A stretch of DNA of 64,000 nt from Mycobacterium pseudokansasii (lineage in GTDB: Bacteria > Actinomycetota > Actinomycetes > Mycobacteriales > Mycobacteriaceae): contig NZ_UPHU01000001.1 in assembly GCF_900566075.1 (NCBI RefSeq), positions 1,674,001 to 1,738,000 on the forward strand, read 5' to 3'. Every line of letters starts with the position of its first letter. Positions within the stretch are counted from its first letter, which is position 1. The notes beneath the pieces are model-generated. The model saw nothing but the letters and a program-made list of their open reading frames with translations. It ran no database searches and was not told the origin of the DNA. Below are positions 1 through 64,000 of the stretch, one piece after another. Position numbers and translations under genes: made by a program.

Positions 1-128
1 GTCTTCAACTCGGATTGAACGGCGTACGGATGACACGGAAGACTCCCTGAATATGACAGTTAGCTCCACCAGTTGATGGGCCGGGTGGGCGGCCCATTTT
101 CGGGCTACAGCCATCACAGAGACCCCCG

Positions 129-467
129 TCACAGACCGAGGTATCGCGCCACGGCGTGTTCCACTCGGCCATTTCGTCGGCCATTTCGTCACGGTCCAGA
201 TAGTCGACCGGATCGCCATGCACATAGACGATGCACAGAGACGATGTCGATCGTCCGGATCTGGTCCACCAGGAACCGTGTCTTTGCACCCATGATTTCC
301 AGCTCTGGGCGGAAGACCGCAGGCTGGGCCTGTGTCGACGTCGGTACTACAGTTACGACACGCCACGGCATCGAGCCGGGACTGATGACCACGGCGTAGC
401 GCCGCCCGCGTTGCTCGTGCCCGCGCTTCGCATGACCGAAGTCGACCCGGTAGACCGCTCCGCGCAT
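129..467 (-). pseudogene. MazF/PemK-type toxin, frameshifted
   Basis: MazF-family endoribonuclease toxin of a type II toxin-antitoxin pair. The ATG at 467 opens with [11 protein letters not shown], typical of the family, and overlaps the antitoxin stop. The frame stays good to IRTIDIVSVH and then reads a wrong tail to a stop at 189-191, giving 92 aa. The missing family C-terminus (GDPVDYLDRDEMA) is in another frame just downstream. The shift comes from a 13-bp near-perfect tandem duplication (221-233/234-246). A second, in-frame 12-bp duplication lies at 167-178/179-190. A missing G near 164-166 then returns the sequence to the original frame, ending VEHAVARYLGL and a stop at 129-131. The toxin is probably inactive unless these are assembly errors. 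Confidence 0.8.
221..246. repeat. 13-bp tandem duplication inside mazF
   Basis: CACATAGACGATG is followed directly by CACAGAGACGATG (one mismatch). Removing one unit restores the MazF reading frame from SVH into GDPVDYLDRDEMA, so this duplication is the inactivating lesion. It adds 13 bp and so shifts the frame by one. Confidence 0.9.
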
Positions 468-667
468 CACCACGCGTCCGGTTCGGTGGAGACGTCCTCG
501 TCTCGAAGCCGCTCAGCGTCGGTGCGAGCCTGCTTGATCCACACTTCCCGTTCCAGCAGCTGCAGTGCCCGCCGGATGACGTCGCTCTTGCGTTCGCCGC
601 TGCGCATTGCGGCCTTGATGATCTCTTCATCTTTTACAGTAGGTCGGAAGCCGATGGTCGCCGTCAT
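467..667 (-). CDS. RHH-type antitoxin of the mazF relic
   Basis: Small antitoxin of 66 aa, read from the ATG at 667 ([17 protein letters not shown]); an in-frame upstream start at 715 only adds a poor leader. The N-terminal strand followed by helices containing [20 protein letters not shown] fits a ribbon-helix-helix DNA-binding fold, which normally represses its own promoter and neutralises the toxin. Its TGA overlaps the toxin ATG by one base, so the pair was translationally coupled. With the toxin gene broken it is now probably an orphan antitoxin that might still cross-react with other MazF proteins. Confidence 0.7.
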
Positions 668-956
668 GACGACGAAGATATGCCGACGTTGCACAACCGT
701 CGAGCAATTGTTCAACGCGCAATCGGCACCCCGACGGCTGTGTTCGTCATCTCCCTGACCCGTTTGAAGCGAACAGCCCGGCCATCGCTACCAGACATCC
801 CACCGCTTCGGGGGTTCTTCCTAGGTGACGTCCACCTGGCAGCCGGTTTCCGGCAAACCGCTACGTGATGACCCGGCCTCGTCATAAGCTCCGGCTACTC
901 GGAGATCGGTATCGGCTGGGCAACACGACGGGTTGCCCGAAGGGTGGAGCGGCACG

Positions 957-2141
957 GTGTCGTATGTTTTTGCGTTTCCCGAGCTGATGTCCGGCGCGGC
1001 CACAGATGTGGCTTCGATTGGTTCGATGGTCGCGACCGCAAACCAGGGCATGGCCACTGCCACCACTGCGGTAGTGGCCGCAGCCGAGGATGAGGTGTCA
1101 GAGGCGATCGCGGCCTTCTTCTCCGCCCACGGCCGGGACTATTTGGCCCTCAGCGCGCAGGCGGCGGCTTTCCATGAGCGGTTCGTGCAGGCATTGACCG
1201 GCGCTGCCGGGGCGTATGCCACCGCCGAAGCGGCCGGCGCTGCGCCTCTTGCGACCTTTGAGCAGGCGGTGCTCGGCATCCAGCTGGAAATCCAGCAGAT
1301 CCCCACGACGATTGCCGCCGGATTCAGCTCCGGGCTCGCATCTTTGACTTCAATCCCGGGTAATCCACTCCTGATGCTGCTTGCCAGCGACATCCCGCCG
1401 CTGTCGTGGGTGTTGGGCAACTCCCCGCCGCCACTGTTGAATTTGCTGCTGGGGCAAACGGTGCAGTACACCACCTATCAGGGGATGAGCGTCGTGCAGA
1501 TCACGCCGGCCGCTCCAACCGGCGAATACGTGGTTGCCCTGCACGGTGGCGCGTACATTCTCCCGGCCTCGTTGTTCCACTGGATCAACTACTCGGTGAC
1601 GGCCTACCAGACCGGCGCGACCTTCGAAGTGCCGATTTACCCGTTGCTACAGCAAGGTGGTACCGCTGCAACGGTCGTTCCCCAAACAGCCGGGTTCATC
1701 TCGTCGCAGATCGCGCAACACGGAGCCCAGAATGTCAGCGTGGTCGGCGACTCCGCGGGCGGCAACCTCGCACTGGGGGCCGTCCAATACTTGGTCAGCC
1801 AATCCAAACCGGTACCTTCGTCGATGGTGTTGCTGTCTCCGTGGCTGGATGTGGGGACTGGGGGACTCGGCGCGGCGTGGGCAGGCAATCTACCTGCGAA
1901 CAACTATCTGGTGAGCCCGCTGTATGGGTCACTTGACGGTCTTCCGCCGACGTATGTCTACTCCGGCTCGCTGGATCCACTTGCACAACAAGCCGCCGTC
2001 CTCCAGCAAGCAGCGTTAGCCCAAGGGGCCCCGATGAGCTTCGCCTTGGAACCCGGCGGAATTCACGACTGGATTCTGCTGACTCCGGGCGGGTTGTTGT
2101 ACTGGCCGCAGATCAACCAGCAACTCGGGATCGTGGCCTGA
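957..2141 (+). CDS. lipY: PE-domain lipase, LipY family
   Basis: Surface-targeted lipase of 394 aa. Residues 1-95 or so are a PE domain (SYVFAFPELM, then an Ala-rich helical hairpin with a YxxxE-like segment), the module that sends LipY through the ESX-5 secretion system. The C-terminal hormone-sensitive-lipase domain has the HGGAYI oxyanion motif at H196 and a Ser266 (GDSAGG)/Asp340/His370 triad, for hydrolysis of triacylglycerol or other long-chain esters. I chose the GTG at 957 because it gives the standard PE start and follows AAGGGTGGAG. Relative to the PPE-lipase at 7289 it lacks about 16 residues between SPWLDVG and WAGNL, near the cap, which could alter activity. Confidence 0.9.
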   Translation: MSYVFAFPELMSGAATDVASIGSMVATANQGMATATTAVVAAAEDEVSEAIAAFFSAHGRDYLALSAQAAAFHERFVQALTGAAGAYATAEAAGAAPLATFEQAVLGIQLEIQQIPTTIAAGFSSGLASLTSIPGNPLLMLLASDIPPLSWVLGNSPPPLLNLLLGQTVQYTTYQGMSVVQITPAAPTGEYVVALHGGAYILPASLFHWINYSVTAYQTGATFEVPIYPLLQQGGTAATVVPQTAGFISSQIAQHGAQNVSVVGDSAGGNLALGAVQYLVSQSKPVPSSMVLLSPWLDVGTGGLGAAWAGNLPANNYLVSPLYGSLDGLPPTYVYSGSLDPLAQQAAVLQQAALAQGAPMSFALEPGGIHDWILLTPGGLLYWPQINQQLGIVA

Positions 2142-2255
2142 GCGCAGGGTGCTGAACCAGCCGCCGTCAGGACTGACGCGCGACGGTCACGGGGAGAGGC
2201 CGATAACGGTTCTCCCCATACGAATTGAGCGACGAATTGTGCGCTACGGCCGGTC

Positions 2256-2303
2256 GGTGCGCTGGTGCGCTGGTGCGCTGGTGCGCTGGTGTGCTGGTGC
2301 GCT
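2256..2303. repeat. 8-bp minisatellite, six units
   Basis: Six consecutive copies of GGTGCGCT; the fifth is GGTGTGCT. The array sits in the convergent gap after the PE-lipase and reaches into the stop codon (2302-2304) of the minus-strand gene. Eight-base units are prone to slippage, so copy number may vary between strains. Confidence 0.95.
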
Positions 2304-2961
2304 AGCCATCGCTTGCGCGGGCTTTTATCGCGTCCTGAGAGATGTAAACGTCGAATGCACCGGGCGCGGCGATGACAGCGTTGCCGTACGCAGCGCGAAC
2401 GAACGGCTTGGTCCACCACTTTCCGCCGCGCATGTTGTCGAAAAAGTCACCGTCGCCGCCGTTGAGCATGATCTGGTGCTGTGTCGGCGACACCCCGTCG
2501 AGGCGTTGACCGAACAGGCGGGTCACCTTGTAACCGGAATGCATGCCCAGGATATTCACCCAGTGCTGGAGCTCGACAATGCCGGCCTGTAGCGCCCACA
2601 TGTCGCCCTCGACATCGTAAGTCTGATGGGCAGATGCCTTGCCCGCGTCATCGTAGAGCGTGAGATCGACGTTGAGGCGGTGCGCCTCGTTGCCGACCGC
2701 CGTCGCCACCACGTGAGCCGCTTTGACTTCGCCAGTCAGACCCACATACGTCTGGACCAGTGTGGCGAACCAGAGCAGCAGAATCGAGACAACCAGTAGC
2801 ACAACGCCGCCGGCCGCTCGTCCGGGCCGGAATTGCAGTCGGCGTCCCCGCGGCGCCGACTCCGCTGAACTCGAATGCACAGTCCGGCGTCGCCCGACCA
2901 CGGCCGACAGCAACATCAGCACGGCGGCAACGGCCACGCCGGCCAGCACGATCTGCAGCAC
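2302..2961 (-). CDS. two-segment membrane protein, unknown function
   Basis: A 219-aa protein I do not recognise beyond being a conserved mycobacterial-type membrane protein. It has an N-terminal hydrophobic segment (about residues 3-22), a basic Arg-rich stretch, a second membrane segment near 50-70 (GGVVLLVVSILLLWFATLV) and a C-terminal soluble domain of about 145 residues ending at the 8-bp repeat. The soluble domain is probably on one face of the membrane and contains aromatic-rich GGKWWTKPFVRAAYG. The start is a GTG with no clear Shine-Dalgarno, so the N-terminus is uncertain. It lies just downstream of the kinase gene on the same strand. Confidence 0.6.
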   Translation of the reverse strand: MLQIVLAGVAVAAVLMLLSAVVGRRRTVHSSSAESAPRGRRLQFRPGRAAGGVVLLVVSILLLWFATLVQTYVGLTGEVKAAHVVATAVGNEAHRLNVDLTLYDDAGKASAHQTYDVEGDMWALQAGIVELQHWVNILGMHSGYKVTRLFGQRLDGVSPTQHQIMLNGGDGDFFDNMRGGKWWTKPFVRAAYGNAVIAAPGAFDVYISQDAIKARASDG

Positions 2962-3026
2962 GCCGAACTGGTGAGGGTAGGTCCCAACCCCAGTTGTACC
3001 CGCTCACGTCTTACGGAGGAGAAACT

Positions 3027-4820
3027 CTACCCAGCCGCCCGCAGGGTGATCTCGGAGATTGCCGTCCGGCTCTCGCCGTTGGTGGTGCCCAAGGTGGAGA
3101 TCCACACCAGCACATTGGAAGTCTTATCCCGGTCATGCACCGGGATAACGTTGTGCCCCGGTTGCAGCGCCGTGTTCGGGGTCAGCGCGGTGGTGTCGGC
3201 CAATTTGGTCGGGGTCTGGCTGGGCGACGAACGGATCTGCACCTGGGTTCCCGTGCTGGACACGTCGATCGTCACGGCGCTCAGCGCGGTCGGCTGGGAC
3301 AGGTGCAGCAACAGCCCCATCCCCTCGATGAACTTCGGAAAGGGGACCGCGTCCCGATAGGTGACGGTGGACCACGCCGTGTTCGGGTTGCCGTCGATCG
3401 CCAAGCCGGCCTGCTGCGGATTGTCGGGGGCGCCGTCGGGTGAAAAGACGGTTGCGCTGACCGGCTTGACGATTGGTCCGGGTCGGGTCCGGCCGCCGAA
3501 ACCGTCTCTGAAGTACACAACGGCCGCCGCGGCCAACACGATGACACCGACGACGGCGACGAGCGCAGCGATCCACAGTTTTCTGCGTTTCGGCGCCTTG
3601 TCTCGCGGCGGTTTGGCCGGCATCTCCGGCGGGCGTCGTCTCGGACGAGCTCCTGCAGACAAGTTGACGATTTTGTCGGCGTCGAGGGTCTGACCGTCCC
3701 ACAGACCGGTGATCTCGACCTCGTCCCCATCCGCGAGCTGACCCGCTACGAGGTCAGTTTGTATCTCGACGGAAAGCGGATCCCGCCCGTTGCCCAGCGG
3801 CTCATACGGGACTACTTGAAACGACAAGATCCCGACCTGAGATTGAGCTCCGGCCGCGCTTTGCGTGACGGCGCGTGCGGTCCCGTGAACAACCAGACGC
3901 TCGAGGCGCTGGGTGGCCGGACGTCCGCCCGAACCGAGGTCCTCGGCGGGACCCGGCGCCGCCGCCAAAGCGGCATCGCGGCGGGGGCCCTGCTGCGTGA
4001 GAGCCAGGGCGAACTCGGTGCACGTCGGGTACCGCTGGCTGGGATCTTTGGCCAGCGCCCTTGCCAGCACGGCGTCGAGGTGCGCGAGCTCGGGTCGGCG
4101 CTCCGAGATCCGCGGTGGCGGCGTATTGAGATGGTTGCTGACGACGACGGCGCGATTCGAGTCCTGAAAAGGTGGGGCGCCAGTTAACAGGTAGAACGTT
4201 GTCGCAGCCAGCGCATACTGATCTGCGCGGCCGTCAAGTGGCTTGCCCAGCAGCTGCTCGGGGGCCACGTAACTGATGGTTCCGATGGCGACGTTGACGT
4301 CGGTGAGGTTGCTGACGTCGTCGATTCTGCGAGCGATGCCGAAATCGGTTAACAGCACCCTGCGCCGGTGGCCATCGGGCGCGGTCACCAGGATGTTCTC
4401 GGGCTTGACGTCACGATGGAGCAGACGTCGATCATGACCGAAGTCCAGCGCATCGGCCACCGCCGTCACGATTTCCGCGACGTCTTGCTCTGGCATGCCG
4501 TCCGGGTAGCGCTCCCGGACCAACCGGCCCGCGTCGGTGCCGTCCACGTACTCCATCGAGATCCACAGCCGGCCGTTGAACTCGCCACGATCGAGAACGC
4601 CGACGATATGGGGGTGCCACAGCGTCGCTGCCAATTCGGCTTCGCGCTTGAATCGCGCCTGAAACTCCTGGTCTGCTGTGGCGGCCAAGGACAACACCTT
4701 CAGCGCGTCGTGACGCGGCAGACGGGGATGCTGGGCGAGGTAGACCTCACCCATCCCACCGGTGCCGAGGAGGCGCTGAATCACGTAGCCAGCGAATACC
4801 TCGCCGTTGTCGAACGGCAT
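3027..4820 (-). CDS. receptor-type Ser/Thr protein kinase (PknF-like)
   Basis: Transmembrane Hanks-type kinase, 597 aa. The kinase domain (about residues 12-275) has the Gly loop GTGGMGEV, Lys41, the HRDVKPEN catalytic loop with Asp137, DFG at 159-161 and the activation segment ending [11 protein letters not shown] linker of roughly 110 residues follows, then a basic patch and a single membrane helix near 415-438. The extracellular C-terminal domain of about 155 residues has [12 protein letters not shown], a signature of discoidin-like sensor domains, so it may bind a cell-wall ligand. Linker Thr/Ser residues are likely autophosphorylation sites. It stands alone with its own promoter region. 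Confidence 0.88.
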
Positions 4821-4922
4821 GCCCGAAAGCCTACAAACCGGCGCGGCCGGGTCGCGAATCCCGCCGATGAGGTGCAGGGTTGGGCCACGCGGCCGTCGCG
4901 TCGACGGTGACCTCTGAAGCAG

Positions 4923-5684
4923 TCACAGCTCATCCAGAAATTCGCGCACCGCGACGTTGAACGCTTCGGGCTGGTCCATGTTCGCCGCGTGCCCGGCGTT
5001 GTCGATGACCACTTTGCGCGCCGTGGGGATCTTGCGCGCCATGTAGTCGGCCCCGGCCAGGTAATCGGTGTCCTGGGCGCCGACGATCACCAGGGTGGGC
5101 ACCGTGATGCTGTCGAGCGACGTGATCACCCGAGCGTCCTTTTGCGCCATGACGCCGCGGGCGGCGCGCGGCAGCCCCTCGGGATGCTCATGCACCGCCT
5201 GCGTGAGTTCCGGCGAGACGTCGGCGGGCGCGTCGCCCCGCTCGAGTTGCCGGGCGCGTCGTTGCACCCACGCGTTCCACTTGGCGCGGGCCTCGTCGTT
5301 GCGGTAGCCCGGCCCCGTATCGACCAGCACCAGCGCGGCCACCCGCTGCGGATGGACGAGGTGGAAGGCCAGGGACAGGTAGCCGCCCAACGACATCCCG
5401 CCGAGCACGGCCCGGTCAGCCCCTGCCGCGTCGAGGACGGCCGCCATGTCGGCGACGCTGAGCTGCTCGGTGTAGGCATCCATGTCGTCGGGTGCGTCGC
5501 TGCTACCGTGGCCGCGCTGGTCCCAGACGATCACCGGCCGGTCCACGCTCAGGGCATCGACGTTGGGGTCCCACATGGCCGCGGTGGCGCCGAAACCGTG
5601 CGTGAGCAAAACCGGCACACCCCGCGCCAGCGGATTGTGCACCCGGAAGGCCAGCGTGACTCCGTCTCGCTGCAGTCGGTTCAC
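4923..5684 (-). CDS. alpha/beta hydrolase
   Basis: Cytoplasmic alpha/beta-fold hydrolase of 253 aa. It shows the oxyanion segment LLTHGFGAT, the nucleophile elbow GGMSLGG, a candidate acid in VGAQDTDYL and the catalytic histidine in DNAGHAAN. The architecture matches small esterases, lactonases and C-C hydrolases such as 3-oxoadipate enol-lactonase-like proteins; the substrate cannot be told. The GTG start overlaps a TGA in another frame (5681-5683), so it may have been coupled to a gene now reduced to a fragment upstream. Confidence 0.8.
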   Translation of the reverse strand: MNRLQRDGVTLAFRVHNPLARGVPVLLTHGFGATAAMWDPNVDALSVDRPVIVWDQRGHGSSDAPDDMDAYTEQLSVADMAAVLDAAGADRAVLGGMSLGGYLSLAFHLVHPQRVAALVLVDTGPGYRNDEARAKWNAWVQRRARQLERGDAPADVSPELTQAVHEHPEGLPRAARGVMAQKDARVITSLDSITVPTLVIVGAQDTDYLAGADYMARKIPTARKVVIDNAGHAANMDQPEAFNVAVREFLDEL

Positions 5685-5830
5685 GGCACCACCTCGGACC
5701 AGTGCTGGATGGCCGGGTAGAGCGCGTCGTGACGGGAAGCGACCAGCGCCGCACCGGGCCCGTCCGCCGGGTGATGATGCCCTCTACCTTCGTCTTGCCG
5801 GGTCCAGAGTCGACGGGTCAGCTGCTGCAC
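5681..5830 (-). pseudogene. small ORF or gene remnant coupled to hydrolase
   Basis: An open frame of 49 codons from a GTG at 5830, ending ALYPAIQHWSEVVP with its TGA overlapping the hydrolase GTG (GTGA). The overlap suggests translational coupling, but no ribosome-binding site precedes the GTG and I recognise no family. It is more likely the tail of a deleted gene than an independent peptide. Confidence 0.25.
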
Positions 5831-5848
5831 GTCAGACTCGGCGCTAAA

Positions 5849-6124
5849 CTAAAATCCGTTCTTTTGGCACTTGACAGTTCGGTTCTGACAAACCATTCCG
5901 ATACGGCCCCAGTCTTGCTCGACGCCTCCTGCTTTGCCCGGACGTAGCACCTGCGGATCCTGCGTGAATATCGGGGTGAAGAGAAAATCGTCGATTATGG
6001 CAGGCATGTCATCGTCTGGGTCTGCGGAAGCGATGCCGCTGCCGCCTAGCAGAGCCGTCACCCCTATTCCGGTGCTGGCTATCAGGATGGCCAGCACTGT
6101 GCGAGCGAACCTGTGCAGGGTCAT
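5849..6124 (-). CDS. small exported protein, unknown
   Basis: A 91-aa secreted protein. Residues 1-34 form a classic signal peptide: basic start MTLHRFAR, a hydrophobic core, and a cleavage-like ASA before DPDDD. The mature part of about 57 residues is acidic at the start and has two cysteines (MVCQNRTVKC) that could pair outside the cell. I do not recognise a family. It precedes the divergent MspA-like gene with a 223-bp gap that shows no other gene. Confidence 0.65.
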   Translation of the reverse strand: MTLHRFARTVLAILIASTGIGVTALLGGSGIASADPDDDMPAIIDDFLFTPIFTQDPQVLRPGKAGGVEQDWGRIGMVCQNRTVKCQKNGF

Positions 6125-6347
6125 TGATCGCCCTCTCTGCCATCTGCGCCATCTGCCACGAATCCCTGGCTATGCCTGAAGTTTACTCGCCAAGCACCTT
6201 TGGGCATTCCGGCAAACAGGAACTGCGGGGCCACCAGTGGTGAGCGACGCAGCCGTTGCCAGACTGCCTCTTCTGAATCGCAAACCGGCGACAAACGCGC
6301 AACAACTCTGATTTCGTCAACCAGCAAAGCCGTGAGGAAATGAGGCG

Positions 6348-7067
6348 GTGCTTAGCGTATCGGCTGTGATGCCGATTTCCGCGGTCGTTCGCCGTGCTGC
6401 GGTTCTGGCCGTGTGCCTCGTCATATCGATGACCGCGCCGTCGGCAGGTGCCCAACCCGACGCCGAACCCCCTCCCGGTGCAGTGCCACCGTCCGACGGG
6501 TCGGTACCTCCCGGCGCACCGGCTAGGGTGAACACTCCTGACGGCTGGGTCCTGGCCCTCGGCGCGAAGGACGAGAAACACGTTCCGGTGGCGCCGCTGA
6601 CCACCGCGCTGTCCTCCCGCGAATACCTCTCCAGCGGAATCTTTGGCGCTTCGCTAACCGGGCCGGAAGACCCCCGAGGCGTCCTGGAGGTCGGGTACGA
6701 GATCGGGTGCGGGATCGACCAGAGCACCTCCAACGGCTTCGTCATGGCAAATGGCAGCGGAGTCTCTCCCTCGCTCGCCGCCGAGCTGCCGCTGGGTCCC
6801 GGCCAGCCGCCGATCGTGATACCGCTGGCCAATGGGCAGTACAACAACGTGGTCAGCGTGGGCCTCAAGCCCGGATTCGTGGTCATCGTGCCGGTGGTCC
6901 GGAAAGAGTTCAAGGGGCCAAATCCCTGGATTATGATCAGCGACTTCCATATCAAGATCGACGGGTGCGTCGGCCAGTCGTTCATCCGCTCTTATGCGAC
7001 CATGACCCGCATTACCGATGAGTCCGACGTGGTGCTGTCCTACGTCGGTTCCACCAAGGCCGTCTGA
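6348..7067 (+). CDS. MspA-family porin-like protein
   Basis: Exported protein of 239 aa related to the MspA octameric outer-membrane porin of mycobacteria. A signal peptide ends near SAGAQ. A Pro-rich spacer (about 40-60) follows, then the MspA-like core: REYLSSGIFGASL, GVLEVGYEIGCGID and the C-terminal strand FIRSYATMTRITDESDVVL. It is longer than classical MspA because of the Pro-rich N-terminal extension, and carries two cysteines (GCGID, DGCVG) that could form a disulfide. It may be a channel or only a structural homologue. The GTG at 6348 is the longest start; a shorter start near 6366-6369 is possible. Confidence 0.75.
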   Translation: MLSVSAVMPISAVVRRAAVLAVCLVISMTAPSAGAQPDAEPPPGAVPPSDGSVPPGAPARVNTPDGWVLALGAKDEKHVPVAPLTTALSSREYLSSGIFGASLTGPEDPRGVLEVGYEIGCGIDQSTSNGFVMANGSGVSPSLAAELPLGPGQPPIVIPLANGQYNNVVSVGLKPGFVVIVPVVRKEFKGPNPWIMISDFHIKIDGCVGQSFIRSYATMTRITDESDVVLSYVGSTKAV

Positions 7068-7288
7068 TCGCGGTTGCCAAGACGATTGTCGTTCTGCGCC
7101 TGCAGGAATGAGTCCGTGGACGCGCGCTTCTTCGACGTCACCGGGTCCGTCCTTGACACGCCCGCCTGCTGGTTTCGGCAACTGACAGAGCGACTGCGAC
7201 AGAAACTCTTCGGCTAGAACCTGGGCGAGGTACGTTCCTGGAATAGGGCTGATCGAGGGGAACGAGGGAGAATCGAGGGGGAAAAGTA

Positions 7289-8935
7289 ATGACCTTTTCG
7301 GTGTGGCCGCCCGAGGTCAATTCGGTGTTGCTGCTTGCTGGACCGGGATCGGGGCCGATGCGGGAGGCGGCAGCGGCCTGGGACGGGATCGGCAGTGAAT
7401 TGAGCTCAGCGGCGAACGCATTCGGCTCGATAACCTCGGACCTGGGGGCTCAGGCCTGGCAAGGCGCGGCGTCGGCGTCCATGACGACCGCGGCAGCCCG
7501 GTACGTGGACTGGCTGGGAAGGGCAGCCGCTCAAGCCGAACGGTCAGCGGCCCAAGCCCGAGCGGCGGCCATCGCCTATGAAGCAGCGCTGGCCGGCATC
7601 GTGCACCCTGAACTGATCACCGCCAACCGCGGCCAATTGGTGTCGCTGGTGGTCTCTAACCTGTTCGGTCAAAACGCACCGGCGATCGCGGCTGCCGAGG
7701 CTGCCTACGAGCAGATGTGGGCTCAGGATGTCGTCGCGATGTGCGGATATCACAGCAATGCCGCGGCGACGGTCGCGCAGTTGGCCCCGTGGGAACAAGT
7801 GCTGCCCAATCTGCCTGGACTGCCGGGCGAATTCGCCAAAGTGATCGGGAACGGTTTCGCCTTGGTAGAGCAGGAAATTCAGCAGACTCCCACGGCACTG
7901 GCGGGCGCATTCACCCGAGTATCAGACACCCTCATCACCGGCATCTTCGGGTCACCGGCTAATCCGCCTTTCGCGGCAACGCAGACGGGAACCTTCACCG
8001 GCACACCATCGCTGGCGACAAGAATTGAAGAAGCCGCGCTGTGGCCGGTAAAACCCCTCCTGAATTTGTCCGGCCTGGAAACTCAAATCGCGTCGCCCGG
8101 GAGTCCGCTCCTGGCATTGTTTGCCAGCGATATCCCGCCGCTATCGTGGTTTCTCGGCAACTCCCCGCCACCGTTCTTGAATTTGCTGCTGGGAGAGACG
8201 GTCCAGTACACCACATACAACGGGATGAGCGTTGTACAGATCACGCCGGCTCATCCGACAGGTGAATACGTCGTCGCCATTCACGGTGGCGCGTTTATCT
8301 TTCCGCCCTCGTTCTTGCACTGGATCAATTACTCGGTGATGGCCCAGCAGACGGGCGCGACCGTTCAAGTCCCGATTTACCCGTTGCTGCAAGAAGGCGG
8401 TACCGCCGGCACGGTGGTACCCACGATGGCCGGTTTCATCTCCACGCAAATCGCTCAACATCAGCCGTCCAACGTCAGCGTGATCGGCGACTCCGCGGGC
8501 GGCAACCTCGCCCTGGCGGCTACCCAATACCTGGTGGACCACGGCGAGCCCGTACCGGCGTCGATGGTTCTGGTGTCGCCATGGCTAGACGTAGGAATGA
8601 CCAATCCGAACATTGCGTTAATCCAGGATCCGTTGCTTCCTGTCGGGCCTGCGCAGCAGATCGGCAAGGTGTGGGCAGGCAATCTCGGCGTGAACGACCC
8701 GCTGGTGAGTCCACTCAACGGCTCGCTGAGCGGACTGCCGCCAACATATGTCTACTCGGGCAACCTGGACATCCTGGCGGCCGACGTGTTGGTCCTGCAG
8801 CAAGCGGCGGCGACCCAAGGGGCCCCGATCAGCTTCGTCCTGGCCAACGGCCAGATTCACGACTGGATTCTGCTTACTCCCGACGGTGTCCAATACTGGC
8901 CGCAGATCAACCGGGAACTCGGTATCGCGGCCTGA
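7289..8935 (+). CDS. PPE-domain lipase, LipY family
   Basis: 548-aa surface lipase with a PPE targeting domain (residues 1 to about 180, start [12 protein letters not shown], with a WxG-type turn AQAWQGAAS) instead of the PE domain of its paralogue at 957. A linker and the hormone-sensitive-lipase domain follow, with HGGAFI at H332, Ser402 in GDSAGG, Asp494 and His524. Both domains point to ESX-5 export and ester or triacylglycerol hydrolysis at the cell surface. The catalytic halves of the two proteins share long near-identical stretches ([30 protein letters not shown]), so they arose by duplication with exchange of the targeting module. A purine-rich site (GAGGGGGAAAAG) precedes the ATG. 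Confidence 0.92.
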
Positions 8936-9052
8936 TCCCGCAACCGACTGGCGACGGGTAGCCGGATAGGCGTCGCGCCGTTGTTTACGACCGCTCGGGC
9001 GGGGAACTCAATCAGCTGCTTCGGTTGTCCGCGACGACTGGCGGAAGGAGCC

Positions 9053-9328
9053 ATGGTGGCGGTCAAGAGTCTCGCCGGCTTCGCCGGCGCTTTTCATGAG
9101 GCCGTCGTTGCGGTACTGGATGCAATCGTCACCGCCGGGGACGAACGCCGCGAGCACCTCGAGCACGCCAAGCGCGCAGTCGAAAAGGCGTTACGCGATT
9201 CCCGCAGCGGCGCAGAGTGGTATCTGGCCGAGCACCTACGCCAGGGGATCAAGGACGTGGAGGCGCGAACGCGGGACGCCGCCTACTTTTCCTGGGCGCC
9301 GGCACCCGATCCGCGAGTTCGCAGATGA
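9053..9328 (+). CDS. small helical protein upstream of USP relic
   Basis: A 91-aa protein from the ATG at 9053, preceded by a good GAAGGAG site. It is almost entirely charged helix (AVVAVLDAIVTAGDERREHLEHAKRAVEKALRDSR) with no membrane segment. I do not recognise it. Its TGA overlaps the ATG of the broken universal stress protein gene (ATGA), so the two formed a coupled unit and it may have a stress-linked role. Confidence 0.5.
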   Translation: MVAVKSLAGFAGAFHEAVVAVLDAIVTAGDERREHLEHAKRAVEKALRDSRSGAEWYLAEHLRQGIKDVEARTRDAAYFSWAPAPDPRVRR

Positions 9329-9719
9329 GTACTTACCAGACCTTAATAGTGGGAACGGACGGCTCGCAGACGTCGTTGTGTGCGGTCTACCGGGCAGGGG
9401 AAATTGCCGCGGAGCGCAAAGCCGGGCTGATCATTGCGACGGGGCACCCGTCGAGGTCGTCGGCGGCGCGCAGATCGTCGGCGATCTCGCGCGAGGCCAG
9501 CGCCTGGGCAACAGCGGCCGGCGCGAAAGATGTCGAGACCAAACCGATCCCGGGCGCTCCGGCGGCCGCGCTGGTGGACCTGGCCGGAAGGTCAAGGCAG
9601 ATCTGCTGATAGTTGGCAGGGTCGGACTGGATCCGATGATCGGCCGGATTTTCTCGGTGCCGGGCAATGTCTCACGCAAGGCCCAAATCGACGTGCTGAT
9701 CGTCAATACCACCGCCTGA
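9325..9719 (+). pseudogene. universal stress protein, frameshifted
   Basis: Universal stress protein (UspA fold, similar to Rv1636) broken into two frames. From the ATG at 9325 the first half reads MSTYQTLIVGTDGSQTS, then GAKDVETKPIPGAPAAALVDLAG, and stops near 9609. The second half (KADLLIVGRVGLDPMIGRIF, SVPGNVSRKAQIDVLIV) continues one frame over and ends at 9719. The switch lies near 9580-9590 and needs a single-base change. The segment after LIIATG is also about 20 residues shorter than in Rv1636-type proteins. The ATP-binding loop (G-x2-G-x9-G-S/T) survives only as GRIFSVPGNVS, so even a repaired frame may be defective. Confidence 0.75.
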
Positions 9720-9929
9720 ATATGACCCTCGGCGGCTATGTGGGCTGCGCGTGGTCGGGCACCTCCTGAGAGGCTGACGCGGTCACAGGCCACATCAGCC
9801 TCACTGAGGCGGGCGCGGGCGATCTTGGAATGCGCTATCACCGGCGCCGGCACTTTTCAACGCAACCCCCGGGCCACGCTTGACCCGCGGGTCTGCGACC
9901 GCCCGGGCCGGGTCGGGCACGGTTGGCGC

Positions 9930-10595
9930 TCAGTCATGCCGGTGCAGGAAGCCGTGCAAAATCGCCTGGACGAGTTCGTCGATGATCGCCTCGCGCGGGG
10001 GCTGCTCAGGGCCGAAGAAGGCCGACCGCAGTGCGACCATGCCGACAATCATCGCCACCGTCGAGTGCGCCGGCAGGTCCGGCTGATTCGACCGGATCCC
10101 GCGTATCCGCATGCCCTCGGTGCTGATCCGACCGAGCACCGCGATGGCCCGGCGAATGTCGGCGATACCCGCGCCCGCAATCTCCGCCTGGCTGAACGCC
10201 TCCGATGCCGCCAGCGTCAGGAGCAGACCCCGATGCTCCACGAGCACGTCGTAGAGCTGCTCGACGAAATGGCGGGTCAGTTCCACTTCGTCGGTCTCCT
10301 CGGGGACGACCGACTGCCACGTCCGGCTGAACTCGTCGACGAAGCTGACGAACGGACAGACCAGAGCTTCCCGGAAGAGCCCGGCCTTCGAGCCGAAGTG
10401 CCGGAAGAGCAGGTATTCGCTGACTCCGGCGGCCTCGGCGATTTCACGCGTGGTGGTGCTGCGGTAGTCCTGGCGGGCGAACAGTTCGCGGGCCGCATCG
10501 AGCAGGAGCCGGCGCGGCTCACCGCGGGGCCTGCGGAGCGGCTGAACCGCTGCCCGGCCCGCCTGCTGCTTCCGGGGCGAAGGTCGCTGGGACAC
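9930..10595 (-). CDS. TetR-family regulator
   Basis: 221-aa TetR repressor. After a basic Pro-rich tail, the HTH is at about residues 45-75 (TTTREIAEAAGVSEYLLFRHFGSKAGLF). The C-terminal ligand domain is generic. It is divergent from the small-peptide/AveC-like/P450 operon. The shared intergenic region holds a perfect 6-4-6 inverted repeat at 10680-10695, so it probably controls that operon and itself. Confidence 0.85.
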   Translation of the reverse strand: MSQRPSPRKQQAGRAAVQPLRRPRGEPRRLLLDAARELFARQDYRSTTTREIAEAAGVSEYLLFRHFGSKAGLFREALVCPFVSFVDEFSRTWQSVVPEETDEVELTRHFVEQLYDVLVEHRGLLLTLAASEAFSQAEIAGAGIADIRRAIAVLGRISTEGMRIRGIRSNQPDLPAHSTVAMIVGMVALRSAFFGPEQPPREAIIDELVQAILHGFLHRHD

Positions 10596-10679
10596 GGTCT
10601 TTTTGCTCCCTGGGCACTCCTGGAACCGCGCTCAGCGGTCGACGGCATTCACGAGAGAGGGCCTTGACCCGCAACTTAG

Positions 10680-10695
10680 AATAGTAACCACTATT
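10680..10695. promoter_or_regulatory. inverted-repeat operator candidate
   Basis: AATAGT-AACC-ACTATT, a perfect 6-bp inverted repeat with a 4-bp spacer, in the divergent gap between the TetR gene and the P450 operon. It is the only strong palindrome and AT-rich patch there and is the best candidate binding site for the neighbouring TetR protein. Confidence 0.6.
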
Positions 10696-10727
10696 ACAAG
10701 CTGGCCATCCTGCCGGAAGGGCGTGTT

Positions 10728-10856
10728 GTGGGCGCGGTGATCATGCTCGGAACCCTGTTCGGGCTGATCGTCGTCATCGTCGGCCTGGTCAGCTACTTCG
10801 ACCCGGAAGCGCGCCCCGGCGAGCGCGACAAGCGCTCTCGAGGAGCGCCGAGTTGA
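10728..10856 (+). CDS. 42-aa single-span membrane peptide
   Basis: A GTG-started ORF of 42 aa: an N-terminal hydrophobic span (VIMLGTLFGLIVVIVGLVSY) and a charged tail rich in Arg and Glu. Its TGA overlaps the TTG start of the next gene (TTGA), typical of coupled translation, which supports it being real despite its size. It is probably an accessory membrane peptide of the AveC-like protein or the P450. Confidence 0.5.
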   Translation: MGAVIMLGTLFGLIVVIVGLVSYFDPEARPGERDKRSRGAPS

Positions 10857-11647
10857 CGCCGTTGCTGACGGCGGCCGTAATCTTCGGCTGGGGTAGCGGC
10901 ATCGTGTTCACCGCCATCGGTGTGTATCTGAGCGTTCGCCGCCGTCGCCTGCACCCGTTGCTGCTGCTGTGCATCTCGGCGATCTCGTTCTCGTGGATCG
11001 AGGCGCCCTACGACTGGGCGATGTACGCACAGTTCCCGCCCGCCCTGCCCCGGGTGCCGTCGTGGTGGCCGCTGAACATGACGTGGGGCGGGCTGCCGTC
11101 GTCCGTGCCGGTCGGCTACATCGGCTACTTCGTGTTGCCCGCCGTGATCGGCGCCCCGCTCGGGCGACGATTGAGCGCGCGGTTTGGCTGGCTCGCCGGG
11201 AATAATAGGCCGCTCACGCTGCTGATCGTCGGACTCGTCGTCGGCTTCTGCTGGGCCTTCGTCTTCAACGCGTTCGTCGGAGCCCGCCTCGGCGTCTTTC
11301 ATTACGGCTACGTGATCCCCGGCCTGGCAATCTTCGAGGGCACCAAGCATCAATATCCGGTCTACGACGCCGTCGCATTGGGTGTGCAGATGATGGTCTT
11401 CACCTACCTGCTCGGCCGCACAGATACCGAAGGACGAAACGTCATCGAGATGTGGGCCGACAAGCGCTCGGGCAGCCGGCTGCAGTCGGCCGTGCTGTCC
11501 GTCGCCGCCGTCGTTGTCATCGGAAACGTCCTCTACGGAGCGGTTTTCGCGCCGCATCTCGCCACCAAGCTGGGAGGCTGGGTGACTTCGGGGCCGACGG
11601 AGCAGCTGTTCCCCGGCGTGGCGAACCAACCCCGGCAGGGCGGATGA
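10853..11647 (+). CDS. AveC-like polytopic membrane protein
   Basis: 264-aa protein with about six or seven membrane helices. It resembles actinobacterial proteins annotated as spirocyclase AveC-like, which often sit beside P450 genes. Conserved-looking features are ISFSWIEAPYDWAMYAQFPP in the second helix region and FVFNAFVGARLGVFHYGYVIPG. The reaction is unknown; AveC itself acts in avermectin spiroketal formation. The TTG start is inferred from the overlap with the upstream peptide stop. The TGA is followed immediately by the P450 GTG, so the three genes form an operon. Confidence 0.65.
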   Translation: MTPLLTAAVIFGWGSGIVFTAIGVYLSVRRRRLHPLLLLCISAISFSWIEAPYDWAMYAQFPPALPRVPSWWPLNMTWGGLPSSVPVGYIGYFVLPAVIGAPLGRRLSARFGWLAGNNRPLTLLIVGLVVGFCWAFVFNAFVGARLGVFHYGYVIPGLAIFEGTKHQYPVYDAVALGVQMMVFTYLLGRTDTEGRNVIEMWADKRSGSRLQSAVLSVAAVVVIGNVLYGAVFAPHLATKLGGWVTSGPTEQLFPGVANQPRQGG

Positions 11648-12856
11648 GTGGCTGCCGACCAGACTGCGGAGCTTTACTACGACCCGTTCGACTTCGACAT
11701 CGACGACGATCCGTATCCGGTGTGGAAACGGATGCGGGCCGAGGCCCCACTGTATTTCAACGACAAGTACACCTTCTATGCGCTGAGCCGCCACAATGAC
11801 GTAGCGGCCGCACTGCATGATTGGCAGACGTATCGGTCGGGACGCGGGACCACGGCCGACATCTTGTTCAGCGGCATCGAAGTTCCGCCGGGCATCCTGC
11901 TGTTCGAGGATCCACCGCTGCACGATCTGCATCGGCGCCTGTTGTCGCGCGTTTTCACCCCCCGGCGAATGCTGGCTGTCGAAGGGCTGGTGCGCGAATT
12001 ATGTTGTCGCGCATTGGATCCGCGTCGCGACTCAGCCGGGTTCGACTTCGTCGCCGATCTGGGCGCGATCATGCCGATGCGCACGATCGGCTACCTGTTG
12101 GGCATCCCCGAGGAGGCGCAACAGCTGATCCGCGATCGTAACGACCGCAACCTTGCGCTCGGACCGAGCCGAGAGGGGGTCAGCCCGACGATCTTCGAGG
12201 ATTCGATGGCGATGTTCGCCGAGTACATCGAGTGGCGCGCGACACATCCCTCCGACGACTTGATGACGGATCTGCTCAACGCGGAAGTTGAAGAAGCAGA
12301 CGGATCCCGTCGCCGGCTGCAACGCACCGAAGTTCTGGCCTACACCGCGATGATCGCCGGCGCCGGCAACGAAACCACCGCCCGGCTGATCGGTTTCATG
12401 GGCCAACTGCTCGGCGAGCACCCCGACCAACGACACGAGCTTGTCCGTGATCCGTCCCTGATCGCCTCGGCGGTCGAGGAGACATTGCGCTACGAGCCGC
12501 CGTCGCCGGTGCAGGCGCGCTACGTCGCTCGCGACGTCGAGCTGTACGGGCACACCGTGACCGAGGGGTCCCACATGCTACTGCTCAACGGGTCGGCCAA
12601 TCGGGACGAGACGAGATTCACCGAGCCGGATCGCTACGACATCCGCCGCACGGGTGGCCATTTGAGCTTCGGGCAGGGATTTCATTTCTGTCTCGGCGCA
12701 GCGCTGGCGCGGCTCGAGGCCCGGGTCGCATTCGAAGAGGTCCTCAAGCGATGGACCGACTGGGAGGTCGACTACGACAACGCCAGCAGGGCGCGGACGT
12801 CCAGTGTTCGGGGCTGGGCGCGACTACCGGTCAAGACGGTTGGGACCAAGCCCTGA
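11648..12856 (+). CDS. cytochrome P450
   Basis: Soluble bacterial P450 of 402 aa. Motifs: I-helix GAGNETT for oxygen activation, K-helix EETLRYEPP (ExxR), and the heme loop FGQGFHFCLGAALARLE with the proximal Cys. It starts with a GTG directly after the AveC-like stop. Substrate is unknown; redox partners (ferredoxin, reductase) are not encoded nearby. It resembles the P450 at 32394 in the N-terminal YYDPxD and DDPYPxxxR segments, so the two belong to related families. Confidence 0.92.
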   Translation: MAADQTAELYYDPFDFDIDDDPYPVWKRMRAEAPLYFNDKYTFYALSRHNDVAAALHDWQTYRSGRGTTADILFSGIEVPPGILLFEDPPLHDLHRRLLSRVFTPRRMLAVEGLVRELCCRALDPRRDSAGFDFVADLGAIMPMRTIGYLLGIPEEAQQLIRDRNDRNLALGPSREGVSPTIFEDSMAMFAEYIEWRATHPSDDLMTDLLNAEVEEADGSRRRLQRTEVLAYTAMIAGAGNETTARLIGFMGQLLGEHPDQRHELVRDPSLIASAVEETLRYEPPSPVQARYVARDVELYGHTVTEGSHMLLLNGSANRDETRFTEPDRYDIRRTGGHLSFGQGFHFCLGAALARLEARVAFEEVLKRWTDWEVDYDNASRARTSSVRGWARLPVKTVGTKP

Positions 12857-12871
12857 TCATGACGAAGCGGG

Positions 12872-13276
12872 TCAGCGGTGACCGGGCGCGTTGGGATTAC
12901 AGTCGATGCGATCGGGGATGTAGCAGTCGGGAATGATCCAGTCGCTGAGCGGATCGTTGGGATTGACGCGCACCGAACCTTTCGGCAGCTCAGGAGCTTT
13001 GCCCGGTTCGAGGGCGAAGGTATTGGAGAAGATGGCCGGCTGATCGCGGACCAACCGGAGCAGCAGCCCACCCTGCCGGACACAGATAAGTCCAACGGCC
13101 GGTGACGCTTTGGACGGGTCCGGCATGGCCTCCGAGCTCGGGTAGACGAGGTTGCACAGATCCTGGGCGCTGAGGATGTGGTAGGGCGGGTCGTCGGCCT
13201 GCACCGGCGGGGCGAGAAACAGCCCCGCTCCGAGAAGACCCACTCCTATTGCACCTACGGCGAGTTCCCGAAACAT
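12872..13276 (-). CDS. exported Cys-containing protein, unknown
   Basis: 134-aa secreted protein from the ATG at 13276, preceded by GAGGTGG. The signal peptide covers about the first 28 residues (FRELAVGAIGVGLLGAGLFLAPPVQA). The mature part has four cysteines (DLCNLVY, LICVRQ, DCYIPDRIDC), suggesting two disulfides. I do not recognise the family. It ends 15 bp from the P450 stop, convergent. Confidence 0.6.
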   Translation of the reverse strand: MFRELAVGAIGVGLLGAGLFLAPPVQADDPPYHILSAQDLCNLVYPSSEAMPDPSKASPAVGLICVRQGGLLLRLVRDQPAIFSNTFALEPGKAPELPKGSVRVNPNDPLSDWIIPDCYIPDRIDCNPNAPGHR

Positions 13277-13380
13277 GTCCACCACCTCGTGGTTGTGCGC
13301 GACTCAGCGGCATCATAGCGGCCGGAGGCGCGTGGCGGAACATTTCGCTTTCTCGCCCAAGCAGGCGATGCGGCGCAGCG

Positions 13381-14535
13381 TTATTCCTGCTGGACACCGG
13401 TCAGCTTGCGAATCGTTTGGAGTTCGCCGTCCTGATAGGCCCGCCCGTCCGGCCGCAGCAGGTCGCTGAACCACACCTTCGGTGGCGCGGGGTACGGGTG
13501 ATCCCACGAGTCCCACGGCAGGTACGTCTGCGTCTTTCCGGCGACCAAACCCCAGTTGAACGCTCCCACGTTGTGCCGCTTGGCAATTGGCAGGATTCCC
13601 TCGACAGTGCTGCCCCGGGAGCGAGCCAGGTATTCGGTACAGACGACTGGGCGCCCCAGTGGCGAAAGTTCGGCGATCCGCGCCTCGAAGTCGGCCGGCG
13701 CGGCATAGCTGTGGAACGTGATCACGTCCGAGTTGTCCAGCTGGATGCCGCTGATGGTGCTGCGTTGGCCGGAGTCGGCCCAACTTCCTTGCCAGACCCC
13801 ACTGGTCAACGGCTGGGCAGGATCGACTCCCCGCGCCCACCGGAACACCTGGGGCAGCAAGTCGGCGACCAGCGCCAGCTTGTCTTTGCGCTCCACCTTG
13901 CGATAGACGCGCGCGGGATTGTCTGGTTCATTCCATAGGTCCCAACCCAAAACCCGGTCGTCGCTGCGGAACTGGCCCACGACTCCGGTGACATAGTCGT
14001 AGAGCACACTGCGGTGGCGGTGGTCACCGAGGTGTTCGGCACCCGGGCTTTGCACCCACCCGGAGTTGTGCACGCCGGGCCGCGGTGCGCGCTGACGGCC
14101 CGGCCTGGGGAACGGGTCCCAGCAGGAGTCGAACAACACGAAAAGCGGCTTGATGCCGTGACGCGCGGCGATCGAGACGAACTGCGCGAGACGCCCTTGG
14201 AAGCCCTGGCGGTCCTGGGTCCACAGTTGGTCGTGCAGAAAGACGCGCACCGTGTTGAACCCGAGCGACCGCGCCGCGCCGAGTTCGCCGTCGATGCGCC
14301 GCGGGTCATAGGTGCCCGGCTGGAACATCTCCAGCTGGTTGACGGCGTTCGACGTGATGTAGTTGGCGCCGACGAGCCAGCCCTGCGCTCGATACCAGCT
14401 GTTGGCACGTTCGGCGGGCCACCGGCCCGGTTCGGCACCGGCGCGCGCGGCTGTGGTCAGCGCCGTGCCCGCTGCCAGCAACAGCGGTAGCTTGAGCGCG
14501 GTCCGACGGTCCACGAAAAAGACGATAATTTCCAC
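13381..14535 (-). CDS. Tat-exported glycoside hydrolase (GH5-like)
   Basis: Secreted glycosidase of about 384 aa with a TIM-barrel, similar to mannanase/cellulase-type GH5 enzymes. The N-terminus has a twin-arginine motif (DRRTALKLPLLL) and an ARAGA cleavage-like site. WDLWNEPDN supplies the acid/base Glu and VVCTEYLARSRGS the likely nucleophile Glu. I start at the GTG at 14535 because upstream codons are low-quality Arg-rich sequence; a GTG at 14514 is possible. It lies downstream of the HxlR gene on the same strand, a pairing I recall from M. tuberculosis (Rv3095-Rv3096). Confidence 0.75.
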   Translation of the reverse strand: MEIIVFFVDRRTALKLPLLLAAGTALTTAARAGAEPGRWPAERANSWYRAQGWLVGANYITSNAVNQLEMFQPGTYDPRRIDGELGAARSLGFNTVRVFLHDQLWTQDRQGFQGRLAQFVSIAARHGIKPLFVLFDSCWDPFPRPGRQRAPRPGVHNSGWVQSPGAEHLGDHRHRSVLYDYVTGVVGQFRSDDRVLGWDLWNEPDNPARVYRKVERKDKLALVADLLPQVFRWARGVDPAQPLTSGVWQGSWADSGQRSTISGIQLDNSDVITFHSYAAPADFEARIAELSPLGRPVVCTEYLARSRGSTVEGILPIAKRHNVGAFNWGLVAGKTQTYLPWDSWDHPYPAPPKVWFSDLLRPDGRAYQDGELQTIRKLTGVQQE

Positions 14536-14633
14536 AGGTGAGGTGGATAGGGTTGCTCGGCAACGTGTTTGGGGTTGCTTACCGATTCGAAACGTTCGAG
14601 CTTGGAAATTGTTACGTGCGGTGTGCCCAGCGG

Positions 14634-15119
14634 TTACGGCGATGCCGACGCGGTCGGCTTGTCGCGGAATCCCGGGCCGGCTTCGGGCGTCACATTGCGG
14701 GTAGTGATTTCCTCGCCGCAGCGTGAGCAGACCAGGCGCGGATCGACGAACTCTCCGCAGGTGTGATGGCGCAGCATGATCGGCGGCCCGTCGGGGTCGG
14801 GTAGGTGCTCGTCGCCCCACCGCATGAGCACGACGACCGCCGCGAAGAGTTCGCGGCCGGTCTCGGTAAGCCGGTACTCGTGCCGTTCAGGATCTTGCGA
14901 GTACGGAACCCGTTCCAGCAGGCCGGCGTCGACGAGCATCCGCAGCCGTGACGACAGGGTGGGCCGCGGAATAGTGAGATTGCGCGCGAACTGGCCGAAG
15001 CGCTGCACCCCGAAGAACGCCTCCCGCAGGATGAGCAGTGTCCAGCGCTCGCCGACCAACTCGAGGGCTCGCCCGACCGACTCCCCGGCGAAGCGGTGGG
15101 ACAGATCGGCAGCGGCCAT
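14634..15119 (-). CDS. HxlR-family regulator
   Basis: 161-aa winged-helix regulator. The HxlR signature is clear: VGERWTLLILREAFFGVQRFGQF, then SSRLRMLVDAGLLER and the wing YRLTETGREL. The tail has HHTCGEFVDPRLVCSRCGEEI, possibly a metal-binding or redox-sensing ribbon (C, then CxxC). It is divergent from a flavin monooxygenase/LLM operon, and repeated GTTCAAT half-sites in the gap suggest it represses both directions. Confidence 0.88.
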   Translation of the reverse strand: MAAADLSHRFAGESVGRALELVGERWTLLILREAFFGVQRFGQFARNLTIPRPTLSSRLRMLVDAGLLERVPYSQDPERHEYRLTETGRELFAAVVVLMRWGDEHLPDPDGPPIMLRHHTCGEFVDPRLVCSRCGEEITTRNVTPEAGPGFRDKPTASASP

Positions 15120-15120
15120 A

Positions 15121-15177
15121 GTTCAATGACTCTACCCGGTTCAATTACTGAACCGATAGGAGTACGTTGATTGAACC
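15121..15177. promoter_or_regulatory. HxlR operator candidates
   Basis: Between the divergent genes lie GTTCAAT at 15121-15127, the palindrome GGTTCA-ATTAC-TGAACC at 15138-15154 and ATTGAACC at 15170-15177. All share the half-site GGTTCAAT or its complement. The outer two flank the palindrome nearly symmetrically, as expected for cooperative binding of a dimeric regulator. Confidence 0.65.
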
Positions 15178-15198
15178 GTCACCGCCACAGGAGCCCCG

Positions 15199-16338
15199 AT
15201 GCCTCAGCCGGACCCGACCGCCACCGACATCGTGACCGTCGCCGAGAAGATCGCACTCTCGGCTCGCGAGCTTTCCGGTCAGATCGACCACGATCGCCGA
15301 CTTCCCGACCCACTCCTGGCCAGCCTGAATGCAGCCGGGCTGCTGCGCGCCACCATGCCCCTCGAGGTTGAGGCGTTGGAGCTGGCGCCCGGAGCGGCGC
15401 TGCGGTGCGCCGAAGCGATTGCGCGCGGTGACGCTTCCGCGGGATGGTGCGTGTCGATCGCGATCACCAGCGCCCTGCTGGTCGCCTACCTGCCGGAGTC
15501 CAGCCGCGAGGAGATGTTCGGCGGCGGACGGGGTGTCGCGGCCGGGGTGTGGGCGCCGCGGGGCACGGCGAAGTCGGGGGACGGCGGTGTCGTGGTGTCC
15601 GGGCGCTGGCCGTTCTGCAGCGGGATCAGCCACGCGGACATGATGTTCGCGGGTTGCTTCGTCGACGATCAGCGGGTGCCCTCCGTCGTCGCGTTGCCCA
15701 AAGCGGACCTGAAGGTCCTCGACACCTGGCACACCCTGGGCCTGCGTGGCACCGGCAGCCACGACAGCATCGCCGACGAGGTTTTCGTGCCCGCCGACCG
15801 GGTGTTCTCGGTGTTCGACGGACCCGCCCTGGAACGGCCGCTGTACCGCTTTCCGGTGTTCGGCTTCTTCGCGCTGTCGATCGGCGCCGCCGCATTGGGC
15901 AATGCCCGCGCCGCGATCGACGACCTCGTCGAACTGGCCGCCGGAAAGAAGGGCCTGGGCTCCACGCGCACCCTGGCCGAACGCCCGGCGACCCAGGCTG
16001 CGGTGGCGACGGCCGAAGCGGCGCTGGATGCAGCGCGCACGCTGTACTACCAGGCGATCGACGCTGCGTGGCGGGCCAGCCACGATGCTGATGCGGTGCC
16101 GGTGGCGTTGCGCAACCGGCTCCGGCTGGCGGCCACGCATGCGGTGCGGACTTCGGCCGACGTGGTGCGCACCATGTACGACCTGGCGGGGGGCAGCGCC
16201 ATTTACGACAGCTCGCCACTGCAGCGCCGGTTCCGGGACGCCTTCACGGCCACCGCCCACTTCCAGGTCAACGAGGCCTCCCGTGAGCTGTCCGGCCGGG
16301 TGCTGCTCGACCAGCCCAGCGACGTGTCGATGCTGTGA
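15199..16338 (+). CDS. acyl-CoA dehydrogenase-fold flavin monooxygenase
   Basis: 379-aa flavoprotein of the acyl-CoA dehydrogenase superfamily, closest in layout to the class D two-component monooxygenases (HsaA/DszC-like): N-terminal helical domain, GDASAGWCVSI in the middle, SGRWPFCSGISHADM, then a C-terminal four-helix bundle ending with NEASRELSG. Such enzymes use FMNH2 or FADH2 from a separate reductase to hydroxylate aromatic or heterocyclic substrates; plain dehydrogenation is the alternative. GTGA overlap with the LLM gene downstream indicates translational coupling. Divergent HxlR control is likely. Confidence 0.75.
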   Translation: MPQPDPTATDIVTVAEKIALSARELSGQIDHDRRLPDPLLASLNAAGLLRATMPLEVEALELAPGAALRCAEAIARGDASAGWCVSIAITSALLVAYLPESSREEMFGGGRGVAAGVWAPRGTAKSGDGGVVVSGRWPFCSGISHADMMFAGCFVDDQRVPSVVALPKADLKVLDTWHTLGLRGTGSHDSIADEVFVPADRVFSVFDGPALERPLYRFPVFGFFALSIGAAALGNARAAIDDLVELAAGKKGLGSTRTLAERPATQAAVATAEAALDAARTLYYQAIDAAWRASHDADAVPVALRNRLRLAATHAVRTSADVVRTMYDLAGGSAIYDSSPLQRRFRDAFTATAHFQVNEASRELSGRVLLDQPSDVSML

Positions 16339-17342
16339 GCGGCATGGACGTTGAAGTCGCCCTGCCGTTTTGGCTTGACCGGCCCGACCACGAAGCGATG
16401 GAAGTCGCACCGGCGGCCCGCGACGCGGGCTTCGACGGCCTCTGGATCGGCGAGATGGCCACTCATGACGGGTTCGCGCTGGGGACCGCGATCGGGCTGC
16501 GGGCGCCCAACCTGACCCTGAAAATCGGCCCGCTGGCCGTCGGTGTCCGCAGCCCGGTGGCACTGGCGCTGGGAGTCGGTTCGGTTGCCTCCCTCACCGG
16601 CAATCGGGTCGACCTTGCCCTGGGGGCGTCCAGTCCGGCGATCGTGAGCGGCTGGCACAACCGCCAGTGGGCACACCATGTGCCGGTCATGCGCGAGACC
16701 ATCGAATGCCTGCGGTCGATATTGACCGGCGAGCGCGTCGACTACGTCGGCCGGCACGTCAGCAGCCGTGGTTTCCGGCTCCGCACCGCACCGCACGGTA
16801 CCCGAATTGCGTTGGGGGCGTTCGGTCCTGGCATGATCCGGCTGGCGGCCCAGCATGCCGACGAGGTGGTGCTCAACCTCGCGTCGCCGGCGCGCGTCGC
16901 GCAGGTTCGCGAGGTGATCGACGCCGCAGCCGCCGCGGTCCGCCGTCCCGCACCGCGGCTGACGGTGTGGGTGCCGGTCGCGGTCAACCCGGGTGCTGCT
17001 GCACACGCGCAGCTGGCGGGTCAGGTGGCCGTCTATCTCGGGCCGCCCGGCTACGGCGAAATGTTCGCCACGCTGGGCTTCGGCGACCTCGTCCGCAGGG
17101 CGCGCACCGGCGCGACGCGACGCGAACTGTCGGCGGCCGTCCCCGTCGAACTGCTCGACCAGGTAGGTGCGCTGGGCGACGCCGACCGGATCGCGGCCCG
17201 GCTGCGCGCCTACCACCGAGCCGGGGCCGACTGTCTGGCCGTCGTGCCCTCGACAGCCGAAGACCCGGGTGGCCGAGCGACGCTGCGCGCTGTCCGGGAG
17301 ATCGTGCCCCTGGTCGACACCGAGTGCCGTCCTGTCGAGTAG
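16335..17342 (+). CDS. F420-dependent LLM-class oxidoreductase
   Basis: 335-aa luciferase-like monooxygenase-fold protein (TIM barrel). N-terminal DAGFDGLWIGEMATHDGFAL and the GNRVDLALGASSPAIVSGW segment are typical of mycobacterial F420-dependent enzymes. It may reduce or oxidise the same metabolite as the coupled flavin monooxygenase, with which it overlaps by four bases (GTGA). Start GTG 16335; an ATG at 16344 is also possible. Confidence 0.8.
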   Translation: MSGMDVEVALPFWLDRPDHEAMEVAPAARDAGFDGLWIGEMATHDGFALGTAIGLRAPNLTLKIGPLAVGVRSPVALALGVGSVASLTGNRVDLALGASSPAIVSGWHNRQWAHHVPVMRETIECLRSILTGERVDYVGRHVSSRGFRLRTAPHGTRIALGAFGPGMIRLAAQHADEVVLNLASPARVAQVREVIDAAAAAVRRPAPRLTVWVPVAVNPGAAAHAQLAGQVAVYLGPPGYGEMFATLGFGDLVRRARTGATRRELSAAVPVELLDQVGALGDADRIAARLRAYHRAGADCLAVVPSTAEDPGGRATLRAVREIVPLVDTECRPVE

Positions 17343-17437
17343 CCCAATCCCCGGATCTGCTGGTCAACTGCCCAGCCACGGGCACGGTCACGTCGAAACC
17401 GAGGACAATCCGGTGGCCGGCGACGATACTCAGCGGC

Positions 17438-18226
17438 ATGGTCGCGACGCTGCCTTCCCCGCGTCTGATGGACGTTTCCACGATGGACGAGGTCATCGAA
17501 GACATCGAAGCGGTCATCGAATGGTCGGGGGAGACGGCGAGCCGGGTCGGCTACTTCGCGCTGGTGTACAAGCGGGCAACCATCGCGGTTCGCGATGCCA
17601 TCAACGCGGGAATGTTCGCCGACCGACAGCGGATGACGCGGTTCGGCGTGGCATTCGCTCGCCGGTACTTCGATGCCGTGCAGAGCCGGTTCGGCGGTGA
17701 CCACCGGAAGCCGACCCGGGTGTGGCAGGTCGCCTTCGATGTGAACGCCGCCGATAGCCCAATTGTCTTGCAGCACATCCTCACCGCGATGACCGCCCAC
17801 GACACTTTCGACCTTGGTATTGCCGCCGCCGCGACGGCCGGAGATTCGCTGGAGCCGCTGCAGAGCGATTTCGACATCGTCAATGCCATTCTCAGCAGCC
17901 AGATCGGCGGAGTCCTGGACAGCATCGATCGCATTTCACCCGTCATGGCGGGGCTCCGTAAGATGTTGGGCAACAAGGACATCGGCTTCGTCGGCGCGGA
18001 ACTCAAGCGTTCTCGTGACCTCGCGTGGACAATCGCGCAACAGCTTATCGCCGAGCCAGAGTCCAGCCGCGGCAAAATAGTCGACGATTACGACGCCATG
18101 ATTGCCCGGGAGATCGAAAAATACTTGAACCCGCCGTGGGCGATATCGAAAATGGTCAAAGCCATCGCCAAGGGAGAAAGCCGCGACATAGCCTACAACC
18201 TGGGCATGCTTGACCAGACGGCATAA
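17438..18226 (+). CDS. DUF5995 family protein
   Basis: 262-aa soluble protein from the ATG at 17438. It matches the pattern of DUF5995 proteins: an early helix, DVNAADSPIVLQHILTAM, DFDIVNAILSSQIGGVLDSI and a helical C-terminus. No enzymatic motif can be named. The open frame extends far upstream in the shadow of the LLM gene, but the compositional switch and a clean ATG favour 17438. It is convergent with the lycopene-cyclase-like gene. Confidence 0.6.
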   Translation: MVATLPSPRLMDVSTMDEVIEDIEAVIEWSGETASRVGYFALVYKRATIAVRDAINAGMFADRQRMTRFGVAFARRYFDAVQSRFGGDHRKPTRVWQVAFDVNAADSPIVLQHILTAMTAHDTFDLGIAAAATAGDSLEPLQSDFDIVNAILSSQIGGVLDSIDRISPVMAGLRKMLGNKDIGFVGAELKRSRDLAWTIAQQLIAEPESSRGKIVDDYDAMIAREIEKYLNPPWAISKMVKAIAKGESRDIAYNLGMLDQTA

Positions 18227-18241
18227 TCACCTGACCGGTAT

Positions 18242-18946
18242 TCAGCGGCTGATTTCGTGGTCCCGCGCAGCAGAGATTCTGGCGAAGAAGTATTCTGCGA
18301 CACTGGAATACATGAGGCCATAGGACAACGCGAACAGTAATTCCTCCAGCGGGACCCCCGCGATGACCACACCCGAAAGGGCGGACAAGTTCCACACATG
18401 GAACAGGTAGCGCGGATATACCGCAGTGAACGTCACGAAGCACACAAAATACAGTCCCATGAATAGAAAGCCGGCCAGCATAATCATCGGGATCCGCGCC
18501 GGCCAGCATGCGCACGCGGCGGCGACACCGGCAAACAGCGCGATGACCGTGACGTAGATCGGGTTCACATTCGTCGTGGTGATGAGAGCGACAAAGACCG
18601 AGATCGGGAAAACCAGGGCAAGAATTTGGAGGGAGCGTGCACAGTGCGGTTGCCGCCCGCTTTTCCGGCCGATCTTGCGGAGCCCCGTGTAGATGGCGGC
18701 AACCATTCCGCCCGCCGCGAATGAGAACACAACACTTTCGATATCGACACCTATTCTGTTGTTCAGATCAAACAGACTCGGCGGATTCCAGTATCCGGAC
18801 AAGAAGAGCGGTTCGGCAAGTCCGGTCAGTGCGGTGATCCCGCTGACCCGCAACATCGTCATGCGGCGCGCGGTATCCGCCTGGACCCAGAACCCGACCC
18901 AGATCAGCATCAGCCCTGCGCTGCCGATCAGATATGCATAGGTCAC
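18242..18946 (-). CDS. lycopene-cyclase-domain membrane protein
   Basis: 234-aa polytopic protein with about seven helices. The C-terminal VPLEELLFALSYGLMYSSVAEY has the P-L-E-E motif of the CarR/CrtYcd lycopene cyclase domain; an earlier acidic site (LTGLAEPLF) may be the paired motif. It could be a terpenoid or carotenoid cyclase, but no other carotenoid gene is in the window, so the substrate is open. Base composition is lower in GC than its neighbours, a hint of acquisition. Confidence 0.55.
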   Translation of the reverse strand: MTYAYLIGSAGLMLIWVGFWVQADTARRMTMLRVSGITALTGLAEPLFLSGYWNPPSLFDLNNRIGVDIESVVFSFAAGGMVAAIYTGLRKIGRKSGRQPHCARSLQILALVFPISVFVALITTTNVNPIYVTVIALFAGVAAACACWPARIPMIMLAGFLFMGLYFVCFVTFTAVYPRYLFHVWNLSALSGVVIAGVPLEELLFALSYGLMYSSVAEYFFARISAARDHEISR

Positions 18947-19210
18947 CTTCCGACTCGCTTTCTGGCTGTCCGGCCCACCCAGTTAGTCCCAGTTAGCGCC
19001 AGCATGCGGTAAGCGTGGGTTTAGCTTTGGCGCTTCGGGTGAAGTCTCAGGCGTGTCCGAGACGACCGAACTGACCAGCGGCGCCATCGCTCGGACGTGC
19101 GCAGGCCGCGGCGCCAAGGTGATCGTGGCAAACGGGGCCGGCTTAGCCGGCTTAGCCGACGGCCGAGTGCAACGGCAAACGGTAACCTCGATCGCCATGG
19201 GGGAGACGCG

Positions 19211-20137
19211 ATGAGCGGGGGGCTGTTCGGCCTCCTGGACGACGTCGCGGCCCTGGCGCGGCTGGCCGCGGCCTCGGTCGACGACATCGGCAGCGCGGCC
19301 GGCCACGCGACCGTCAAGGCTGCCGGAGTGGTCGTCGACGACACCGCGGTCACGCCGCAATACGTGCACGGCATCACCGCCGAGCGCGAACTGCCGATCA
19401 TCAAGCGCATTGCAATCGGATCGCTGCGCAACAAGCTGCTGATCATCCTGCCCGCCGCGATGCTGCTCAGTCAGTTCCTGCCGTGGCTGCTGACCCCGAT
19501 CCTGATGCTGGGCGCCACCTACCTCTGCTACGAGGGTGCCGAAAAAGCCTGGAGCAGCATCCGCGGTCATGGTTCCGAGGCCGGCCCGGCCAGCGAGCAG
19601 GAGGTGGTGAGCGGCGCAGTCCGGACCGACCTCATCCTGTCGGCCGAGATCATGGTGATCGCTCTCAACGAGGTGGCCAGCCAGAGGTTCCTGCCGCGGC
19701 TCGTCATCCTGATCGTTGTTGCCCTGATCATCACCGCAGTGGTGTATGGGGCCGTCGGCGCCATCGTCAAGATGGACGACGTTGGCCTGCGGCTTGCCGA
19801 CACCGGATCCCGTTTGGGCCGGCAGGTCGGCCGGGGCCTGGTCGCCGCGATGCCGAAACTGCTCTCAGCGCTCGCGACGGTCGGGACGGTGGCCATGCTG
19901 TGGGTGGGCGGCCACATCCTGTTGGTCGGCAGCGACCGCGTCGGCTGGCACCCGCCGTACGCCTTGGTTCACCACGTCGAGGAGCAGGTGCGCCACGTCG
20001 CGGGATCCGTGGGCGCGGTGCTTGCCTGGCTGGTCGACACCGGAACTTCGGCGGTCATCGGCTTGGCCGTCGGAGCGGTCGTGGTGGCGCTGGTGCATGC
20101 GTTGCCGTTCCGGCGGGACGGTCGCACCGCCGGCTAG
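19211..20137 (+). CDS. DUF808/YedI-family membrane protein
   Basis: 308-aa inner-membrane protein starting MSGGLFGLLDDVAALARLAAASVDDI, the characteristic opening of the DUF808 (YedI) family, with RNKLLIILPAAMLLSQFLPWLLTPILMLGATYLCYEGAEK and further helices. Function is unknown. The ATG at 19211 follows GGGAGACG. Its TAG shares the CTAG palindrome with the TAG of the convergent SDR gene. Confidence 0.85.
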   Translation: MSGGLFGLLDDVAALARLAAASVDDIGSAAGHATVKAAGVVVDDTAVTPQYVHGITAERELPIIKRIAIGSLRNKLLIILPAAMLLSQFLPWLLTPILMLGATYLCYEGAEKAWSSIRGHGSEAGPASEQEVVSGAVRTDLILSAEIMVIALNEVASQRFLPRLVILIVVALIITAVVYGAVGAIVKMDDVGLRLADTGSRLGRQVGRGLVAAMPKLLSALATVGTVAMLWVGGHILLVGSDRVGWHPPYALVHHVEEQVRHVAGSVGAVLAWLVDTGTSAVIGLAVGAVVVALVHALPFRRDGRTAG

Positions 20138-20937
20138 ATGAAGTCCGAGCCCCCGTCGACGTTCACCGTCGCGCCGGTGACATAGCCGTTGCGCCGCGAC
20201 ACCAAGTAAGCGGTGACGGAGGCGACCTCCTCGGGAAGACCGGCGCGGCCCAGATCGCATGGGTGGTGAAAATGCTTGTCAATCCACGTCATAACGTCGT
20301 GCGGATTGGTGGCATCCAGGCCGTCGGCGGCCAGTGCATCGTTGAGCTGTTCGGTGAAGCTAGCCGTGACGATGGTCCCCGGGCACACGCAGTTCACCAG
20401 AATGCCGTCCTTGGCAAGGCTTTTCGACAAGTTCTTGGTGACACTGGTCAGCGCTGCCTTCGATGCGGTGTAGCCGACCAGCCGCGGACTCTGCCGCTGA
20501 ATGGAGTGCGCGGACAGGGTCACGATGCGGGCCCAGTCAGCGGCCCGCAGCAACGGCAAGGCCGCGCGAATCGAACGGACACCCGACATGGTGCCCAGTG
20601 TGAACGCGGCATCCCAGGCCGTATCGTCCATCTCTTCGAAATACCCGTCGCCCGGTCCGATCGTGTGGACCAGGCAATTCAGCTGCCCCCAGCGCTCGGA
20701 TACGGCGGCGAAGGCACCGGCAATGGCGGCGGCGTCGGCCATGTCCGCACTGATTCCGACGGCATCCGGGGAGCCGGCAACGCGCAGTCTGTCCACTGCC
20801 GCATCGAGCGCCTCCCTGCCCCTGGCGACGACGGCCACACTGGCTCCTTCGGCGGCGAGGGTTTCCGCGATGGCCAAGCCCATGCCCTTGCTGCCCCCGG
20901 TGACCACAGCTTTCGATCCGGTGAAGCCGAGGTCCAT
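20134..20937 (-). CDS. short-chain dehydrogenase/reductase
   Basis: 267-aa classical SDR. Cofactor loop TGGSKGMG (TGxxxGxG), catalytic Ser in TLSAHSI, and YTASK (YxxxK). The Rossmann fold prefers NAD(P)(H); substrate unknown. The usual NNAG is replaced by HTIGPG, seen in divergent SDRs. It ends in a CTAG shared with the convergent DUF808 gene. A TetR gene lies upstream on the same strand (33-bp gap), so the two are probably cotranscribed. Confidence 0.88.
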   Translation of the reverse strand: MDLGFTGSKAVVTGGSKGMGLAIAETLAAEGASVAVVARGREALDAAVDRLRVAGSPDAVGISADMADAAAIAGAFAAVSERWGQLNCLVHTIGPGDGYFEEMDDTAWDAAFTLGTMSGVRSIRAALPLLRAADWARIVTLSAHSIQRQSPRLVGYTASKAALTSVTKNLSKSLAKDGILVNCVCPGTIVTASFTEQLNDALAADGLDATNPHDVMTWIDKHFHHPCDLGRAGLPEEVASVTAYLVSRRNGYVTGATVNVDGGSDFI

Positions 20938-20970
20938 CGCACCTTCTTAGCAGGCGGCTTAGCGGGCCGC

Positions 20971-21666
20971 TTAGCAGCCGGTGCCGGCTACTTCGGCGAT
21001 GGTGTCCGGCGCCACGCCCAGCCCGCGCAAGCAGAACCGGACGGTGCGTTGCCGAACGCCGTCGCGTTCACCGTCACCGGATGCCCACTGCCGCTCGGTG
21101 CTCGCCCACACCACACCCTGGATGGAGTGCGCCTCGCTCACCGGATCGATGTCGCGGAACACCTCCTGTTGCAGGCCCAGGTGAAGCTGTTCGACCAGAG
21201 GCTCCAGCGTTTCGGCATAGGCCGGTGCGACGAGCTCAGGGGCGTTGAGCATGTGTGCTTGGGCCTCCACCGACAGGTGGCGCAGGTCGGCCTTCACGTT
21301 CTCGTCGAAGGCCAGGTCCAGTCGCGCGTCGATCCAGGCGGCCACCGCCTCGACCGGGTTGGCTGCCTTGGCCATTTGGGTTCGCAGCCGCGTTGCCTCG
21401 ACCCGGGCCACCTCCAGGAAGACCGCCGCAACCAGTTGGTCTTTCGATTCGAAGTGCCGGTAGAAGGCACGGGTGCTCAGCTGCGCGCGGTCGAGGACGG
21501 TGGCGACGTTGAGCCCGCGTACCCCGTGCTCGCGCACCGACATCGAGGCGGCCACCAGGATGGCGCGTCGGATGCCGGGGTCCGGAGCAAGTTTGTGTCG
21601 ACGCCGCGTGAGCCGGCCGCCGAGGTTGGTGGGTTGGCGGGAATTCCGGCTACTCGGATCCGTCAT
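20971..21666 (-). CDS. TetR-family regulator
   Basis: 231-aa TetR protein from the ATG at 21666. It has a basic N-terminal tail and HTH LNVATVLDRAQLSTRAFYRHFESKDQLVAAVF at about 55-85. The ligand-binding half is generic. It sits upstream of the SDR gene in the same direction, so it may autoregulate and control the SDR. An open frame extends far upstream but is antisense-type low-complexity sequence over the DUF732 gene. Confidence 0.82.
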   Translation of the reverse strand: MTDPSSRNSRQPTNLGGRLTRRRHKLAPDPGIRRAILVAASMSVREHGVRGLNVATVLDRAQLSTRAFYRHFESKDQLVAAVFLEVARVEATRLRTQMAKAANPVEAVAAWIDARLDLAFDENVKADLRHLSVEAQAHMLNAPELVAPAYAETLEPLVEQLHLGLQQEVFRDIDPVSEAHSIQGVVWASTERQWASGDGERDGVRQRTVRFCLRGLGVAPDTIAEVAGTGC

Positions 21667-21728
21667 AGATGCGTAGGTACCCACCGCGCGGCCCACGAAC
21701 ACCCCGACGAGAGTCGTTCCGGGAAGCG

Positions 21729-22346
21729 TTACGGACAATAGGTGCGCATCGAGATCGCCACGTAATCCTCGGCGTTGCTGCTCAGCGCCGGATTGCTGGC
21801 CCGAAATGCCGCCACGATCTGGTCCACCGTCATGCCCCGGCGAAAGTTCAGGCAGACCAACTTGCCGTTGTAGACGGCGGCGTCGGGATTGGCGAAGGTG
21901 ATGCCGCGGTCGTTGAGGGCCTGAATGTATCCGCTGTCCTGCTCCGGGGTCGAGGCGATGGTCGTGGGAGCCGGCGCGGTGGTCGCTGTGGGGGCGGCCG
22001 TCGTCGCCGCCGGAGCCGCGGGCGGCTGCGCCCCCTGGCGGGGGGACTTCTCCGTGGTCAGCGCCCAACCGCCGATCACGATGAGCACCGCGATGCCGAT
22101 ACCGAGCAGCAGCAGCGCCGAGGCGCGGCCCCACGTGGTGCCCCAGGTCTGGCCGGCCGCTTCGATTGCGACGGGCTGCTCGTCGTCGCGGAGGTCCTTG
22201 CCTTCGTCGGGTTCGGTGGGTTCGTCGGCTTCGTCGGTGTGCGACCATGCCGTGTGAACTGCATCGGTGGGTGCCGAATTCGGCAGGGCGGCAGTCTCGC
22301 CGCCGAGTGCGGCGGTGTCCTCGGAAGCCGGGACCGGCTCGGCCAT
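21729..22346 (-). CDS. membrane-anchored DUF732 protein
   Basis: 205-aa protein. An acidic cytoplasmic N-terminus of about 70 residues is followed by one membrane helix (about 75-97, ASALLLLGIGIAVLIVIGGWAL), an Ala/Pro/Thr-rich linker and a C-terminal DUF732 domain (YIQALNDRGITF, VCLNFRRGMTVDQIVAAF, YC near the end). DUF732 is common in mycobacterial exported proteins and has two conserved cysteines; its role is unknown. Confidence 0.8.
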   Translation of the reverse strand: MAEPVPASEDTAALGGETAALPNSAPTDAVHTAWSHTDEADEPTEPDEGKDLRDDEQPVAIEAAGQTWGTTWGRASALLLLGIGIAVLIVIGGWALTTEKSPRQGAQPPAAPAATTAAPTATTAPAPTTIASTPEQDSGYIQALNDRGITFANPDAAVYNGKLVCLNFRRGMTVDQIVAAFRASNPALSSNAEDYVAISMRTYCP

Positions 22347-22394
22347 GGGGCCATGGTAGTCAGGCCCGAGTCGATGGGCGATTCGCCGGTTGCC

Positions 22395-24095
22395 TTACGT
22401 CAGGTGGCGGTTTCGCCACCGTGCCCAGCGTCCGGTCGGCGACTGAATCGCGGCCATCACCGAGCTCATCGACGACGCCACCGACTTCGCGCGGGCCGTG
22501 GGCTCGGCGACCGGCGGGCCGTCGCCTTCCCACCACGTCGGCTGCAACAGCGCCGTCGTCACCGGGATGGCCTCGTCGACGCTGCCGCGTCCCCACTCGC
22601 AGGCGCGGTCGATGGCGGCGACGGACGGCGCCAGGTTGATGGGCGACAGCGTGGGCTGGAATTTGACCAGGTGATCGACATACGGCAGATTGCGCACCAT
22701 CTGCAACTGGACGGCCTGGGTGATCGGGGCCAGCCACATATGCCGCGAATCCCATTGCGGATGAAAGCAATCGAAGGCCAGATAGCACGCGTTGCGGGTG
22801 CCGAGCTTGCCGTCGCGCACCCGCTTCCAGGCCAGCTCCACGGGCACGTTGCTGGCCGCGCCGCCGTCGACGATCGCCGCGATGTCCTTCTCGGCGCACA
22901 GCTCGTCGAGGATGCCGACCATGCGATGGTCGCGCGTTTCGTGGTGCAGCACACCGGGGATGGCCGACGAGAACGATGCGGCGTCGACGACGTCGAAGTC
23001 ACGGTCGGAGTCGTCGCCGCTGATCACGATGGGCTTGACCACCCGCAAATCGATGAAGGCCGATACCTGCCACATCCGGGCCGCGACCAACGGTCCGATG
23101 CCGATCGGGCGAAACGGCAGCGACCGTAACTGCAGCGCCGCCAGTTCCGGACGGCGAAACCTCGACGGCAGCGCCGCATACGGCTGCCGGCGCACCCCGG
23201 CGACCACGATGTCGAACGGAATGGCCAAGTCCGACATGCGCATTCGCACGCCGTCTTCGCGGCTGAGCAGGGCCAGGGCGAACTGGTCGAAGCGCAGCGC
23301 GAAGACGCCGGCCAGGCCGTGACGGCGGCGCAGCCGCTCGGGTCCGAGAATGGCGCGGTACGACACCGTCTTGGCCCACTCCATGTACTCCTCGATCGGC
23401 ACCGGCAGGGCGCGCGCCACCAGGCTGCCGATGATCGAGCCGAACGACGAGCCGATCATGTAGTCGGGCAGTTGGCCGGCCTCCAGGAGCCGCTGCAGAC
23501 CGCCGATGTAGACGAAGCCCGCCCCCCCGCCGCCGCCGAGGATGGTGACGAGCTTCTTGTAGCCGACCTCGGAATCCAGCTCGGCGGCCGAGAAGTCGTT
23601 GCCGTGGCGTTCGATGAGCACTCGCCGCTGGTCGTCCTGGTCTGGCGCCAGAGCCTGCAGCGCATCGCGTGCCGCCTTCAGGGCAGTGACCGGATCCGCC
23701 TCCTCGCGCAGCGGTCCGTACAGCGCGTCGGTGACCCTGGAGCGCCACGGCGCGACTTCGGCGCCGACCGACGCGTCACCACGGCCACGGCTGCCCCCGG
23801 GCCCGGCTGCGCCCGGCTCGAAGTCGGAGAGCCTGGCGAAATTGAGGATGTAGCGCAACTTGCGCAGTTGCTCGTCGCTCAGCACGTCCGGGTTGGCGAG
23901 GTGCTGGCGGATCAGCCGGTTCTCCATCTTCTGCAGCAGCAGGGCCGGCTCGGCCGAGGGCAGGTCGACGGTGTCGGGCGCCGCCTCGGCCGCCTCACCA
24001 TCGAAGGCCTCGTGCTCGAACTCCTCGATGAAGTCGAACTCGGCGTCGCGGCGGCCGAAGCGGCCGCGCACGGCGTCGGCGAACGGAATGTCCAT
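22395..24095 (-). CDS. patatin-like phospholipase
   Basis: 566-aa protein with a patatin domain in the middle: oxyanion loop ILGGGGGAGFVYIGGLQRLLE, nucleophile elbow GSSFGS and the catalytic-dyad Asp in IVDGGAASNVP. An acidic N-terminal region of about 190 residues precedes it. It should hydrolyse phospholipid acyl esters with a Ser-Asp dyad. I start at the ATG at 24095; the frame opens slightly earlier with TTG and GTG. It is 18 bp downstream of the SPFH gene, suggesting that lipase and membrane scaffold act together. Confidence 0.85.
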   Translation of the reverse strand: MDIPFADAVRGRFGRRDAEFDFIEEFEHEAFDGEAAEAAPDTVDLPSAEPALLLQKMENRLIRQHLANPDVLSDEQLRKLRYILNFARLSDFEPGAAGPGGSRGRGDASVGAEVAPWRSRVTDALYGPLREEADPVTALKAARDALQALAPDQDDQRRVLIERHGNDFSAAELDSEVGYKKLVTILGGGGGAGFVYIGGLQRLLEAGQLPDYMIGSSFGSIIGSLVARALPVPIEEYMEWAKTVSYRAILGPERLRRRHGLAGVFALRFDQFALALLSREDGVRMRMSDLAIPFDIVVAGVRRQPYAALPSRFRRPELAALQLRSLPFRPIGIGPLVAARMWQVSAFIDLRVVKPIVISGDDSDRDFDVVDAASFSSAIPGVLHHETRDHRMVGILDELCAEKDIAAIVDGGAASNVPVELAWKRVRDGKLGTRNACYLAFDCFHPQWDSRHMWLAPITQAVQLQMVRNLPYVDHLVKFQPTLSPINLAPSVAAIDRACEWGRGSVDEAIPVTTALLQPTWWEGDGPPVAEPTARAKSVASSMSSVMAAIQSPTGRWARWRNRHLT

Positions 24096-24113
24096 GGGCA
24101 CCAATCTTGTCGG

Positions 24114-25001
24114 CTAGCGTCCGGGCACGGAAACCGTGGGCAGGGCCGAGCTGCCCGGCCAGCAACCCAGCGGGCTGATCCCCTTGTTGATCGCGGCCGT
24201 AATGCAGTTCTGCACCACGACGTTGGGGTCGTTGCTGATCGAGCGGGACAGGATCTCGTTGGCCTTGGCCTGGGCTTCGGCGGTCCGTTGCGCCTCCACC
24301 GCGATCGAGGTCTGGGCGCGTTGCTGGTTGAGCTGATTGATCTTGTCCTCGGTGCCCTGGTCGTACTGGATGGTGGGGACGTTGACGTCGAAAATGTCGA
24401 CCTGGCCACTGACATCCTGGCGCATGATGTCGGCGGCGCGCTTGGCGAGCTTCGGCAGCGGGGAGACGTCGAGGTTCTGCGGGTCCAGCGGGTTGAACGC
24501 GGCGAACACCTCGTTGAGCGCCACCGAAAGATTCCGCTCGATCAGGTTGACGCGCACGTTGTCGAAGGTCTTGTACTGCTGGAACAGTTCCGGGGCGGCG
24601 GGCTGCTTGAGCTGCCAGCGGATGCTGACGTCGGCCAGAGCAGTGGATTGATTGCCCAGCCGCACCATGATCCGCTGATCGTTGTTGCCCTCCTTGACGT
24701 ATTTGTCGATCTGCACCGCGCCATCCATCTGGTGGGTCATCTGCCACGGCCACTTGCCGTGGAAGCCGTTGTTCAGGCTGACGCCGTTGGGGCGCCCGAA
24801 GGCGGTGACGATGGCGATTTGGCGGGTCCCGACGATGGTGAAGCAGCCCAACAGGAAGAACAACGCCGACGCTGCCAGGGCGGCGATGGTCAGCGTCTTA
24901 GCGCGGGCGCGGGCTTTGTCGGCGCCGGCGAACACCCACAGCAATGCCGCGACTCCGGCCACGATCAAACCCATGATGAACAGCACGATCTGCCACGTCA
25001 T
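24114..25001 (-). CDS. SPFH/band 7 membrane protein
   Basis: 295-aa prohibitin/flotillin-type protein. Two N-terminal membrane segments (about 3-25 and 38-56) precede the band 7 domain (GTRQIAIVTAFGRPNGVSLNNGFH, then VSIRWQLKQP, LNEVFAAF), and a coiled-coil-like stretch (EDKINQLNQQRAQTSIAVEAQRTAEAQAKANEI, shown in parts) near the end. Such proteins oligomerise into membrane microdomain scaffolds. It lies between selO and the patatin gene, all on the minus strand with short gaps, consistent with one operon. Confidence 0.85.
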   Translation of the reverse strand: MTWQIVLFIMGLIVAGVAALLWVFAGADKARARAKTLTIAALAASALFFLLGCFTIVGTRQIAIVTAFGRPNGVSLNNGFHGKWPWQMTHQMDGAVQIDKYVKEGNNDQRIMVRLGNQSTALADVSIRWQLKQPAAPELFQQYKTFDNVRVNLIERNLSVALNEVFAAFNPLDPQNLDVSPLPKLAKRAADIMRQDVSGQVDIFDVNVPTIQYDQGTEDKINQLNQQRAQTSIAVEAQRTAEAQAKANEILSRSISNDPNVVVQNCITAAINKGISPLGCWPGSSALPTVSVPGR

Positions 25002-25055
25002 CCCTTAGCTCCTTCTGCTGGTGGTGTGGTCAGCAGGGTAGGCGATGGCGCGGGC

Positions 25056-26501
25056 TCAGGTGCCGCAGAAGGTGCGGTAGGCGCCGAAATCCCCGGGCGC
25101 GGGACTGGCGTAGCGCTGCAGGCCCGGCCGTTCGGCATAGGGGTGGGTGACGGCGTCGAGGAGCCGTTCGACGGGACCGAGATCGCCGTCGGTCGCCGCT
25201 GTCAGAGCCTCCTCGACCAGGTGATTGCGAGCGATGTAGATCGGGTTGACCCGGTCCATCAGCTCGGTGTCCGGCCCCAGGGCCTGCCACCGCGACAGCC
25301 AGCCGTCGAACCTGGCGAGGTCGACGAACAGTCCGCGCGCGGGTTCGGCGTCGCCGCGGGCCGCCTTGGCGAGGTGGCGGAAGAACGACGTGTAGTCGAC
25401 GCGGCTTTCCTGCAGCATCGGCAGTAACTCGTCGACCAGCGTGGTGGGTGTGGTCAAACCCAGCTTGGCCCGCATGCCCGACGACCACACCGCGTCACAG
25501 CGGTCGCGGAATACACCGAACGCTTGCTCGGCGAGTGCGATGGCCTCCTGGGTGTCGTCGGCGAGCAGCGGAAGCAGCGCCTCGGCGCAGCGGGCGAGGT
25601 TCCAGCCGGCGATGACCGGCTGATTGCCGTAGGCATAGCGGCCCCAGTGGTCGATGGAACTGAACACCGTTTCGGGGTCGTAGGCCTCCATGAACGCGCA
25701 CGGCCCGTAGTCGATGGTCTCGCCGGAGATGGTCATGTTGTCGGTGTTCATCACCCCGTGGACGAAGCCGACGAGCATCCACTGGGCGATCAGCGACGCC
25801 TGCGCGGCGACCACCGCCTCGAACAGCGCCAGGTAGGGACGCTCGGCCTCGGCAGCGCCGGGGTGATGGCGGGCGATCGCATGGTCGGCCAACCTCCGCA
25901 GTAGGCCGAGGTCGCCGGTGAATGCCGCGTACTGGAAGCTGCCGACGCGCAGGTGGCTGCTTGCGACCCGCACCAACAGGGCGCCGGGCAGCACGGTCTC
26001 GCGCTGTACCGGGCGACCGGTACCCACGACGGCCAGGGAGCGCGTCGTCGGGATGCCCAGCGCGTGCATCGATTCGCTGACGACGTATTCGCGCAGCATC
26101 GGGCCGACGACCGCCCAGCCGTCGCCGCCGCGCGCGAACGGCGTGGGCCCGGAGCCCTTCAGATGGATGTCGCGAAGGCGACCGTCGGCGGTGGCGAGCT
26201 CGCCCAGCAGCAGCGCCCGCCCGTCGCCCAACCGCGGGACGTAGCCGCCGAACTGATGGCCGGCGTAGGCCTGGGCTACCGGCGCGGCGCCGTCGGGCAG
26301 CAGGGTGCCGACCAGAAACCGCACCCCGTCGGGGCTGCGCAGCCAGGTCGCGTCGAGGTCAAGCTGCGTGCTCAGCGGCTCGTTGAGCACCAGCAGCCGC
26401 GGGTCCGGCGGCGTATCGGCTTGCCAGCGGACCGCCATCTCCGGCAACGCGCGAAAGAACCGGTCCTGTAGCGCGACTGTCATATCCGGTGCAACGCTCA
26501 C
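25056..26501 (-). CDS. selO: SelO-type protein AMPylase (YdiU/UPF0061)
   Basis: 481-aa pseudokinase-fold enzyme that transfers AMP to Ser/Thr/Tyr of redox-related proteins. The family motifs are present: [34 protein letters not shown] (nucleotide-binding Lys), [33 protein letters not shown] (metal-binding Asn/Asp). Length fits bacterial SelO. It ends FCGT; eukaryotic SelO has selenocysteine near this position, but here the codon is a normal Cys. First gene of a likely selO-SPFH-patatin operon. Confidence 0.92.
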
Positions 26502-26540
26502 CTGATCCAGACTACGGAGCTGTGGCTTCGGGCCCGCGCG

Positions 26541-27128
26541 TTATGAGGCGAGCGCTTGGTCGATCAGCGTCTCAGCTGCCGCGCGGGCCTGCGTCCACGT
26601 CGATGCATCGTTGAGCGAGGTAGCCAGCGCGGCCGCACCTTCGTAGAGAACGGCGAGTTGATTGCCTAGTGAGCGCGGATTGCTGGCGCCCGCATCCCGG
26701 GCCAGTTCGGTGAGCCCATCGATGAAATTCTGTTTGGTTGCGCGGACTATTCTTTCAACTCCTGGCATCGCTCCCGCTGCCTCTACGGCAGCATTGTGAA
26801 AGGGACAGCCCCGCAGCGGCGCTGTTCCGGCACGAGGACTGTCGAACAACGCCAGTAATCGGCTTCGCGGCGTCTGCTGTGCGGCTTTGCCGCTGACCCG
26901 CAGCGGATTGGCGGCAACGTCTCCAATGCTGCGCAGGTACTCTTCGACTACCGCTGTCTTGCTCGGAAAGTGTTGATACAGAGTACGTTTGGACACCGAC
27001 GATTCGCTCGCCAGTCGTTCGACGCCGGTGGCGTTGATGCCCTCCCGGTAGAACAGCTCGGCAGCCGCGTCCAGGATGCGCTGACGTGCTCCACGGCCGC
27101 CCTTGCGTGTCGCATGCTGCCTAGCCAT
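26541..27128 (-). CDS. TetR-family regulator
   Basis: 195-aa TetR protein from the ATG at 27128 (MARQHATRKGGRGARQRIL). HTH: GVERLASESSVSKRTLYQHFPSKTAVVEEYL. A CPFHNAAVEA segment resembles the TetR_C group that often controls SDR or reductase genes. It is divergent from an SDR, and two similar 18-bp operators lie in the gap at 27137 and 27192, one at each gene, which strongly suggests it represses both. Confidence 0.88.
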   Translation of the reverse strand: MARQHATRKGGRGARQRILDAAAELFYREGINATGVERLASESSVSKRTLYQHFPSKTAVVEEYLRSIGDVAANPLRVSGKAAQQTPRSRLLALFDSPRAGTAPLRGCPFHNAAVEAAGAMPGVERIVRATKQNFIDGLTELARDAGASNPRSLGNQLAVLYEGAAALATSLNDASTWTQARAAAETLIDQALAS

Positions 27129-27136
27129 GGGCGGAA

Positions 27137-27154
27137 GTATACCGAACGGTTTAC
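27137..27154. promoter_or_regulatory. TetR operator 1
   Basis: GTATACCGAACGGTTTAC: arms GTATACCG and CGGTTTAC with one mismatch around a central AA. It begins 8 bp upstream of the TetR start codon and closely matches operator 2. Confidence 0.75.
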
Positions 27155-27191
27155 ATATCGCATCAAGCGGTGTAGCGTTGCGCAAGCAAAA

Positions 27192-27209
27192 GTACACCAG
27201 TCGGTTTAC
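27192..27209. promoter_or_regulatory. TetR operator 2
   Basis: GTACACCAGTCGGTTTAC shares 13 of 18 bases with operator 1, including ACC, CGGTTTAC and the flanking GTA. The centres are 55 bp apart, about five helical turns, so dimers on the two sites would face the same side. It lies just before the SDR ribosome-binding site. Confidence 0.75.
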
Positions 27210-27220
27210 TAGGAGTGGAG

Positions 27221-28078
27221 ATGAACGGACGATCGCCAGTGGTATTGGTTACCGGCGTTTCCTCGGGAATCGGGCTCGCCGTGGCGAACGCTTTCGCGGC
27301 GAAGGGTTTTGAGGTCTTCGGCACGAGTCGCAACCCGAGTGGAACGCAACCGATACCCGGGGTGGAACTGGTGCAGTTGGATGTCACCGACGCCGCGTCG
27401 GTCAGCGCGGCCGTCGCCTCGGTGATCCGGCGGGCCGGTCGCATCGACATCCTGGTCAACAATGCCGGCATAGGGATCATCGGTGCCGCGGAAGAGAGCT
27501 CGGTGACCCAGGCGCAGCAGCTCTTCGACACCAACTTCTTCGGCCTGGTGCGGCTGACTCGTGAGGTGCTGCCGCATCTGCGCGCGCAGGGCGGCGGCCG
27601 CATCATCAACATCGGCTCGGTGTTGGGTTTGTTGCCCGCGCCCTACGCCGCGCTCTACTCGGCTTCGAAGCATGCCGTCGAGGGGTACTCCGGGTCCCTG
27701 GATCATGAAACCCGGGAATTCGGCGTGCGGGTGTCAGTCGTCGAACCCGGTTTCACCAAGACGTCGTTCGGCGCCAATGCGTTCGACGCCGATTCACTGA
27801 TAGACAGTTACGTGGCCGCTCGCGAGAACGCCCGACGCGTCATCACCGAGGGAGTGCACCACGGGGATGATCCCGCGGTGGTGGCTCGGGCCGTCCTCAA
27901 GGCGGCGACCAGCCGAAGGCCGAAGGTGCGCTATCCGGCCGGCAACCTGGCGCGCGGACTGTCGCTGCTGCGCAAGTTCGCCCCGGAAGCGCTGATGGAC
28001 AAGGGAATTCGCAAAGCGAACAAGGTGACGTCGACATCGAAACCGGTCGCCAGCCGGTTACCCAGCGCAGTGGGGTAG
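27221..28078 (+). CDS. short-chain dehydrogenase/reductase
   Basis: 285-aa SDR from the ATG at 27221, which follows AGGAG (27211-27215) by five bases. Cofactor loop TGVSSGIG, NNAGIG, catalytic Ser in NIGSVLG and YSASK. The C-terminus resembles oxidoreductases acting on steroid or fatty-acyl alcohols. It is divergent from and probably repressed by the TetR at 26541. Confidence 0.9.
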   Translation: MNGRSPVVLVTGVSSGIGLAVANAFAAKGFEVFGTSRNPSGTQPIPGVELVQLDVTDAASVSAAVASVIRRAGRIDILVNNAGIGIIGAAEESSVTQAQQLFDTNFFGLVRLTREVLPHLRAQGGGRIINIGSVLGLLPAPYAALYSASKHAVEGYSGSLDHETREFGVRVSVVEPGFTKTSFGANAFDADSLIDSYVAARENARRVITEGVHHGDDPAVVARAVLKAATSRRPKVRYPAGNLARGLSLLRKFAPEALMDKGIRKANKVTSTSKPVASRLPSAVG

Positions 28079-28167
28079 GTAAGTACCTCATCCGCGCCGG
28101 CCGCCCGCATGAGCGGCGTGCGAGGCTGGCGCTGGTCGCGCCCGGACATCGGTAATACGCTCAGTCG

Positions 28168-28311
28168 GTGCCGGCTACGCGCTATGTCGACTTGCATGGT
28201 GTGCCAGGCATCTGGCAACTCCTGGCGGTGGTTGCCAGGCGGACGCCGTGGATCCTGCGCGGCGCGTGCCGCATTGTTCCGCCCACCTGCCGAAGGCCAT
28301 CGCGTAAATAA
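28168..28311 (+). other. short ORF in intergenic region, uncertain
   Basis: A GTG-started ORF of 47 codons (PATRYVDLHGVPGIWQLL, then a basic helix) between the SDR and the LLM gene. TAATAC at 28153-28158 could be a -10 element, but no ribosome-binding site is present. It may be a gene relic or chance. The rest of the 248-bp gap shows nothing. Confidence 0.2.
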
Positions 28312-28326
28312 CGATTAGGAGGAAGC

Positions 28327-29157
28327 ATGCGGTTCGGTGTGCTCACATTCGTCACCGACGAGGGCATTGGCCCGGCACAGCTGGGGGCGGCCTTGGAACA
28401 GCGCGGATTCGAGTCGCTGTTTCTTGCCGAACACACCCATATCCCGGTCGACACGCGCAGCCCCTACCCGGCTGGTGGCCCGATTCCGCACAAGTACTAC
28501 CGGACGTTGGATCCGTTCGTGGCGTTGGCCGCGACCGCGGTTGCCACCGAGACGCTGGTTTTGGGCACCGGCATCGCGTTGGTTCCGGAGCGCGATCCGA
28601 TCCTGACAGCCAAAGAGGTTGCCTCACTGGACCTGGTGTCGCAGGGGCGGTTTCGCTTCGGCGTCGGCGTGGGCTGGCTGCGCGAAGAAGTCGCCAACCA
28701 CGGTGTCGATCCGGCGGTGCGCGGACGGGTGACCGATGAGCGGCTGCGCGCGATAATCGAGATCTGGACGCAGGAGAAAGCCGAATTCCATGGGAAATAC
28801 GTCGATTTCGACCCGCTTTACTGCTGGCCGAAGCCGGTGACGAAGCCCTATCCGCCGCTGTATGTCGGCGGTGGGCCGGCGAACTTCACCCGCATCGCCG
28901 AGCTGAAAGCCGGTTGGATCGCGATCAGCCCATCATCGGAGCAACTGTCGCGCCCGCTGGAGCGGCTGCGCGCGCTGGCCGGCAGCGAGGTACCGGTGAC
29001 CGTCTGCCACTGGGGCGACCCGACGGCCACAGATCTCGAAGGCTACGGGCCGTTGGGGGTCGAGCGGGTTTTGGTGGACCTGCCCACCGAGCCATACGAC
29101 CCGACGCTTCGACATCTGGACAAGCTGGCGACCGAACTCGGCCGCCTCAGCGCGTAG
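28327..29157 (+). CDS. F420-dependent LLM-class oxidoreductase
   Basis: 276-aa luciferase-like enzyme of the TIGR03619-like type. Motifs: HTHIPVDTRSPYPAGGPIP, GTGIALVPERDPI, FRFGVGVGWLREEVANHGVDP. A strong AGGAGG site precedes the ATG. The last 225 bp are overlapped antisense by the HAB-type gene. The pairing of LLM and HAB mutase matches a gene order I remember from M. tuberculosis (Rv3079c-Rv3078). Confidence 0.87.
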   Translation: MRFGVLTFVTDEGIGPAQLGAALEQRGFESLFLAEHTHIPVDTRSPYPAGGPIPHKYYRTLDPFVALAATAVATETLVLGTGIALVPERDPILTAKEVASLDLVSQGRFRFGVGVGWLREEVANHGVDPAVRGRVTDERLRAIIEIWTQEKAEFHGKYVDFDPLYCWPKPVTKPYPPLYVGGGPANFTRIAELKAGWIAISPSSEQLSRPLERLRALAGSEVPVTVCHWGDPTATDLEGYGPLGVERVLVDLPTEPYDPTLRHLDKLATELGRLSA

Positions 29158-29580
29158 TGCGCCGACGCCGTCGCGGCATCGCAGCCCGACGATGATCACG
29201 ACGACGCCGGCCACGATGGCCGCCGCAAGTGACAGGAACAGGAAAGTCACGACGCCTTCCTGTGCCGCGGAGGCCTGGTGGCTGCCCGCCGCGATCGGCG
29301 CGAGTCTGTGCCCCGCGCCCCATGCGGCCGCCAGCAGCGGTGCCAACCAGTTCGCGTAGGCGGCATATGCGATCAACACGACCACGGTGACCTGCCATGC
29401 CTGAGGCAGGTGCAGGTGCGGCCAGAGCAGGCCGAGCAGCACCAGGAACATGCCGTTGAGGACGGCTTCGAGGTGGCTGGACAACGCCATCCGGGGGTTC
29501 TTCACCACCGGCCCAGCGAATCCGGTGAGCAGACCGATCAGGAACAGCACCAGCCCGAGGGTGAACAGCAATGTCTGCAT
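28933..29580 (-). CDS. hydroxylaminobenzene mutase-like membrane protein, C-terminal extension
   Basis: 215-aa reading frame whose first 140 residues or so form a four-helix membrane protein of the HAB mutase type (FLIGLLTGFAGPVVKNPRMALSSHLEAVLNGMFL), which rearranges hydroxylaminobenzene to aminophenol; the physiological role in mycobacteria is unclear. The final 75 residues are Arg/Gln-rich, read antisense to the LLM gene and look non-native. A one-base shift near GLRCRD would give a stop at 29147-29149, just inside the end of the LLM gene. The natural end is therefore probably near 29150 and has been lost by frameshift. Confidence 0.65.
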   Translation of the reverse strand: MQTLLFTLGLVLFLIGLLTGFAGPVVKNPRMALSSHLEAVLNGMFLVLLGLLWPHLHLPQAWQVTVVVLIAYAAYANWLAPLLAAAWGAGHRLAPIAAGSHQASAAQEGVVTFLFLSLAAAIVAGVVVIIVGLRCRDGVGALRAEAAEFGRQLVQMSKRRVVWLGGQVHQNPLDPQRPVAFEICGRRVAPVADGHRYLAAGQRAQPLQRARQLLR

Positions 29581-29662
29581 AGCAAAACCCTATCGACGCG
29601 CGGCTGTTCGTAACAGGTTGGCGGAGACCGGCGTGATCGCGGTGCGGCGGTTAGAGTCGGGC

Positions 29663-30043
29663 GTGGCTCTCCACCTGACCGCCGAACTTCAGGCGAACTA
29701 TCAGCGCTTCATCGAGCGGGTGCGCGCGACCCGAGAAGTTTGGGTGCTGCTAGGCCCCGATCTGCGGGGAGCGTGGGTGCACTCGAATGACTACGTGACC
29801 GAAGACGACGAGCCGGTCTGCGTACATCTGGTCTACTCCACCGCGGCCTATGCGCGCCGGCACGCGACGGGGGAGTGGGCGGGTATGGAACCGGTTTCGT
29901 TGACCCTCGACGAGTTCATCGACGGGCCGCTGAGGGGCATGCATGAGGGCGGTGACTTGTTGGGACCCGATTTCAATGCCGACCTCGCCGGGCTTGAAAT
30001 CGAGCCCATCGATTTGGCCAAGGCGCTGCTCGGGGAGCCGTGA
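29663..30043 (+). CDS. DUF2750 family protein
   Basis: 126-aa soluble protein from the GTG at 29663. It has the DUF2750 look: an N-terminal helix with NYQRFIERVRATREVWVLLG, then ALYxx-like strand segments and a C-terminal VSLTLDEFIDGPLRGM. Family function is unknown; members are often linked to immunity or stress loci. The open frame upstream is antisense to the HAB gene and excluded. Convergent with the sulfatase. Confidence 0.65.
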   Translation: MALHLTAELQANYQRFIERVRATREVWVLLGPDLRGAWVHSNDYVTEDDEPVCVHLVYSTAAYARRHATGEWAGMEPVSLTLDEFIDGPLRGMHEGGDLLGPDFNADLAGLEIEPIDLAKALLGEP

Positions 30044-30065
30044 GCGCGCGGCAGCGCCGTCCGGA

Positions 30066-31874
30066 CTACCTGAATCTCCCCAGCACTCGACGTACCACAC
30101 CGCCGGACGGGTCGGCCGGCGGCTGACGCTCGGCATACGGCCACGGCTGATTGCGTTCCGGCACCGACACCGCCCGTTGCTGCTTGAGCTGCATCCGCAG
30201 ATGTTGGCGCAGCTCGTGCAGGTCAGGGTCGGTCCATCGGTTGTGGGCCTCGATGGGGTCGGTGGTCAGGTCGTAGAGCTCCCACTGGTCGTCGACCGGA
30301 TCGGTGCGGTACGCCTCGCCGCCGATGCCGTTGCCGGCGAGGTGACGCACGCCCGGTTCGGTCCAGGTGGCCGGGTCGTCGAAGGTGCGTACCAGTTTCC
30401 ACAGGTGCCCGGCGCCGCCGACGGCGTCGGAGTCGTCGACGCGCCCGACGAGCCCCTCGAAGTTGGAGGCCACGTGCGCGGGCACCTTGATCCGCAGCGG
30501 CGCTGGCGGATTCACGGTTCGGCCCAGTTGCCGGGCAAACGCCGACGCGCCGGTGTCGCCTTCGAGCACGTTGTCACGCGTCATCAGGTAGACGGCCCGG
30601 GACTGATCGGCGGGTCCGCCGTCGACAACCGGCATCAGGTTGCGGCCGGGAAGGGGGTGCACCTCGGTGAACGACTCGGCGAGTTGCGCGGCCGCGACGT
30701 CGACGTCGACCCCCGCCGCGCCGAGCAGCGTGGGCACCAGGTCGATGTGCGATGTCGGCGCCGAAACGGTGCGCGCCGTCGTCGCGCCGGCGCCGATGCG
30801 GGCGATCACGAACGGCACCCGGGTGGCCTCGTCGTACAGGTTGAACCACTTCTGGTGAAGTCCGCCGTGAGCGCCCAGCAGGTCGCCGTGATCGGCGGTG
30901 CGCACCAGAACTGCATTGTCCGAGCCGCCCTCGGTGACTGCTCGGCGCACCCGGTCGATCGGCCCCTCGACCTCGGCGTGCAGCCGGTAGTAGAGGTCGC
31001 GGTAGCGCTGCGCGTTGCGTCCATAGTTGCGTTTGACCACCCGCGCCGGACCGTAACCGGAGTAATAGGCCTCCCGGAACGCGATCTGGGCAGCCGGTTT
31101 TGCCCGCAGATCTTCGTCAGCGGTGGGCGCGGGGGGCACCGGCGGCGGGTCCAGCGGGGACGGCTTGAGCGGATTGCGTCGCACCCACGCCGGGAACAGC
31201 ACGATGTCGTGCGGGTTGACGAAGCTGGCCACCAGCAGGAACGGGCGCAGCGCCGCGGCGTCACCGGCGCGCCGGCGCGCGTAACGGTCGTTCAGCCAGG
31301 CGACCACCCGATCGGCGATCAGCGGGTCGCGGCGCAGACCGCAGTCGGACATGCCGGCCCCGTGCGGTTCGGGACCCACCCAACCGGAGAAACCGTAGGG
31401 GCCCAGCGGGTCGGCGTCGAGGTAGTGCTGCACCGCGGCCGGGTCGACGACGCCGTCGTCGTCATTGGTGGCCAGGGATCCGCCCGTCGCCGGGTCGTGC
31501 AGGTCGGCGTGCGAAATGTGCCACTTGCCGTCGTAGTGGGTGTCATAGCCGGCCGCGCGGAACCAGTTGCCCAGGGTCGGCACCTCGCCGGCGCGCAGCC
31601 AGCGCAGCCGCGAGTCGTCGAAGCGTTTGCCGATGCCGTCGGTCTGGGTGACCCCATGCAGGTCGGGGTAGTGACCGGTGAACATCGTGGGGCGGCTGGG
31701 CACGCAGGCCAGCGAGCCGGTGTAGTGGCGCGTGAAATTCACCCCGTGCTCGTCGAACCAGCGGCGTCCGGTCAGGGTGCGCTGCCGCCAGGCCAGGATG
31801 TCGGCCGACTCGTAGGGCGGTACCGCGCGCTCCTCGTCGGTCATCACGATGACGATGTCGGGGCGATCAGACAT
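30066..31874 (-). CDS. type I sulfatase
   Basis: 602-aa alkaline-phosphatase-fold sulfatase. The N-terminal metal-binding IVIVMTDEER and the sulfatase signature SLACVPSRPTMFTG (CxPSR) are clear; the Cys is converted to formylglycine. Downstream VRTADHGDLLGAHGG supplies further metal ligands. No signal peptide, so cytoplasmic. It overlaps the SRPBCC gene by eight bases and ends the SDR-P450-SRPBCC-sulfatase run, suggesting action on a sulfated lipid or sterol-like substrate; that is inference. Confidence 0.88.
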   Translation of the reverse strand: MSDRPDIVIVMTDEERAVPPYESADILAWRQRTLTGRRWFDEHGVNFTRHYTGSLACVPSRPTMFTGHYPDLHGVTQTDGIGKRFDDSRLRWLRAGEVPTLGNWFRAAGYDTHYDGKWHISHADLHDPATGGSLATNDDDGVVDPAAVQHYLDADPLGPYGFSGWVGPEPHGAGMSDCGLRRDPLIADRVVAWLNDRYARRRAGDAAALRPFLLVASFVNPHDIVLFPAWVRRNPLKPSPLDPPPVPPAPTADEDLRAKPAAQIAFREAYYSGYGPARVVKRNYGRNAQRYRDLYYRLHAEVEGPIDRVRRAVTEGGSDNAVLVRTADHGDLLGAHGGLHQKWFNLYDEATRVPFVIARIGAGATTARTVSAPTSHIDLVPTLLGAAGVDVDVAAAQLAESFTEVHPLPGRNLMPVVDGGPADQSRAVYLMTRDNVLEGDTGASAFARQLGRTVNPPAPLRIKVPAHVASNFEGLVGRVDDSDAVGGAGHLWKLVRTFDDPATWTEPGVRHLAGNGIGGEAYRTDPVDDQWELYDLTTDPIEAHNRWTDPDLHELRQHLRMQLKQQRAVSVPERNQPWPYAERQPPADPSGGVVRRVLGRFR

Positions 31875-32343
31875 GCGTGTTCTCCAATCGGTGTGCCAGC
31901 CCGGCCAGCATCGCCTCGGACTGCTTGGCCAGGACGCGCAGCGCGACCCATTCCGCCATCCGTGCCGGCTTGCCGTCGCCGACCTCGACCGTGCTGGTCA
32001 GGCTCACCACTGTGGCGGCGCCGCCCGGGCCGCTGGGCCGCAGCGTCCAGCAATTGGCGACCTTGCGTAGCCGCGGCGGCAGGCCCTCGATGTCGTAGGC
32101 CAGTCTGGTGGGTGGCTCGAACTCGGTGATGCGTTCCACCAGCGCGTTGCTGCCCACCTGCACCCGGCGGGTGGTGCCCACGGGCCCGCCGCCCGGGCCG
32201 TGGTTCAACACACACGAATGGTCGACGCCGCCGGCCCACGAACTCAGGGCGCCGAAGTCGGCCAGGATGTCCCAAATCGCCTGCGGCTCGGCCGTTATGG
32301 TCCGGCTGCGACTGATGCCTGCCACTCCGCCATCCAACACCAT
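31867..32343 (-). CDS. SRPBCC (START-like) protein
   Basis: 158-aa polyketide-cyclase/START-like protein from the ATG at 32343: ISRSRTITAEPQAIWDILADFGALSSWAGGVDHS is the typical first strand and helix, followed by the long C-terminal helix (AEWVALRVLAKQSEAMLAGL). These proteins bind hydrophobic ligands in a cavity. Its last bases overlap the sulfatase start, so translation is coupled. The much longer open frame upstream is antisense noise over the P450. Confidence 0.75.
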   Translation of the reverse strand: MVLDGGVAGISRSRTITAEPQAIWDILADFGALSSWAGGVDHSCVLNHGPGGGPVGTTRRVQVGSNALVERITEFEPPTRLAYDIEGLPPRLRKVANCWTLRPSGPGGAATVVSLTSTVEVGDGKPARMAEWVALRVLAKQSEAMLAGLAHRLENTHV

Positions 32344-32393
32344 CGCGGGCCAAGGCTTTTCATGCGGTTGACGCAGACCCGGTTCGTGCGGGC

Positions 32394-33584
32394 TCAGGGT
32401 AGCAGGATGCGCAGCCGCTCCCAGCCGCGAACCGTGGAGGTCGGCGCGAGCTTGAGGCTGTCGTAGTCGATGTCCCATTCGGGCCAGCGGTTGAGTAATT
32501 CGTCGAGGGCGACCCGGCCTTCCAGGCGTGCCAGGTTGGCGCCGAGGCAGTAGTGCACCCCCTTGCCGAACGTGAGGTGGGAGATGTTGTCGCGGCGGAT
32601 GTTGAACGTGTCGGGATCCTGGTAGCGCAACGGGTCTCGGTTGGCGGCGCCGAAGAGCAGCAGGATGGCGCTGTGGGCGGGCACGGTGGTGTCGTAGCAC
32701 GCGAAGTCGCGGAGGGTGTAGCGCGCGACATGGGGTCCGGTGGGCTCGTAGCGCAACGTCTCGTCGACGGTGCGGGTCAACAGCGACCGGTCGTGCGCGA
32801 CGTCGCGGCGCCGGTCGGGATGCTCGGCGAGCACCTTGGCCAGCCAGCCGATCAGCCGGCCGGTGGTTTCGTTGCCGGCGCCGGCGACGACCTGGGTGTA
32901 GTGCAGCACCTCGGTGCGGGTGAGCTTTCTTGTCACGCCGTGCTCGTCTTCGAACTCGACGTTGAGCAGCGCGGTCATCAGGTCGTCGGAGGGGTTCTTG
33001 GCGCGCCAATCGATGTAGTCGGCGTAGATGCTGCCGTCGGCGATCTTGCCCGGATTGGCCACCCTCATCGGCGTGCCGGGTTTGGTGCGCAGGTTCGCGT
33101 CGTTGGCGTCGCGCACGCTGACCTGGTCGCTCTCCGGGATGCCCAGCAGCATGCCGATGACGCGCATCGGCATCATCGAAGCGAGGTTGGCGATGATGTC
33201 GAAGCCGTCCGAGCCGACCAGCGGATCCAGGCAGCGAACGCAGTACGCCCGGATCTGGTCTTCGAGCTCGGCCATCCGGCGCGGGGTGAAGACCCGCGAC
33301 ATGACGCCGCGCAGCCTCGTGTGTGCCGGCGGGTCCTGGAACATCATCACGCCGGGGGGCATGTCGAACTTGGACTGGATCAGTTCGAGGATGTCGCTTC
33401 GGCTGTTGGAGAAAGTCTCCCAATCCGACAGCGCCTTCTCGACGTCGGAGTGCCGTGACAGCGCCCAGAAGTTGTAGCGCTCGTTGTAGTAGAGCGGCGC
33501 CTCGTCGCGCAGGCGGGCGTAGGTGGGGTAGGGGTCGGCGGCGATGCTGACGTCGTAGGGGTCGTAGTAGAGCCCGGTTCTCAT
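32394..33584 (-). CDS. cytochrome P450
   Basis: 396-aa P450 with I-helix GAGNETT, ExxR in DETLRYEPTG and heme loop FGKGVHYCLGANLARLE. N-terminus LYYDPYDVSIAADPYPTYARLRDEAPLYYNERYNFWALS parallels the P450 at 11648, so they are related families. It starts 10 bp after the SDR gene and is followed 50 bp later by the SRPBCC gene; one operon. Substrate unknown. Confidence 0.93.
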   Translation of the reverse strand: MRTGLYYDPYDVSIAADPYPTYARLRDEAPLYYNERYNFWALSRHSDVEKALSDWETFSNSRSDILELIQSKFDMPPGVMMFQDPPAHTRLRGVMSRVFTPRRMAELEDQIRAYCVRCLDPLVGSDGFDIIANLASMMPMRVIGMLLGIPESDQVSVRDANDANLRTKPGTPMRVANPGKIADGSIYADYIDWRAKNPSDDLMTALLNVEFEDEHGVTRKLTRTEVLHYTQVVAGAGNETTGRLIGWLAKVLAEHPDRRRDVAHDRSLLTRTVDETLRYEPTGPHVARYTLRDFACYDTTVPAHSAILLLFGAANRDPLRYQDPDTFNIRRDNISHLTFGKGVHYCLGANLARLEGRVALDELLNRWPEWDIDYDSLKLAPTSTVRGWERLRILLP

Positions 33585-33594
33585 GTGCTGGTCC

Positions 33595-34421
33595 TTACTT
33601 CAGGCAGCTGCCGGCATCGACGGGCAGCGCGACGCCGGTGATGTATCGCGACTCGTCGGAGGCCAGGAAGAGCACCGCATTGCTGATGTCCTCGGCTGTC
33701 ACCCACGGGATCGGCAGGATGTGAAAGGTCTGGCAGATCGGGGCAAAGTCGTCGAGGCCCGGATTTTCGAGGTCGGGCCGGAACAGGCGAAAAGTGTTGT
33801 CGTTGATCAGCAACGGCGTGTTCACGTGTGTCGGGTGCACCGAGTTGACGCGGATGTTGCGCGGACCCAGCTCGACGGCGAAGGACCGCATCAGGCCGAC
33901 AACCCCGTGTTTGGCGGCCACATAGTGCCCGGTGTGGGGATATGCCTTGAGCCCGGCGACCGAGCTGGTCAAGATGATTGATGCGCCCGAATCCAAATGG
34001 GGCACTGCGGCTTTCACCGACTTCCAGACGCCGCTGAGGTTGATGTCGATCATTGCTGCCACAGGTCTTCGTCCATGCGGTCCAGCCGGACTCCCACGGT
34101 GCCGATGCCGGCGTTGGCGACGACGATGTCCAGCCGGCCGAGTTGCTCGACCCCGCCGTCGACGGCGGCTTTGAGCGAGCCGTAATCGCGGACGTCGACT
34201 TCGGCGGTGACGATCCGCCGGTCCAGAGCTTTGACGAGGTCGGCCGTCTCCGCGAGGTCTTCGGGCGTCGCCGGTGGTGCCGCCGAGTTCTCGATCGGTT
34301 GGCAGATGTCGACCGCGATGATGTCGGCGCCTTCCTGCGCAAGCCGCACGGCGTGACTGCGGCCCTGGCCGCGGGCCGCGCCGGTGATAACCGCGACCTT
34401 GTCGTCGACTCGGCCGGCCAT
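33595..34421 (-). pseudogene. SDR, split by one-base deletion
   Basis: Short-chain dehydrogenase of the type with an inserted loop seen in mycofactocin-associated SDRs (AVITGAARGQGRSHA, then VDICQPI and a long insertion). The first part (34421-34050) runs to DRMDEDLWQQ and stops. The second part continues one frame over with MIDINLSGVWKSV, SSVAGLKAYPHTGHYVAAKHG (Ser and YxxxK) to LPVDAGSCLK at 33595. CAGCAATG in place of an expected CAGCAGATG shows the lost base near 34052. A GTG in the second frame could restart translation, but the split removes the Rossmann part. Either a real lesion or a read error. First gene of the P450 operon. Confidence 0.8.
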
Positions 34422-34437
34422 CGCTCCTCCTCGTTGA

Positions 34438-34450
34438 GTAACGTTGTTAC
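34438..34450. promoter_or_regulatory. TetR operator, site A
   Basis: GTAAC-GTT-GTTAC, a perfect 5-bp inverted repeat, 16 bp upstream of the SDR start in the divergent gap. It shares the half-site GTAAC with site B. Confidence 0.65.
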
Positions 34451-34460
34451 ACCCGGTACG

Positions 34461-34473
34461 GTAACGACGTTAC
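34461..34473. promoter_or_regulatory. TetR operator, site B
   Basis: GTAACG-A-CGTTAC, a perfect 6-bp inverted repeat, 23 bp centre to centre from site A and 15 bp before the TetR GTG. Together they are likely the binding region of the TetR at 34489 controlling the SDR-P450-SRPBCC-sulfatase operon. Confidence 0.7.
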
Positions 34474-34488
34474 TGAGCGAGGGCAAGG

Positions 34489-35091
34489 GTGGTGTTGGTG
34501 ACCGGCGACCCGGAAAGCCCGCACGACCGCAACCTTGATCCCATCCTGGAAGTGGTCGTCGACATCCTGGAGACCGCAGGCTACGACGCCGTCCAGCTGC
34601 GGGAGGTAGCTCGGCGCGCGCGGACCTCACTGGCCACCATCTACAAGCGGTATCCGACTCGAGACGCGCTGATCCTGGCGGCGCTGGAGCGCTGGATGGA
34701 CGAGAACCGCTACGCCGGTTTGGCCACGCAGCAACCTCGCCCGGACGAATCCATCTACGACGGCCTGCTGCGCGTGTTCCGGACGATTTTCGAACCCTGG
34801 GAGCGTCACCCGGACATGCTGCGGGCCTATTACCGTGCGCGGTCCGCCCCCGGCGGTCAGCAGCTGGTGAGCCGGGGTCTGGACGCCGTCGTGCCCGCCG
34901 CGATGGCCGTGCTCGGCGAGGCCGACCCCGACCTCGTCGCAGATCTGCCCCCGATCGTGTCCAACCTGGCCTACGGCCTGGTGGCGCGATTCACCGCCGG
35001 CGAAATCGCCATCACCGAGATCTTGCCGACCCTGGACCGCGCCCTGTTCCGGCTGACGGCGGGCCACGAACGTCGTGGTTCGCGCCGCTGA
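34489..35091 (+). CDS. TetR-family regulator
   Basis: 200-aa TetR protein. HTH: VQLREVARRARTSLATIYKRYPTRDALILAAL. The C-terminal half (RYAGLATQQP, LLRVFRTIFEPWERHPDMLRAYYRAR) resembles the KstR-related group of lipid or sterol regulators. It is divergent from the SDR/P450 operon with two palindromes between. GTG start at 34489 after GAGGGCAAGGG. Confidence 0.85.
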   Translation: MVLVTGDPESPHDRNLDPILEVVVDILETAGYDAVQLREVARRARTSLATIYKRYPTRDALILAALERWMDENRYAGLATQQPRPDESIYDGLLRVFRTIFEPWERHPDMLRAYYRARSAPGGQQLVSRGLDAVVPAAMAVLGEADPDLVADLPPIVSNLAYGLVARFTAGEIAITEILPTLDRALFRLTAGHERRGSRR

Positions 35092-35172
35092 GGCGGGTCA
35101 GCCGGACGGCTCATTTCGCGATGAGGCTACGGTTTAGGCAGGTTTACGGAACCGCGCTACACACCCACGGAA

Positions 35173-36114
35173 ATGATGATGACCACTGAACACGCAATGT
35201 ATGAGCAGGTCGACGGCACCGCTACGGATCCCGATGACATCGGTTCACGCATCGATCCCGTTCTCGCCCGAAGCTGGCTGTTGGTCAACGGCGCGCACGC
35301 CGAGCGATTCCAGTCCGCGGCGCACTCTCGTGCCGACATCGTCGTCCTTGACATCGAGGATGCCGTGGCGCCCAAAGACAAGCCCACCGCCCGCGACAAT
35401 GTGGTGCGGTGGCTGGGCGCCGGAAACGGCGACTGGGTTCGCATCAACGGCTTCGGCACCCCGTGGTGGGCGGATGACATAGCCGCGCTGGCCGGCACGT
35501 CGATCGGCGGCGTGATGCTGGCGATGGTGGAATCGGTGGACCATGTCACCGAGACCGCGCTGCGACTGCCGAATGTGCCGATCGTGGCGCTCGTCGAAAC
35601 GGCGCGGGGCCTGGAGCGCATCACCGAGATCGCCGCGGCAAAGGGCACCTTCCGGCTGGCCTTCGGCATCGGCGATTTCCGCCGCGACACCGGTTTCGGC
35701 GAGGAACCGACCACCTTGGCCTACGCCCGGTCACGGTTCACCATCGCCGCCAAGGCGGCCAACCTGCCCAGTGCCATCGACGGGCCGACCATCGGTACCA
35801 ACCCGCTCAAGCTCATCGAGGCCACGGCGGTCTCCGTCGAATTCGGCATGACCGGCAAGATCTGTCTCTCGCCCGAACAATGCGCCGTGGTAAACGAGGG
35901 ATTGTCGCCGTCGCAAGACGAAATCGGCTGGGCCAAAGAGTTTTTCGCCGAGTTCCAGCGCGACGGCGGAGAGATCCGCAATGGCTCCGACCTGCCGCGC
36001 ATTGCGCGGGCCACCAAGATCCTCGACCTGGCCCGCGCCTACGGCATCGAAGTCTCGGAGTTCGAGGACGAACGGGTTCACATGCCCGCCCCGACGGACA
36101 CCTATCACTATTAG
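35173..36114 (+). CDS. HpcH/HpaI (CitE-like) lyase
   Basis: 313-aa TIM-barrel lyase of the CitE superfamily. ADIVVLDIEDAVAPKDKPTARDN carries the metal-binding acidic residues; RINGFGTPWWADDI, ALVETARGLERI and FGIGDFRRDTG follow in order. It probably cleaves or forms a malyl-, citramalyl- or related CoA thioester; the exact substrate cannot be told. Three adjacent ATG codons leave the start uncertain by two residues. Convergent with the HNH gene, eight bases apart. Confidence 0.82.
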   Translation: MMMTTEHAMYEQVDGTATDPDDIGSRIDPVLARSWLLVNGAHAERFQSAAHSRADIVVLDIEDAVAPKDKPTARDNVVRWLGAGNGDWVRINGFGTPWWADDIAALAGTSIGGVMLAMVESVDHVTETALRLPNVPIVALVETARGLERITEIAAAKGTFRLAFGIGDFRRDTGFGEEPTTLAYARSRFTIAAKAANLPSAIDGPTIGTNPLKLIEATAVSVEFGMTGKICLSPEQCAVVNEGLSPSQDEIGWAKEFFAEFQRDGGEIRNGSDLPRIARATKILDLARAYGIEVSEFEDERVHMPAPTDTYHY

Positions 36115-36121
36115 GCGCCTG

Positions 36122-37393
36122 TCAGGCGGCGTGTCGAGCGAGCGCGATGCCGATGCGGACCTCGACGTCGCTGACCGTGATCGGTGGTATCCGCGGTGGG
36201 GCACCGGACCGGTATCGCTTACCCGTCGGCGTGGTGAATTCGGCTGTGTGCGTGTGGTTTTCGTCGCTTGTCGTCACCTGCCAGCCAGGGGCTTGCTTGG
36301 CGTAGTTGCAGCGCTCGCAGGAGCCGAGCCCGTTATTCGCGGTAGTCGCACCGCCTTCGGCCCATGGCCGGGCATGGTCGCGGTGTCGGATCGGCGCGTC
36401 GCAGTAGGGCGTTCGGCACCGCTGATCCCGCAACTCGATGAAGGCGGCCAGCCCGCGAGGAAACCGCCGCGCGCGTGACTCCATAGCGACCAGCGCTCCG
36501 CTCCGCGGATGGGCATAAAGCCTGCGCAGCGTTGCCCGTGAGCGCGGATCAGCGACGGTGTCGGCGACCATCGCGCGGGCCACAGCCGCAGGGATGGGGC
36601 CATAGCCGCAGACATCCGCCGGTGCGCTGTCGGAGCCGAGCAGCGTCTCGTCGGACAGGACTAGGTTGACCGCGATCGGCGTCGGGACCGTCGCGGCCCG
36701 GCCGGTGACCCGCTCGACCAGGGTGTCTGCCATGACCTGTCCGCGTGGGCGCTCGTCGCAGCAAACGTCAGCTTCACGGCGCAGCGCCGCATACACCGAC
36801 ACGCCCTGGGCTACCGGGAGCAGCGCGGTCACATACGACATGGTGTCGGGTGCGGGTCGGATGGTGACCGTGCGTTCCTCGGCAGCCTTGGCCGCCCGAT
36901 CGACGACGGCATGCGGGTCCAGCCGGTAGGCGATCGCCTTGGCGGCCGCGGCCACCCGCGCATCGCCCAGCCCATCGAGGTTCGCCGGGTCACCACACAA
37001 CTCGGCGTCCAGCGTGCGCCGATCCGCCACGTCCAGACAGGCGCTTTCCCGCACGATCAGGGTGGCCCGCCATTCCGACAGAGCTCCGGATTCGAGCGCG
37101 GCGAGTGTGTGCGGCATCTCGTACACCAGAGCCTTCGCAAAGCCCAGATGCCGCGCGCCGCGGGCCGGTGAGTCTCGCCGCGCCAGCGCAACCTCGTTGG
37201 CCACGCCACGTCCGCGCCGGTCGGCGGGCATGCCGGCGGCAGCTTCGGCGGCCCGGCGTGCCGTGTCCAGGGCGGCCGCCGCTCGAGCCTGGCCCGCAGC
37301 GGCCGCCGATTTGACTCTCTCCAGCTCGGCGATGCGCTCAATCAAGGTCGCTTGGTCGGCGCGAGGGTCGATCGCCATCGTCGATTCGAACAC
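36122..37393 (-). CDS. 13E12-type HNH endonuclease (DUF222)
   Basis: 423-aa protein with an N-terminal DUF222 helical domain and C-terminal HNH motif: CRTPYCDAPIRHRDHARPWAEGG, TTANNGLGSCERCNYAK. This 13E12 repeat family is abundant in mycobacteria and thought mobile. Upstream, TAGTAT at 37401-37406 (minus strand) is a good -10, and seven bases later comes a GTG at 37393, a leaderless start arrangement. A perfect LexA box spans the predicted transcription start. DNA-damage induction is therefore likely. An ATG at 37378 is the alternative start. Confidence 0.85.
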   Translation of the reverse strand: MFESTMAIDPRADQATLIERIAELERVKSAAAAGQARAAAALDTARRAAEAAAGMPADRRGRGVANEVALARRDSPARGARHLGFAKALVYEMPHTLAALESGALSEWRATLIVRESACLDVADRRTLDAELCGDPANLDGLGDARVAAAAKAIAYRLDPHAVVDRAAKAAEERTVTIRPAPDTMSYVTALLPVAQGVSVYAALRREADVCCDERPRGQVMADTLVERVTGRAATVPTPIAVNLVLSDETLLGSDSAPADVCGYGPIPAAVARAMVADTVADPRSRATLRRLYAHPRSGALVAMESRARRFPRGLAAFIELRDQRCRTPYCDAPIRHRDHARPWAEGGATTANNGLGSCERCNYAKQAPGWQVTTSDENHTHTAEFTTPTGKRYRSGAPPRIPPITVSDVEVRIGIALARHAA

Positions 37394-37401
37394 ATGTTCG
37401 A
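37386..37401. promoter_or_regulatory. LexA (SOS) box
   Basis: TCGAAC-ACAT-GTTCGA, a perfect match to the mycobacterial SOS box TCGAAC-N4-GTTCGA, directly against the -10 hexamer of the HNH gene. LexA bound here would block initiation; RecA-dependent cleavage would release it. Confidence 0.9.
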
Positions 37402-37545
37402 TACTAGCACGGCCCACTGACACTGCTGACGTTCACCCGGACGTGATCGACATCGAGACGCCGCAGCTGCCCCCAACTGAGAAGTTCCGGCGTAGCGTTG
37501 GACCTGCTGACATCGGTGCTGATGACGCTCACCGGGAGGCTGATC

Positions 37546-37914
37546 ATGAGGCCTGCACAGACGTTTGCGGTACCGCTGGTGGGCCTGGCTCTGCTGACCT
37601 GCCCGGTGGCCTTCCCCATGACCGACGCGGTGGCCCAAGCCGATCCGCTCAGCACCGAGGATTCCTACTACACCAAGTGGCTCTCCGAGAGCGGGGTGAA
37701 CTACCAGGGCCGGGTCTCGCTGCAGACGATGATCGCCGAGGCCCACAGCACCTGCGCGATGCTCGACCAGAGCCCCACCCCGCAGACGTACCAGGCGACG
37801 GTCAACAGACTCGTCGGCGGACCCGGAAACTTCACCCAGCAGGAGGCGAAGTCGACGGTGCTCGCCGCCGTCAACAGCTACTGCAGCCAGCACAGCAATC
37901 TGCTCTATCACTGA
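37546..37914 (+). CDS. exported DUF732 protein
   Basis: 122-aa secreted protein from the ATG at 37546, which follows GGGAGG by six bases. Signal peptide to about residue 32 (MRPAQTFAVPLVGLALL, ending AVAQA). The mature part is DUF732-like: YYTKWLSESGVNYQG, AHSTCAMLDQ, a C-terminal AVNSYCSQH; two cysteines likely pair. Function unknown. It ends five bases before the DUF488 gene. Confidence 0.8.
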   Translation: MRPAQTFAVPLVGLALLTCPVAFPMTDAVAQADPLSTEDSYYTKWLSESGVNYQGRVSLQTMIAEAHSTCAMLDQSPTPQTYQATVNRLVGGPGNFTQQEAKSTVLAAVNSYCSQHSNLLYH

Positions 37915-37918
37915 CGCC

Positions 37919-38275
37919 ATGGTCGCCAAGCGCCAGGTGCGAGTAACGCGGATCTACGAGGACCCCGGTCCCGACGACGGCCAACGCATCCTGGTCGACG
38001 GCATCTGGCCGCGGGGTATCCGCAAAGACGACCCGCGGGTCGGCATGTGGCGCAAGGACGTCGCCCCGTCGAAGGAACTGCGTGACTGGTATCACCACCG
38101 GCGGGAGCGCTTCGACGAGTTCGAGGCGCGCTACCAAGCAGAGCTGTCGGGCAGCCCGGCGGTCGCGGAATTGCGGAAGCTCGCCAAGAGCGGGCCCATC
38201 ACTCTGGTCACCGCGACTCGCGAAGTCGACGGCAGTCACGCAGCTGTCTTGGCGAAGCTGCTCAAGGGCAGCTGA
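37919..38275 (+). CDS. DUF488 family protein
   Basis: 118-aa soluble protein typical of DUF488: RILVDGIWPRGIRKDD, WRKDVAPSKELRDWYHHR and LVTATREVDGSHAAVL. Function is not established. Starts with ATG at 37919, close to the stop of the DUF732 gene. It is followed by an LLM gene with 21 bp between, an order I recall from M. tuberculosis Rv3072c-Rv3073c. Confidence 0.88.
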   Translation: MVAKRQVRVTRIYEDPGPDDGQRILVDGIWPRGIRKDDPRVGMWRKDVAPSKELRDWYHHRRERFDEFEARYQAELSGSPAVAELRKLAKSGPITLVTATREVDGSHAAVLAKLLKGS

Positions 38276-38296
38276 GCCGCATGAGACGATCGTCGG

Positions 38297-39190
38297 ATGC
38301 GGCTGGGATTGCACGCGCTGGGAATCGGTTCCGGCGCTGACCGGACGGTGATCGACGCCGTCGCATCCGCGGCCGACAACGCCGGTTTCGCCACCTTGTG
38401 GGCCGGCGAACATGTCGTGATGGTGGACCGGCCCGCGTCCCGGTATCCCTATTCCGACGACGGCGTGATCGCCGTTGCGGCCCAGGCGGATTGGCTGGAC
38501 CCGACGATCGCGCTGGCGTTCGCCGCCGCCGCCTCGTCGCGGATCGCGGTCGCGACCGGAGTATTGCTGCTGCCCGAACACAACCCGGTCGTGGTGGCCA
38601 AACAGGCGGCGAGCCTGGATCGGCTGAGCGGTGGCCGGCTGATACTCGGCGTCGGCGTCGGATGGTTGAAAGAGGAGTTCGAAGCGCTCGGGGTACCCTT
38701 CGAGCGGCGCGCGGCGCGCACCGCCGAATACGTCGCCGCCATGCGCACGTTGTGGCGCGACGATGTCGCGTCGTTCGGCGGAGACTTCGTTGCGTTCGAC
38801 TGCGTCCGGGTCAACCCCAAGCCGGTCCGCGAGCGCCGCATCCCGATCGTGGTCGGGGGCAACAGCGACGCCGCGATGCGGCGAGTCGCGGCCTGGGCGG
38901 ACGGCTGGTACGGGTTCAACCTTGACGGTATTGACGCGGTGCGCGAACGGGTCGCCACGCTCGAGCAGCTGTGCGCCGAGTCGGATCGCGACCGCGGTGA
39001 GCTGTCACTGGCCGTGGCGCTGCGCAGCCCCCACATCGGCGACGTCGAGACCCTGGCCGAACTGGGCGTGGACGAGCTGGTGCTGGTCCAGGCGCCGCCG
39101 GCGGAGGCGGGCGCGGTAGCCGACTGGGTTTCGGCGCTGGCCGACAAATGGCTGTCCACAACCGATGCGGTAGGTAGGCTGGCACGTTGA
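38297..39190 (+). CDS. F420-dependent LLM-class oxidoreductase
   Basis: 297-aa luciferase-like protein: LHALGIGSGADRTVI, FATLWAGEHVVMVDRPASRYPYS, ATGVLLLPEHNPVVVAKQ, GGRLILGVGVGWLKEEFEALGVPF. Family members use F420H2 or F420 on unknown substrates. One base separates its stop from the MbtK-like ATG, so the two are probably translated together. Confidence 0.87.
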   Translation: MRLGLHALGIGSGADRTVIDAVASAADNAGFATLWAGEHVVMVDRPASRYPYSDDGVIAVAAQADWLDPTIALAFAAAASSRIAVATGVLLLPEHNPVVVAKQAASLDRLSGGRLILGVGVGWLKEEFEALGVPFERRAARTAEYVAAMRTLWRDDVASFGGDFVAFDCVRVNPKPVRERRIPIVVGGNSDAAMRRVAAWADGWYGFNLDGIDAVRERVATLEQLCAESDRDRGELSLAVALRSPHIGDVETLAELGVDELVLVQAPPAEAGAVADWVSALADKWLSTTDAVGRLAR

Positions 39191-39191
39191 C

Positions 39192-39815
39192 ATGACTGAA
39201 GCCGACGCGCTTTTCCCGCGCCAACTGAGCGATCTCACCGACGAGGTCCGCGACGTCCCGCCGCCGCCCACGCCGGCGGTGCCCTCGCCCTACGCGTTCC
39301 GGCTGGCCGATCCGGATACCGACGCGGAGATGATCGCCGAGTGGATGAGCAGGCCGCACCTGGCCAGAGCGTGGGAATGTGTGTGGCCGGCGTCGCGATG
39401 GCAGCGGTACTTGCGGGCCCAACTCGACGGCAACTACTCGCGGCCGTTCGTCGGTAGCCTGGATGGCCAATATCATGGGTACCTCGAATTATACAGGGCT
39501 GCAAAAGATTTGATCTCGACGCTGTACGAGTCTGATCCCTACGATCTGGGGATCCACGCCGCCACCGCAGATCCGAACATCATCACCCTGGGTGTGGCCC
39601 AGCTCCTGCTGCCGCACTTCGTGGCCAGCGTGCTCAATGCCGAACCACAGTGTCGCCGAATCATTTTCGACCCGGACTATCGAAGCAAAGGGATACGCCA
39701 CTTCTGTCACAACGGTGGTTGCGTCTTCCTCGGCGAACACGAACTGGCGGATCGGCGCGTGGCCCTCTACGTGCTGCCGCGTACGCTCGACGACGTGCCG
39801 GCCCTGCGGCAGTGA
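39192..39815 (+). CDS. mbtK: MbtK-like lysine N-acyltransferase (GNAT)
   Basis: 207-aa GNAT enzyme resembling Rv1347c (MbtK), which puts the fatty acyl chain on the hydroxylysine of mycobactin. Shared stretches: DAEMIAEWMSRPHLARAWE, WPASRWQRYLRAQL, GYLELYRAAKDLISTLYESDPYDLGIHAA, CRRIIFDPDYR, CVFLGEHELADRRVALY. His and Asp of the family active site (DLGIHAA, DPD) are present. It is not next to other siderophore genes here, but beside an LLM enzyme. A related acyl-lysine function is possible instead of mycobactin itself. Confidence 0.82.
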   Translation: MTEADALFPRQLSDLTDEVRDVPPPPTPAVPSPYAFRLADPDTDAEMIAEWMSRPHLARAWECVWPASRWQRYLRAQLDGNYSRPFVGSLDGQYHGYLELYRAAKDLISTLYESDPYDLGIHAATADPNIITLGVAQLLLPHFVASVLNAEPQCRRIIFDPDYRSKGIRHFCHNGGCVFLGEHELADRRVALYVLPRTLDDVPALRQ

Positions 39816-39820
39816 CGGAG

Positions 39821-40915
39821 TCAGTAGTCGTATTGTGCGAGCGGCGTTTCCGCCCTGCCTGCTGACCCGGTCAAGGACACCGCCGCAGGGACCATTTCAC
39901 TGGTGACCAGTCCGTGGCGGGCGGTCAGCTCGTCGACGATACCGAAGCTGCGGGCGATGGCCTCCGGCGTATCGACGATGATGGTGGTCACCGGCACTTT
40001 ACGCGCGAGCTGAAAAAGCTTGTCCCCGTGCGGTTTATGGTCTCCGTGAAAACCCCAGACACCACGCAGGGCAGTCGCGCCCCGCGCCGCCTGCGACTGC
40101 ATCAGCCGGTACACCAGCGCGCGGTGAATCGGCAGGCCCTCATGGTGGGTCGCCTCGGCGGTGTGCACCATCAGCTTCTGCCACAGGTTGCGTCCCTGGT
40201 CGTCGGTGGGCGGCAGCTGTTGTGGGCGGCCCAATAGCTCGCCGTCGCGTTTGCACAGCCTCACCCGTTCGATGGTCAGCAACGGGTTGGGCACGAGGCC
40301 GGTGAGGTCGGTAGCGGCGGCCGAGACCTGCGGAACCGAACCGATGGCGATGATCATCAACGGAACATTGACGTTGCGGCCGAAGAAGCGCGCCCGGAAG
40401 CGTTCGCCGTATGCCGTGCCGTCGACACCGAGAAGCACTGTGGCTCCGGCGAATCCGTGCCGATACAGCAGTTCGCAGACGGCGTAACCGGCAGCGGTTC
40501 CGCCGACCCGCACCTGACGGCCTACGTAGACGGTGAGCTTGGCGGCATCGCCGTTTCGGCTTTCCAGCTCGCCCAGTGCATCGGCGCCGCTATGTCGGGT
40601 GACCAGCCGGGCGCGTTCCAGCGTCACCAAGCCGCGGTCGGTTATCGCCGTCACCTCGTCGACCAGACTGCGGATTTTCGAGGCGATGTCGACGGCGACG
40701 ATGGTGACCGGAGGATCCTCGGACAAGCTCAGCGTTCGGTCGCAGCGCAGCTCGTGCTTGGGTCCAAAGCCCGTGGTACCGCGCATCATCACGCTCGTCG
40801 CGACGCCGTGCTCGCCGAACAGATCCAGCATCGCGTCGGCCAGAAACCCATTGGTGCCGACCGCGCGTTGCCGCTCGCCGAAGTAGGCGGTCAACTTCAG
40901 GCTTTGCTCACTCAT
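39821..40915 (-). CDS. double DUF190 protein
   Basis: 364-aa protein with two DUF190 domains (KLTAYFGERQRAVGTNGFLADAMLDLFGEHGVATSVMMRG, shown in part, and KLTVYVGRQVRVGGTAAGYAVCELLYRHGFAGATVLLG) plus a C-terminal third ferredoxin-like segment. DUF190 is PII-like and is often found next to CrcB/Fluc genes, so a sensory or gating role in fluoride export is plausible. ATG 40915 overlaps the crcB stop (ATGA). Third gene of the crcB-crcB-DUF190 operon. Confidence 0.88.
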   Translation of the reverse strand: MSEQSLKLTAYFGERQRAVGTNGFLADAMLDLFGEHGVATSVMMRGTTGFGPKHELRCDRTLSLSEDPPVTIVAVDIASKIRSLVDEVTAITDRGLVTLERARLVTRHSGADALGELESRNGDAAKLTVYVGRQVRVGGTAAGYAVCELLYRHGFAGATVLLGVDGTAYGERFRARFFGRNVNVPLMIIAIGSVPQVSAAATDLTGLVPNPLLTIERVRLCKRDGELLGRPQQLPPTDDQGRNLWQKLMVHTAEATHHEGLPIHRALVYRLMQSQAARGATALRGVWGFHGDHKPHGDKLFQLARKVPVTTIIVDTPEAIARSFGIVDELTARHGLVTSEMVPAAVSLTGSAGRAETPLAQYDY

Positions 40916-41280
40916 ATCTGCTCCGCGATCCATTGGCCCAGCAGCGCTGCGGTCAGTCCGAGTATGACGCTGACGGTGATATTGGCCAATGCCGCACGCA
41001 GCTGGCGGTCCTCGCTGAGTCGTTGGGTTTCCAGCATCCAGGTGGAGAAGGTGGTGTAGGCGCCGATGAATGCGGTGCCGGCCAGCAGCGCAACGTCTTT
41101 GGGTAACGTCAGGCCGCCGAGAAACCCCAGCAGTGCGGCACCGCCGATGTTCACCGCCAGCGTGCCGTAGGGAAATGCCCGGGCCGTCCGGCGTGCGACG
41201 GCGCGGTCCACCAGGAAACGCGACACCGACCCGATGCCCCCGATGACCATCACGCCAAGCCAGACGGCGACCGTGATCAT
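40912..41280 (-). CDS. crcB: CrcB/Fluc fluoride channel subunit
   Basis: 122-aa four-helix membrane protein of the Fluc family: [40 protein letters not shown] and [16 protein letters not shown] are hallmark segments (the N of VNxxG and the TFST box line the fluoride pore). Acts as part of a dual-topology or heterodimeric channel exporting fluoride. Overlaps both neighbours with ATGA junctions. Confidence 0.92.
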
Positions 41281-41675
41281 CCGCGCACCCGCACCCGGCG
41301 CACCACGACCGTGGCCAGCTGCACCGCCAGCAATCCGAGCACGATGCTGACGACGGTGTAGGCGACGGCCAGGACCCAATGGCCGTGTTCGAGCATCCTG
41401 ACCGTCTCGACCTGCATCGTCGAGAATGTGGTCAGGCCACCGCACAAACCGGTGCCCAGCAGCGGACGCCGATAGCTGGACAACGGCAGCCGCTCCAGCA
41501 GCCGGGTGGTGAAGTAACCCACCAGGAATGCGCCGATGATATTGACGGTGAAGGTCGGCCATGGCCATCTGGCCGGGTCGGGGGCCGCGAGCGTGGCCAA
41601 CGCCGCACGTGCCAGTGCGCCGAGCGCTCCGCCGGCGAAAATCGCGGCCAATTCCCGGTAGTCGTGGCGTGCCAC
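41277..41675 (-). CDS. crcB: CrcB/Fluc fluoride channel subunit
   Basis: 132-aa partner of the next crc[39 protein letters not shown] and [20 protein letters not shown] are the family motifs. Starts with GTG at 41675 after GGAAGGA. Two different subunits in tandem suggest a heterodimer with opposite topologies. No fluoride riboswitch was recognised in the 91-bp divergent gap to pgmA. Confidence 0.92.
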
Positions 41676-41766
41676 TGGTCGAGTCCTTCCGGTGTGCCAA
41701 TGGTGCGCTTCGCAGCGTAAAGCCTGGCAGTCCGCGGGCAATGGCGCTATGGGCAGAATTGGTGCC

Positions 41767-43413
<1,647 letters not shown>

Positions 43414-43478
43414 GTGTCGTGGCCTGGGACTTTGAACGGTTCCCGGCGGTGGTGTAGCTTCGATGGGCACGACATCTC

Positions 43479-43551
43479 GGGGCTATGGCGCAGCTGGTAG
43501 CGCACCACACTGGCAGTGTGGGGGTCAGGGGTTCGAGTCCCCTTAGCTCCA
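43479..43551 (+). tRNA. tRNA-Ala (anticodon GGC)
   Basis: 73-nt cloverleaf: acceptor GGGGCTA/TAGCTCC (one G-T pair), D-stem GCGC/GCGC, anticodon stem CCACA/TGTGG with loop CTGGCAG, so anticodon GGC (Ala, GCC codons), T-arm AGGGG-TTCGAGT-CCCCT, discriminator A. CCA is not encoded. Its 3' half is the attachment target of the mobile elements downstream, as copies of it recur at 47939, 48808 and 49727. A short antisense ORF containing GTRTPDP is an artefact of tRNA sequence. Confidence 0.97.
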
Positions 43552-43560
43552 CAGAGAAAC
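43528..43560. mobile_element. attachment-site copy A (tRNA 3' end)
   Basis: Starts GGGGTTCGAGTCCCCTTAGC inside the tRNA-Ala and runs to ACAGAGAAAC. It matches copy B at 47939-47971 in 31 of 33 positions. This is the intact target (attL side) of the island. Confidence 0.8.
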
Positions 43561-43818
43561 CGCAGGTCACGGCGTTTTGGCGTTTTTCCCGTCAACATCG
43601 CGGTCAACATCAGGCGTATTTTGCCTTTCGCGCCGCTCCCATCGAGGAAGTCGCAGATTGTGACTGGGGGTTCGCCGCGATGTGACTACTGGCGACGGCC
43701 GCATTCAACGCGATGGTCTTCCTCACCGAGTCCGAGTTCGCCGGTGAACGCCACCTTGTCGACATCAGCGACAACAACGCGGTCTGGTTTCTCACTCACC
43801 TGATTAAGGCGGTCCGGG

Positions 43819-44091
43819 CTACCCTCCCAGAACTTGTTGACAGGGGAGCGCGGCGTCGAGGTCGCGTGCGACGTCGTTGCGGTTCCCGAGGGCGATGAGG
43901 TCGATGTCCTCGCTCAGGTGTCCGTGCGGGAGGTATGCGCGTGCCGGGGCGGTCCCGCCGATGAAGTGGATCCGGTCACCGAAGTCGCGGCTGAGGAAGG
44001 CCAGCAGGTGGGAGATGAGGTGGTCGCGTTCGACTTGTTCGGTGGAGACTCCGAATTGTGTTGCTAACGAGTGGCGTTCGTCAGGATCCAT
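43819..44091 (-). pseudogene. AbiEii-type nucleotidyltransferase toxin, truncated
   Basis: 90-aa remnant of an AbiEii toxin. It has FIGGTAPARAYLPHGHLSEDIDLIAL, the nucleotidyltransferase GGTA...S-D-D/E motif, but full-length proteins have over 200 residues; here the frame ends PCQQVLGG just after the catalytic segment. The break lies next to the tRNA-proximal DNA (43560-43818), so a deletion probably removed the C-terminus. ATG overlaps the antitoxin stop by 11 bases. Confidence 0.8.
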
Positions 44092-44734
44092 AATCTATCC
44101 CAGCCCACTTCTCGGCGCGGCGCAGGGAGGCTAGCCGGCGCTGTTCGGTTGCGAGTGCCTGCAGGCGGTTCTTGTCGCTGCGCGCGTAGAGGGCCGCGGC
44201 CGCGGTAGGGATGTCGGTTTGGTCGTCACCGAGGGTTGGGCGGTGAGCCAGGTCGAGGACAGTCTGTTCGGGTGTTGTCACCAATGTCGGCCCCAGGTCG
44301 GTGCGGATCCGTTCGGCGTCTAGGCGGCTGGTGTCGCGTTGGACGAACCGCACGATCGCTGGCCGATCGCTCAGCGTGATGGGGCGGTGCTGGCGCGGTA
44401 CGGCCACGAGTGCGGTTGCCAGAGCGCGTGGGATGACTCCGTGCAGTCGTGCGGCGCTGAGGCCCATGACGACGATGTCGTCGTGGTGGTGAATTGTTGT
44501 GGCGATTCCCGCGGCGGCGGCCTCCAGGCTCGGAAGCCATTTGTGCCCCACCATGTTTTGCGGGACGACGACGTAGTAGCCGTCGGCGAGGCGGTGCAGG
44601 AGACCGTGATCGGCCAACCGAACCAGCTGGGTACGGGGATGGGCGTACACGGCGGCGGCGTCGCGTGGCCGGATGGTTTTCAGTGGGGTCTGTGCGAGGG
44701 CGGCCGGGATCGGGGTGCTGTGGTTTCGCGCCAC
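44081..44734 (-). CDS. AbiEi-type antitoxin
   Basis: 217-aa antitoxin/repressor of the AbiE phage abortive-infection system. N-terminal winged HTH (RPRDAAAVYAHPRTQLVRLADHGLLHRLADGYYVVV), then the AbiEi_4-type body (GLSAARLHGVIPRALATALVAVP, TTPEQTVLDLAH). GTG 44734 fits GAGGAG six bases upstream better than the ATG at 44755. It should bind the inverted repeat at 44758-44776. With the toxin truncated it may be an orphan. Confidence 0.85.
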   Translation of the reverse strand: MARNHSTPIPAALAQTPLKTIRPRDAAAVYAHPRTQLVRLADHGLLHRLADGYYVVVPQNMVGHKWLPSLEAAAAGIATTIHHHDDIVVMGLSAARLHGVIPRALATALVAVPRQHRPITLSDRPAIVRFVQRDTSRLDAERIRTDLGPTLVTTPEQTVLDLAHRPTLGDDQTDIPTAAAALYARSDKNRLQALATEQRRLASLRRAEKWAGIDYGS

Positions 44735-44757
44735 ATCCGCTCCTCGGGTATGCAAAT

Positions 44758-44776
44758 CGTACTTTTATAGAGTACG
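44758..44776. promoter_or_regulatory. AbiEi operator and promoter candidate
   Basis: CGTACT-TTTATAG-AGTACG, a perfect 6-bp inverted repeat with a 7-bp AT-rich spacer, about 24 bp upstream of the AbiEi start. On the minus strand the spacer reads TATAAA, a possible -10. AbiEi proteins bind inverted repeats to autoregulate. Confidence 0.65.
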
Positions 44777-44965
44777 AAATGCATAATAAAGCGCGTAAGG
44801 TCTGTTGCGGGTGCTGCTAGAGATTCCCCTCGCGGACGCCACGGCGGCGCTACCGGTGTTCGACACCACCGACATCGCCGAGATCCTCAACCAAGGCATC
44901 CGCCAAGTTGGAAGCGTGTTGACCACGTCAACAGCGCAGGCGACAGACTGCAACAGCTTCGCGCG

Positions 44966-45232
44966 GTGCTGCCGTGCGAGATCACGGTAACTGATCGCGC
45001 GCACCCATTGTACGGGGAACAGTTGCGAGCGTTGTCATTTCGTCGACGACAGGGCGTGCTGAGGCTGGTGGTCGTGCTGCCGGACGGCACGCCGGGCATG
45101 GTGGCGGCCGACGCGACGGATGTCTTCGGTAGCGACGCCGCCGTGTTGGCGGGGTTGGCGACGACGTTGTCGGTCGAGGGGGTTCGACGGTTGCGGTCCC
45201 GGCTGGCGCGTGACACGGGCGTGTCGTCGTGA
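44966..45232 (+). CDS. DUF5372-like protein of the recombinase module
   Basis: 88-aa protein similar to short DUF5372-type proteins encoded upstream of large serine recombinases: EITVTDRAHPLYGEQLRALSF and VLRLVVVLPDGTPGMVAADATDVF. The frame is open further upstream without a start, so the N-terminus is uncertain. Probable accessory protein of the element; function unknown. Confidence 0.55.
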   Translation: MLPCEITVTDRAHPLYGEQLRALSFRRRQGVLRLVVVLPDGTPGMVAADATDVFGSDAAVLAGLATTLSVEGVRRLRSRLARDTGVSS

Positions 45233-45265
45233 CCGGGTCCGACCAGTTACGGCCGGGATGGGCAA

Positions 45266-45310
45266 GGCTCACCTCACTGGATCCGCGCCAACGAGACCAG
45301 GAGGTGAGCC
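45266..45310 (+). promoter_or_regulatory. hairpin sequestering recombinase-operon RBS
   Basis: GGCTCACCTC (45266-45275) and GAGGTGAGCC (45301-45310) form a perfect 10-bp inverted repeat around a 25-base loop. The right arm contains the ribosome-binding site GGAGG and ends directly before the GTG at 45311. As RNA it would hide the start signal; as DNA it could be an operator. Either would keep recombinase expression low. Confidence 0.6.
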
Positions 45311-45481
45311 GTGCGAGGAGTCAGGATAGCGGCCGCGGTGCAACTGCGGCTGCCGTGGGAGCAGGAGCGTGTCGCCGGGAGCTGGGAGCAGCTGCCGGAA
45401 CCCACACGGGCGCAAGTGTTGTCGCTGCTGGCCCGGATGATCGCCAGGGGTGTGCTGGCCGAGGACGGCAGCGATGGCTGA
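45311..45481 (+). CDS. 56-aa protein coupled to recombinase
   Basis: MRGVRIAAAVQLRLPWEQE followed by a helix PEPTRAQVLSLLARMIARGVL. GTG start after GGAGG. Its TGA overlaps the recombinase ATG (ATGGCTGA), so the two are translationally coupled. Similar short ORFs accompany this recombinase type; function unknown. Confidence 0.6.
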   Translation: MRGVRIAAAVQLRLPWEQERVAGSWEQLPEPTRAQVLSLLARMIARGVLAEDGSDG

Positions 45482-47692
45482 GCTGACCAAGATCCGGGCA
45501 ACGCACCTGCAACGACAGGCGTGGGTGTATGTGCGGCAATCGACGATGACGCAGGTGCGGGAAAACACCGAAAGCCTCAACCGGCAATACGAACTCGCGC
45601 AGCGAGCGCAGCACTTGGGGTGGCCAGCTGACCGGGTACGGGTGGTCGATGACGACCTGGGTTGTTCGGGCGCGGATGCGAACGCACGCAACGGGTTCAG
45701 GAATTGGTCGCCGCGGTCGGGTTGGGGCAGGTCGGCCTGGTGCTGGGCATCGAAGTGTCTCGGTTGGCGCGCTGCAACGCAGACTGGTATCACCTGCTGG
45801 ATCTGTGCGCGATGACCGACACCCTGATCGCCGACGCGGACGGGATGTATCACCCCGGTGACTACAACGACCGGCTCGTGCTTGGGTTGAAGGGCACGAT
45901 GAGCGAGGCTGAGCTGCACGTGCTGCGGTCGCGGCTCAATGCCGGGCTGCGGCACAAGGCCGCGCGGGGCGAGCTGCGCCAACTGCTGCCGGTGGGGCTG
46001 GACTATGACCAGGACGACCGGGTGGTGCTCAGCCGGGATGAGGCGGTCCGCGCCGCGATCACGGCGGTGTTCGACCGGTTCGACGAGCTGGGTTCGGCGC
46101 GTCAGGTGGTGCTGTCGCTGCGTGCGGATGGCCTGCGGCTGCCGCGCCGGTCCGCCGGCGCGCGGGTCATCCGCTGGGCCGAGGCGACCTACCCGGCGGT
46201 CCACGATTTTTTGACCAACCCCGCCTATGGTGGGGCGTACGTGTTCGGGCGAACGAAGGTGAGTCGGCGTCTGGACGAGGCCGGCCGCATCGTGGTCCGC
46301 GATCAGGAATTGCCGCGTGAGCAGTGGGAGGTGACCATCCCGGATCATCATCCCGGCTATGTGTCCTGGCAGACCTATCTGGCCAACCAGGATCGGTTGC
46401 GCGCCAACGTGCACCCGCCCAAAGGGCAGGGCGGCGGGGCGGTGCGTGAGGGCCGCGCCTTGCTGCAGGGGCTGGTGGTGTGCGGCAAGTGCGGGCGGCG
46501 GATGCTGGTCGGCTACTCCGGCCCCGATGGCCGAGTCCCACGGTATCTGTGCGCGCAGGGACTGCGGTTGTACGGCTCGGCGCGCAGCTGCCAGAGTCTG
46601 AGCGGACGCCGCCTGGACGCCGCCGTGGTCGAGGAGATGTTCACCGTGTTGCAGCCGGCCGCGTTGGCGGCCACCGCCGCCGCACTGGCCGAGGCCGAGG
46701 ATCAGCATGCCCGGCGGGTGCGCGCGTTCGAGCTGGGCGTCGAGCGGGCCCGTTACGAGGCCCAGCGAGCCCGCCGCCAGTTCGACGCGGTCGAGCCGGA
46801 GAACCGGTTGGTCGCCCGCAGCCTGGAACGCGACTGGGAAGTACGGCTGGGCACGCTACGTCAAGCCGAGGCCGACCTGGCCGCGCAGCAGTCCCGGCGG
46901 CCGGCGGTGCTCACCGAGGAAGAGGTGGCCTGGCTATCCCACGCGGGTGCTGACCTGCGGGCGGTGTTCGACGCCGACACCACCACCATCCGAGAACGAA
47001 AGCAGTTGCTGCGGTTGCTGATCGGTGAGGTCGTCATCAACGTCGACCGCGACGCTGGTCAGGCCGCGATCCGGATCCGGTGGGAAGGCAGCGCTCATAC
47101 CGATATCACCGTCGCGTTGCCGCGCCGCGGCGTGGACAGCGCGATCCGCACCGAGGCCGACACGCTGGAGCGTATTCGACGGCTGGCCGCCCACTACGAC
47201 GACGCGACGATCGCGCGCCTGCTTGCCCGGCAAGGCGTGATCACCGCGACCGGGTTGCCGTTCACCCGCGACCGGGTCGGCAGCCTGCGCCGCAAACACC
47301 GGATCGCCGGTCCCAGCGAACCTGTCGGACCCATCGACGAGGATGTGCACATGGTCAGCATCGCCGAAGCCCAGACGCTGCTGGGCACCTCCCGAGCCAC
47401 CCTCTACCGGTGGCTGGCCAGCGGGTTCATCCGCGGCGAGCAGCACGGCCCCGGCGGCCCGTGGCGAATCCGCATCGACGCCGAGCTGCAAGCCAAGATC
47501 ACCCCGGACGCGCCCGAGGGATGGGTTGGGCTCGAAGCTGCTGCCCGCCGACTCGGCGTTGCCAAACAGACTGTCCTGGACCGGATTCAACGCGGCGAGC
47601 TCAACGCGGTGCATGTCAACCGCGGCCAACGCAAGGGCCTGGCCATCCAACTGCCACCACCGGAAGATGCTTTGTTCGCTGCAACGCCATGA
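45474..47692 (+). pseudogene. large serine recombinase, one frameshift
   Basis: Large serine recombinase of about 738 aa if repaired. The ATG at 45474 reads THLQRQAWVYVRQSTMTQ (catalytic Ser after VRQ) and DDDLGCSGADANARNGF, then goes out of frame near 45698, where one C appears lost from an expected TTCCAG. The other frame continues ELVAAVGLGQVGLVLGIEVSRLAR, the recombinase domain, a zinc ribbon (VVCGKCGRRM...YLC), a long coiled-coil region, and two C-terminal MerR-like helix-turn-helices (VSIAEAQTLLGTSRATLYRWL; VGLEAAARRLGVAKQTVLDRI). The split separates the nucleophile from the rest, so the element is immobile unless this is an error. Confidence 0.85.
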
Positions 47693-47938
47693 AACGCCGA
47701 GGCCAGCGTGTCGCATCCGGTCCAGAGCACCCGGTCGCACCATCTGCGTGACCATGAAAACCCATAACAACGCAGCATCCGGCCCGAATCTGGACCGGAT
47801 GAGACAACCAGGGAAAGGAAATTAGTAGTGAGAACCCGGCTCGACACGCCCGAGGAAAACCGCTGGTGAGCTGAGTCCCTCAAATCGAGCGACCGGAACT
47901 GAAAGCGCTGCTAGAGACGTTTTCGCGCGCTTAATCGT

Positions 47939-47971
47939 GGGGTTCGAGTCCCCTTAGCTCTACCGAGAAAC
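47939..47971. mobile_element. attachment-site copy B
   Basis: GGGGTTCGAGTCCCCTTAGC followed by TCTACCGAGAAAC; 31 of 33 positions match the tRNA 3' end plus flank at 43528-43560. It marks the distal end of the segment carrying abiE and the serine recombinase, or the start of the next element. Confidence 0.8.
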
Positions 47972-47982
47972 ACGGTTTCAGG

Positions 47983-48003
47983 GCCCGGATTTTCGGGCTT
48001 TTT
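47983..48003 (+). terminator. intrinsic terminator after att copy B
   Basis: GCCCG-GATTTT-CGGGC followed by TTTTT. A compact stem with a T-run, oriented to stop plus-strand transcripts. A degenerate equivalent (GGCT-AGTTTG-AGCC then TT) follows copy D near 49780-49800. Confidence 0.7.
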
Positions 48004-48400
48004 GACGACAACCGTGACGACAACGGCGACTTCTTTGACGACAACCGCCCGGACGAGTCGCCGCCAAGGTTTTCGAACAGGATGCCCATCGAATCCAGCG
48101 CTTGGCGCTGTACCGCCTCGATCGCCTCGACGTAGGTTCCCGTAGTCACCGCGGCGAACCGTATCGCAAAATCCGCTGCTCGGTCGCGGGCGATGCACCC
48201 ACCGTGAACAAGCAAGCTGGCGCACGAGTGGCGAAGACCATGCACGCGCGGCTGCGGAACCTCTGCCCGAGCCGCACAGGCTGTGGAGCACCCGGTTGAC
48301 GTTGCGTGGTTCGAGAAAGCCAAGTTGCTACACAACGAAGCCCGGGCCGCCGGAATCATCTTCAGGCGCTTAGACTTTGACCTCAACTGTGTAGACCGCG
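48000..48400 (-). pseudogene. tyrosine integrase, decayed
   Basis: Remnant of a phage-type tyrosine recombinase next to att copy B. In order on the minus strand: LEPRNVNRVLHSL (about 48325-48280), then after a frameshift PRVHGLRHSCASLLVHGG (about 48250-48200, the H-x-L-R-H box), then TGTYVEAIEAVQRQALDSMGILF (to 48070) with the probable nucleophilic Tyr. The second His/Arg box is unrecognisable. The C-terminus running into the tRNA-like att copy is what integrases targeting tRNA genes do. N-terminal domains are missing. Confidence 0.65.
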
Positions 48401-48477
48401 GCATACTGGCCGAATCGAACGCGGCGCACGGCAGCCTCCGCGCAGCCCCGGCGGCTGGGATGGGGTCGCGCGGCACG

Positions 48478-48792
48478 CTAACGGTGATGCGGCGGTTGCT
48501 CGTCGCGGAGCCGGCTCTCGTCCCACGCCGAGCGCACCTGCTCCTCGTCGCCGAACCTCTCCAGGTCCTCGGCCGTGACGTGCAGCCGCGGTTTCGGCGC
48601 GGTCGGTCGTGGGCTTGGGGGCTCGGTGGGCACGAGGCGATTGTCCCAGTTTTGGGCGGAAAATTCCGCCGCCGACGGGTCGGCTTGGACGACATACGGT
48701 TCTTGGACGGGAGCGACATGTGCGGATCCCGACGTTTCCGAGCCGAGTAAGGTCGCGGCCGGAACCCGCAAGGTAGGCAGCATGGGTAGCAA
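48478..48792 (-). CDS. hypothetical island protein
   Basis: 104-aa ORF, Pro/Glu-rich in the middle, with a C-terminal charged helix (HVTAEDLERFGDEEQVRSAW). No recognised family. It lies between att copies B and C upstream of the integrase relic on the same strand, so it may be element cargo or a fragment. Confidence 0.35.
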   Translation of the reverse strand: MLPMLPTLRVPAATLLGSETSGSAHVAPVQEPYVVQADPSAAEFSAQNWDNRLVPTEPPSPRPTAPKPRLHVTAEDLERFGDEEQVRSAWDESRLRDEQPPHHR

Positions 48793-48807
48793 CGACGCTC
48801 AGTTCGT

Positions 48808-48832
48808 GGTTCGAGTCGCCTTAGCTCCACCA
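48808..48832. mobile_element. attachment-site copy C
   Basis: GGTTCGAGTCGCCTTAGCTC and CACC, the T-loop to acceptor part of the tRNA with one substitution. It is followed, as at copy B, by a GACGACAAC-type repeat (near 48872). Shorter and more decayed than B and D. Confidence 0.65.
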
Positions 48833-48966
48833 CTCGAAATGCTGTCTCAGGTCCAGACTTTCGAGCCTCTGACGACAACCACGGCGACAAGCGGCCGGCG
48901 GAATCGTCGCGTGGACGGACTCGGCCTTAGGCGCGGGGCCATGGCTTCCCGCGGGCTGCATGCCAA

Positions 48967-49293
48967 CTAGCGAGCCAGTCCGAGGAACACCATCAAAGAG
49001 CGTTCGATGTCCGCCATGAGTGCCGAGGGCGCCCGACCGATACGCGCGCCAAGGTTTGACCGGCGCACGGTCGTGATCTTGTCGATCATCGCGAAGCTGG
49101 GCTCGGTGATCTTCGTCGTCTCGTCGTTGGGCACGGCGACTCTGGATATCGGCGTGTCGGTGACGGTCGTGGTCAGCGGGATGACGACAACCGAATCTGT
49201 CTCCGAAAAGAGGTCGTCCTGGACGATGATCGCCGGGCGCGGCCTGGCTGCGTAGACACCGCCGGAGACGGTCCACAACTCGCCACGATTCAC
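48967..49293 (-). CDS. MazF/PemK-type toxin
   Basis: 108-aa MazF endoribonuclease, apparently intact: MNRGELWTVSGGVYAARPRPAIIVQDDLF, VVVIPLTTT, EPSFAMIDKITTVRRSNLGARIG and a normal C-terminal helix (IERSLMVFLGLAR). ATG overlaps the antitoxin stop (ATGA), so antitoxin is made first. It is island cargo between att copies C and D and contrasts with the broken mazF at 129-467. Confidence 0.88.
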   Translation of the reverse strand: MNRGELWTVSGGVYAARPRPAIIVQDDLFSETDSVVVIPLTTTVTDTPISRVAVPNDETTKITEPSFAMIDKITTVRRSNLGARIGRAPSALMADIERSLMVFLGLAR

Positions 49294-49508
49294 GCGTCGT
49301 CGTCCAGCGAACCGAGAGCGGAGATCGCCTCGACGAACTCCATGTCGTCGCTGTGTCGGTCAGCCTCCGCGAGTGCCAGCGCCTCACGGTGTGCTTCAGC
49401 GGCGAACGCAGCTGAGCGGACATCCGGCACCCACACTTGGACCGGGCGGTACCCCCGCAAGCGCATGCGCTCGCGGTACTGGCGGGCTCTCCGCGTCGAT
49501 GTGCTCAT
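49290..49508 (-). CDS. MazE-type antitoxin (DUF3018-like)
   Basis: 72-aa antitoxin from the ATG at 49508: RRARQYRERMRLRGYRPVQVWVPDVRSAAFAAEAHREALAL (in parts), then an acidic tail that would wrap the toxin. This matches DUF3018-type partners of MazF. A perfect 16-bp palindrome lies 24-39 bp upstream and is the likely autoregulatory site. Confidence 0.82.
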   Translation of the reverse strand: MSTSTRRARQYRERMRLRGYRPVQVWVPDVRSAAFAAEAHREALALAEADRHSDDMEFVEAISALGSLDDDA

Positions 49509-49531
49509 GCTCCCACTGTTGCATGAAACGG

Positions 49532-49547
49532 GTGTTGCATGCAACAC
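49532..49547. promoter_or_regulatory. mazEF operator palindrome
   Basis: GTGTTGCATGCAACAC, a perfect 16-bp palindrome upstream of the antitoxin. Extra half-sites TGTTGCA flank it at 49517-49523 and 49559-49565, giving room for cooperative binding of the toxin-antitoxin complex. Confidence 0.75.
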
Positions 49548-49726
49548 GGAGAAATTATGTTGCAGGTTGACCACGCGAGCGAGTCCATGCCGAGGACCGA
49601 TTGCTCGTGAGTCGGCGATGGCTGACGACAACTTTGACGACAACCGTGACGACGGTTGCGCCGCCCAATACGGCTCCTACCACCCGAATCCCGGTTATCG
49701 CGCCTGGTCACGCCTCCTGCCCGCTC

Positions 49727-49773
49727 CTGGCAGTGCGGGTCTGGGGTTCGAGTCCCCTTAGCTTTACCAGGAA
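49727..49773. mobile_element. attachment-site copy D
   Basis: The longest copy: begins at the anticodon loop (CTGGCAGTG), then GGGGTTCGAGTCCCCTTAGC and TTTACCA. Two bases shorter than the tRNA in the variable region. It is the last copy before ordinary chromosomal genes, so it is the probable outer boundary (attR) of the island. Confidence 0.78.
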
Positions 49774-49928
49774 AAACGCGGATCAGCGGGCTAGTTTGAG
49801 CCGTTTGACGACAGTGCTGACCCTCGGGGCGGCCCGACTTCGGCAACACGGATGCGGCCGGCCGCCCTGCGCCGCCTACTGGCGGTGTCGCAGCAGGGTT
49901 CCGGCCGACCCGCAAACGGTCCGGTGAA

Positions 49929-50396
49929 TTACGCGTCCCAGCTGGTCAGGTCGCGGGCTGGGATGCCGTGGTCGGCGCAGTAGGTGGTGTAGCGCTCGAT
50001 GGAGGTCTTGTGGTTCTCCTGCCACAGGATGGTGTTGTTCTCGTCGATGAACAGCAGCTCGCCAACGATGACGAAGAACACCTCGGTGTCCTCCACGCTC
50101 TCCGGGGTGTGCCTGGAGCCGGCCACCTCGTAGACGGTGTCGCCGGCGCGGGAGACCCAGTTGTTTTCCTGGTAGCGCCACGCCCCGGATACGGTGTGCC
50201 CGATCACGATGCCGGTGTGGTAATGAGGAGGTAGCTCGAGCCCGCCGGGAAACTTCATCGAGACGATGATCTCGCCACGCACCGGGTCGATCTTCCAGTA
50301 CTTGAGGAACACCTTGTCGGTGAGCGGGGTGAAGGGAATCCAGGGATTGTCGGCGCCGCTCATGTAGTTGACGTCGAGCTCTTGCAGCGTTTGCAT
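49929..50396 (-). CDS. cupin dioxygenase-like protein
   Basis: 155-aa cupin of the acetylacetone dioxygenase / 2,4'-dihydroxyacetophenone dioxygenase group. HYHTGIVIGHTVSGAWRYQENNW supplies the metal-binding H-x-H and Glu, and SRHTPESVED the last His. It probably cleaves a C-C bond of a ketone with O2 and Fe(II). The PucR-type regulator lies upstream on the same strand. Confidence 0.78.
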   Translation of the reverse strand: MQTLQELDVNYMSGADNPWIPFTPLTDKVFLKYWKIDPVRGEIIVSMKFPGGLELPPHYHTGIVIGHTVSGAWRYQENNWVSRAGDTVYEVAGSRHTPESVEDTEVFFVIVGELLFIDENNTILWQENHKTSIERYTTYCADHGIPARDLTSWDA

Positions 50397-50695
50397 CGGG
50401 GTGCTCCTTGCTTCTTGATCGTTGGTGGCCGGTCGGCCAACTGACTGAAACGGTAAGGGCGGCTGCAGCGAATTCCTTGGCGCGCGACGCCAAGGTTGGT
50501 GCGCCCGCTTGTGTTCACATCACAGTGCGAGGGGACGGAGTGTCGCGGGTCTGCTCACACGTTGCGGAGACTCAGGGCCCTTGCCAGAGCGGCTGGTCAA
50601 CCGATGTCGGAGCGGCATGGGAGGAGCCGCGTTGTTGTGGAATCTGTTACACCCGACAGTAATTGGCTGTGGTGAGCGGTGCGGCTGGAGCCATG
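50397..50695. other. gene-free 299-bp gap
   Basis: Between the PucR-type gene and the cupin gene, both on the minus strand. It must hold the cupin promoter and any PucR binding site. I see no ORF with a convincing start and no strong palindrome. Confidence 0.5.
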
Positions 50696-52000
50696 TCACG
50701 GTTCGGCGGTGCGGCCCTCGCGGATGAGCCCCGGCAGCGTGGGCAGTAATACCAGGGCCACCGCGAGGTCGAGGCTGTCGGTGTCGATGCTGCGACCGAG
50801 CATCTTCTCGGCTTGGTCAACGCGGTAGCTGACCGTGTTGGGATGCACGGTGAGTCGCTGCGCAGTTCGGACCCGACTGCGGTTCTCCTGCAGGTACACC
50901 GACAACGTCGTGGCCACTCGGTAGGTCGCCTCGTCGTCGGTGGCCAGCGGACCAAGCACCCGGTGAACAAACGACGCCGCCTGTTCGGCGTCGCAACTGG
51001 CCAGCGCGGCGGCCGCAACATCCCGGTAATGCGTCAGCGTGCCGGCGCGCGTGCCGGCCAGCGACGCGACCCGGCGGGCATTGGATGCTTCGATATGGCT
51101 GCAGCGGAAGCCTTTCAGTCCGTGCCCGGGCTCGCCGATACCGATCCGAACGCCATCCGGAAGCGTCGGCCGACGCGTCGAAGTGTCTGTGGTGTCGAAA
51201 CCGACTGTGCCAATATCGCTTCGCCAGCTGAACCAGCCGAACGCCACGAGAGAGCCGCCCGGGTGGATGAGTGTTGTGTCGGCGCCCATCTCGCGCGCAA
51301 GAGTGGTGAGCGCCTCATTCAGCGATGACTGAGCGTCGCGGTGCTCCGGCGCCGAATCGACCCAGGCGATCACCCCGACGTGGTGGCGGTTGACGTCGTA
51401 GCGCAACCGTTTGGAGGCCCGCTGCGGGTCACGCTCGCGTCTCGCCAAAATGTCGTCGATGGCGTCCGTGCGGGCGGCCGCGGTGTTACGCAGCCAGATC
51501 TCGCGCTCGGCCTCATAGGCCTGCTCCGCGCGGTTCAAGGCCGCGTCGATGTAGCCGAACATCCAGCTGGTGGCGAGCCGAAACGCCAATGCTTGTTGCG
51601 TCCGGTCGGTGGCGGCCGCCGTGATCCGGTCCCACATCCACTGCCACAACAACGTTTGGGCCAGCCGGTAAAAACGCATCAAATTGGCCAGCGGAATCTG
51701 GCGCATCACGCCCGCTCGGGCAATGGCCAGGGTCGGTGCCGGCAATTCGACGTCGCGAGGGTCACCGGCCACGTCGATGATGTCGGCCAGCTGGCGGATG
51801 CCCGCCTCGGTGCTGACCAGGTTCTCCTTGACCGACTGCGGGTCGGGAAATAGGACTGGCATCTCCGTCTGCATCTGGGTGACGCACCGTTCGGCCAGTT
51901 CTGCGGCGGCAGAACGCAGTTCGGCGACTATCGGGCGCAGCAGTTCCTTCCAGACCTTCTCGGCGTCTGGCTCACGTAATGGTTCCCACGCGGGTTCCAT
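50696..52000 (-). CDS. PucR/CdaR-type transcriptional regulator
   Basis: 434-aa regulator. The C-terminal HTH_30 (TAQRLTVHPNTVSYRVDQAEKMLGRSID) is the PucR signature; a GGDEF-like/CdaR middle domain precedes it (RLRYDVNRHHVGVIAWVD, IGIGEPGHGLKGFRCSHIEASNARRVA), and an N-terminal RsbR-like helical sensor starts the protein. It likely activates the downstream cupin gene in response to a metabolite. Confidence 0.85.
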   Translation of the reverse strand: MEPAWEPLREPDAEKVWKELLRPIVAELRSAAAELAERCVTQMQTEMPVLFPDPQSVKENLVSTEAGIRQLADIIDVAGDPRDVELPAPTLAIARAGVMRQIPLANLMRFYRLAQTLLWQWMWDRITAAATDRTQQALAFRLATSWMFGYIDAALNRAEQAYEAEREIWLRNTAAARTDAIDDILARRERDPQRASKRLRYDVNRHHVGVIAWVDSAPEHRDAQSSLNEALTTLAREMGADTTLIHPGGSLVAFGWFSWRSDIGTVGFDTTDTSTRRPTLPDGVRIGIGEPGHGLKGFRCSHIEASNARRVASLAGTRAGTLTHYRDVAAAALASCDAEQAASFVHRVLGPLATDDEATYRVATTLSVYLQENRSRVRTAQRLTVHPNTVSYRVDQAEKMLGRSIDTDSLDLAVALVLLPTLPGLIREGRTAEP

Positions 52001-52103
52001 GGCGGCCTAACATACTCCGCTGTGACGCCGCCACAACGGACATTCGGCGATGTTGGTGCGAGGAAACGAGCCGGCGTCGCTGCGGAATACCTAGCCTCAC
52101 CGC

Positions 52104-52234
52104 GTGCTGAAGACAAAAGACCTCACAGACCGAATCGTGGTGATCACCGGGGCCGGCAGCGGCGTGTCGACGTATCCGACGCCGAGGCGATGACACGATT
52201 CGCCGACGTCACCATCGCCCGGTTCGGCCGGTAG
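52104..52234 (+). pseudogene. SDR relic
   Basis: Fragment of a short-chain dehydrogenase: GTG at 52104 gives LKTKDLTDRIVVITGAGSGV (Rossmann glycine loop) and then stops; another frame ends DVSDAEAMTRFADVTIARFGR at 52234, which is the segment before the missing NNAG. An internal deletion of about 25-30 residues and loss of everything after beta-4 leave only this scar. Confidence 0.6.
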
Positions 52235-52584
52235 ACCTCGTGGTCAAGCCCAGCCGACGCGATGACGGAAAGATCGTCGTGACACCGCGACCGGCTACGC
52301 GGGTGCGATGAACAGGTTGGGTTGTCACATCCGGAGCGATCCGAGGGAACGTGCCCTGCGCCAGGTGCTGTTTCGCGACATCCTCGGTACCCGGGGTAAA
52401 CGTAGGACCGTGCGGCCCGTGCTTGTGATCCGCTCACAATCTCCTGGATCGGTGTTGGCGCGCTGGCACGAGCTGCCATAGCCGTTGGGCCGTTAACTTT
52501 TTCAGCATGATCAAGCGCGGTGCCCCCAATCCCGCCGCGCCAGTGGTCTAGGCCTTCGAACAACTACCCGCGCAAGGACAAGCC
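52235..52584. other. gene-poor gap after SDR relic
   Basis: 350 bp between the SDR relic and the WS/DGAT gene. One plus-strand frame from an ATG at 52309 is open for 58 codons but matches nothing I recognise and has no good ribosome-binding site. Probably decayed coding DNA plus the WS/DGAT promoter. Confidence 0.4.
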
Positions 52585-53934
52585 ATGAACCTGATGTCAC
52601 CTGTCGAGTCGATGATGTTTCTCGCCGAGTCGCCCGGTCACCCTATGCATGTCGCAGGGTTGCAGCTGTTCGATCCGCCGCAGGACACCGGGCGGGAATT
52701 CGTCCGTGAGTACTACGAAGGGCTCCGGGCATGTGACGATGTGCAGCCTCTTTTTCGCCAGCGTGCAGCGACCCTGCCAGGAGGGCTGAGTGCCGCATGG
52801 TCTTCGGCGACCGACGTCGACCTCGACTACCACGTGCGGCACTCAGCACTGCCCGGCCCCGGGCGGGTGAGGGAGCTGCTCGAACTGGTATCGCGTCTGC
52901 AGTCCGGCATGCTCGACCGGCACCGTCCGTTGTGGGAAACCCATGTCATCGAGGGGCTCGCCGACGGACGCTTCGCCGTCTACACCAAGATCCATCACGG
53001 CCTCGTCGATGGGATATCGACCATCAACCTTCTCCAGAATTCGCTCAGTGCGGATCCACTCGACCGGGAGATCCGTGCGCCGTGGGCGTCGCCCATTCGA
53101 ACCGACGAGCACGCCGGAGCTTCGTCAAGGTTGCAAATTCTGATCGACACAATCAAATCGGTCCCGCGACTTGGCGCCTCGACTCTCCGTTTGGCGCGTT
53201 CCGCCCTGCTCGAACAGCAGATGACCTTGCCGTTCCAAGCGCCGCGAACCATGCTCAACGTCCCGATCGGCGGCGCCCGACGCTGCGCTGCCCAGTCGTG
53301 GTCGCTGCAGCGCATCAAAGACATCAAGAACGCCGCGGGTGTTTCCGTCAACGACGTCGTGCTTGCGATGTGCGCCGGCGCTCTGCGCGGGTACCTGACC
53401 GATCAGAACGCACTGCCCGAAAAGCCTTTGGTGGCAATGGTTCCAGTCAGCCTCCGCACCGCCGACGACGCCGCTGGCGGCAACGCGGTCGGGGCGGTGC
53501 TGGCCAATCTGGCCACGCACGTCGACGACCCCGCTCAGCGTCTGGCCGCGATCAACTCGTCCATGCAGCAGAACAAGGCGGTCCTCGCACAGATGCCCAG
53601 GCCGCAGGCGATGGCGTTGGGAATGATGTTGCTCTCGCCGGTGGTGCTGGGCGGAGTGACGGGAATGTCAGCGACGCGACCGCCATTCAACGTGTGCATC
53701 TCGAACGTGCCCGGTTCCCGAAACCCGCTGTATGCCAATGGCGCTCGGCTGCAAGGCAGTTATCCGATGTCGATCGCGGCGAACGGACAGGCGCTCAACA
53801 TCACCCTGGTCAGCAGCGGCGACAGCCTCGACTTCGGTCTGGTGGGATGCCGCAGTGCCATGCCGCATCTGCAGCGGATGCTGGCACATCTGGAGACGTC
53901 ACTCAAAGACCTGGAGCAAGCCGTCGGGTTGTGA
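52585..53934 (+). CDS. WS/DGAT-family acyltransferase
   Basis: 449-aa wax ester synthase/diacylglycerol acyltransferase. Opening MSPVESMMFLAESPGHPMHVAGLQLFD, catalytic HHGLVDG (HHxxxDG), and the family blocks VNDVVLAMCAGALRGYL and FNVCISNVPGSRNPLYANGARL are in place. It esterifies diacylglycerol or fatty alcohol with acyl-CoA to make storage lipid. GGACAAGCC precedes the ATG. Its last 32 bases overlap the convergent hydratase/thioesterase gene. Confidence 0.92.
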   Translation: MNLMSPVESMMFLAESPGHPMHVAGLQLFDPPQDTGREFVREYYEGLRACDDVQPLFRQRAATLPGGLSAAWSSATDVDLDYHVRHSALPGPGRVRELLELVSRLQSGMLDRHRPLWETHVIEGLADGRFAVYTKIHHGLVDGISTINLLQNSLSADPLDREIRAPWASPIRTDEHAGASSRLQILIDTIKSVPRLGASTLRLARSALLEQQMTLPFQAPRTMLNVPIGGARRCAAQSWSLQRIKDIKNAAGVSVNDVVLAMCAGALRGYLTDQNALPEKPLVAMVPVSLRTADDAAGGNAVGAVLANLATHVDDPAQRLAAINSSMQQNKAVLAQMPRPQAMALGMMLLSPVVLGGVTGMSATRPPFNVCISNVPGSRNPLYANGARLQGSYPMSIAANGQALNITLVSSGDSLDFGLVGCRSAMPHLQRMLAHLETSLKDLEQAVGL

Positions 53935-55132
53935 CGGCGTGACTGCCGATCGCACGGGCGACCATTTCGCCGTCCTGGAAAACTTCCGCCTCCGAAGCGA
54001 CGACGCGGCGACCGGCCTTGGTGGTGCGCGCTAGGCAGGTCAGTAGTGTCCCGGGAACGGCGGGCCGCAGGTACTGAATCGTCAAGTCGAAATGCGGAGC
54101 CGTCAGCTGTTCACCGAGTGCGGAATGGACCGCCAGTCCGGTGGCCGCGTCCAGAAGGGCCGCGAGGAATCCGCCGTGGACCGTTCCGCGTTCATTGCAG
54201 TGCTCTGCCGTCGGCATGGCCTCCACAACGGCCTGCTGCTCGTCGGAACGCCCATACCGGAAGCCGAGGAGTTCGGCAAAGTGATGCTTCATCGGCGCGT
54301 CAACCTTCCGGTCGGGAAGATCCTGCCAGTCAGCCGGAACCGACGCCGTCCACATCGGCGCGCGCTTTGCCCGATAGGCCGCAACCGCCTCCCTGCTGTC
54401 ATCACGTCCCATCAGTCGTCGATGAAGTTGGGTCTCCAACTCGGCCACCTGCCGTGGCGCATACCCGTTGATCGCGGTGTCCCACAGCAGCCGCTTGGAC
54501 AGCGCTGCGGACATGGGCGCCACGTTCTCGATGATGTCGGTTGCGATCGTCATGGCATGCGTCAGGACCTCGGTACCCGGCACGGCGGCGGCGATGCCCA
54601 TTCTGGCGACTTCGGTACCGCGGATTGTGCGGCCGGTCAACAACAGGTCTGCCGCGGTGGCCAGCCCGGCCAGACGCAGCAGCGTCCAATGCGACATGCA
54701 GTCACCGATCACGCCCCGCCGCGATTGGACGACTCCGTATTTGGCTTCCTCGGCGACGACGCGGATGTCGGTCTGAAGCGCGAGGGTGAACCCGATGCCG
54801 ATGGCGTGGCCGTTCATGGCCGCGATCACCGGCTTGCGAAGTTCGAACGCCGCCGGCTGGATCGGGGATGCGGAGAAGTCGCTGTGCGTAGGTGAGTCGA
54901 ACGGATCGGCGTCGCTCATGTCGGCGCCTGCGCAGAACGCCGATCCCGATCCGGTCACCACGATGACGCGCACGGAGTCGTCGCTGTCGCAGCGGCGGTA
55001 AGCCTCGCCGAGGCGGCGGCCGATCTCAGGAGTGTAGGCGTTGAGGGCATCGGGTCGGTTGAGCGTAAGCAGTGCCACCCCGTTGCGGACTTCCTGTCTG
55101 AGGACGTCGTGCATCTCAGTAGCTGGCGGCAC
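53903..55132 (-). CDS. enoyl-CoA hydratase - hotdog thioesterase fusion
   Basis: 409-aa fusion. Residues 1 to about 255 are a crotonase domain (LLTLNRPDALNAYTPEIGRRL, GSGSAFCAGADMSD oxyanion loop, GRTIRGTEVARMGI); residues about 275-409 are a PaaI-like hotdog thioesterase (HCNERGTVHGGFLAALLDAATGLAVHSALG). Hydration (or isomerisation) of an enoyl-CoA and hydrolysis of a CoA thioester would be done by one protein. Overlaps the PhyH gene by 17 bases upstream and WS/DGAT by 32 at the 3' end. Confidence 0.85.
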   Translation of the reverse strand: MPPATEMHDVLRQEVRNGVALLTLNRPDALNAYTPEIGRRLGEAYRRCDSDDSVRVIVVTGSGSAFCAGADMSDADPFDSPTHSDFSASPIQPAAFELRKPVIAAMNGHAIGIGFTLALQTDIRVVAEEAKYGVVQSRRGVIGDCMSHWTLLRLAGLATAADLLLTGRTIRGTEVARMGIAAAVPGTEVLTHAMTIATDIIENVAPMSAALSKRLLWDTAINGYAPRQVAELETQLHRRLMGRDDSREAVAAYRAKRAPMWTASVPADWQDLPDRKVDAPMKHHFAELLGFRYGRSDEQQAVVEAMPTAEHCNERGTVHGGFLAALLDAATGLAVHSALGEQLTAPHFDLTIQYLRPAVPGTLLTCLARTTKAGRRVVASEAEVFQDGEMVARAIGSHAVTTRRLAPGL

Positions 55133-56360
55133 GGGTGGGCACCTTGCCGCCGGAGTCCGTCCGGAAGAGGGCGTCGTTGTAATGGCATCCCGCCGGCACG
55201 AAGTGAAACGTCTTCTCCTCGGCGAACTTGTAATACAGCACCCGCCGGCCGGCGTTGGCGCCGGTGGGCGGCGGCGTGCTGTGCATGGTGTCGCCGTAGT
55301 GCAATGTCAGGTCGCCCGGCTGGGTCTGAAGCCTGACCACGGGAAATGTGCCCTCTTGGCCCCACGGCATCCAGTGCTTGGTGTAGCGGTGCGAGCCGGC
55401 CAGCACCATCAGTTGACCGTTGACGGCGTCGGCGACGTCGAGTTGTATGCCGGCCTGAACCAGGGGGCACATCACCGGGTGGCCGCCGATGCCGTCGTCG
55501 ACGTGCCAGCCGAGGTCACCGTCGCCCTGGACCACGTGGGAATTCTTGATGAAGACCATCGGGCCGTCGAGGCGGTCGTCGCACACTCGCAGCTTCGGGT
55601 TGGCCAAGCGGGCGAAGTGGGTCAGGCGCTCGTCGAAGCAGAGTTGTTGCAGCGCATCCGAATACCGGCCGAGGTAGTTGATCCGGGTCACCACCTCCGC
55701 GCCGGCGGCGTTGACCGACCACCATGAGAAAGGATCGCCGGGTTCGGCGCGGGCCCGCGCCTTTTCCACTTCCACTCCCAGAGTTTCGGCTTCGGATGCG
55801 GTGTAGACGCCGCGAATATGCAGGTATCCGGCAACCTCAAAGAAGTGGCGCATCTCGTCCTGGTCGTCGTCGGGGGCGAACGACCGGTGCAGGTCCAGCG
55901 GTCGGCCGTCGGCGTCGACGAGAGACTCCCGCACCGCGTCGCTGTAGATCGGCATGCCGCTCACCAGCGTTCGGATGGCCGGCTCCCAGCGCCGCCAGCC
56001 GTCCACCGAACCGCGGATGACCCGTGCCCGGTCGGTGCGCACCGATCCGCTGGCGGTCAGCAGGGCATGGAGGAACTCCGAGAAGGTCGCCTCGTCCAAC
56101 TGGACCAGAGTCGCGGCCTGAGCGTCACCGGCGACGGCTTCGATTCCCTGCGGTGTTGCTCGCCAGGTGAAGGTGCTGCCATCGGGAATGCGGAAGGCCA
56201 GGGGAGGAGCGCCCGCGAGGTCGCCGACCACCATGAACCCGTGCCGGCCGTTGAGGGCGGGCAGCTTCGTGAGGTGGAAGTCGGTGAACGAGTAGGGCGC
56301 AAACGAGTCCGCGATTGCGTCGACCCACGGCAGCCCGGTGCCGACCCGGTCCGTTCCCAT
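55116..56360 (-). CDS. PhyH-family Fe(II)/2OG dioxygenase
   Basis: 414-aa protein whose C-terminal two thirds are a phytanoyl-CoA dioxygenase-like domain: GDGDLGWHVDDGIGGHPVMCPLV (H-x-D), LMVLAGSHRYTKHW and the distal His/Arg in LHYGDTMHSTPPPTGANAGRRVLYYK. The N-terminal 140 residues have a sterol-carrier-like look (AFRIPDGSTFTWRATPQGIEAV). It likely hydroxylates an acyl-CoA or lipid. GGAGGG precedes the ATG. Coupled to the downstream fusion gene. Confidence 0.82.
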   Translation of the reverse strand: MGTDRVGTGLPWVDAIADSFAPYSFTDFHLTKLPALNGRHGFMVVGDLAGAPPLAFRIPDGSTFTWRATPQGIEAVAGDAQAATLVQLDEATFSEFLHALLTASGSVRTDRARVIRGSVDGWRRWEPAIRTLVSGMPIYSDAVRESLVDADGRPLDLHRSFAPDDDQDEMRHFFEVAGYLHIRGVYTASEAETLGVEVEKARARAEPGDPFSWWSVNAAGAEVVTRINYLGRYSDALQQLCFDERLTHFARLANPKLRVCDDRLDGPMVFIKNSHVVQGDGDLGWHVDDGIGGHPVMCPLVQAGIQLDVADAVNGQLMVLAGSHRYTKHWMPWGQEGTFPVVRLQTQPGDLTLHYGDTMHSTPPPTGANAGRRVLYYKFAEEKTFHFVPAGCHYNDALFRTDSGGKVPTRAASY

Positions 56361-56709
56361 TCACCCTCCGTGTTACGAGGCAACACAGATGTTTCTCTTT
56401 ACACTACGGATCGCGAGCGGGGGTGGGCAGTCAACGACGCCGAACTCAGCGACGACGCCCGCGCTGCGGGTGCGGCGCTGCTGGGTCCGGCGGGCAAGCC
56501 GGTGGGGACGCGCTGGTGGTATGTGGTCCGAGCGAGCACTTCGTCGGCGTATCCCGCTGAGCGGCTCGGTAGGTTTCAGGTGCGTCGCCAGGTGCGCGAT
56601 CGCCGGCGCCGACAGCACCGGGGTGCATGCGCATCCGCACTCGATGCCGATGTTCGAGATCGTGGCGCCGTGCACCGAAGTTGCATGAAAGCCGTTTGGG
56701 CACAGCAGA
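56361..56709. other. gap with a palindrome, no gene
   Basis: 349 bp between the PhyH and 3-hydroxyacyl-CoA dehydrogenase genes. Near the PhyH end lies GTGTTACGAGGCAACAC (56370-56386), an imperfect inverted repeat 10 bp from the PhyH ATG, a possible operator. The remainder contains several long but unconvincing frames and nothing I can assign. Confidence 0.5.
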
Positions 56710-57642
56710 TTACGGCACGGCATCATAGTCGGAGTAGAACCCGCGGCCACTCTTGACTCCGAAGTCCCCGCGAGCCAGGTATTCGCGCAGCAGCGTCCGC
56801 GGGCCTTCGGGTATGCCGTCGCGGACCTGCGCGTAGTGCTCTTCGACGTCGAGCACCACGTCGAGGCCGATCTGATCCATCATGCGGAACGGCCCGGCCG
56901 GTGAGCGGAAGACGTCCTGAAAGATCCGGTCGACATCCTCGGGCGTCGCCACGTCCTCCTGCACGACCATCAGCGCCTCGCGTTTGATGGCGGCCCAGAT
57001 GCGGTTGAAGATGAAGCCGACGCTTTCTCGCCGCACCTCGAACGGCACCAGCCGGTAGCGGGGCAGAAGTTTTTTCAGCGCGTCGATGATGGCGCTGTCG
57101 GTCGTGCCGCAAGACATCAATTCGACACTGTTGGCAAGCGGAGGCATCAGGAAATGCATGTTCAACAGCCGCCCGGGGTGCTTGACGGCACTGGCCATCT
57201 GGCTGCTCGGATACGACGACGAGTTGGTCGCCACGATCGCGTCCCGGTCGGCGAGTTCGTCGACGGCGGCCAGCAGCTTCCGCTTGATCGCGAGATCCTC
57301 TGCCGCCGACTCGATGATGAGCCACGCTCCGCGAACGGCATCCTCGAGCGGTGTGACGACCTCAACGGTTCCCGGCGGTGGGTCGGAAACAGCGAGCATC
57401 TCGCGCACCTGCGGTAGCTGGTCGGCCACGAAGCGCTTGGCTGATTCGGCGCGATCCGGGGTGCGGTTGTAGATGTGTACCCGGCTGCCCCCGAGGGCGA
57501 ACATCAGCGCGATACGAGCGCCGAGCGTACCTGCTCCGAGGACCAGAACGGGACGTTGTTCGATGTCGCCGGGAATCGCATAGGACGTCGATTGCGGGGT
57601 CGCAGCGCCGATATGCTCATCGCCGATCTGGTTCGTGTTCAT
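56710..57642 (-). CDS. 3-hydroxyacyl-CoA dehydrogenase
   Basis: 310-aa NAD-dependent dehydrogenase: Rossmann loop VLVLGAGTLGARIALMFALGG, ESAAEDLAIKRKLLAAVDEL, ATNSSSYPSSQMA, HFLMPPLANSVELM with the catalytic His, and the C-terminal helical domain (GFIFNRIWAAIKREALMVVQE). Oxidises 3-hydroxyacyl-CoA or a related hydroxy acid; the substrate may be unusual since PP replaces the usual HFFNP. Part of the lipid cluster with PhyH and the hydratase fusion. Confidence 0.85.
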   Translation of the reverse strand: MNTNQIGDEHIGAATPQSTSYAIPGDIEQRPVLVLGAGTLGARIALMFALGGSRVHIYNRTPDRAESAKRFVADQLPQVREMLAVSDPPPGTVEVVTPLEDAVRGAWLIIESAAEDLAIKRKLLAAVDELADRDAIVATNSSSYPSSQMASAVKHPGRLLNMHFLMPPLANSVELMSCGTTDSAIIDALKKLLPRYRLVPFEVRRESVGFIFNRIWAAIKREALMVVQEDVATPEDVDRIFQDVFRSPAGPFRMMDQIGLDVVLDVEEHYAQVRDGIPEGPRTLLREYLARGDFGVKSGRGFYSDYDAVP

Positions 57643-57649
57643 GCCCTGT

Positions 57650-57850
57650 CTCCATTACCGTTGACGTGGTTGCGCCGCGGCGCAGCGCCGGCTTGTCGAT
57701 CTTGCCGGACGCCGGCAAACTCGCGCAGCGTTTCCGGGACGTCCCTGGCATGACGCCGAGCCGGCGGTGAGCAACGCCCGAATCGGTGTACCCGGTTGGT
57801 CGCACGGGTCCGGTGACCGCCACCTCGGGGCACGCGCGCCAGGCGAAACT
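57650..57850 (-). pseudogene. acyl-CoA ligase C-terminal relic
   Basis: About 60 residues read on the minus strand: CPEVAVTGPVRPTGY, GVAHRRLGVMPGTS and SLPASGKIDKPALRRG. The last is the hallmark C-terminal motif of AMP-forming acyl-CoA ligases (ELPxxxSGKIDKxxLR). The catalytic N-terminal 400 residues are absent and no start is present, so this is a deletion scar upstream of the hydroxyacyl-CoA dehydrogenase. Confidence 0.6.
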
Positions 57851-57860
57851 CAGTTGTGGC

Positions 57861-58109
57861 TTACAGCTCGCAGCGCTCGTGCGGCGCGGGGTCGTAACAC
57901 GTCGGTGTCCCATGCGGGCAATAGGGAAGGCTGTGGTCAGCGGTTTTTCGCCAGCCCTGGCGAATCAGCTTTCTCGCCAGATACCGTGCCGCCTGCATTC
58001 CCTGCCCCCTGCTGTACTGAGGTCCGGAATATTTGATGCCGTAGTAGGCGTCGTAGACATCCTCGGCGAGGGCGTCGATGAGTCTCCTTACTTCCGGTGG
58101 GGTGCTCAT
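57861..58109 (-). CDS. small conserved-looking protein, unknown
   Basis: 82-aa protein from ATG 58109: PPEVRRLIDALAEDVYDAYYGIKYSG, then AARYLARKLIRQGWRK and a Cys/His tail (PYCPHGTPTCYDPAPHERC) that could bind metal. I do not recognise a family. It lies just beyond the ligase relic. Confidence 0.5.
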   Translation of the reverse strand: MSTPPEVRRLIDALAEDVYDAYYGIKYSGPQYSRGQGMQAARYLARKLIRQGWRKTADHSLPYCPHGTPTCYDPAPHERCEL

Positions 58110-58211
58110 GGATCGGGAGTTCCCAATTACGCCTGAGCGAAAAACTGCGACGCTGAACTTCTATGGACACGCCTGCGCGCGTCGCCGGACCGCTCGCCGT
58201 AACGTTGGGCT

Positions 58212-58643
58212 GTGGCGCATGATCTCAACCAACGCCTCTCCCGTTATTCGCCGGCTGTGCTGAGCCTCTTTCGATTCGTCTATGGACTACTCTTCGCCGG
58301 TTTCGGCACGATGAGCCTCTTTCGGTGGCCGATTCCTCCCAGGTACGCCGTTGAGTTCGGATCCTGGCCCGCGTGGTATGCCGGCGTGATCCAACTGGTC
58401 ACGGGGGTTTTGGTGGCAGCCGGGTTGTTCACCCGTGTTGCCGCGTTCATCGCCTCGGGCGAGATGGCCGTGGCCTACTTTTGGATGCACCAACCGCGCT
58501 CACTCTGGCCCATCGGAGATCCGCCGGCGGGCAACGGCGGAGTTCTGGCGATACTCTTCTGCTTCGGCTTTTTCCTGCTGGTCTTCACCGGCGCGGGGAC
58601 CTGCTCGATCGACACCGTGCGAGCTCGGCGGCATGCAGCGTGA
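58212..58643 (+). CDS. DoxX-family membrane protein
   Basis: 143-aa four-helix membrane protein: LSLFRFVYGLLFAGFGTMSLF, SWPAWYAGVIQLVTGVLVAAGLFTRVAAFIASGEMAVAYF (in parts) and a C-terminal helix FCFGFFLLVFTGAG. DoxX/SURF4-like proteins take part in redox or thiosulfate metabolism in some bacteria; here the function is unknown. GTG start. The stop lies inside the left arm of the hairpin at 58639. Confidence 0.82.
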   Translation: MAHDLNQRLSRYSPAVLSLFRFVYGLLFAGFGTMSLFRWPIPPRYAVEFGSWPAWYAGVIQLVTGVLVAAGLFTRVAAFIASGEMAVAYFWMHQPRSLWPIGDPPAGNGGVLAILFCFGFFLLVFTGAGTCSIDTVRARRHAA

Positions 58644-58686
58644 CGCCAGTGTCACGCTCGGCCCCGAGGGTGACACTGGCGTCACG
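58639..58686. terminator. large bidirectional hairpin
   Basis: CGTGACGCCAGTGTCAC (58639-58655) and GTGACACTGGCGTCACG (58670-58686) are perfect 17-bp arms; the loop contains a further CTCGG/CCGAG pairing. It sits between the convergent DoxX and TetR genes and overlaps the DoxX stop, so it can terminate both. No T-run follows, common for mycobacterial terminators. Confidence 0.85.
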
Positions 58687-58704
58687 TTCGACGACGCATC
58701 GCGC

Positions 58705-59262
58705 TCAGGTGTCGGCCGCCAGCCTGGCGAGGGCATCCGTGAGGGCCTCGACACCGAGCGGCGTGCCGGTGATCAGCGAATGCACCGTGGCGCCGTCGAG
58801 AAACACCGTGACTGCTTCAGCGGCCCGTCGACCGATGCGTGGTTCCAGCAGCGCGACCAGGCCCTCCGGCCACAGCCGCGCCAGGGACTGCAACTCCGGC
58901 CGGTGACTTGCCGCGACGTACAACTCGCTGAGTGTGCGGTGCCGGTCCAGGTCGGTCAGGTATTCGGCGGCGAGCCGCGCCAGGGTATCGGGGAGATCGG
59001 CGGCCTGATCGAGATCACGCCGCCACTGCTCCAGCCAATCGGCGGCGCTCGTCGCGACGTGGGCGAGTGCGGCTTCGCGCAGGGTCCCGAGGTCGCTGAA
59101 GTAGTAGGTCGTCGACCCGACCGGAACAGCGGCTTCCGCGGCGACCCGGCGGTGCGTCAGTTCCCCGAGGCCGTGGCGGGCGATCACCCGCCCCGCTGCC
59201 TCGATGATCGCCTGCCGGCGCCCGACCGGGTCGCGGGGGCGACGGTGGGACTCCGCGGTCAA
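58705..59262 (-). CDS. TetR regulator of mmr
   Basis: 185-aa TetR protein. HTH: ELTHRRVAAEAAVPVGSTTYYFSDLGTLREAAL. The start is taken as the TTG at 59262, which overlaps the mmr stop (TTGA); no better start is in frame. Position directly after an SMR pump matches the mmr-Rv3066 pair that I recall from M. tuberculosis, where the regulator binds upstream of mmr. Two abutting palindromes at 59595-59622 are its likely operator. Confidence 0.85.
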   Translation of the reverse strand: MTAESHRRPRDPVGRRQAIIEAAGRVIARHGLGELTHRRVAAEAAVPVGSTTYYFSDLGTLREAALAHVATSAADWLEQWRRDLDQAADLPDTLARLAAEYLTDLDRHRTLSELYVAASHRPELQSLARLWPEGLVALLEPRIGRRAAEAVTVFLDGATVHSLITGTPLGVEALTDALARLAADT

Positions 59263-59582
59263 TGCGCACCGGCAAGGTTCAACGTGAGCACCCCGCCGAT
59301 GATCAGCCCGACGCCCAGGACCTTTGCCAGCGACACCGGCGAGCCGAGGAAGAGTACGGCGATCAGCACGATGGCGGCGGTGCCGATCGCCGACCACAAC
59401 GCATAGGCGACGTCGGTCTGCATGCCCCGCGCGATCGACAATGCCAGCAGAGCGAACGCGACGGCGTAACCGGCCAGACAGCCGACGGTCGGCCACAGCC
59501 GGGTGAACCCTTCGGTGCTCTTGAGCAGGGTGGTGGCCACCACCTCGGCGAAGATCGCGCACAACAGAAACAGATAAGCCAA
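59259..59582 (-). CDS. mmr: SMR multidrug efflux protein Mmr
   Basis: 107-aa four-helix proton antiporter of the EmrE/SMR family, very close to M. tuberculosis Mmr in sequence and length: AYLFLLCAIFAEVVATTLLKSTEGFTRLWPTVG (in parts) with the essential Glu13, and ALWSAIGTAAIVLIAVLFLG. Exports quaternary cations and dyes as a dimer. I chose the TTG at 59582 because GAGGAGG lies four bases upstream and it gives the exact family length; the ATGs further up fall in the operator region. Confidence 0.92.
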   Translation of the reverse strand: MAYLFLLCAIFAEVVATTLLKSTEGFTRLWPTVGCLAGYAVAFALLALSIARGMQTDVAYALWSAIGTAAIVLIAVLFLGSPVSLAKVLGVGLIIGGVLTLNLAGAH

Positions 59583-59594
59583 GACGCCTCCTCG

Positions 59595-59622
59595 TGTACG
59601 AACGTACATGTACAAATGTACA
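59595..59622. promoter_or_regulatory. twin TetR operators of mmr
   Basis: TGTACGAACGTACA (59595-59608, perfect palindrome) abuts TGTACAAATGTACA (59609-59622, arms TGTAC/GTACA). Two dimers could bind side by side just upstream of the mmr ribosome-binding site. The region is also 50 bp upstream of the divergent MFS gene, so both transporters may be controlled. Confidence 0.82.
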
Positions 59623-59671
59623 TTACATTTCTGAGTTTGGTGTATCGGGCCGAATACGCCACACTAAGTCG

Positions 59672-60937
59672 ATGCGCCCCTGGATCGTCTGGGCCGTCGG
59701 GCTGGCGGCATACATTGTCGCCGTCTTGGACCGCACGACGCTGGGTGTCTCCGGTATGCAAGCGGCGCAACGCTTTTCCGCCAGCCCAGGAGTGTTGTCG
59801 ACTTTCGTCGTGCTGCAGGTCATCGTCTATTCGGGCAGCCAGATCCCCGCCGGGGTATTACTTGACCGCTTCGGTTCACGGGCGCTGATCGTCAGCGGCG
59901 CCACTCTGATGGCCGCCGGCCAGTTCACCCTGGCGTTCACCGGGTCGTTGCCGACGGCCATCGCCGCGCGTGCGGTTGTCGGCCTGGGCGATGCCGTGAT
60001 GTTCATCTCGGTGCTGCGCCTGGTCTCGTACTGGTTTGCGCCCAGGCGTGTCCCGCTCGTCACCCAGCTGACCTACATGTGCGGTCAGCTGGGCCAGGTG
60101 CTGTCGGCGGTGCCGTTCTTGGCGATACTGCTCGGCGCCGGGTGGACCACCGCATACACCTCTGCTGCGGCCCTGGGTGTGATGTCGGCAGCGCTCAGCC
60201 TGGCGCTGGTGCGCAACGCGCCGAAGGGACACCCGGTAGCCACCGAAGGCACCACCCTGCGGGACACGGTGGCCGGCATCAAGACGGTGTGGTCGCGTCC
60301 TGGCACCCGGCTGGGGTTCTTCACTCACCTGAGCACCCAGTTCTCGCTCACGGTGTTCGCATTGATGTGGGGTGTGCCGTATCTGACCAAGGCCCAAGGG
60401 CTTTCGACTCACCTCGCCGGTGCGCTGCTGACCGTATCGGTGGTCGCGGCGATCGCCTCGGGACTCGTCCTGGGCATCCTGACCGGCCACCATCCGCACC
60501 GGCGGTCCACCATGGCACTGAACATCGTGGCCGCCAACGTCGTGGCCTGGACCGTCGTGCTGGCGTTGCCGGGACGTGCTCCGCTGTGGTTGCTGGTCGT
60601 GTTGATCATCGTCATCTCCGTCGGCGGTCCGGCGTCGATGATCGGCCTGGACTTCGCGCGGACGTTCAACACCAGCGCGACGCTGGGCACCGCAAAGGGC
60701 ATCGTCAACATGGCCGGCTTCTTCGCTGCCCTATTGGTCATGCAGGCGATGGGAATGATCCTCGAGATCACCGACGACTACTCGTTCGCGTGGTTCCGGC
60801 TGGCCTGGACGGTGCAATACCCAGTCTGGGCGCTGGGCATCGTCGGCATCGTGGTCACGCGTCGAAAAGCGCACCTAGTCAACGCAATTGAAGAGGATAT
60901 CGTTCCCGGCGACACCGAGACAGTGGCGCCCGGCTAA
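59672..60937 (+). CDS. MFS transporter
   Basis: 421-aa major facilitator with about 12 helices. VLDRTTLGVSGM in helix 1 and the motif-A-like loop LLDRFGSRALIVSG between helices 2 and 3 are clear, with YSGSQIPAGVLLDRFG in the style of drug/organic-acid exporters. The ATG at 59672 is chosen; upstream frame runs into the operator. Divergent from mmr, possibly sharing its TetR control, so a drug or metabolite exporter is likely. Confidence 0.88.
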   Translation: MRPWIVWAVGLAAYIVAVLDRTTLGVSGMQAAQRFSASPGVLSTFVVLQVIVYSGSQIPAGVLLDRFGSRALIVSGATLMAAGQFTLAFTGSLPTAIAARAVVGLGDAVMFISVLRLVSYWFAPRRVPLVTQLTYMCGQLGQVLSAVPFLAILLGAGWTTAYTSAAALGVMSAALSLALVRNAPKGHPVATEGTTLRDTVAGIKTVWSRPGTRLGFFTHLSTQFSLTVFALMWGVPYLTKAQGLSTHLAGALLTVSVVAAIASGLVLGILTGHHPHRRSTMALNIVAANVVAWTVVLALPGRAPLWLLVVLIIVISVGGPASMIGLDFARTFNTSATLGTAKGIVNMAGFFAALLVMQAMGMILEITDDYSFAWFRLAWTVQYPVWALGIVGIVVTRRKAHLVNAIEEDIVPGDTETVAPG

Positions 60938-60947
60938 CGGCGTGGGT

Positions 60948-61682
60948 TCAATTGTTCCCGGCGCGTTCGGTGCAGTAGGTCCGTTTCGGCTGCGGATACG
61001 TCAGGGCGCGGGTGCGTTTGGGGCAAGCCGACGCGTCGGTGCTGCCGTCGATTCGTTTGACGACCCTGACGGTGCCCGTTCTGGAGCAGCTTGCCGGGCG
61101 GACCGTCTTGTCGTCGTGTTCGGAGGCGTAACACTGGCCCTGCAGCAGGTTGGCCGCAAAGCACATCCGCACGCCGTTGTGCTCCGCCGACAGGTAGCTG
61201 CTGTCGTTGCGCTTGCCGTCCGGACAATTTCCGTTCGAGTCCGCGTTGGCGGCGTATTGGAGCACCGCGTCGGAATTCGAGCAACTGCTCGGGTGCCAAT
61301 CGGGCGGGTCGGTCAGGATCGAATTGGTCAGGCAGTCGCCGATTGCCAGGCGGCTGGAGTGCCGTACCGCATTGGCCAGTGTCCCCACCACCGCCAACGC
61401 GCCCACGACCAGCAGGACGATGCCGGCGACGATCAAGCCGGTGCCGGCCGGCTTCGACGGCGCCGGCTGCGGCGGCATCGGATAACCGGGTGCGGGTGGG
61501 TAGCCGGGGGGCGGCGGGGCGCCCGGATAGCCCGGAGGTGGCGGATAGCCCGGCGGATACCCGATCGACGCCTGCTTGCGCGACACCGAACGCTTCCGTA
61601 TTCCGACGATCAGCAGGATCAGACCCGCGACCGGCAACACGAGCGAACCGACAATCGTGCCTGCCAACGCCGCAGCGTTCAT
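60948..61682 (-). CDS. proline-rich membrane protein with Cys-rich tail
   Basis: 244-aa protein from the ATG at 61682, which follows GGAGGAGCACC. N-terminal membrane helix (GTIVGSLVLPVAGLILLIVGI), a Pro/Gly/Tyr-rich cytoplasmic loop with PPGYP-type repeats, a second helix (GLIVAGIVLLVVGALAVVGTL) and a C-terminal extracytoplasmic domain of about 130 residues with eight cysteines (GDCLTN, SSCSNS, NCPDGK, MCFAAN, QCYASE, SCSRTG, ACPKR, YCTER). The tail resembles LppU-like domains of unknown role. Convergent with the MFS gene. Confidence 0.72.
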   Translation of the reverse strand: MNAAALAGTIVGSLVLPVAGLILLIVGIRKRSVSRKQASIGYPPGYPPPPGYPGAPPPPGYPPAPGYPMPPQPAPSKPAGTGLIVAGIVLLVVGALAVVGTLANAVRHSSRLAIGDCLTNSILTDPPDWHPSSCSNSDAVLQYAANADSNGNCPDGKRNDSSYLSAEHNGVRMCFAANLLQGQCYASEHDDKTVRPASCSRTGTVRVVKRIDGSTDASACPKRTRALTYPQPKRTYCTERAGNN

Positions 61683-61767
61683 GGTGCTCCTCCCCGCGGG
61701 AAACGACCGTTGGCCAGGAATGTCATCCTCGCCGTTGGTCGATACCGACGAGAATCGCGGCAGTCGC

Positions 61768-64000
61768 TCAGCTTCCGGTTGACTGCTCGGGGCCGCCGTC
61801 ATCGTAGTAGCCCAACCGCAGCAATGTGGTGATCTCGCTGACCAACGGCATCCGCGGGTTGGTGCGGTTGCTCAGATCCTCGAAGGCCGTCATCGCCAAC
61901 GCCGGCAGCGCCGCGAGAAACGCCTCTTCGTCGACGCCGAACTCCCGCAGCGACCGCGGCATCTTCAGCCGGTCCAGCAGGTCGTCGACCCCCGCGAACA
62001 ACCGGCGGCGGCATTCGTCGGGCTCGTGGCCGCCGAAGATCAGCTGGCCCAGCTGCGCGTACTTGTCCGGGGCAACGTAGGCCGAATATCCGGGTGCGGG
62101 CATGAATTTGGTTGGCAAACTTGCGTTGTAGCGCAACACATGCGGCAGGAAGATTCCGTTGGCCCGTCCGTGCGAGATGCCGAACGCGGCGCCGACGGCA
62201 TGGGCGAGCGCGTGATTCGTGCCGACGAACGCGTTCGAAAACGCCAGCCCGGCAAGGGTTGCCGCGTTGGACATGGCGGTGCGCGCCGACAGGTCGTCGG
62301 GATCTTCGTAGGCCCTGGGCAGTGCGTCGAAGATCAGCCGTGCCGCCTGGGCGCACAGCGCGTCGGTGTAGGGCGAGGCGAAGATCGACACGCCCGCCTC
62401 CAGCGCGTGGGTCAGCGCGTCGATGCCGGTGTCGGCGGTCAGTGTCGGCGGCATCGATGAGGTCAGCACCGGGTCGACGATCGCGAGGTCGGGCACCAGG
62501 CTGTAGTCGACCAGCGTCTCCTTCTTGCCGCGCACCGTCAACACCGCCGCGGGCGACACTTCCGACCCGGTTCCCGATGTCGTGGGGACGGCGACTAATT
62601 GGACACGATGACGGTCGACGGGATAGTCGGCCACCCGCTTGCGGGGGTCGAGGAACGGCATCGTCAACTCGTCGAGGCTCTTGTCCGGGTGTTCGTAGAA
62701 CAGCCGGATCGCCTTGCCGGCGTCCAGCACCGAGCCGCCGCCGACGGCGATCAACAGATCGGGTTGCACCCGCGCCAGCAGCGCGACGCCGCGGCGGATG
62801 GTCGACTCGTCGGGCTCCGGGGTGACTTCGGCGAACACCTGCACGTGACGGGTGCGCAACTTGGAGCGCAGCATCTCGATCACACCGCGCTCCTCGGTCA
62901 GGGCATCGGTCACCACAACGACGGTTTCGCAGTCCAGCTCGCGCAGGTTGTCCAACGCGCCTTCGTTGAAGTAGGTGTTGGACGGGACGCGGAACCACTG
63001 CGGCGGGGTGCGCCGGCGCGAGACGGTCTTGATGTTCAGCAGTTGCCGGTAGTTGACGTTCTCGGTGGTGCTCGACCCGCCCCAGGTGCCGCAGCCCAAC
63101 GAGAACGTGGGCGTCAGGTTGTTGTAGACGCCACCGAGTGCTCCGACCGACGTGGGCGCGTTGACCAGGATGCGGCCGGTGCGAACCGCCAAACCGTATG
63201 TCTCGATGACGTTTTCGTCGTTGGCGTAGACCGCCGAGGTGTGCCCCAGACCCCCGTGCTCGGTGACCAGGACGGCGACGTCGATGGCGTGCCGGACGCT
63301 GCGAGCGCGCACCACCCCGAGTACGGGCATTAACTTTTCCTGCACCAACGGGTGCGCGGCGAGTTCGTCGAGATCGGCCGGCAGCGCCGCCAGCAGCACC
63401 TTCACCGTCGGTGACACGCTGAACCCGGCCCGTGCGGCCAATTCCGACGCCTTCTGTCCGACCGCCGCCAGCGAGATCTTGTCGCCGCAGCCGAACGCGA
63501 ACTCGGCTATCGCCGTGGCCTGCTCGGGGGTGAGCAGCTGGGCACCCATCCGCTCGAACTCGGCGATCACCTCGTCATAGATCTCGTCGTCGATGACGCA
63601 GGTCTGCTCGGCCGGGCAAATGACCGAGGAGTCAAAGGTTTTCGAGATCAGGATGTCGACGACGGCGCCTTTGAGGTCCGCCGTCTTATGGATGTAGATG
63701 GGCGCGTTGCCGGGACCGACGGACAGGCCCGGCTTTCCGGCCGCATTCGCCAGCGCGACGATCTTCGGGCCGCCGGTCACCCAGATGAAGTCGACCTGCG
63801 GGTGTTTGAACAGGTAGTGCGTCACCTCGTGGGCGGCGTCGGGGATGACCTGCAGCGCCCCCGGCGGCATCCCGGCCGCCTCGGCCGCCGTGCGCAGGAC
63901 TGCCAGGCTGCGTTCACACGAGCGCACCGCATACGGCGATGGGCGGAACAGGATGGCGTTGCGGGTCTTGGCGGCCACGATCGCCTTGAACAGCACCGTC
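61768..64000 (-). CDS. adhE: bifunctional aldehyde/alcohol dehydrogenase AdhE, partial
   Basis: C-terminal 743 residues or so of AdhE; the N-terminus lies beyond the right edge. The visible part of the acylating aldehyde dehydrogenase has VTGGPKIVALANAAGKPGLSVGPGNAP (in parts) and SSVICPAEQTCVID with the catalytic Cys. After the linker (TVSRRRTPPQWFRVPSNTYFNEGAL) comes the Fe-alcohol dehydrogenase with VAVPTTSGTGSEVSP, DTGIDALTHALEA and NHALAHAVGAAFGISHGRANG metal-binding His. Converts acetyl-CoA to ethanol via acetaldehyde, or the reverse, and forms filaments (spirosomes). Confidence 0.93.
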   Translation of the reverse strand, partial: TVLFKAIVAAKTRNAILFRPSPYAVRSCERSLAVLRTAAEAAGMPPGALQVIPDAAHEVTHYLFKHPQVDFIWVTGGPKIVALANAAGKPGLSVGPGNAPIYIHKTADLKGAVVDILISKTFDSSVICPAEQTCVIDDEIYDEVIAEFERMGAQLLTPEQATAIAEFAFGCGDKISLAAVGQKASELAARAGFSVSPTVKVLLAALPADLDELAAHPLVQEKLMPVLGVVRARSVRHAIDVAVLVTEHGGLGHTSAVYANDENVIETYGLAVRTGRILVNAPTSVGALGGVYNNLTPTFSLGCGTWGGSSTTENVNYRQLLNIKTVSRRRTPPQWFRVPSNTYFNEGALDNLRELDCETVVVVTDALTEERGVIEMLRSKLRTRHVQVFAEVTPEPDESTIRRGVALLARVQPDLLIAVGGGSVLDAGKAIRLFYEHPDKSLDELTMPFLDPRKRVADYPVDRHRVQLVAVPTTSGTGSEVSPAAVLTVRGKKETLVDYSLVPDLAIVDPVLTSSMPPTLTADTGIDALTHALEAGVSIFASPYTDALCAQAARLIFDALPRAYEDPDDLSARTAMSNAATLAGLAFSNAFVGTNHALAHAVGAAFGISHGRANGIFLPHVLRYNASLPTKFMPAPGYSAYVAPDKYAQLGQLIFGGHEPDECRRRLFAGVDDLLDRLKMPRSLREFGVDEEAFLAALPALAMTAFEDLSNRTNPRMPLVSEITTLLRLGYYDDGGPEQSTGS

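Follow-up and report, generated by a model that had tools for sequence, protein, structure and literature searches.

Putative attachment-site cassettes stacked at tRNA-Ala(GGC) in Mycobacterium pseudokansasii and relatives

How did a single tRNA gene come to be followed by several copies of its own 3′ end, with toxin–antitoxin and defence-type genes lying between them? The question is raised by a locus in the window, the whole 64,000-nucleotide stretch of the M. pseudokansasii genome analysed here, for which an earlier note had proposed serial integration at one tRNA.

Core copies and arm repeats

ARAGORN found a single tRNA in the window, tRNA-Ala(GGC), at 43479–43552 on the plus strand, a gene matched in 118/118 genomes of the genus among the matches listed. 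The claim that its 3′ end is repeated in one orientation was borne out by a search with the 25-bp 3′ core, GGGGTTCGAGTCCCCTTAGCTCCAC, which refined the starts to 47939, 48806 and 49743. With up to 8/25 mismatches allowed, the window held no further core on the plus strand besides A–D and none on the minus strand, and 200 shuffled cores gave two matches in total (≤5/25 mismatches, plus strand). The sites are:

43479..43552, +: tRNA-Ala(GGC), 3′ part as putative attachment core, copy A (ARAGORN)
43591..43611, +: two arm-type repeats GTCAACATC, 12 bp apart, +38/+50 from core A (motif search)
47939..47963, +: core copy B, 1/25 mismatch (core search)
48004..48045, +: three P′-type arm repeats GACGACAAC, +40/+52/+73 from core B (motif search)
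48806..48830, +: core copy C, 2/25 mismatches (core search)
48871..48879, +: P′-type arm repeat GACGACAAC, +40 from core C (motif search)
49624..49653, +: P-type arm repeats before core D, −119/−107/−95 (motif search)
49743..49767, +: core copy D, 2/25 mismatches, with weaker similarity from 49728 (core search)
49807..49813, +: single P′-type arm repeat, +39 from core D (motif search)

Because GACGACA arms lie 12 bp apart and at fixed distances from the core (B +40/+52/+73, C +40, D +39), we read copies B, C and D as attachment-site (att) junctions; copy A has GTCAACATC instead, and similar repeats also lie 3′ of the tRNA in two relatives (G047 and G074). No clear arm or core was seen on the left side of copy B or where the block following D ends on the right. 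A reading as one island with internal repeats was dropped. Repeats and hairpins had both been noted behind B, C and D: GACGACA does follow each copy, but the main D repeats are upstream, and the hairpin behind B exceeds shuffled sequence (z −3.15) while those behind C (+0.38) and D (+0.22) do not (copy A, −0.06).

Among relatives, 55 of 75 distinct non-tRNA copies, most of which came from a query containing the arm, had GACGACA upstream, 50 of them at −122/−110/−98 (within 1 bp). Motifs near copies numbered 163 on the same strand against 2 on the opposite one (background 0.032 per 150 bp). The share of armed copies is inflated because loci were selected with the C–D query: the P arm was present at 49/56 non-tRNA copies in such loci and at 5/17 in loci picked by tRNA or pgm alone (2/7 and 3/10), which means that att classes other than the GACGACA-armed one are no rarer than it.

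Contents of the window units

43819..44091, −: remnant of AbiEii, 90 aa, covering roughly the first third of the family (PADLOC AbiEii positions 1–83/249, 2e-37)
44081..44755, −: AbiEi antitoxin, whole (Pfam PF09407 1.4e-10; PADLOC AbiEi 2.1e-99)
44966..45232, +: small ORF 5′ of the recombinase, no family match (Pfam)
45450..45815, +: ORF resembling the N-terminal part of a serine recombinase (translation; no Pfam match alone)
45662..47692, +: serine recombinase main part with Resolvase, Recombinase, Zn ribbon and HTH_17 (translation, Pfam)
47709..47806, unstranded: 18-bp inverted repeat, 94% complementary, 3′ of the recombinase (repeat search)
48048..48348, −: tyrosine integrase C-terminal relic in two pieces (tblastn, profile)
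48967..49293, −: mazF toxin gene, whole (PF02452 3.4e-19, profile 2–109/109)
49290..49643, −: mazE-like antitoxin gene, start uncertain (PF11455 3e-19)
49768..53932, unstranded: further accessory block after D (Pfam, comparison with relatives)
49929–50396, −: cupin, in this block (Pfam)
50696–52000, −: Rv1453-family-like regulator, in this block (Pfam)
52585–53934, +: WS/DGAT acyltransferase, in this block (Pfam)
53933..53960, unstranded: point where the right flank that G219 and G074 also have begins, about 96% identity onward (flank comparison)

The cargo previously described between the copies is present, with AbiEi whole and AbiEii cut, a split serine recombinase, an integrase relic, and MazF with MazE; the zone had been ended too early, at 49773, as accessory DNA reaches about 53932. 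G+C gives no sign of foreign DNA (0.639–0.665 in the units, 0.66 in the flanks). In A–B, the recombinase frame is broken inside the N-terminal domain, which is spread over two frames, and the segment appears to be a decayed element with AbiE and serine recombinase, probably of a second arm class. The relic in B–C is 59% identical to residues 345–421 of the integrase at locus L136 (profile match 7.7e-12; tblastn pieces of 58% and 54%) and appears to be the leftover of an element that once bore an integrase. It is the sole such sequence in the window genome, the next best matches being at 31–36%, and the array may be frozen there because the genome holds this relic and no intact close integrase.

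Segment C–D is bounded by direct core copies with arms, and nothing was recognised in it beyond mazEF, with no integrase-profile, RepSA, FtsK or integrase match; its arm sites are as in AICEs, yet no ICE genes remain in it. It appears to be a complete integrase-less att-flanked cassette, ordered as core and P′ arm, mazF and mazE, P arm and core. The array in the window is decayed in part and keeps one intact cassette, the one with mazEF. The mazEF family is wider than the site, with 74–78% homologues on plasmids and elsewhere among the matches listed. The 4.2-kb block after D, absent at this locus in G219 and G074 and with homologues elsewhere in several relatives, was probably a further addition whose right end was lost.

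Relatives and the survey of small units

Relatives were compared using one genome per species. The closest flank compared is that of G057 (left flank 96% identical over 3.1 kb), where a terminator-like hairpin comes after the tRNA, with no stack within the 15.8 kb compared and no genome-wide mazEF match among the matches listed. In G219 (pgm 90%) the tRNA is followed by two ATPase units, a mazEF unit and a ParD/ParE unit whose core is lost. Comparison of related genomes for empty or partial sites, as the earlier note had advised, yielded one without a stack and one with a different stack; together with the arm-site junctions and the differing stacks elsewhere, this supports its proposal of several integrations at one tRNA and counts against both tRNA duplication and fixed inheritance of the copies. 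Its tRNA-anchored stack of addiction or defence modules recurs at tRNA-Ala in other genomes of the genus, which widens the claim.

We measured 41 intervals, drawn from the window, L015, L046, L050, L057, L110, 40 tRNA-chosen loci and 60 loci chosen as matches to the window C–D unit, mostly its att end, among the matches listed (mazEF formed part of this query); some further loci, L028 among them, lie outside this set. Units below 3 kb numbered 23 in 17 genomes, 22 of them of 0.8–2.4 kb, and 21/23 carry toxin–antitoxin or candidate-defence genes (MazEF, BrnTA, Fic, DUF4143 ATPase, AbiEii-like, DUF5615), or 18/20 if the three mazEF-bearing units (window C–D, L187, L132) are left out. None of the 23 holds an intact integrase of the sought family, and stacks at tRNA-Ala reach four units. 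Cargo was assigned by blastp for the second unit of L187 and the third of L188 and L223, from translation and alignment for the L015 BrnT, and from DNA identity for the mazEF of L187 and L132. Some larger units without the sought integrase hold other kinds of gene.

The mazEF unit (935 and 937 bp) has the same ends in different genomes with different neighbours, as does the BrnTA unit (812–822 bp in G032, G194, G209 and G182), which suggests that each of the two is a unit by itself. The earlier note's view that each integration decayed and left its toxin–antitoxin genes has less support; segment A–B is broken. A mazEF unit outside the 23 (L028, in G071) is 674 bp long with a degenerate right copy. 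For 71 pairs of units with different cargo, end similarity was 0.70 on the right and, weakly, 0.56 on the left, compared to 0.46 for 46 random pairs. BrnTA matches (E ≤ 1e-10) occurred in 26/396 genomes: at least seven at the tRNA-Ala gene or one of the att junctions belonging to it (G194, G209, G182, G032, G105, G167 and a remnant in G106), three in the arm region only, and 16 not placed at tRNA-Ala. Paired GACGACA 12 bp apart was found in 0/14 loci fetched among these 16, and BrnTA homologues without arms do exist away from tRNA-Ala. Gene and flank identities were compared after leaving out pairs with flank identity of 0.46–0.49, which have a different gene upstream of the tRNA: mazEF is 94/92/92% identical against 90/85/85% for the pgm flank in G219/G023/G064, Fic 94% against 84% (L050/L224), and one pair of ATPase genes (L223/L226) matches no better than its flanks do (0.855 versus 0.847).

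Larger islands (AICEs, prophages) could instead have integrated serially and lost all but deletion-resistant toxin–antitoxin genes, the small units never having moved as such. The visibly broken A–B and B–C, an integrase relic in L224 and a split integrase gene in L199 agree with this, and decay to CIMEs is a route set out in the relevant part of PMC5704250, but we consider it unlikely: same-cargo units keep their ends and lengths across genomes and positions, arm spacing is kept, and identity in mazEF and in one Fic pair exceeds that of the flanks. Somewhat less probable still is homologous recombination between the arrays of different strains through shared att repeats of ~145 bp, without integrase. 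The D-side att unit is present at 72–81% identity in many genomes among the matches listed, and the window genome lacks an intact close integrase, as such shuffling would allow; against it, the first insertion into an empty site needs site-specific recombination, and core and arms are kept as expected of an integrase site. We reject as extremely improbable that the copies, though made of tRNA sequence, reflect tRNA gene duplication or chance, given that each copy takes in only the 3′ part, that arms keep to fixed sides, that ARAGORN finds one tRNA, that G057 is without copies and shuffled cores hardly match.

A candidate helper and known systems

The integrase profile, built from nine sequences and with serine integrases outside its reach, matched 1/22 small and 1/10 larger P-armed units (one relic, one split gene) and 5/8 larger intervals without P arm. 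Two loci near tRNA-Ala with the same arms, L136 and L152, carry the sought integrase, RepSA and FtsK genes between att sites (for L136, PF00589, PF20199 and PF01580, RepSA at 4.6e-133; for L152, by tblastn), the gene set of pSAM2-type AICEs (integrase, RepSA, FtsK-like Tra). The window stack itself lacks the RepSA and FtsK genes of an AICE, since the L136 RepSA, FtsK and HTH proteins gave no tblastn match at 1e-3 in the whole window, the integrase relic alone being found. In G004, ~23 kb separate the tRNA from an attR-type copy among the matches listed, and the loci between the two showed no further copy. A phage satellite or prophage as helper was rejected: 10 proteins of the G004 element included no phage structural family (one weak terminase-like score, 1.9e-6, fell on the FtsK protein), and the exact arm and core pattern had no match in viral contigs. 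The D-side junction had no match among plasmids, and phage records shared nothing with the G219 cassette junction beyond the core.

We therefore favour, as the probable explanation, site-specific accretion of integrase-less, att-flanked, CIME-like cassettes that depend for their mobilisation on an AICE integrase, whether in cis or in trans. A circle arriving with attP, made up of P arm, core and P′ arm, would recombine with the core in the tRNA, rebuilding its 3′ end and leaving a core copy behind, and later arrivals would repeat this, so that core copies come to separate the units; in relatives the same site would hold cassette arrays, the small ones mostly with one toxin–antitoxin or candidate-defence set. 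The most likely source of the integrase is AICE-type elements that share this site and its arms, and it would work in cis once they are accreted, or else in trans. Cargo that penalises cells losing it probably maintains the cassettes, an addiction role that, like excision, transfer and the helper's identity, we infer from sequence. More tentatively, and with rather less than even confidence, tRNA-Ala may house an integron-like system in mycobacteria and at least two neighbouring genera, its non-autonomous cassettes of about 0.8–2.4 kb, each a single toxin–antitoxin or defence module between att junctions, being cut out, passed on and stacked anew by AICE integrases working in trans.

Chromosomal integrons are arrays of small cassettes, many with toxin–antitoxin genes, and are alike in both respects; unlike in them, the units here are joined at tRNA cores that have arm repeats, and cargo lies in both orientations. 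Accretion and CIMEs are already known. The part of PMC5704250 on accretion describes it for ICEs and IMEs, with CIMEs that, like the units here, have attL and attR and no integrase and sit at the end of a single gene, lined up with elements that do bear an integrase; by comparison, the units here are tiny, recurrent, discrete cassettes in several genomes, mostly with one toxin–antitoxin or candidate-defence set. At a Streptomyces tRNA-Arg, an AICE and a defective AICE lie in tandem, similarly, with a remnant without traB for which cis mobilization was proposed; the passages of PMC9513070 on this site do not describe remnants as toxin–antitoxin cassettes, whereas stacks here reach four units. 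Tandem insertion at att sites is also seen at M. abscessus tRNA-Thr, where it is put down to recombination by an integrase at att sites already in place but involves full prophages with their own integrases, as recounted in PMC9934374. According to the section of PMC3218068 concerned, serine recombinases are encoded by every Mycobacterium AICE known at that time with a single exception, in contrast to the tyrosine integrase of L136 and L152 at tRNA-Ala. The literature searched yielded no account of toxin–antitoxin mini-cassettes arrayed at a single mycobacterial tRNA.

Should the cassettes move as units, mycobacteria would have a route, besides plasmids and phages, for gaining toxin–antitoxin and anti-phage genes singly at a fixed place; this would bear on why some of them hold so many toxin–antitoxin loci, and new defence genes could then be sought at the tRNA-Ala 3′ end. 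The fixed arm geometry provides a simple search pattern, and the att pattern alone led to a 1.1-kb unit, from another genus, that holds a HepT-like and nucleotidyltransferase gene pair.

Core copies and arm repeats at tRNA-Ala

The tRNA-Ala(GGC) gene is the single tRNA found in the window, and its 3' core recurs downstream as three partial copies on the same strand, as the earlier note had observed; no further copies were found elsewhere in the window. In a chance control, 200 shuffled cores gave two matches in total at ≤5/25 mismatches. Base composition (G+C) is flat over the whole accessory zone, whose features are as follows, with arm positions relative to the core and P and P' arms being those before and after it.

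43479-43552: tRNA-Ala(GGC) with core copy A; a different motif, GTCAACATC, at +38/+50
Unit A-B: complete AbiEi; AbiEii truncated to about a third; serine recombinase broken across two frames
47939, tRNA strand: copy B; arm repeats at +40/+52/+73
Unit B-C: relic of the C-terminal part of an integrase, split in two (58% and 54% against that of locus L136)
48806, tRNA strand: copy C; arm repeat at +40
Unit C-D: mazF and mazE, flanked by core plus P' arm and by P arm plus core
49743, tRNA strand: copy D; arm repeats at -119/-107/-95 and +39
49768-53932: 4.2-kb block with cupin, regulator and WS/DGAT genes

Across the loci analysed, the arm repeat GACGACA lies ≤150 bp upstream of the core in 55 of 75 distinct non-tRNA copies (background 0.032 per 150 bp), a share inflated because most loci were picked by an arm-containing query; in loci picked via the tRNA or the flanking gene pgm alone, it is 5/17. 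The spacing geometry is unaffected by this selection: in 50 of those 55 copies the repeat is at -122, -110 or -98 (±1 bp), and its orientation is the same strand in 163 cases versus the opposite in 2. Downstream repeats are commonest near +40, +52 and +73. The core copies are attachment junctions. From tyrosine-integrase biology we infer that the repeats are arm-type integrase sites; PMC10865867 describes such sites, together with tRNA cores, for mycobacteriophage attP.

Within 44966-47806 the serine recombinase has a small ORF in front and an 18-bp inverted repeat behind, and similar recombinases occur on many rhizobial plasmids.

Recurring small units and their cargo

We measured 41 intervals between successive core copies, 23 of them (from 17 genomes) shorter than 3 kb, and toxin-antitoxin or candidate-defence genes occupy 21 of these 23. 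The other two are the window B-C relic and a unit whose main ORF reads as ABC ATPase-like.

Cargo of the units shorter than 3 kb
AAA_14/DUF4143 ATPase: 8 units (PADLOC PDC-S01 in all four scanned)
BrnTA: 4 units
mazEF: 3 units
Fic family: 3 units
AbiEii-like nucleotidyltransferase: 2 units (weak scores)
DUF5615: 1 unit

BrnTA units measure 812-822 bp in four genomes with differing neighbours, and mazEF units 935 and 937 bp in relative G219 and the window, respectively. Between units with different cargo, likeness is 0.70 at right ends and 0.56 (weak) at left ends, compared to 0.46 for random pieces. A profile built from nine integrases matched 1/22 small units with a P arm (the window relic), 1/10 larger units with a P arm (a split gene, L199) and 5/8 larger intervals lacking one; L224, the only small unit that lacks a P arm, holds an integrase relic too. 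The new point is that the window mazEF unit is one of a recurring class of att-flanked cassettes that lack an integrase and carry toxin-antitoxin or candidate-defence genes.

The exact arm-plus-core pattern occurs in 4/251 family genomes: G004 and G053 of this genus and two of other genera, one with a 1.1-kb unit at tRNA-Ala bearing HepT-like and nucleotidyltransferase genes, the other with a 1.6-kb unit whose single tested ORF matched no family. Units of 6-11 kb in L130, L207 and L217 have the same arms and no integrase-profile match; by translation reading only, their genes look like metabolic or transport genes.

The same site in relatives

A tRNA-Ala match is present in 118/118 genus genomes searched, and the sequence 3' of it varies in nearly all loci compared, among those listed. 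G057, with the closest flank of the loci compared (96% over 3.1 kb), has a terminator-like hairpin sequence after the tRNA and lacks a stack; it becomes similar to the window again at 56718, and no mazEF was among the matches listed for its genome. G219 (pgm 90%) has the order tRNA, two DUF4143 ATPases (Pfam and PADLOC identify the first, blastp the second), mazEF and ParD/ParE, with arms at every junction and the final core lost. In G074 (91%) the arms match those of window copy A, and an attR-type copy lies 36 kb off. Serial integration at tRNA-Ala, which the earlier note proposed, is well supported.

The 49768-53932 block is absent from this site in G219 and G074, has homologues elsewhere in several relatives' genomes, and shows no core copy at its right end; the flank common to all three begins at 53933 (~96% identity). 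G057 has its own ~4.2 kb 3' of the tRNA (L139), rich in internal repeats and beta-propeller-like by reading only, which matched no other locus fetched.

Probable accretion, candidate helper elements and other arm classes

mazEF identities (94/92/92%) exceed those of the pgm flank (90/85/85%), as does one Fic pair (94% versus 84%). For one ATPase pair there is no excess (0.855 versus 0.847). The mazEF and Fic excess suggests horizontal movement; if these genes are under stronger selection than pgm, that could raise the values as well. The best reading is site-specific accretion at tRNA-Ala, with integrase-less units as cassettes resembling CIMEs (att-flanked elements without an integrase, mobilisable in cis). 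Under accretion, every incoming element would restore the tRNA end and leave a core copy behind, units without an integrase would stay on as CIME-like cassettes, and an AICE integrase could mobilise these. Excision, the identity of the helper and an addiction function of the cargo are inferences.

Candidate helpers exist: family integrase, RepSA and FtsK genes, together the mark of an AICE, lie near tRNA-Ala in L136 (G004) and L152 (G039). Ten G004-element proteins included no phage structural families, its FtsK giving a weak terminase-like score. G209 has, on one contig, tRNA-Ala with a 77% integrase and BrxD-/BrxH-like genes (L301; BREX-like defence) and, on another, a three-unit stack; G219 has a 59% integrase on a separate contig. 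In the window genome this integrase family is represented by the relic alone, and RepSA and FtsK gave no match within the window.

Published work defines CIMEs and accretion (PMC5704250) and describes AICEs (PMC3218068, PMC8190616), AICEs and defective AICEs accreted at tRNA-Arg (PMC9513070), M. abscessus prophages lying in tandem at a tRNA-Thr site (PMC9934374), and attB sites of prophages along with defence loci linked to att (PMC8092301). Toxin-antitoxin cassette arrays of this sort are not described in the accessible portions of PMC7478629, PMC11389934 and PMC6456199, and a literature search, with subscription papers and bioRxiv preprints mostly outside its coverage, showed none at mycobacterial tRNA-Ala among the entries listed.

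Other arms accompany this tRNA. At L110, L150, L155 and L156, TTTCACAC or TTCACAC precedes the copies, GACGACA arms are absent and an integrase-profile match adjoins the tRNA. A second arm class, GTCAACATC or GTCAACA, seen at 43591-43611 (spaced 12 bp apart in the window) and in L128, L131, L208 and L246, has the same core at about equal distance, and a junction in L208, with GACGACA arms 5' of the core and GTCAACA arms 3', is a chimeric att site.
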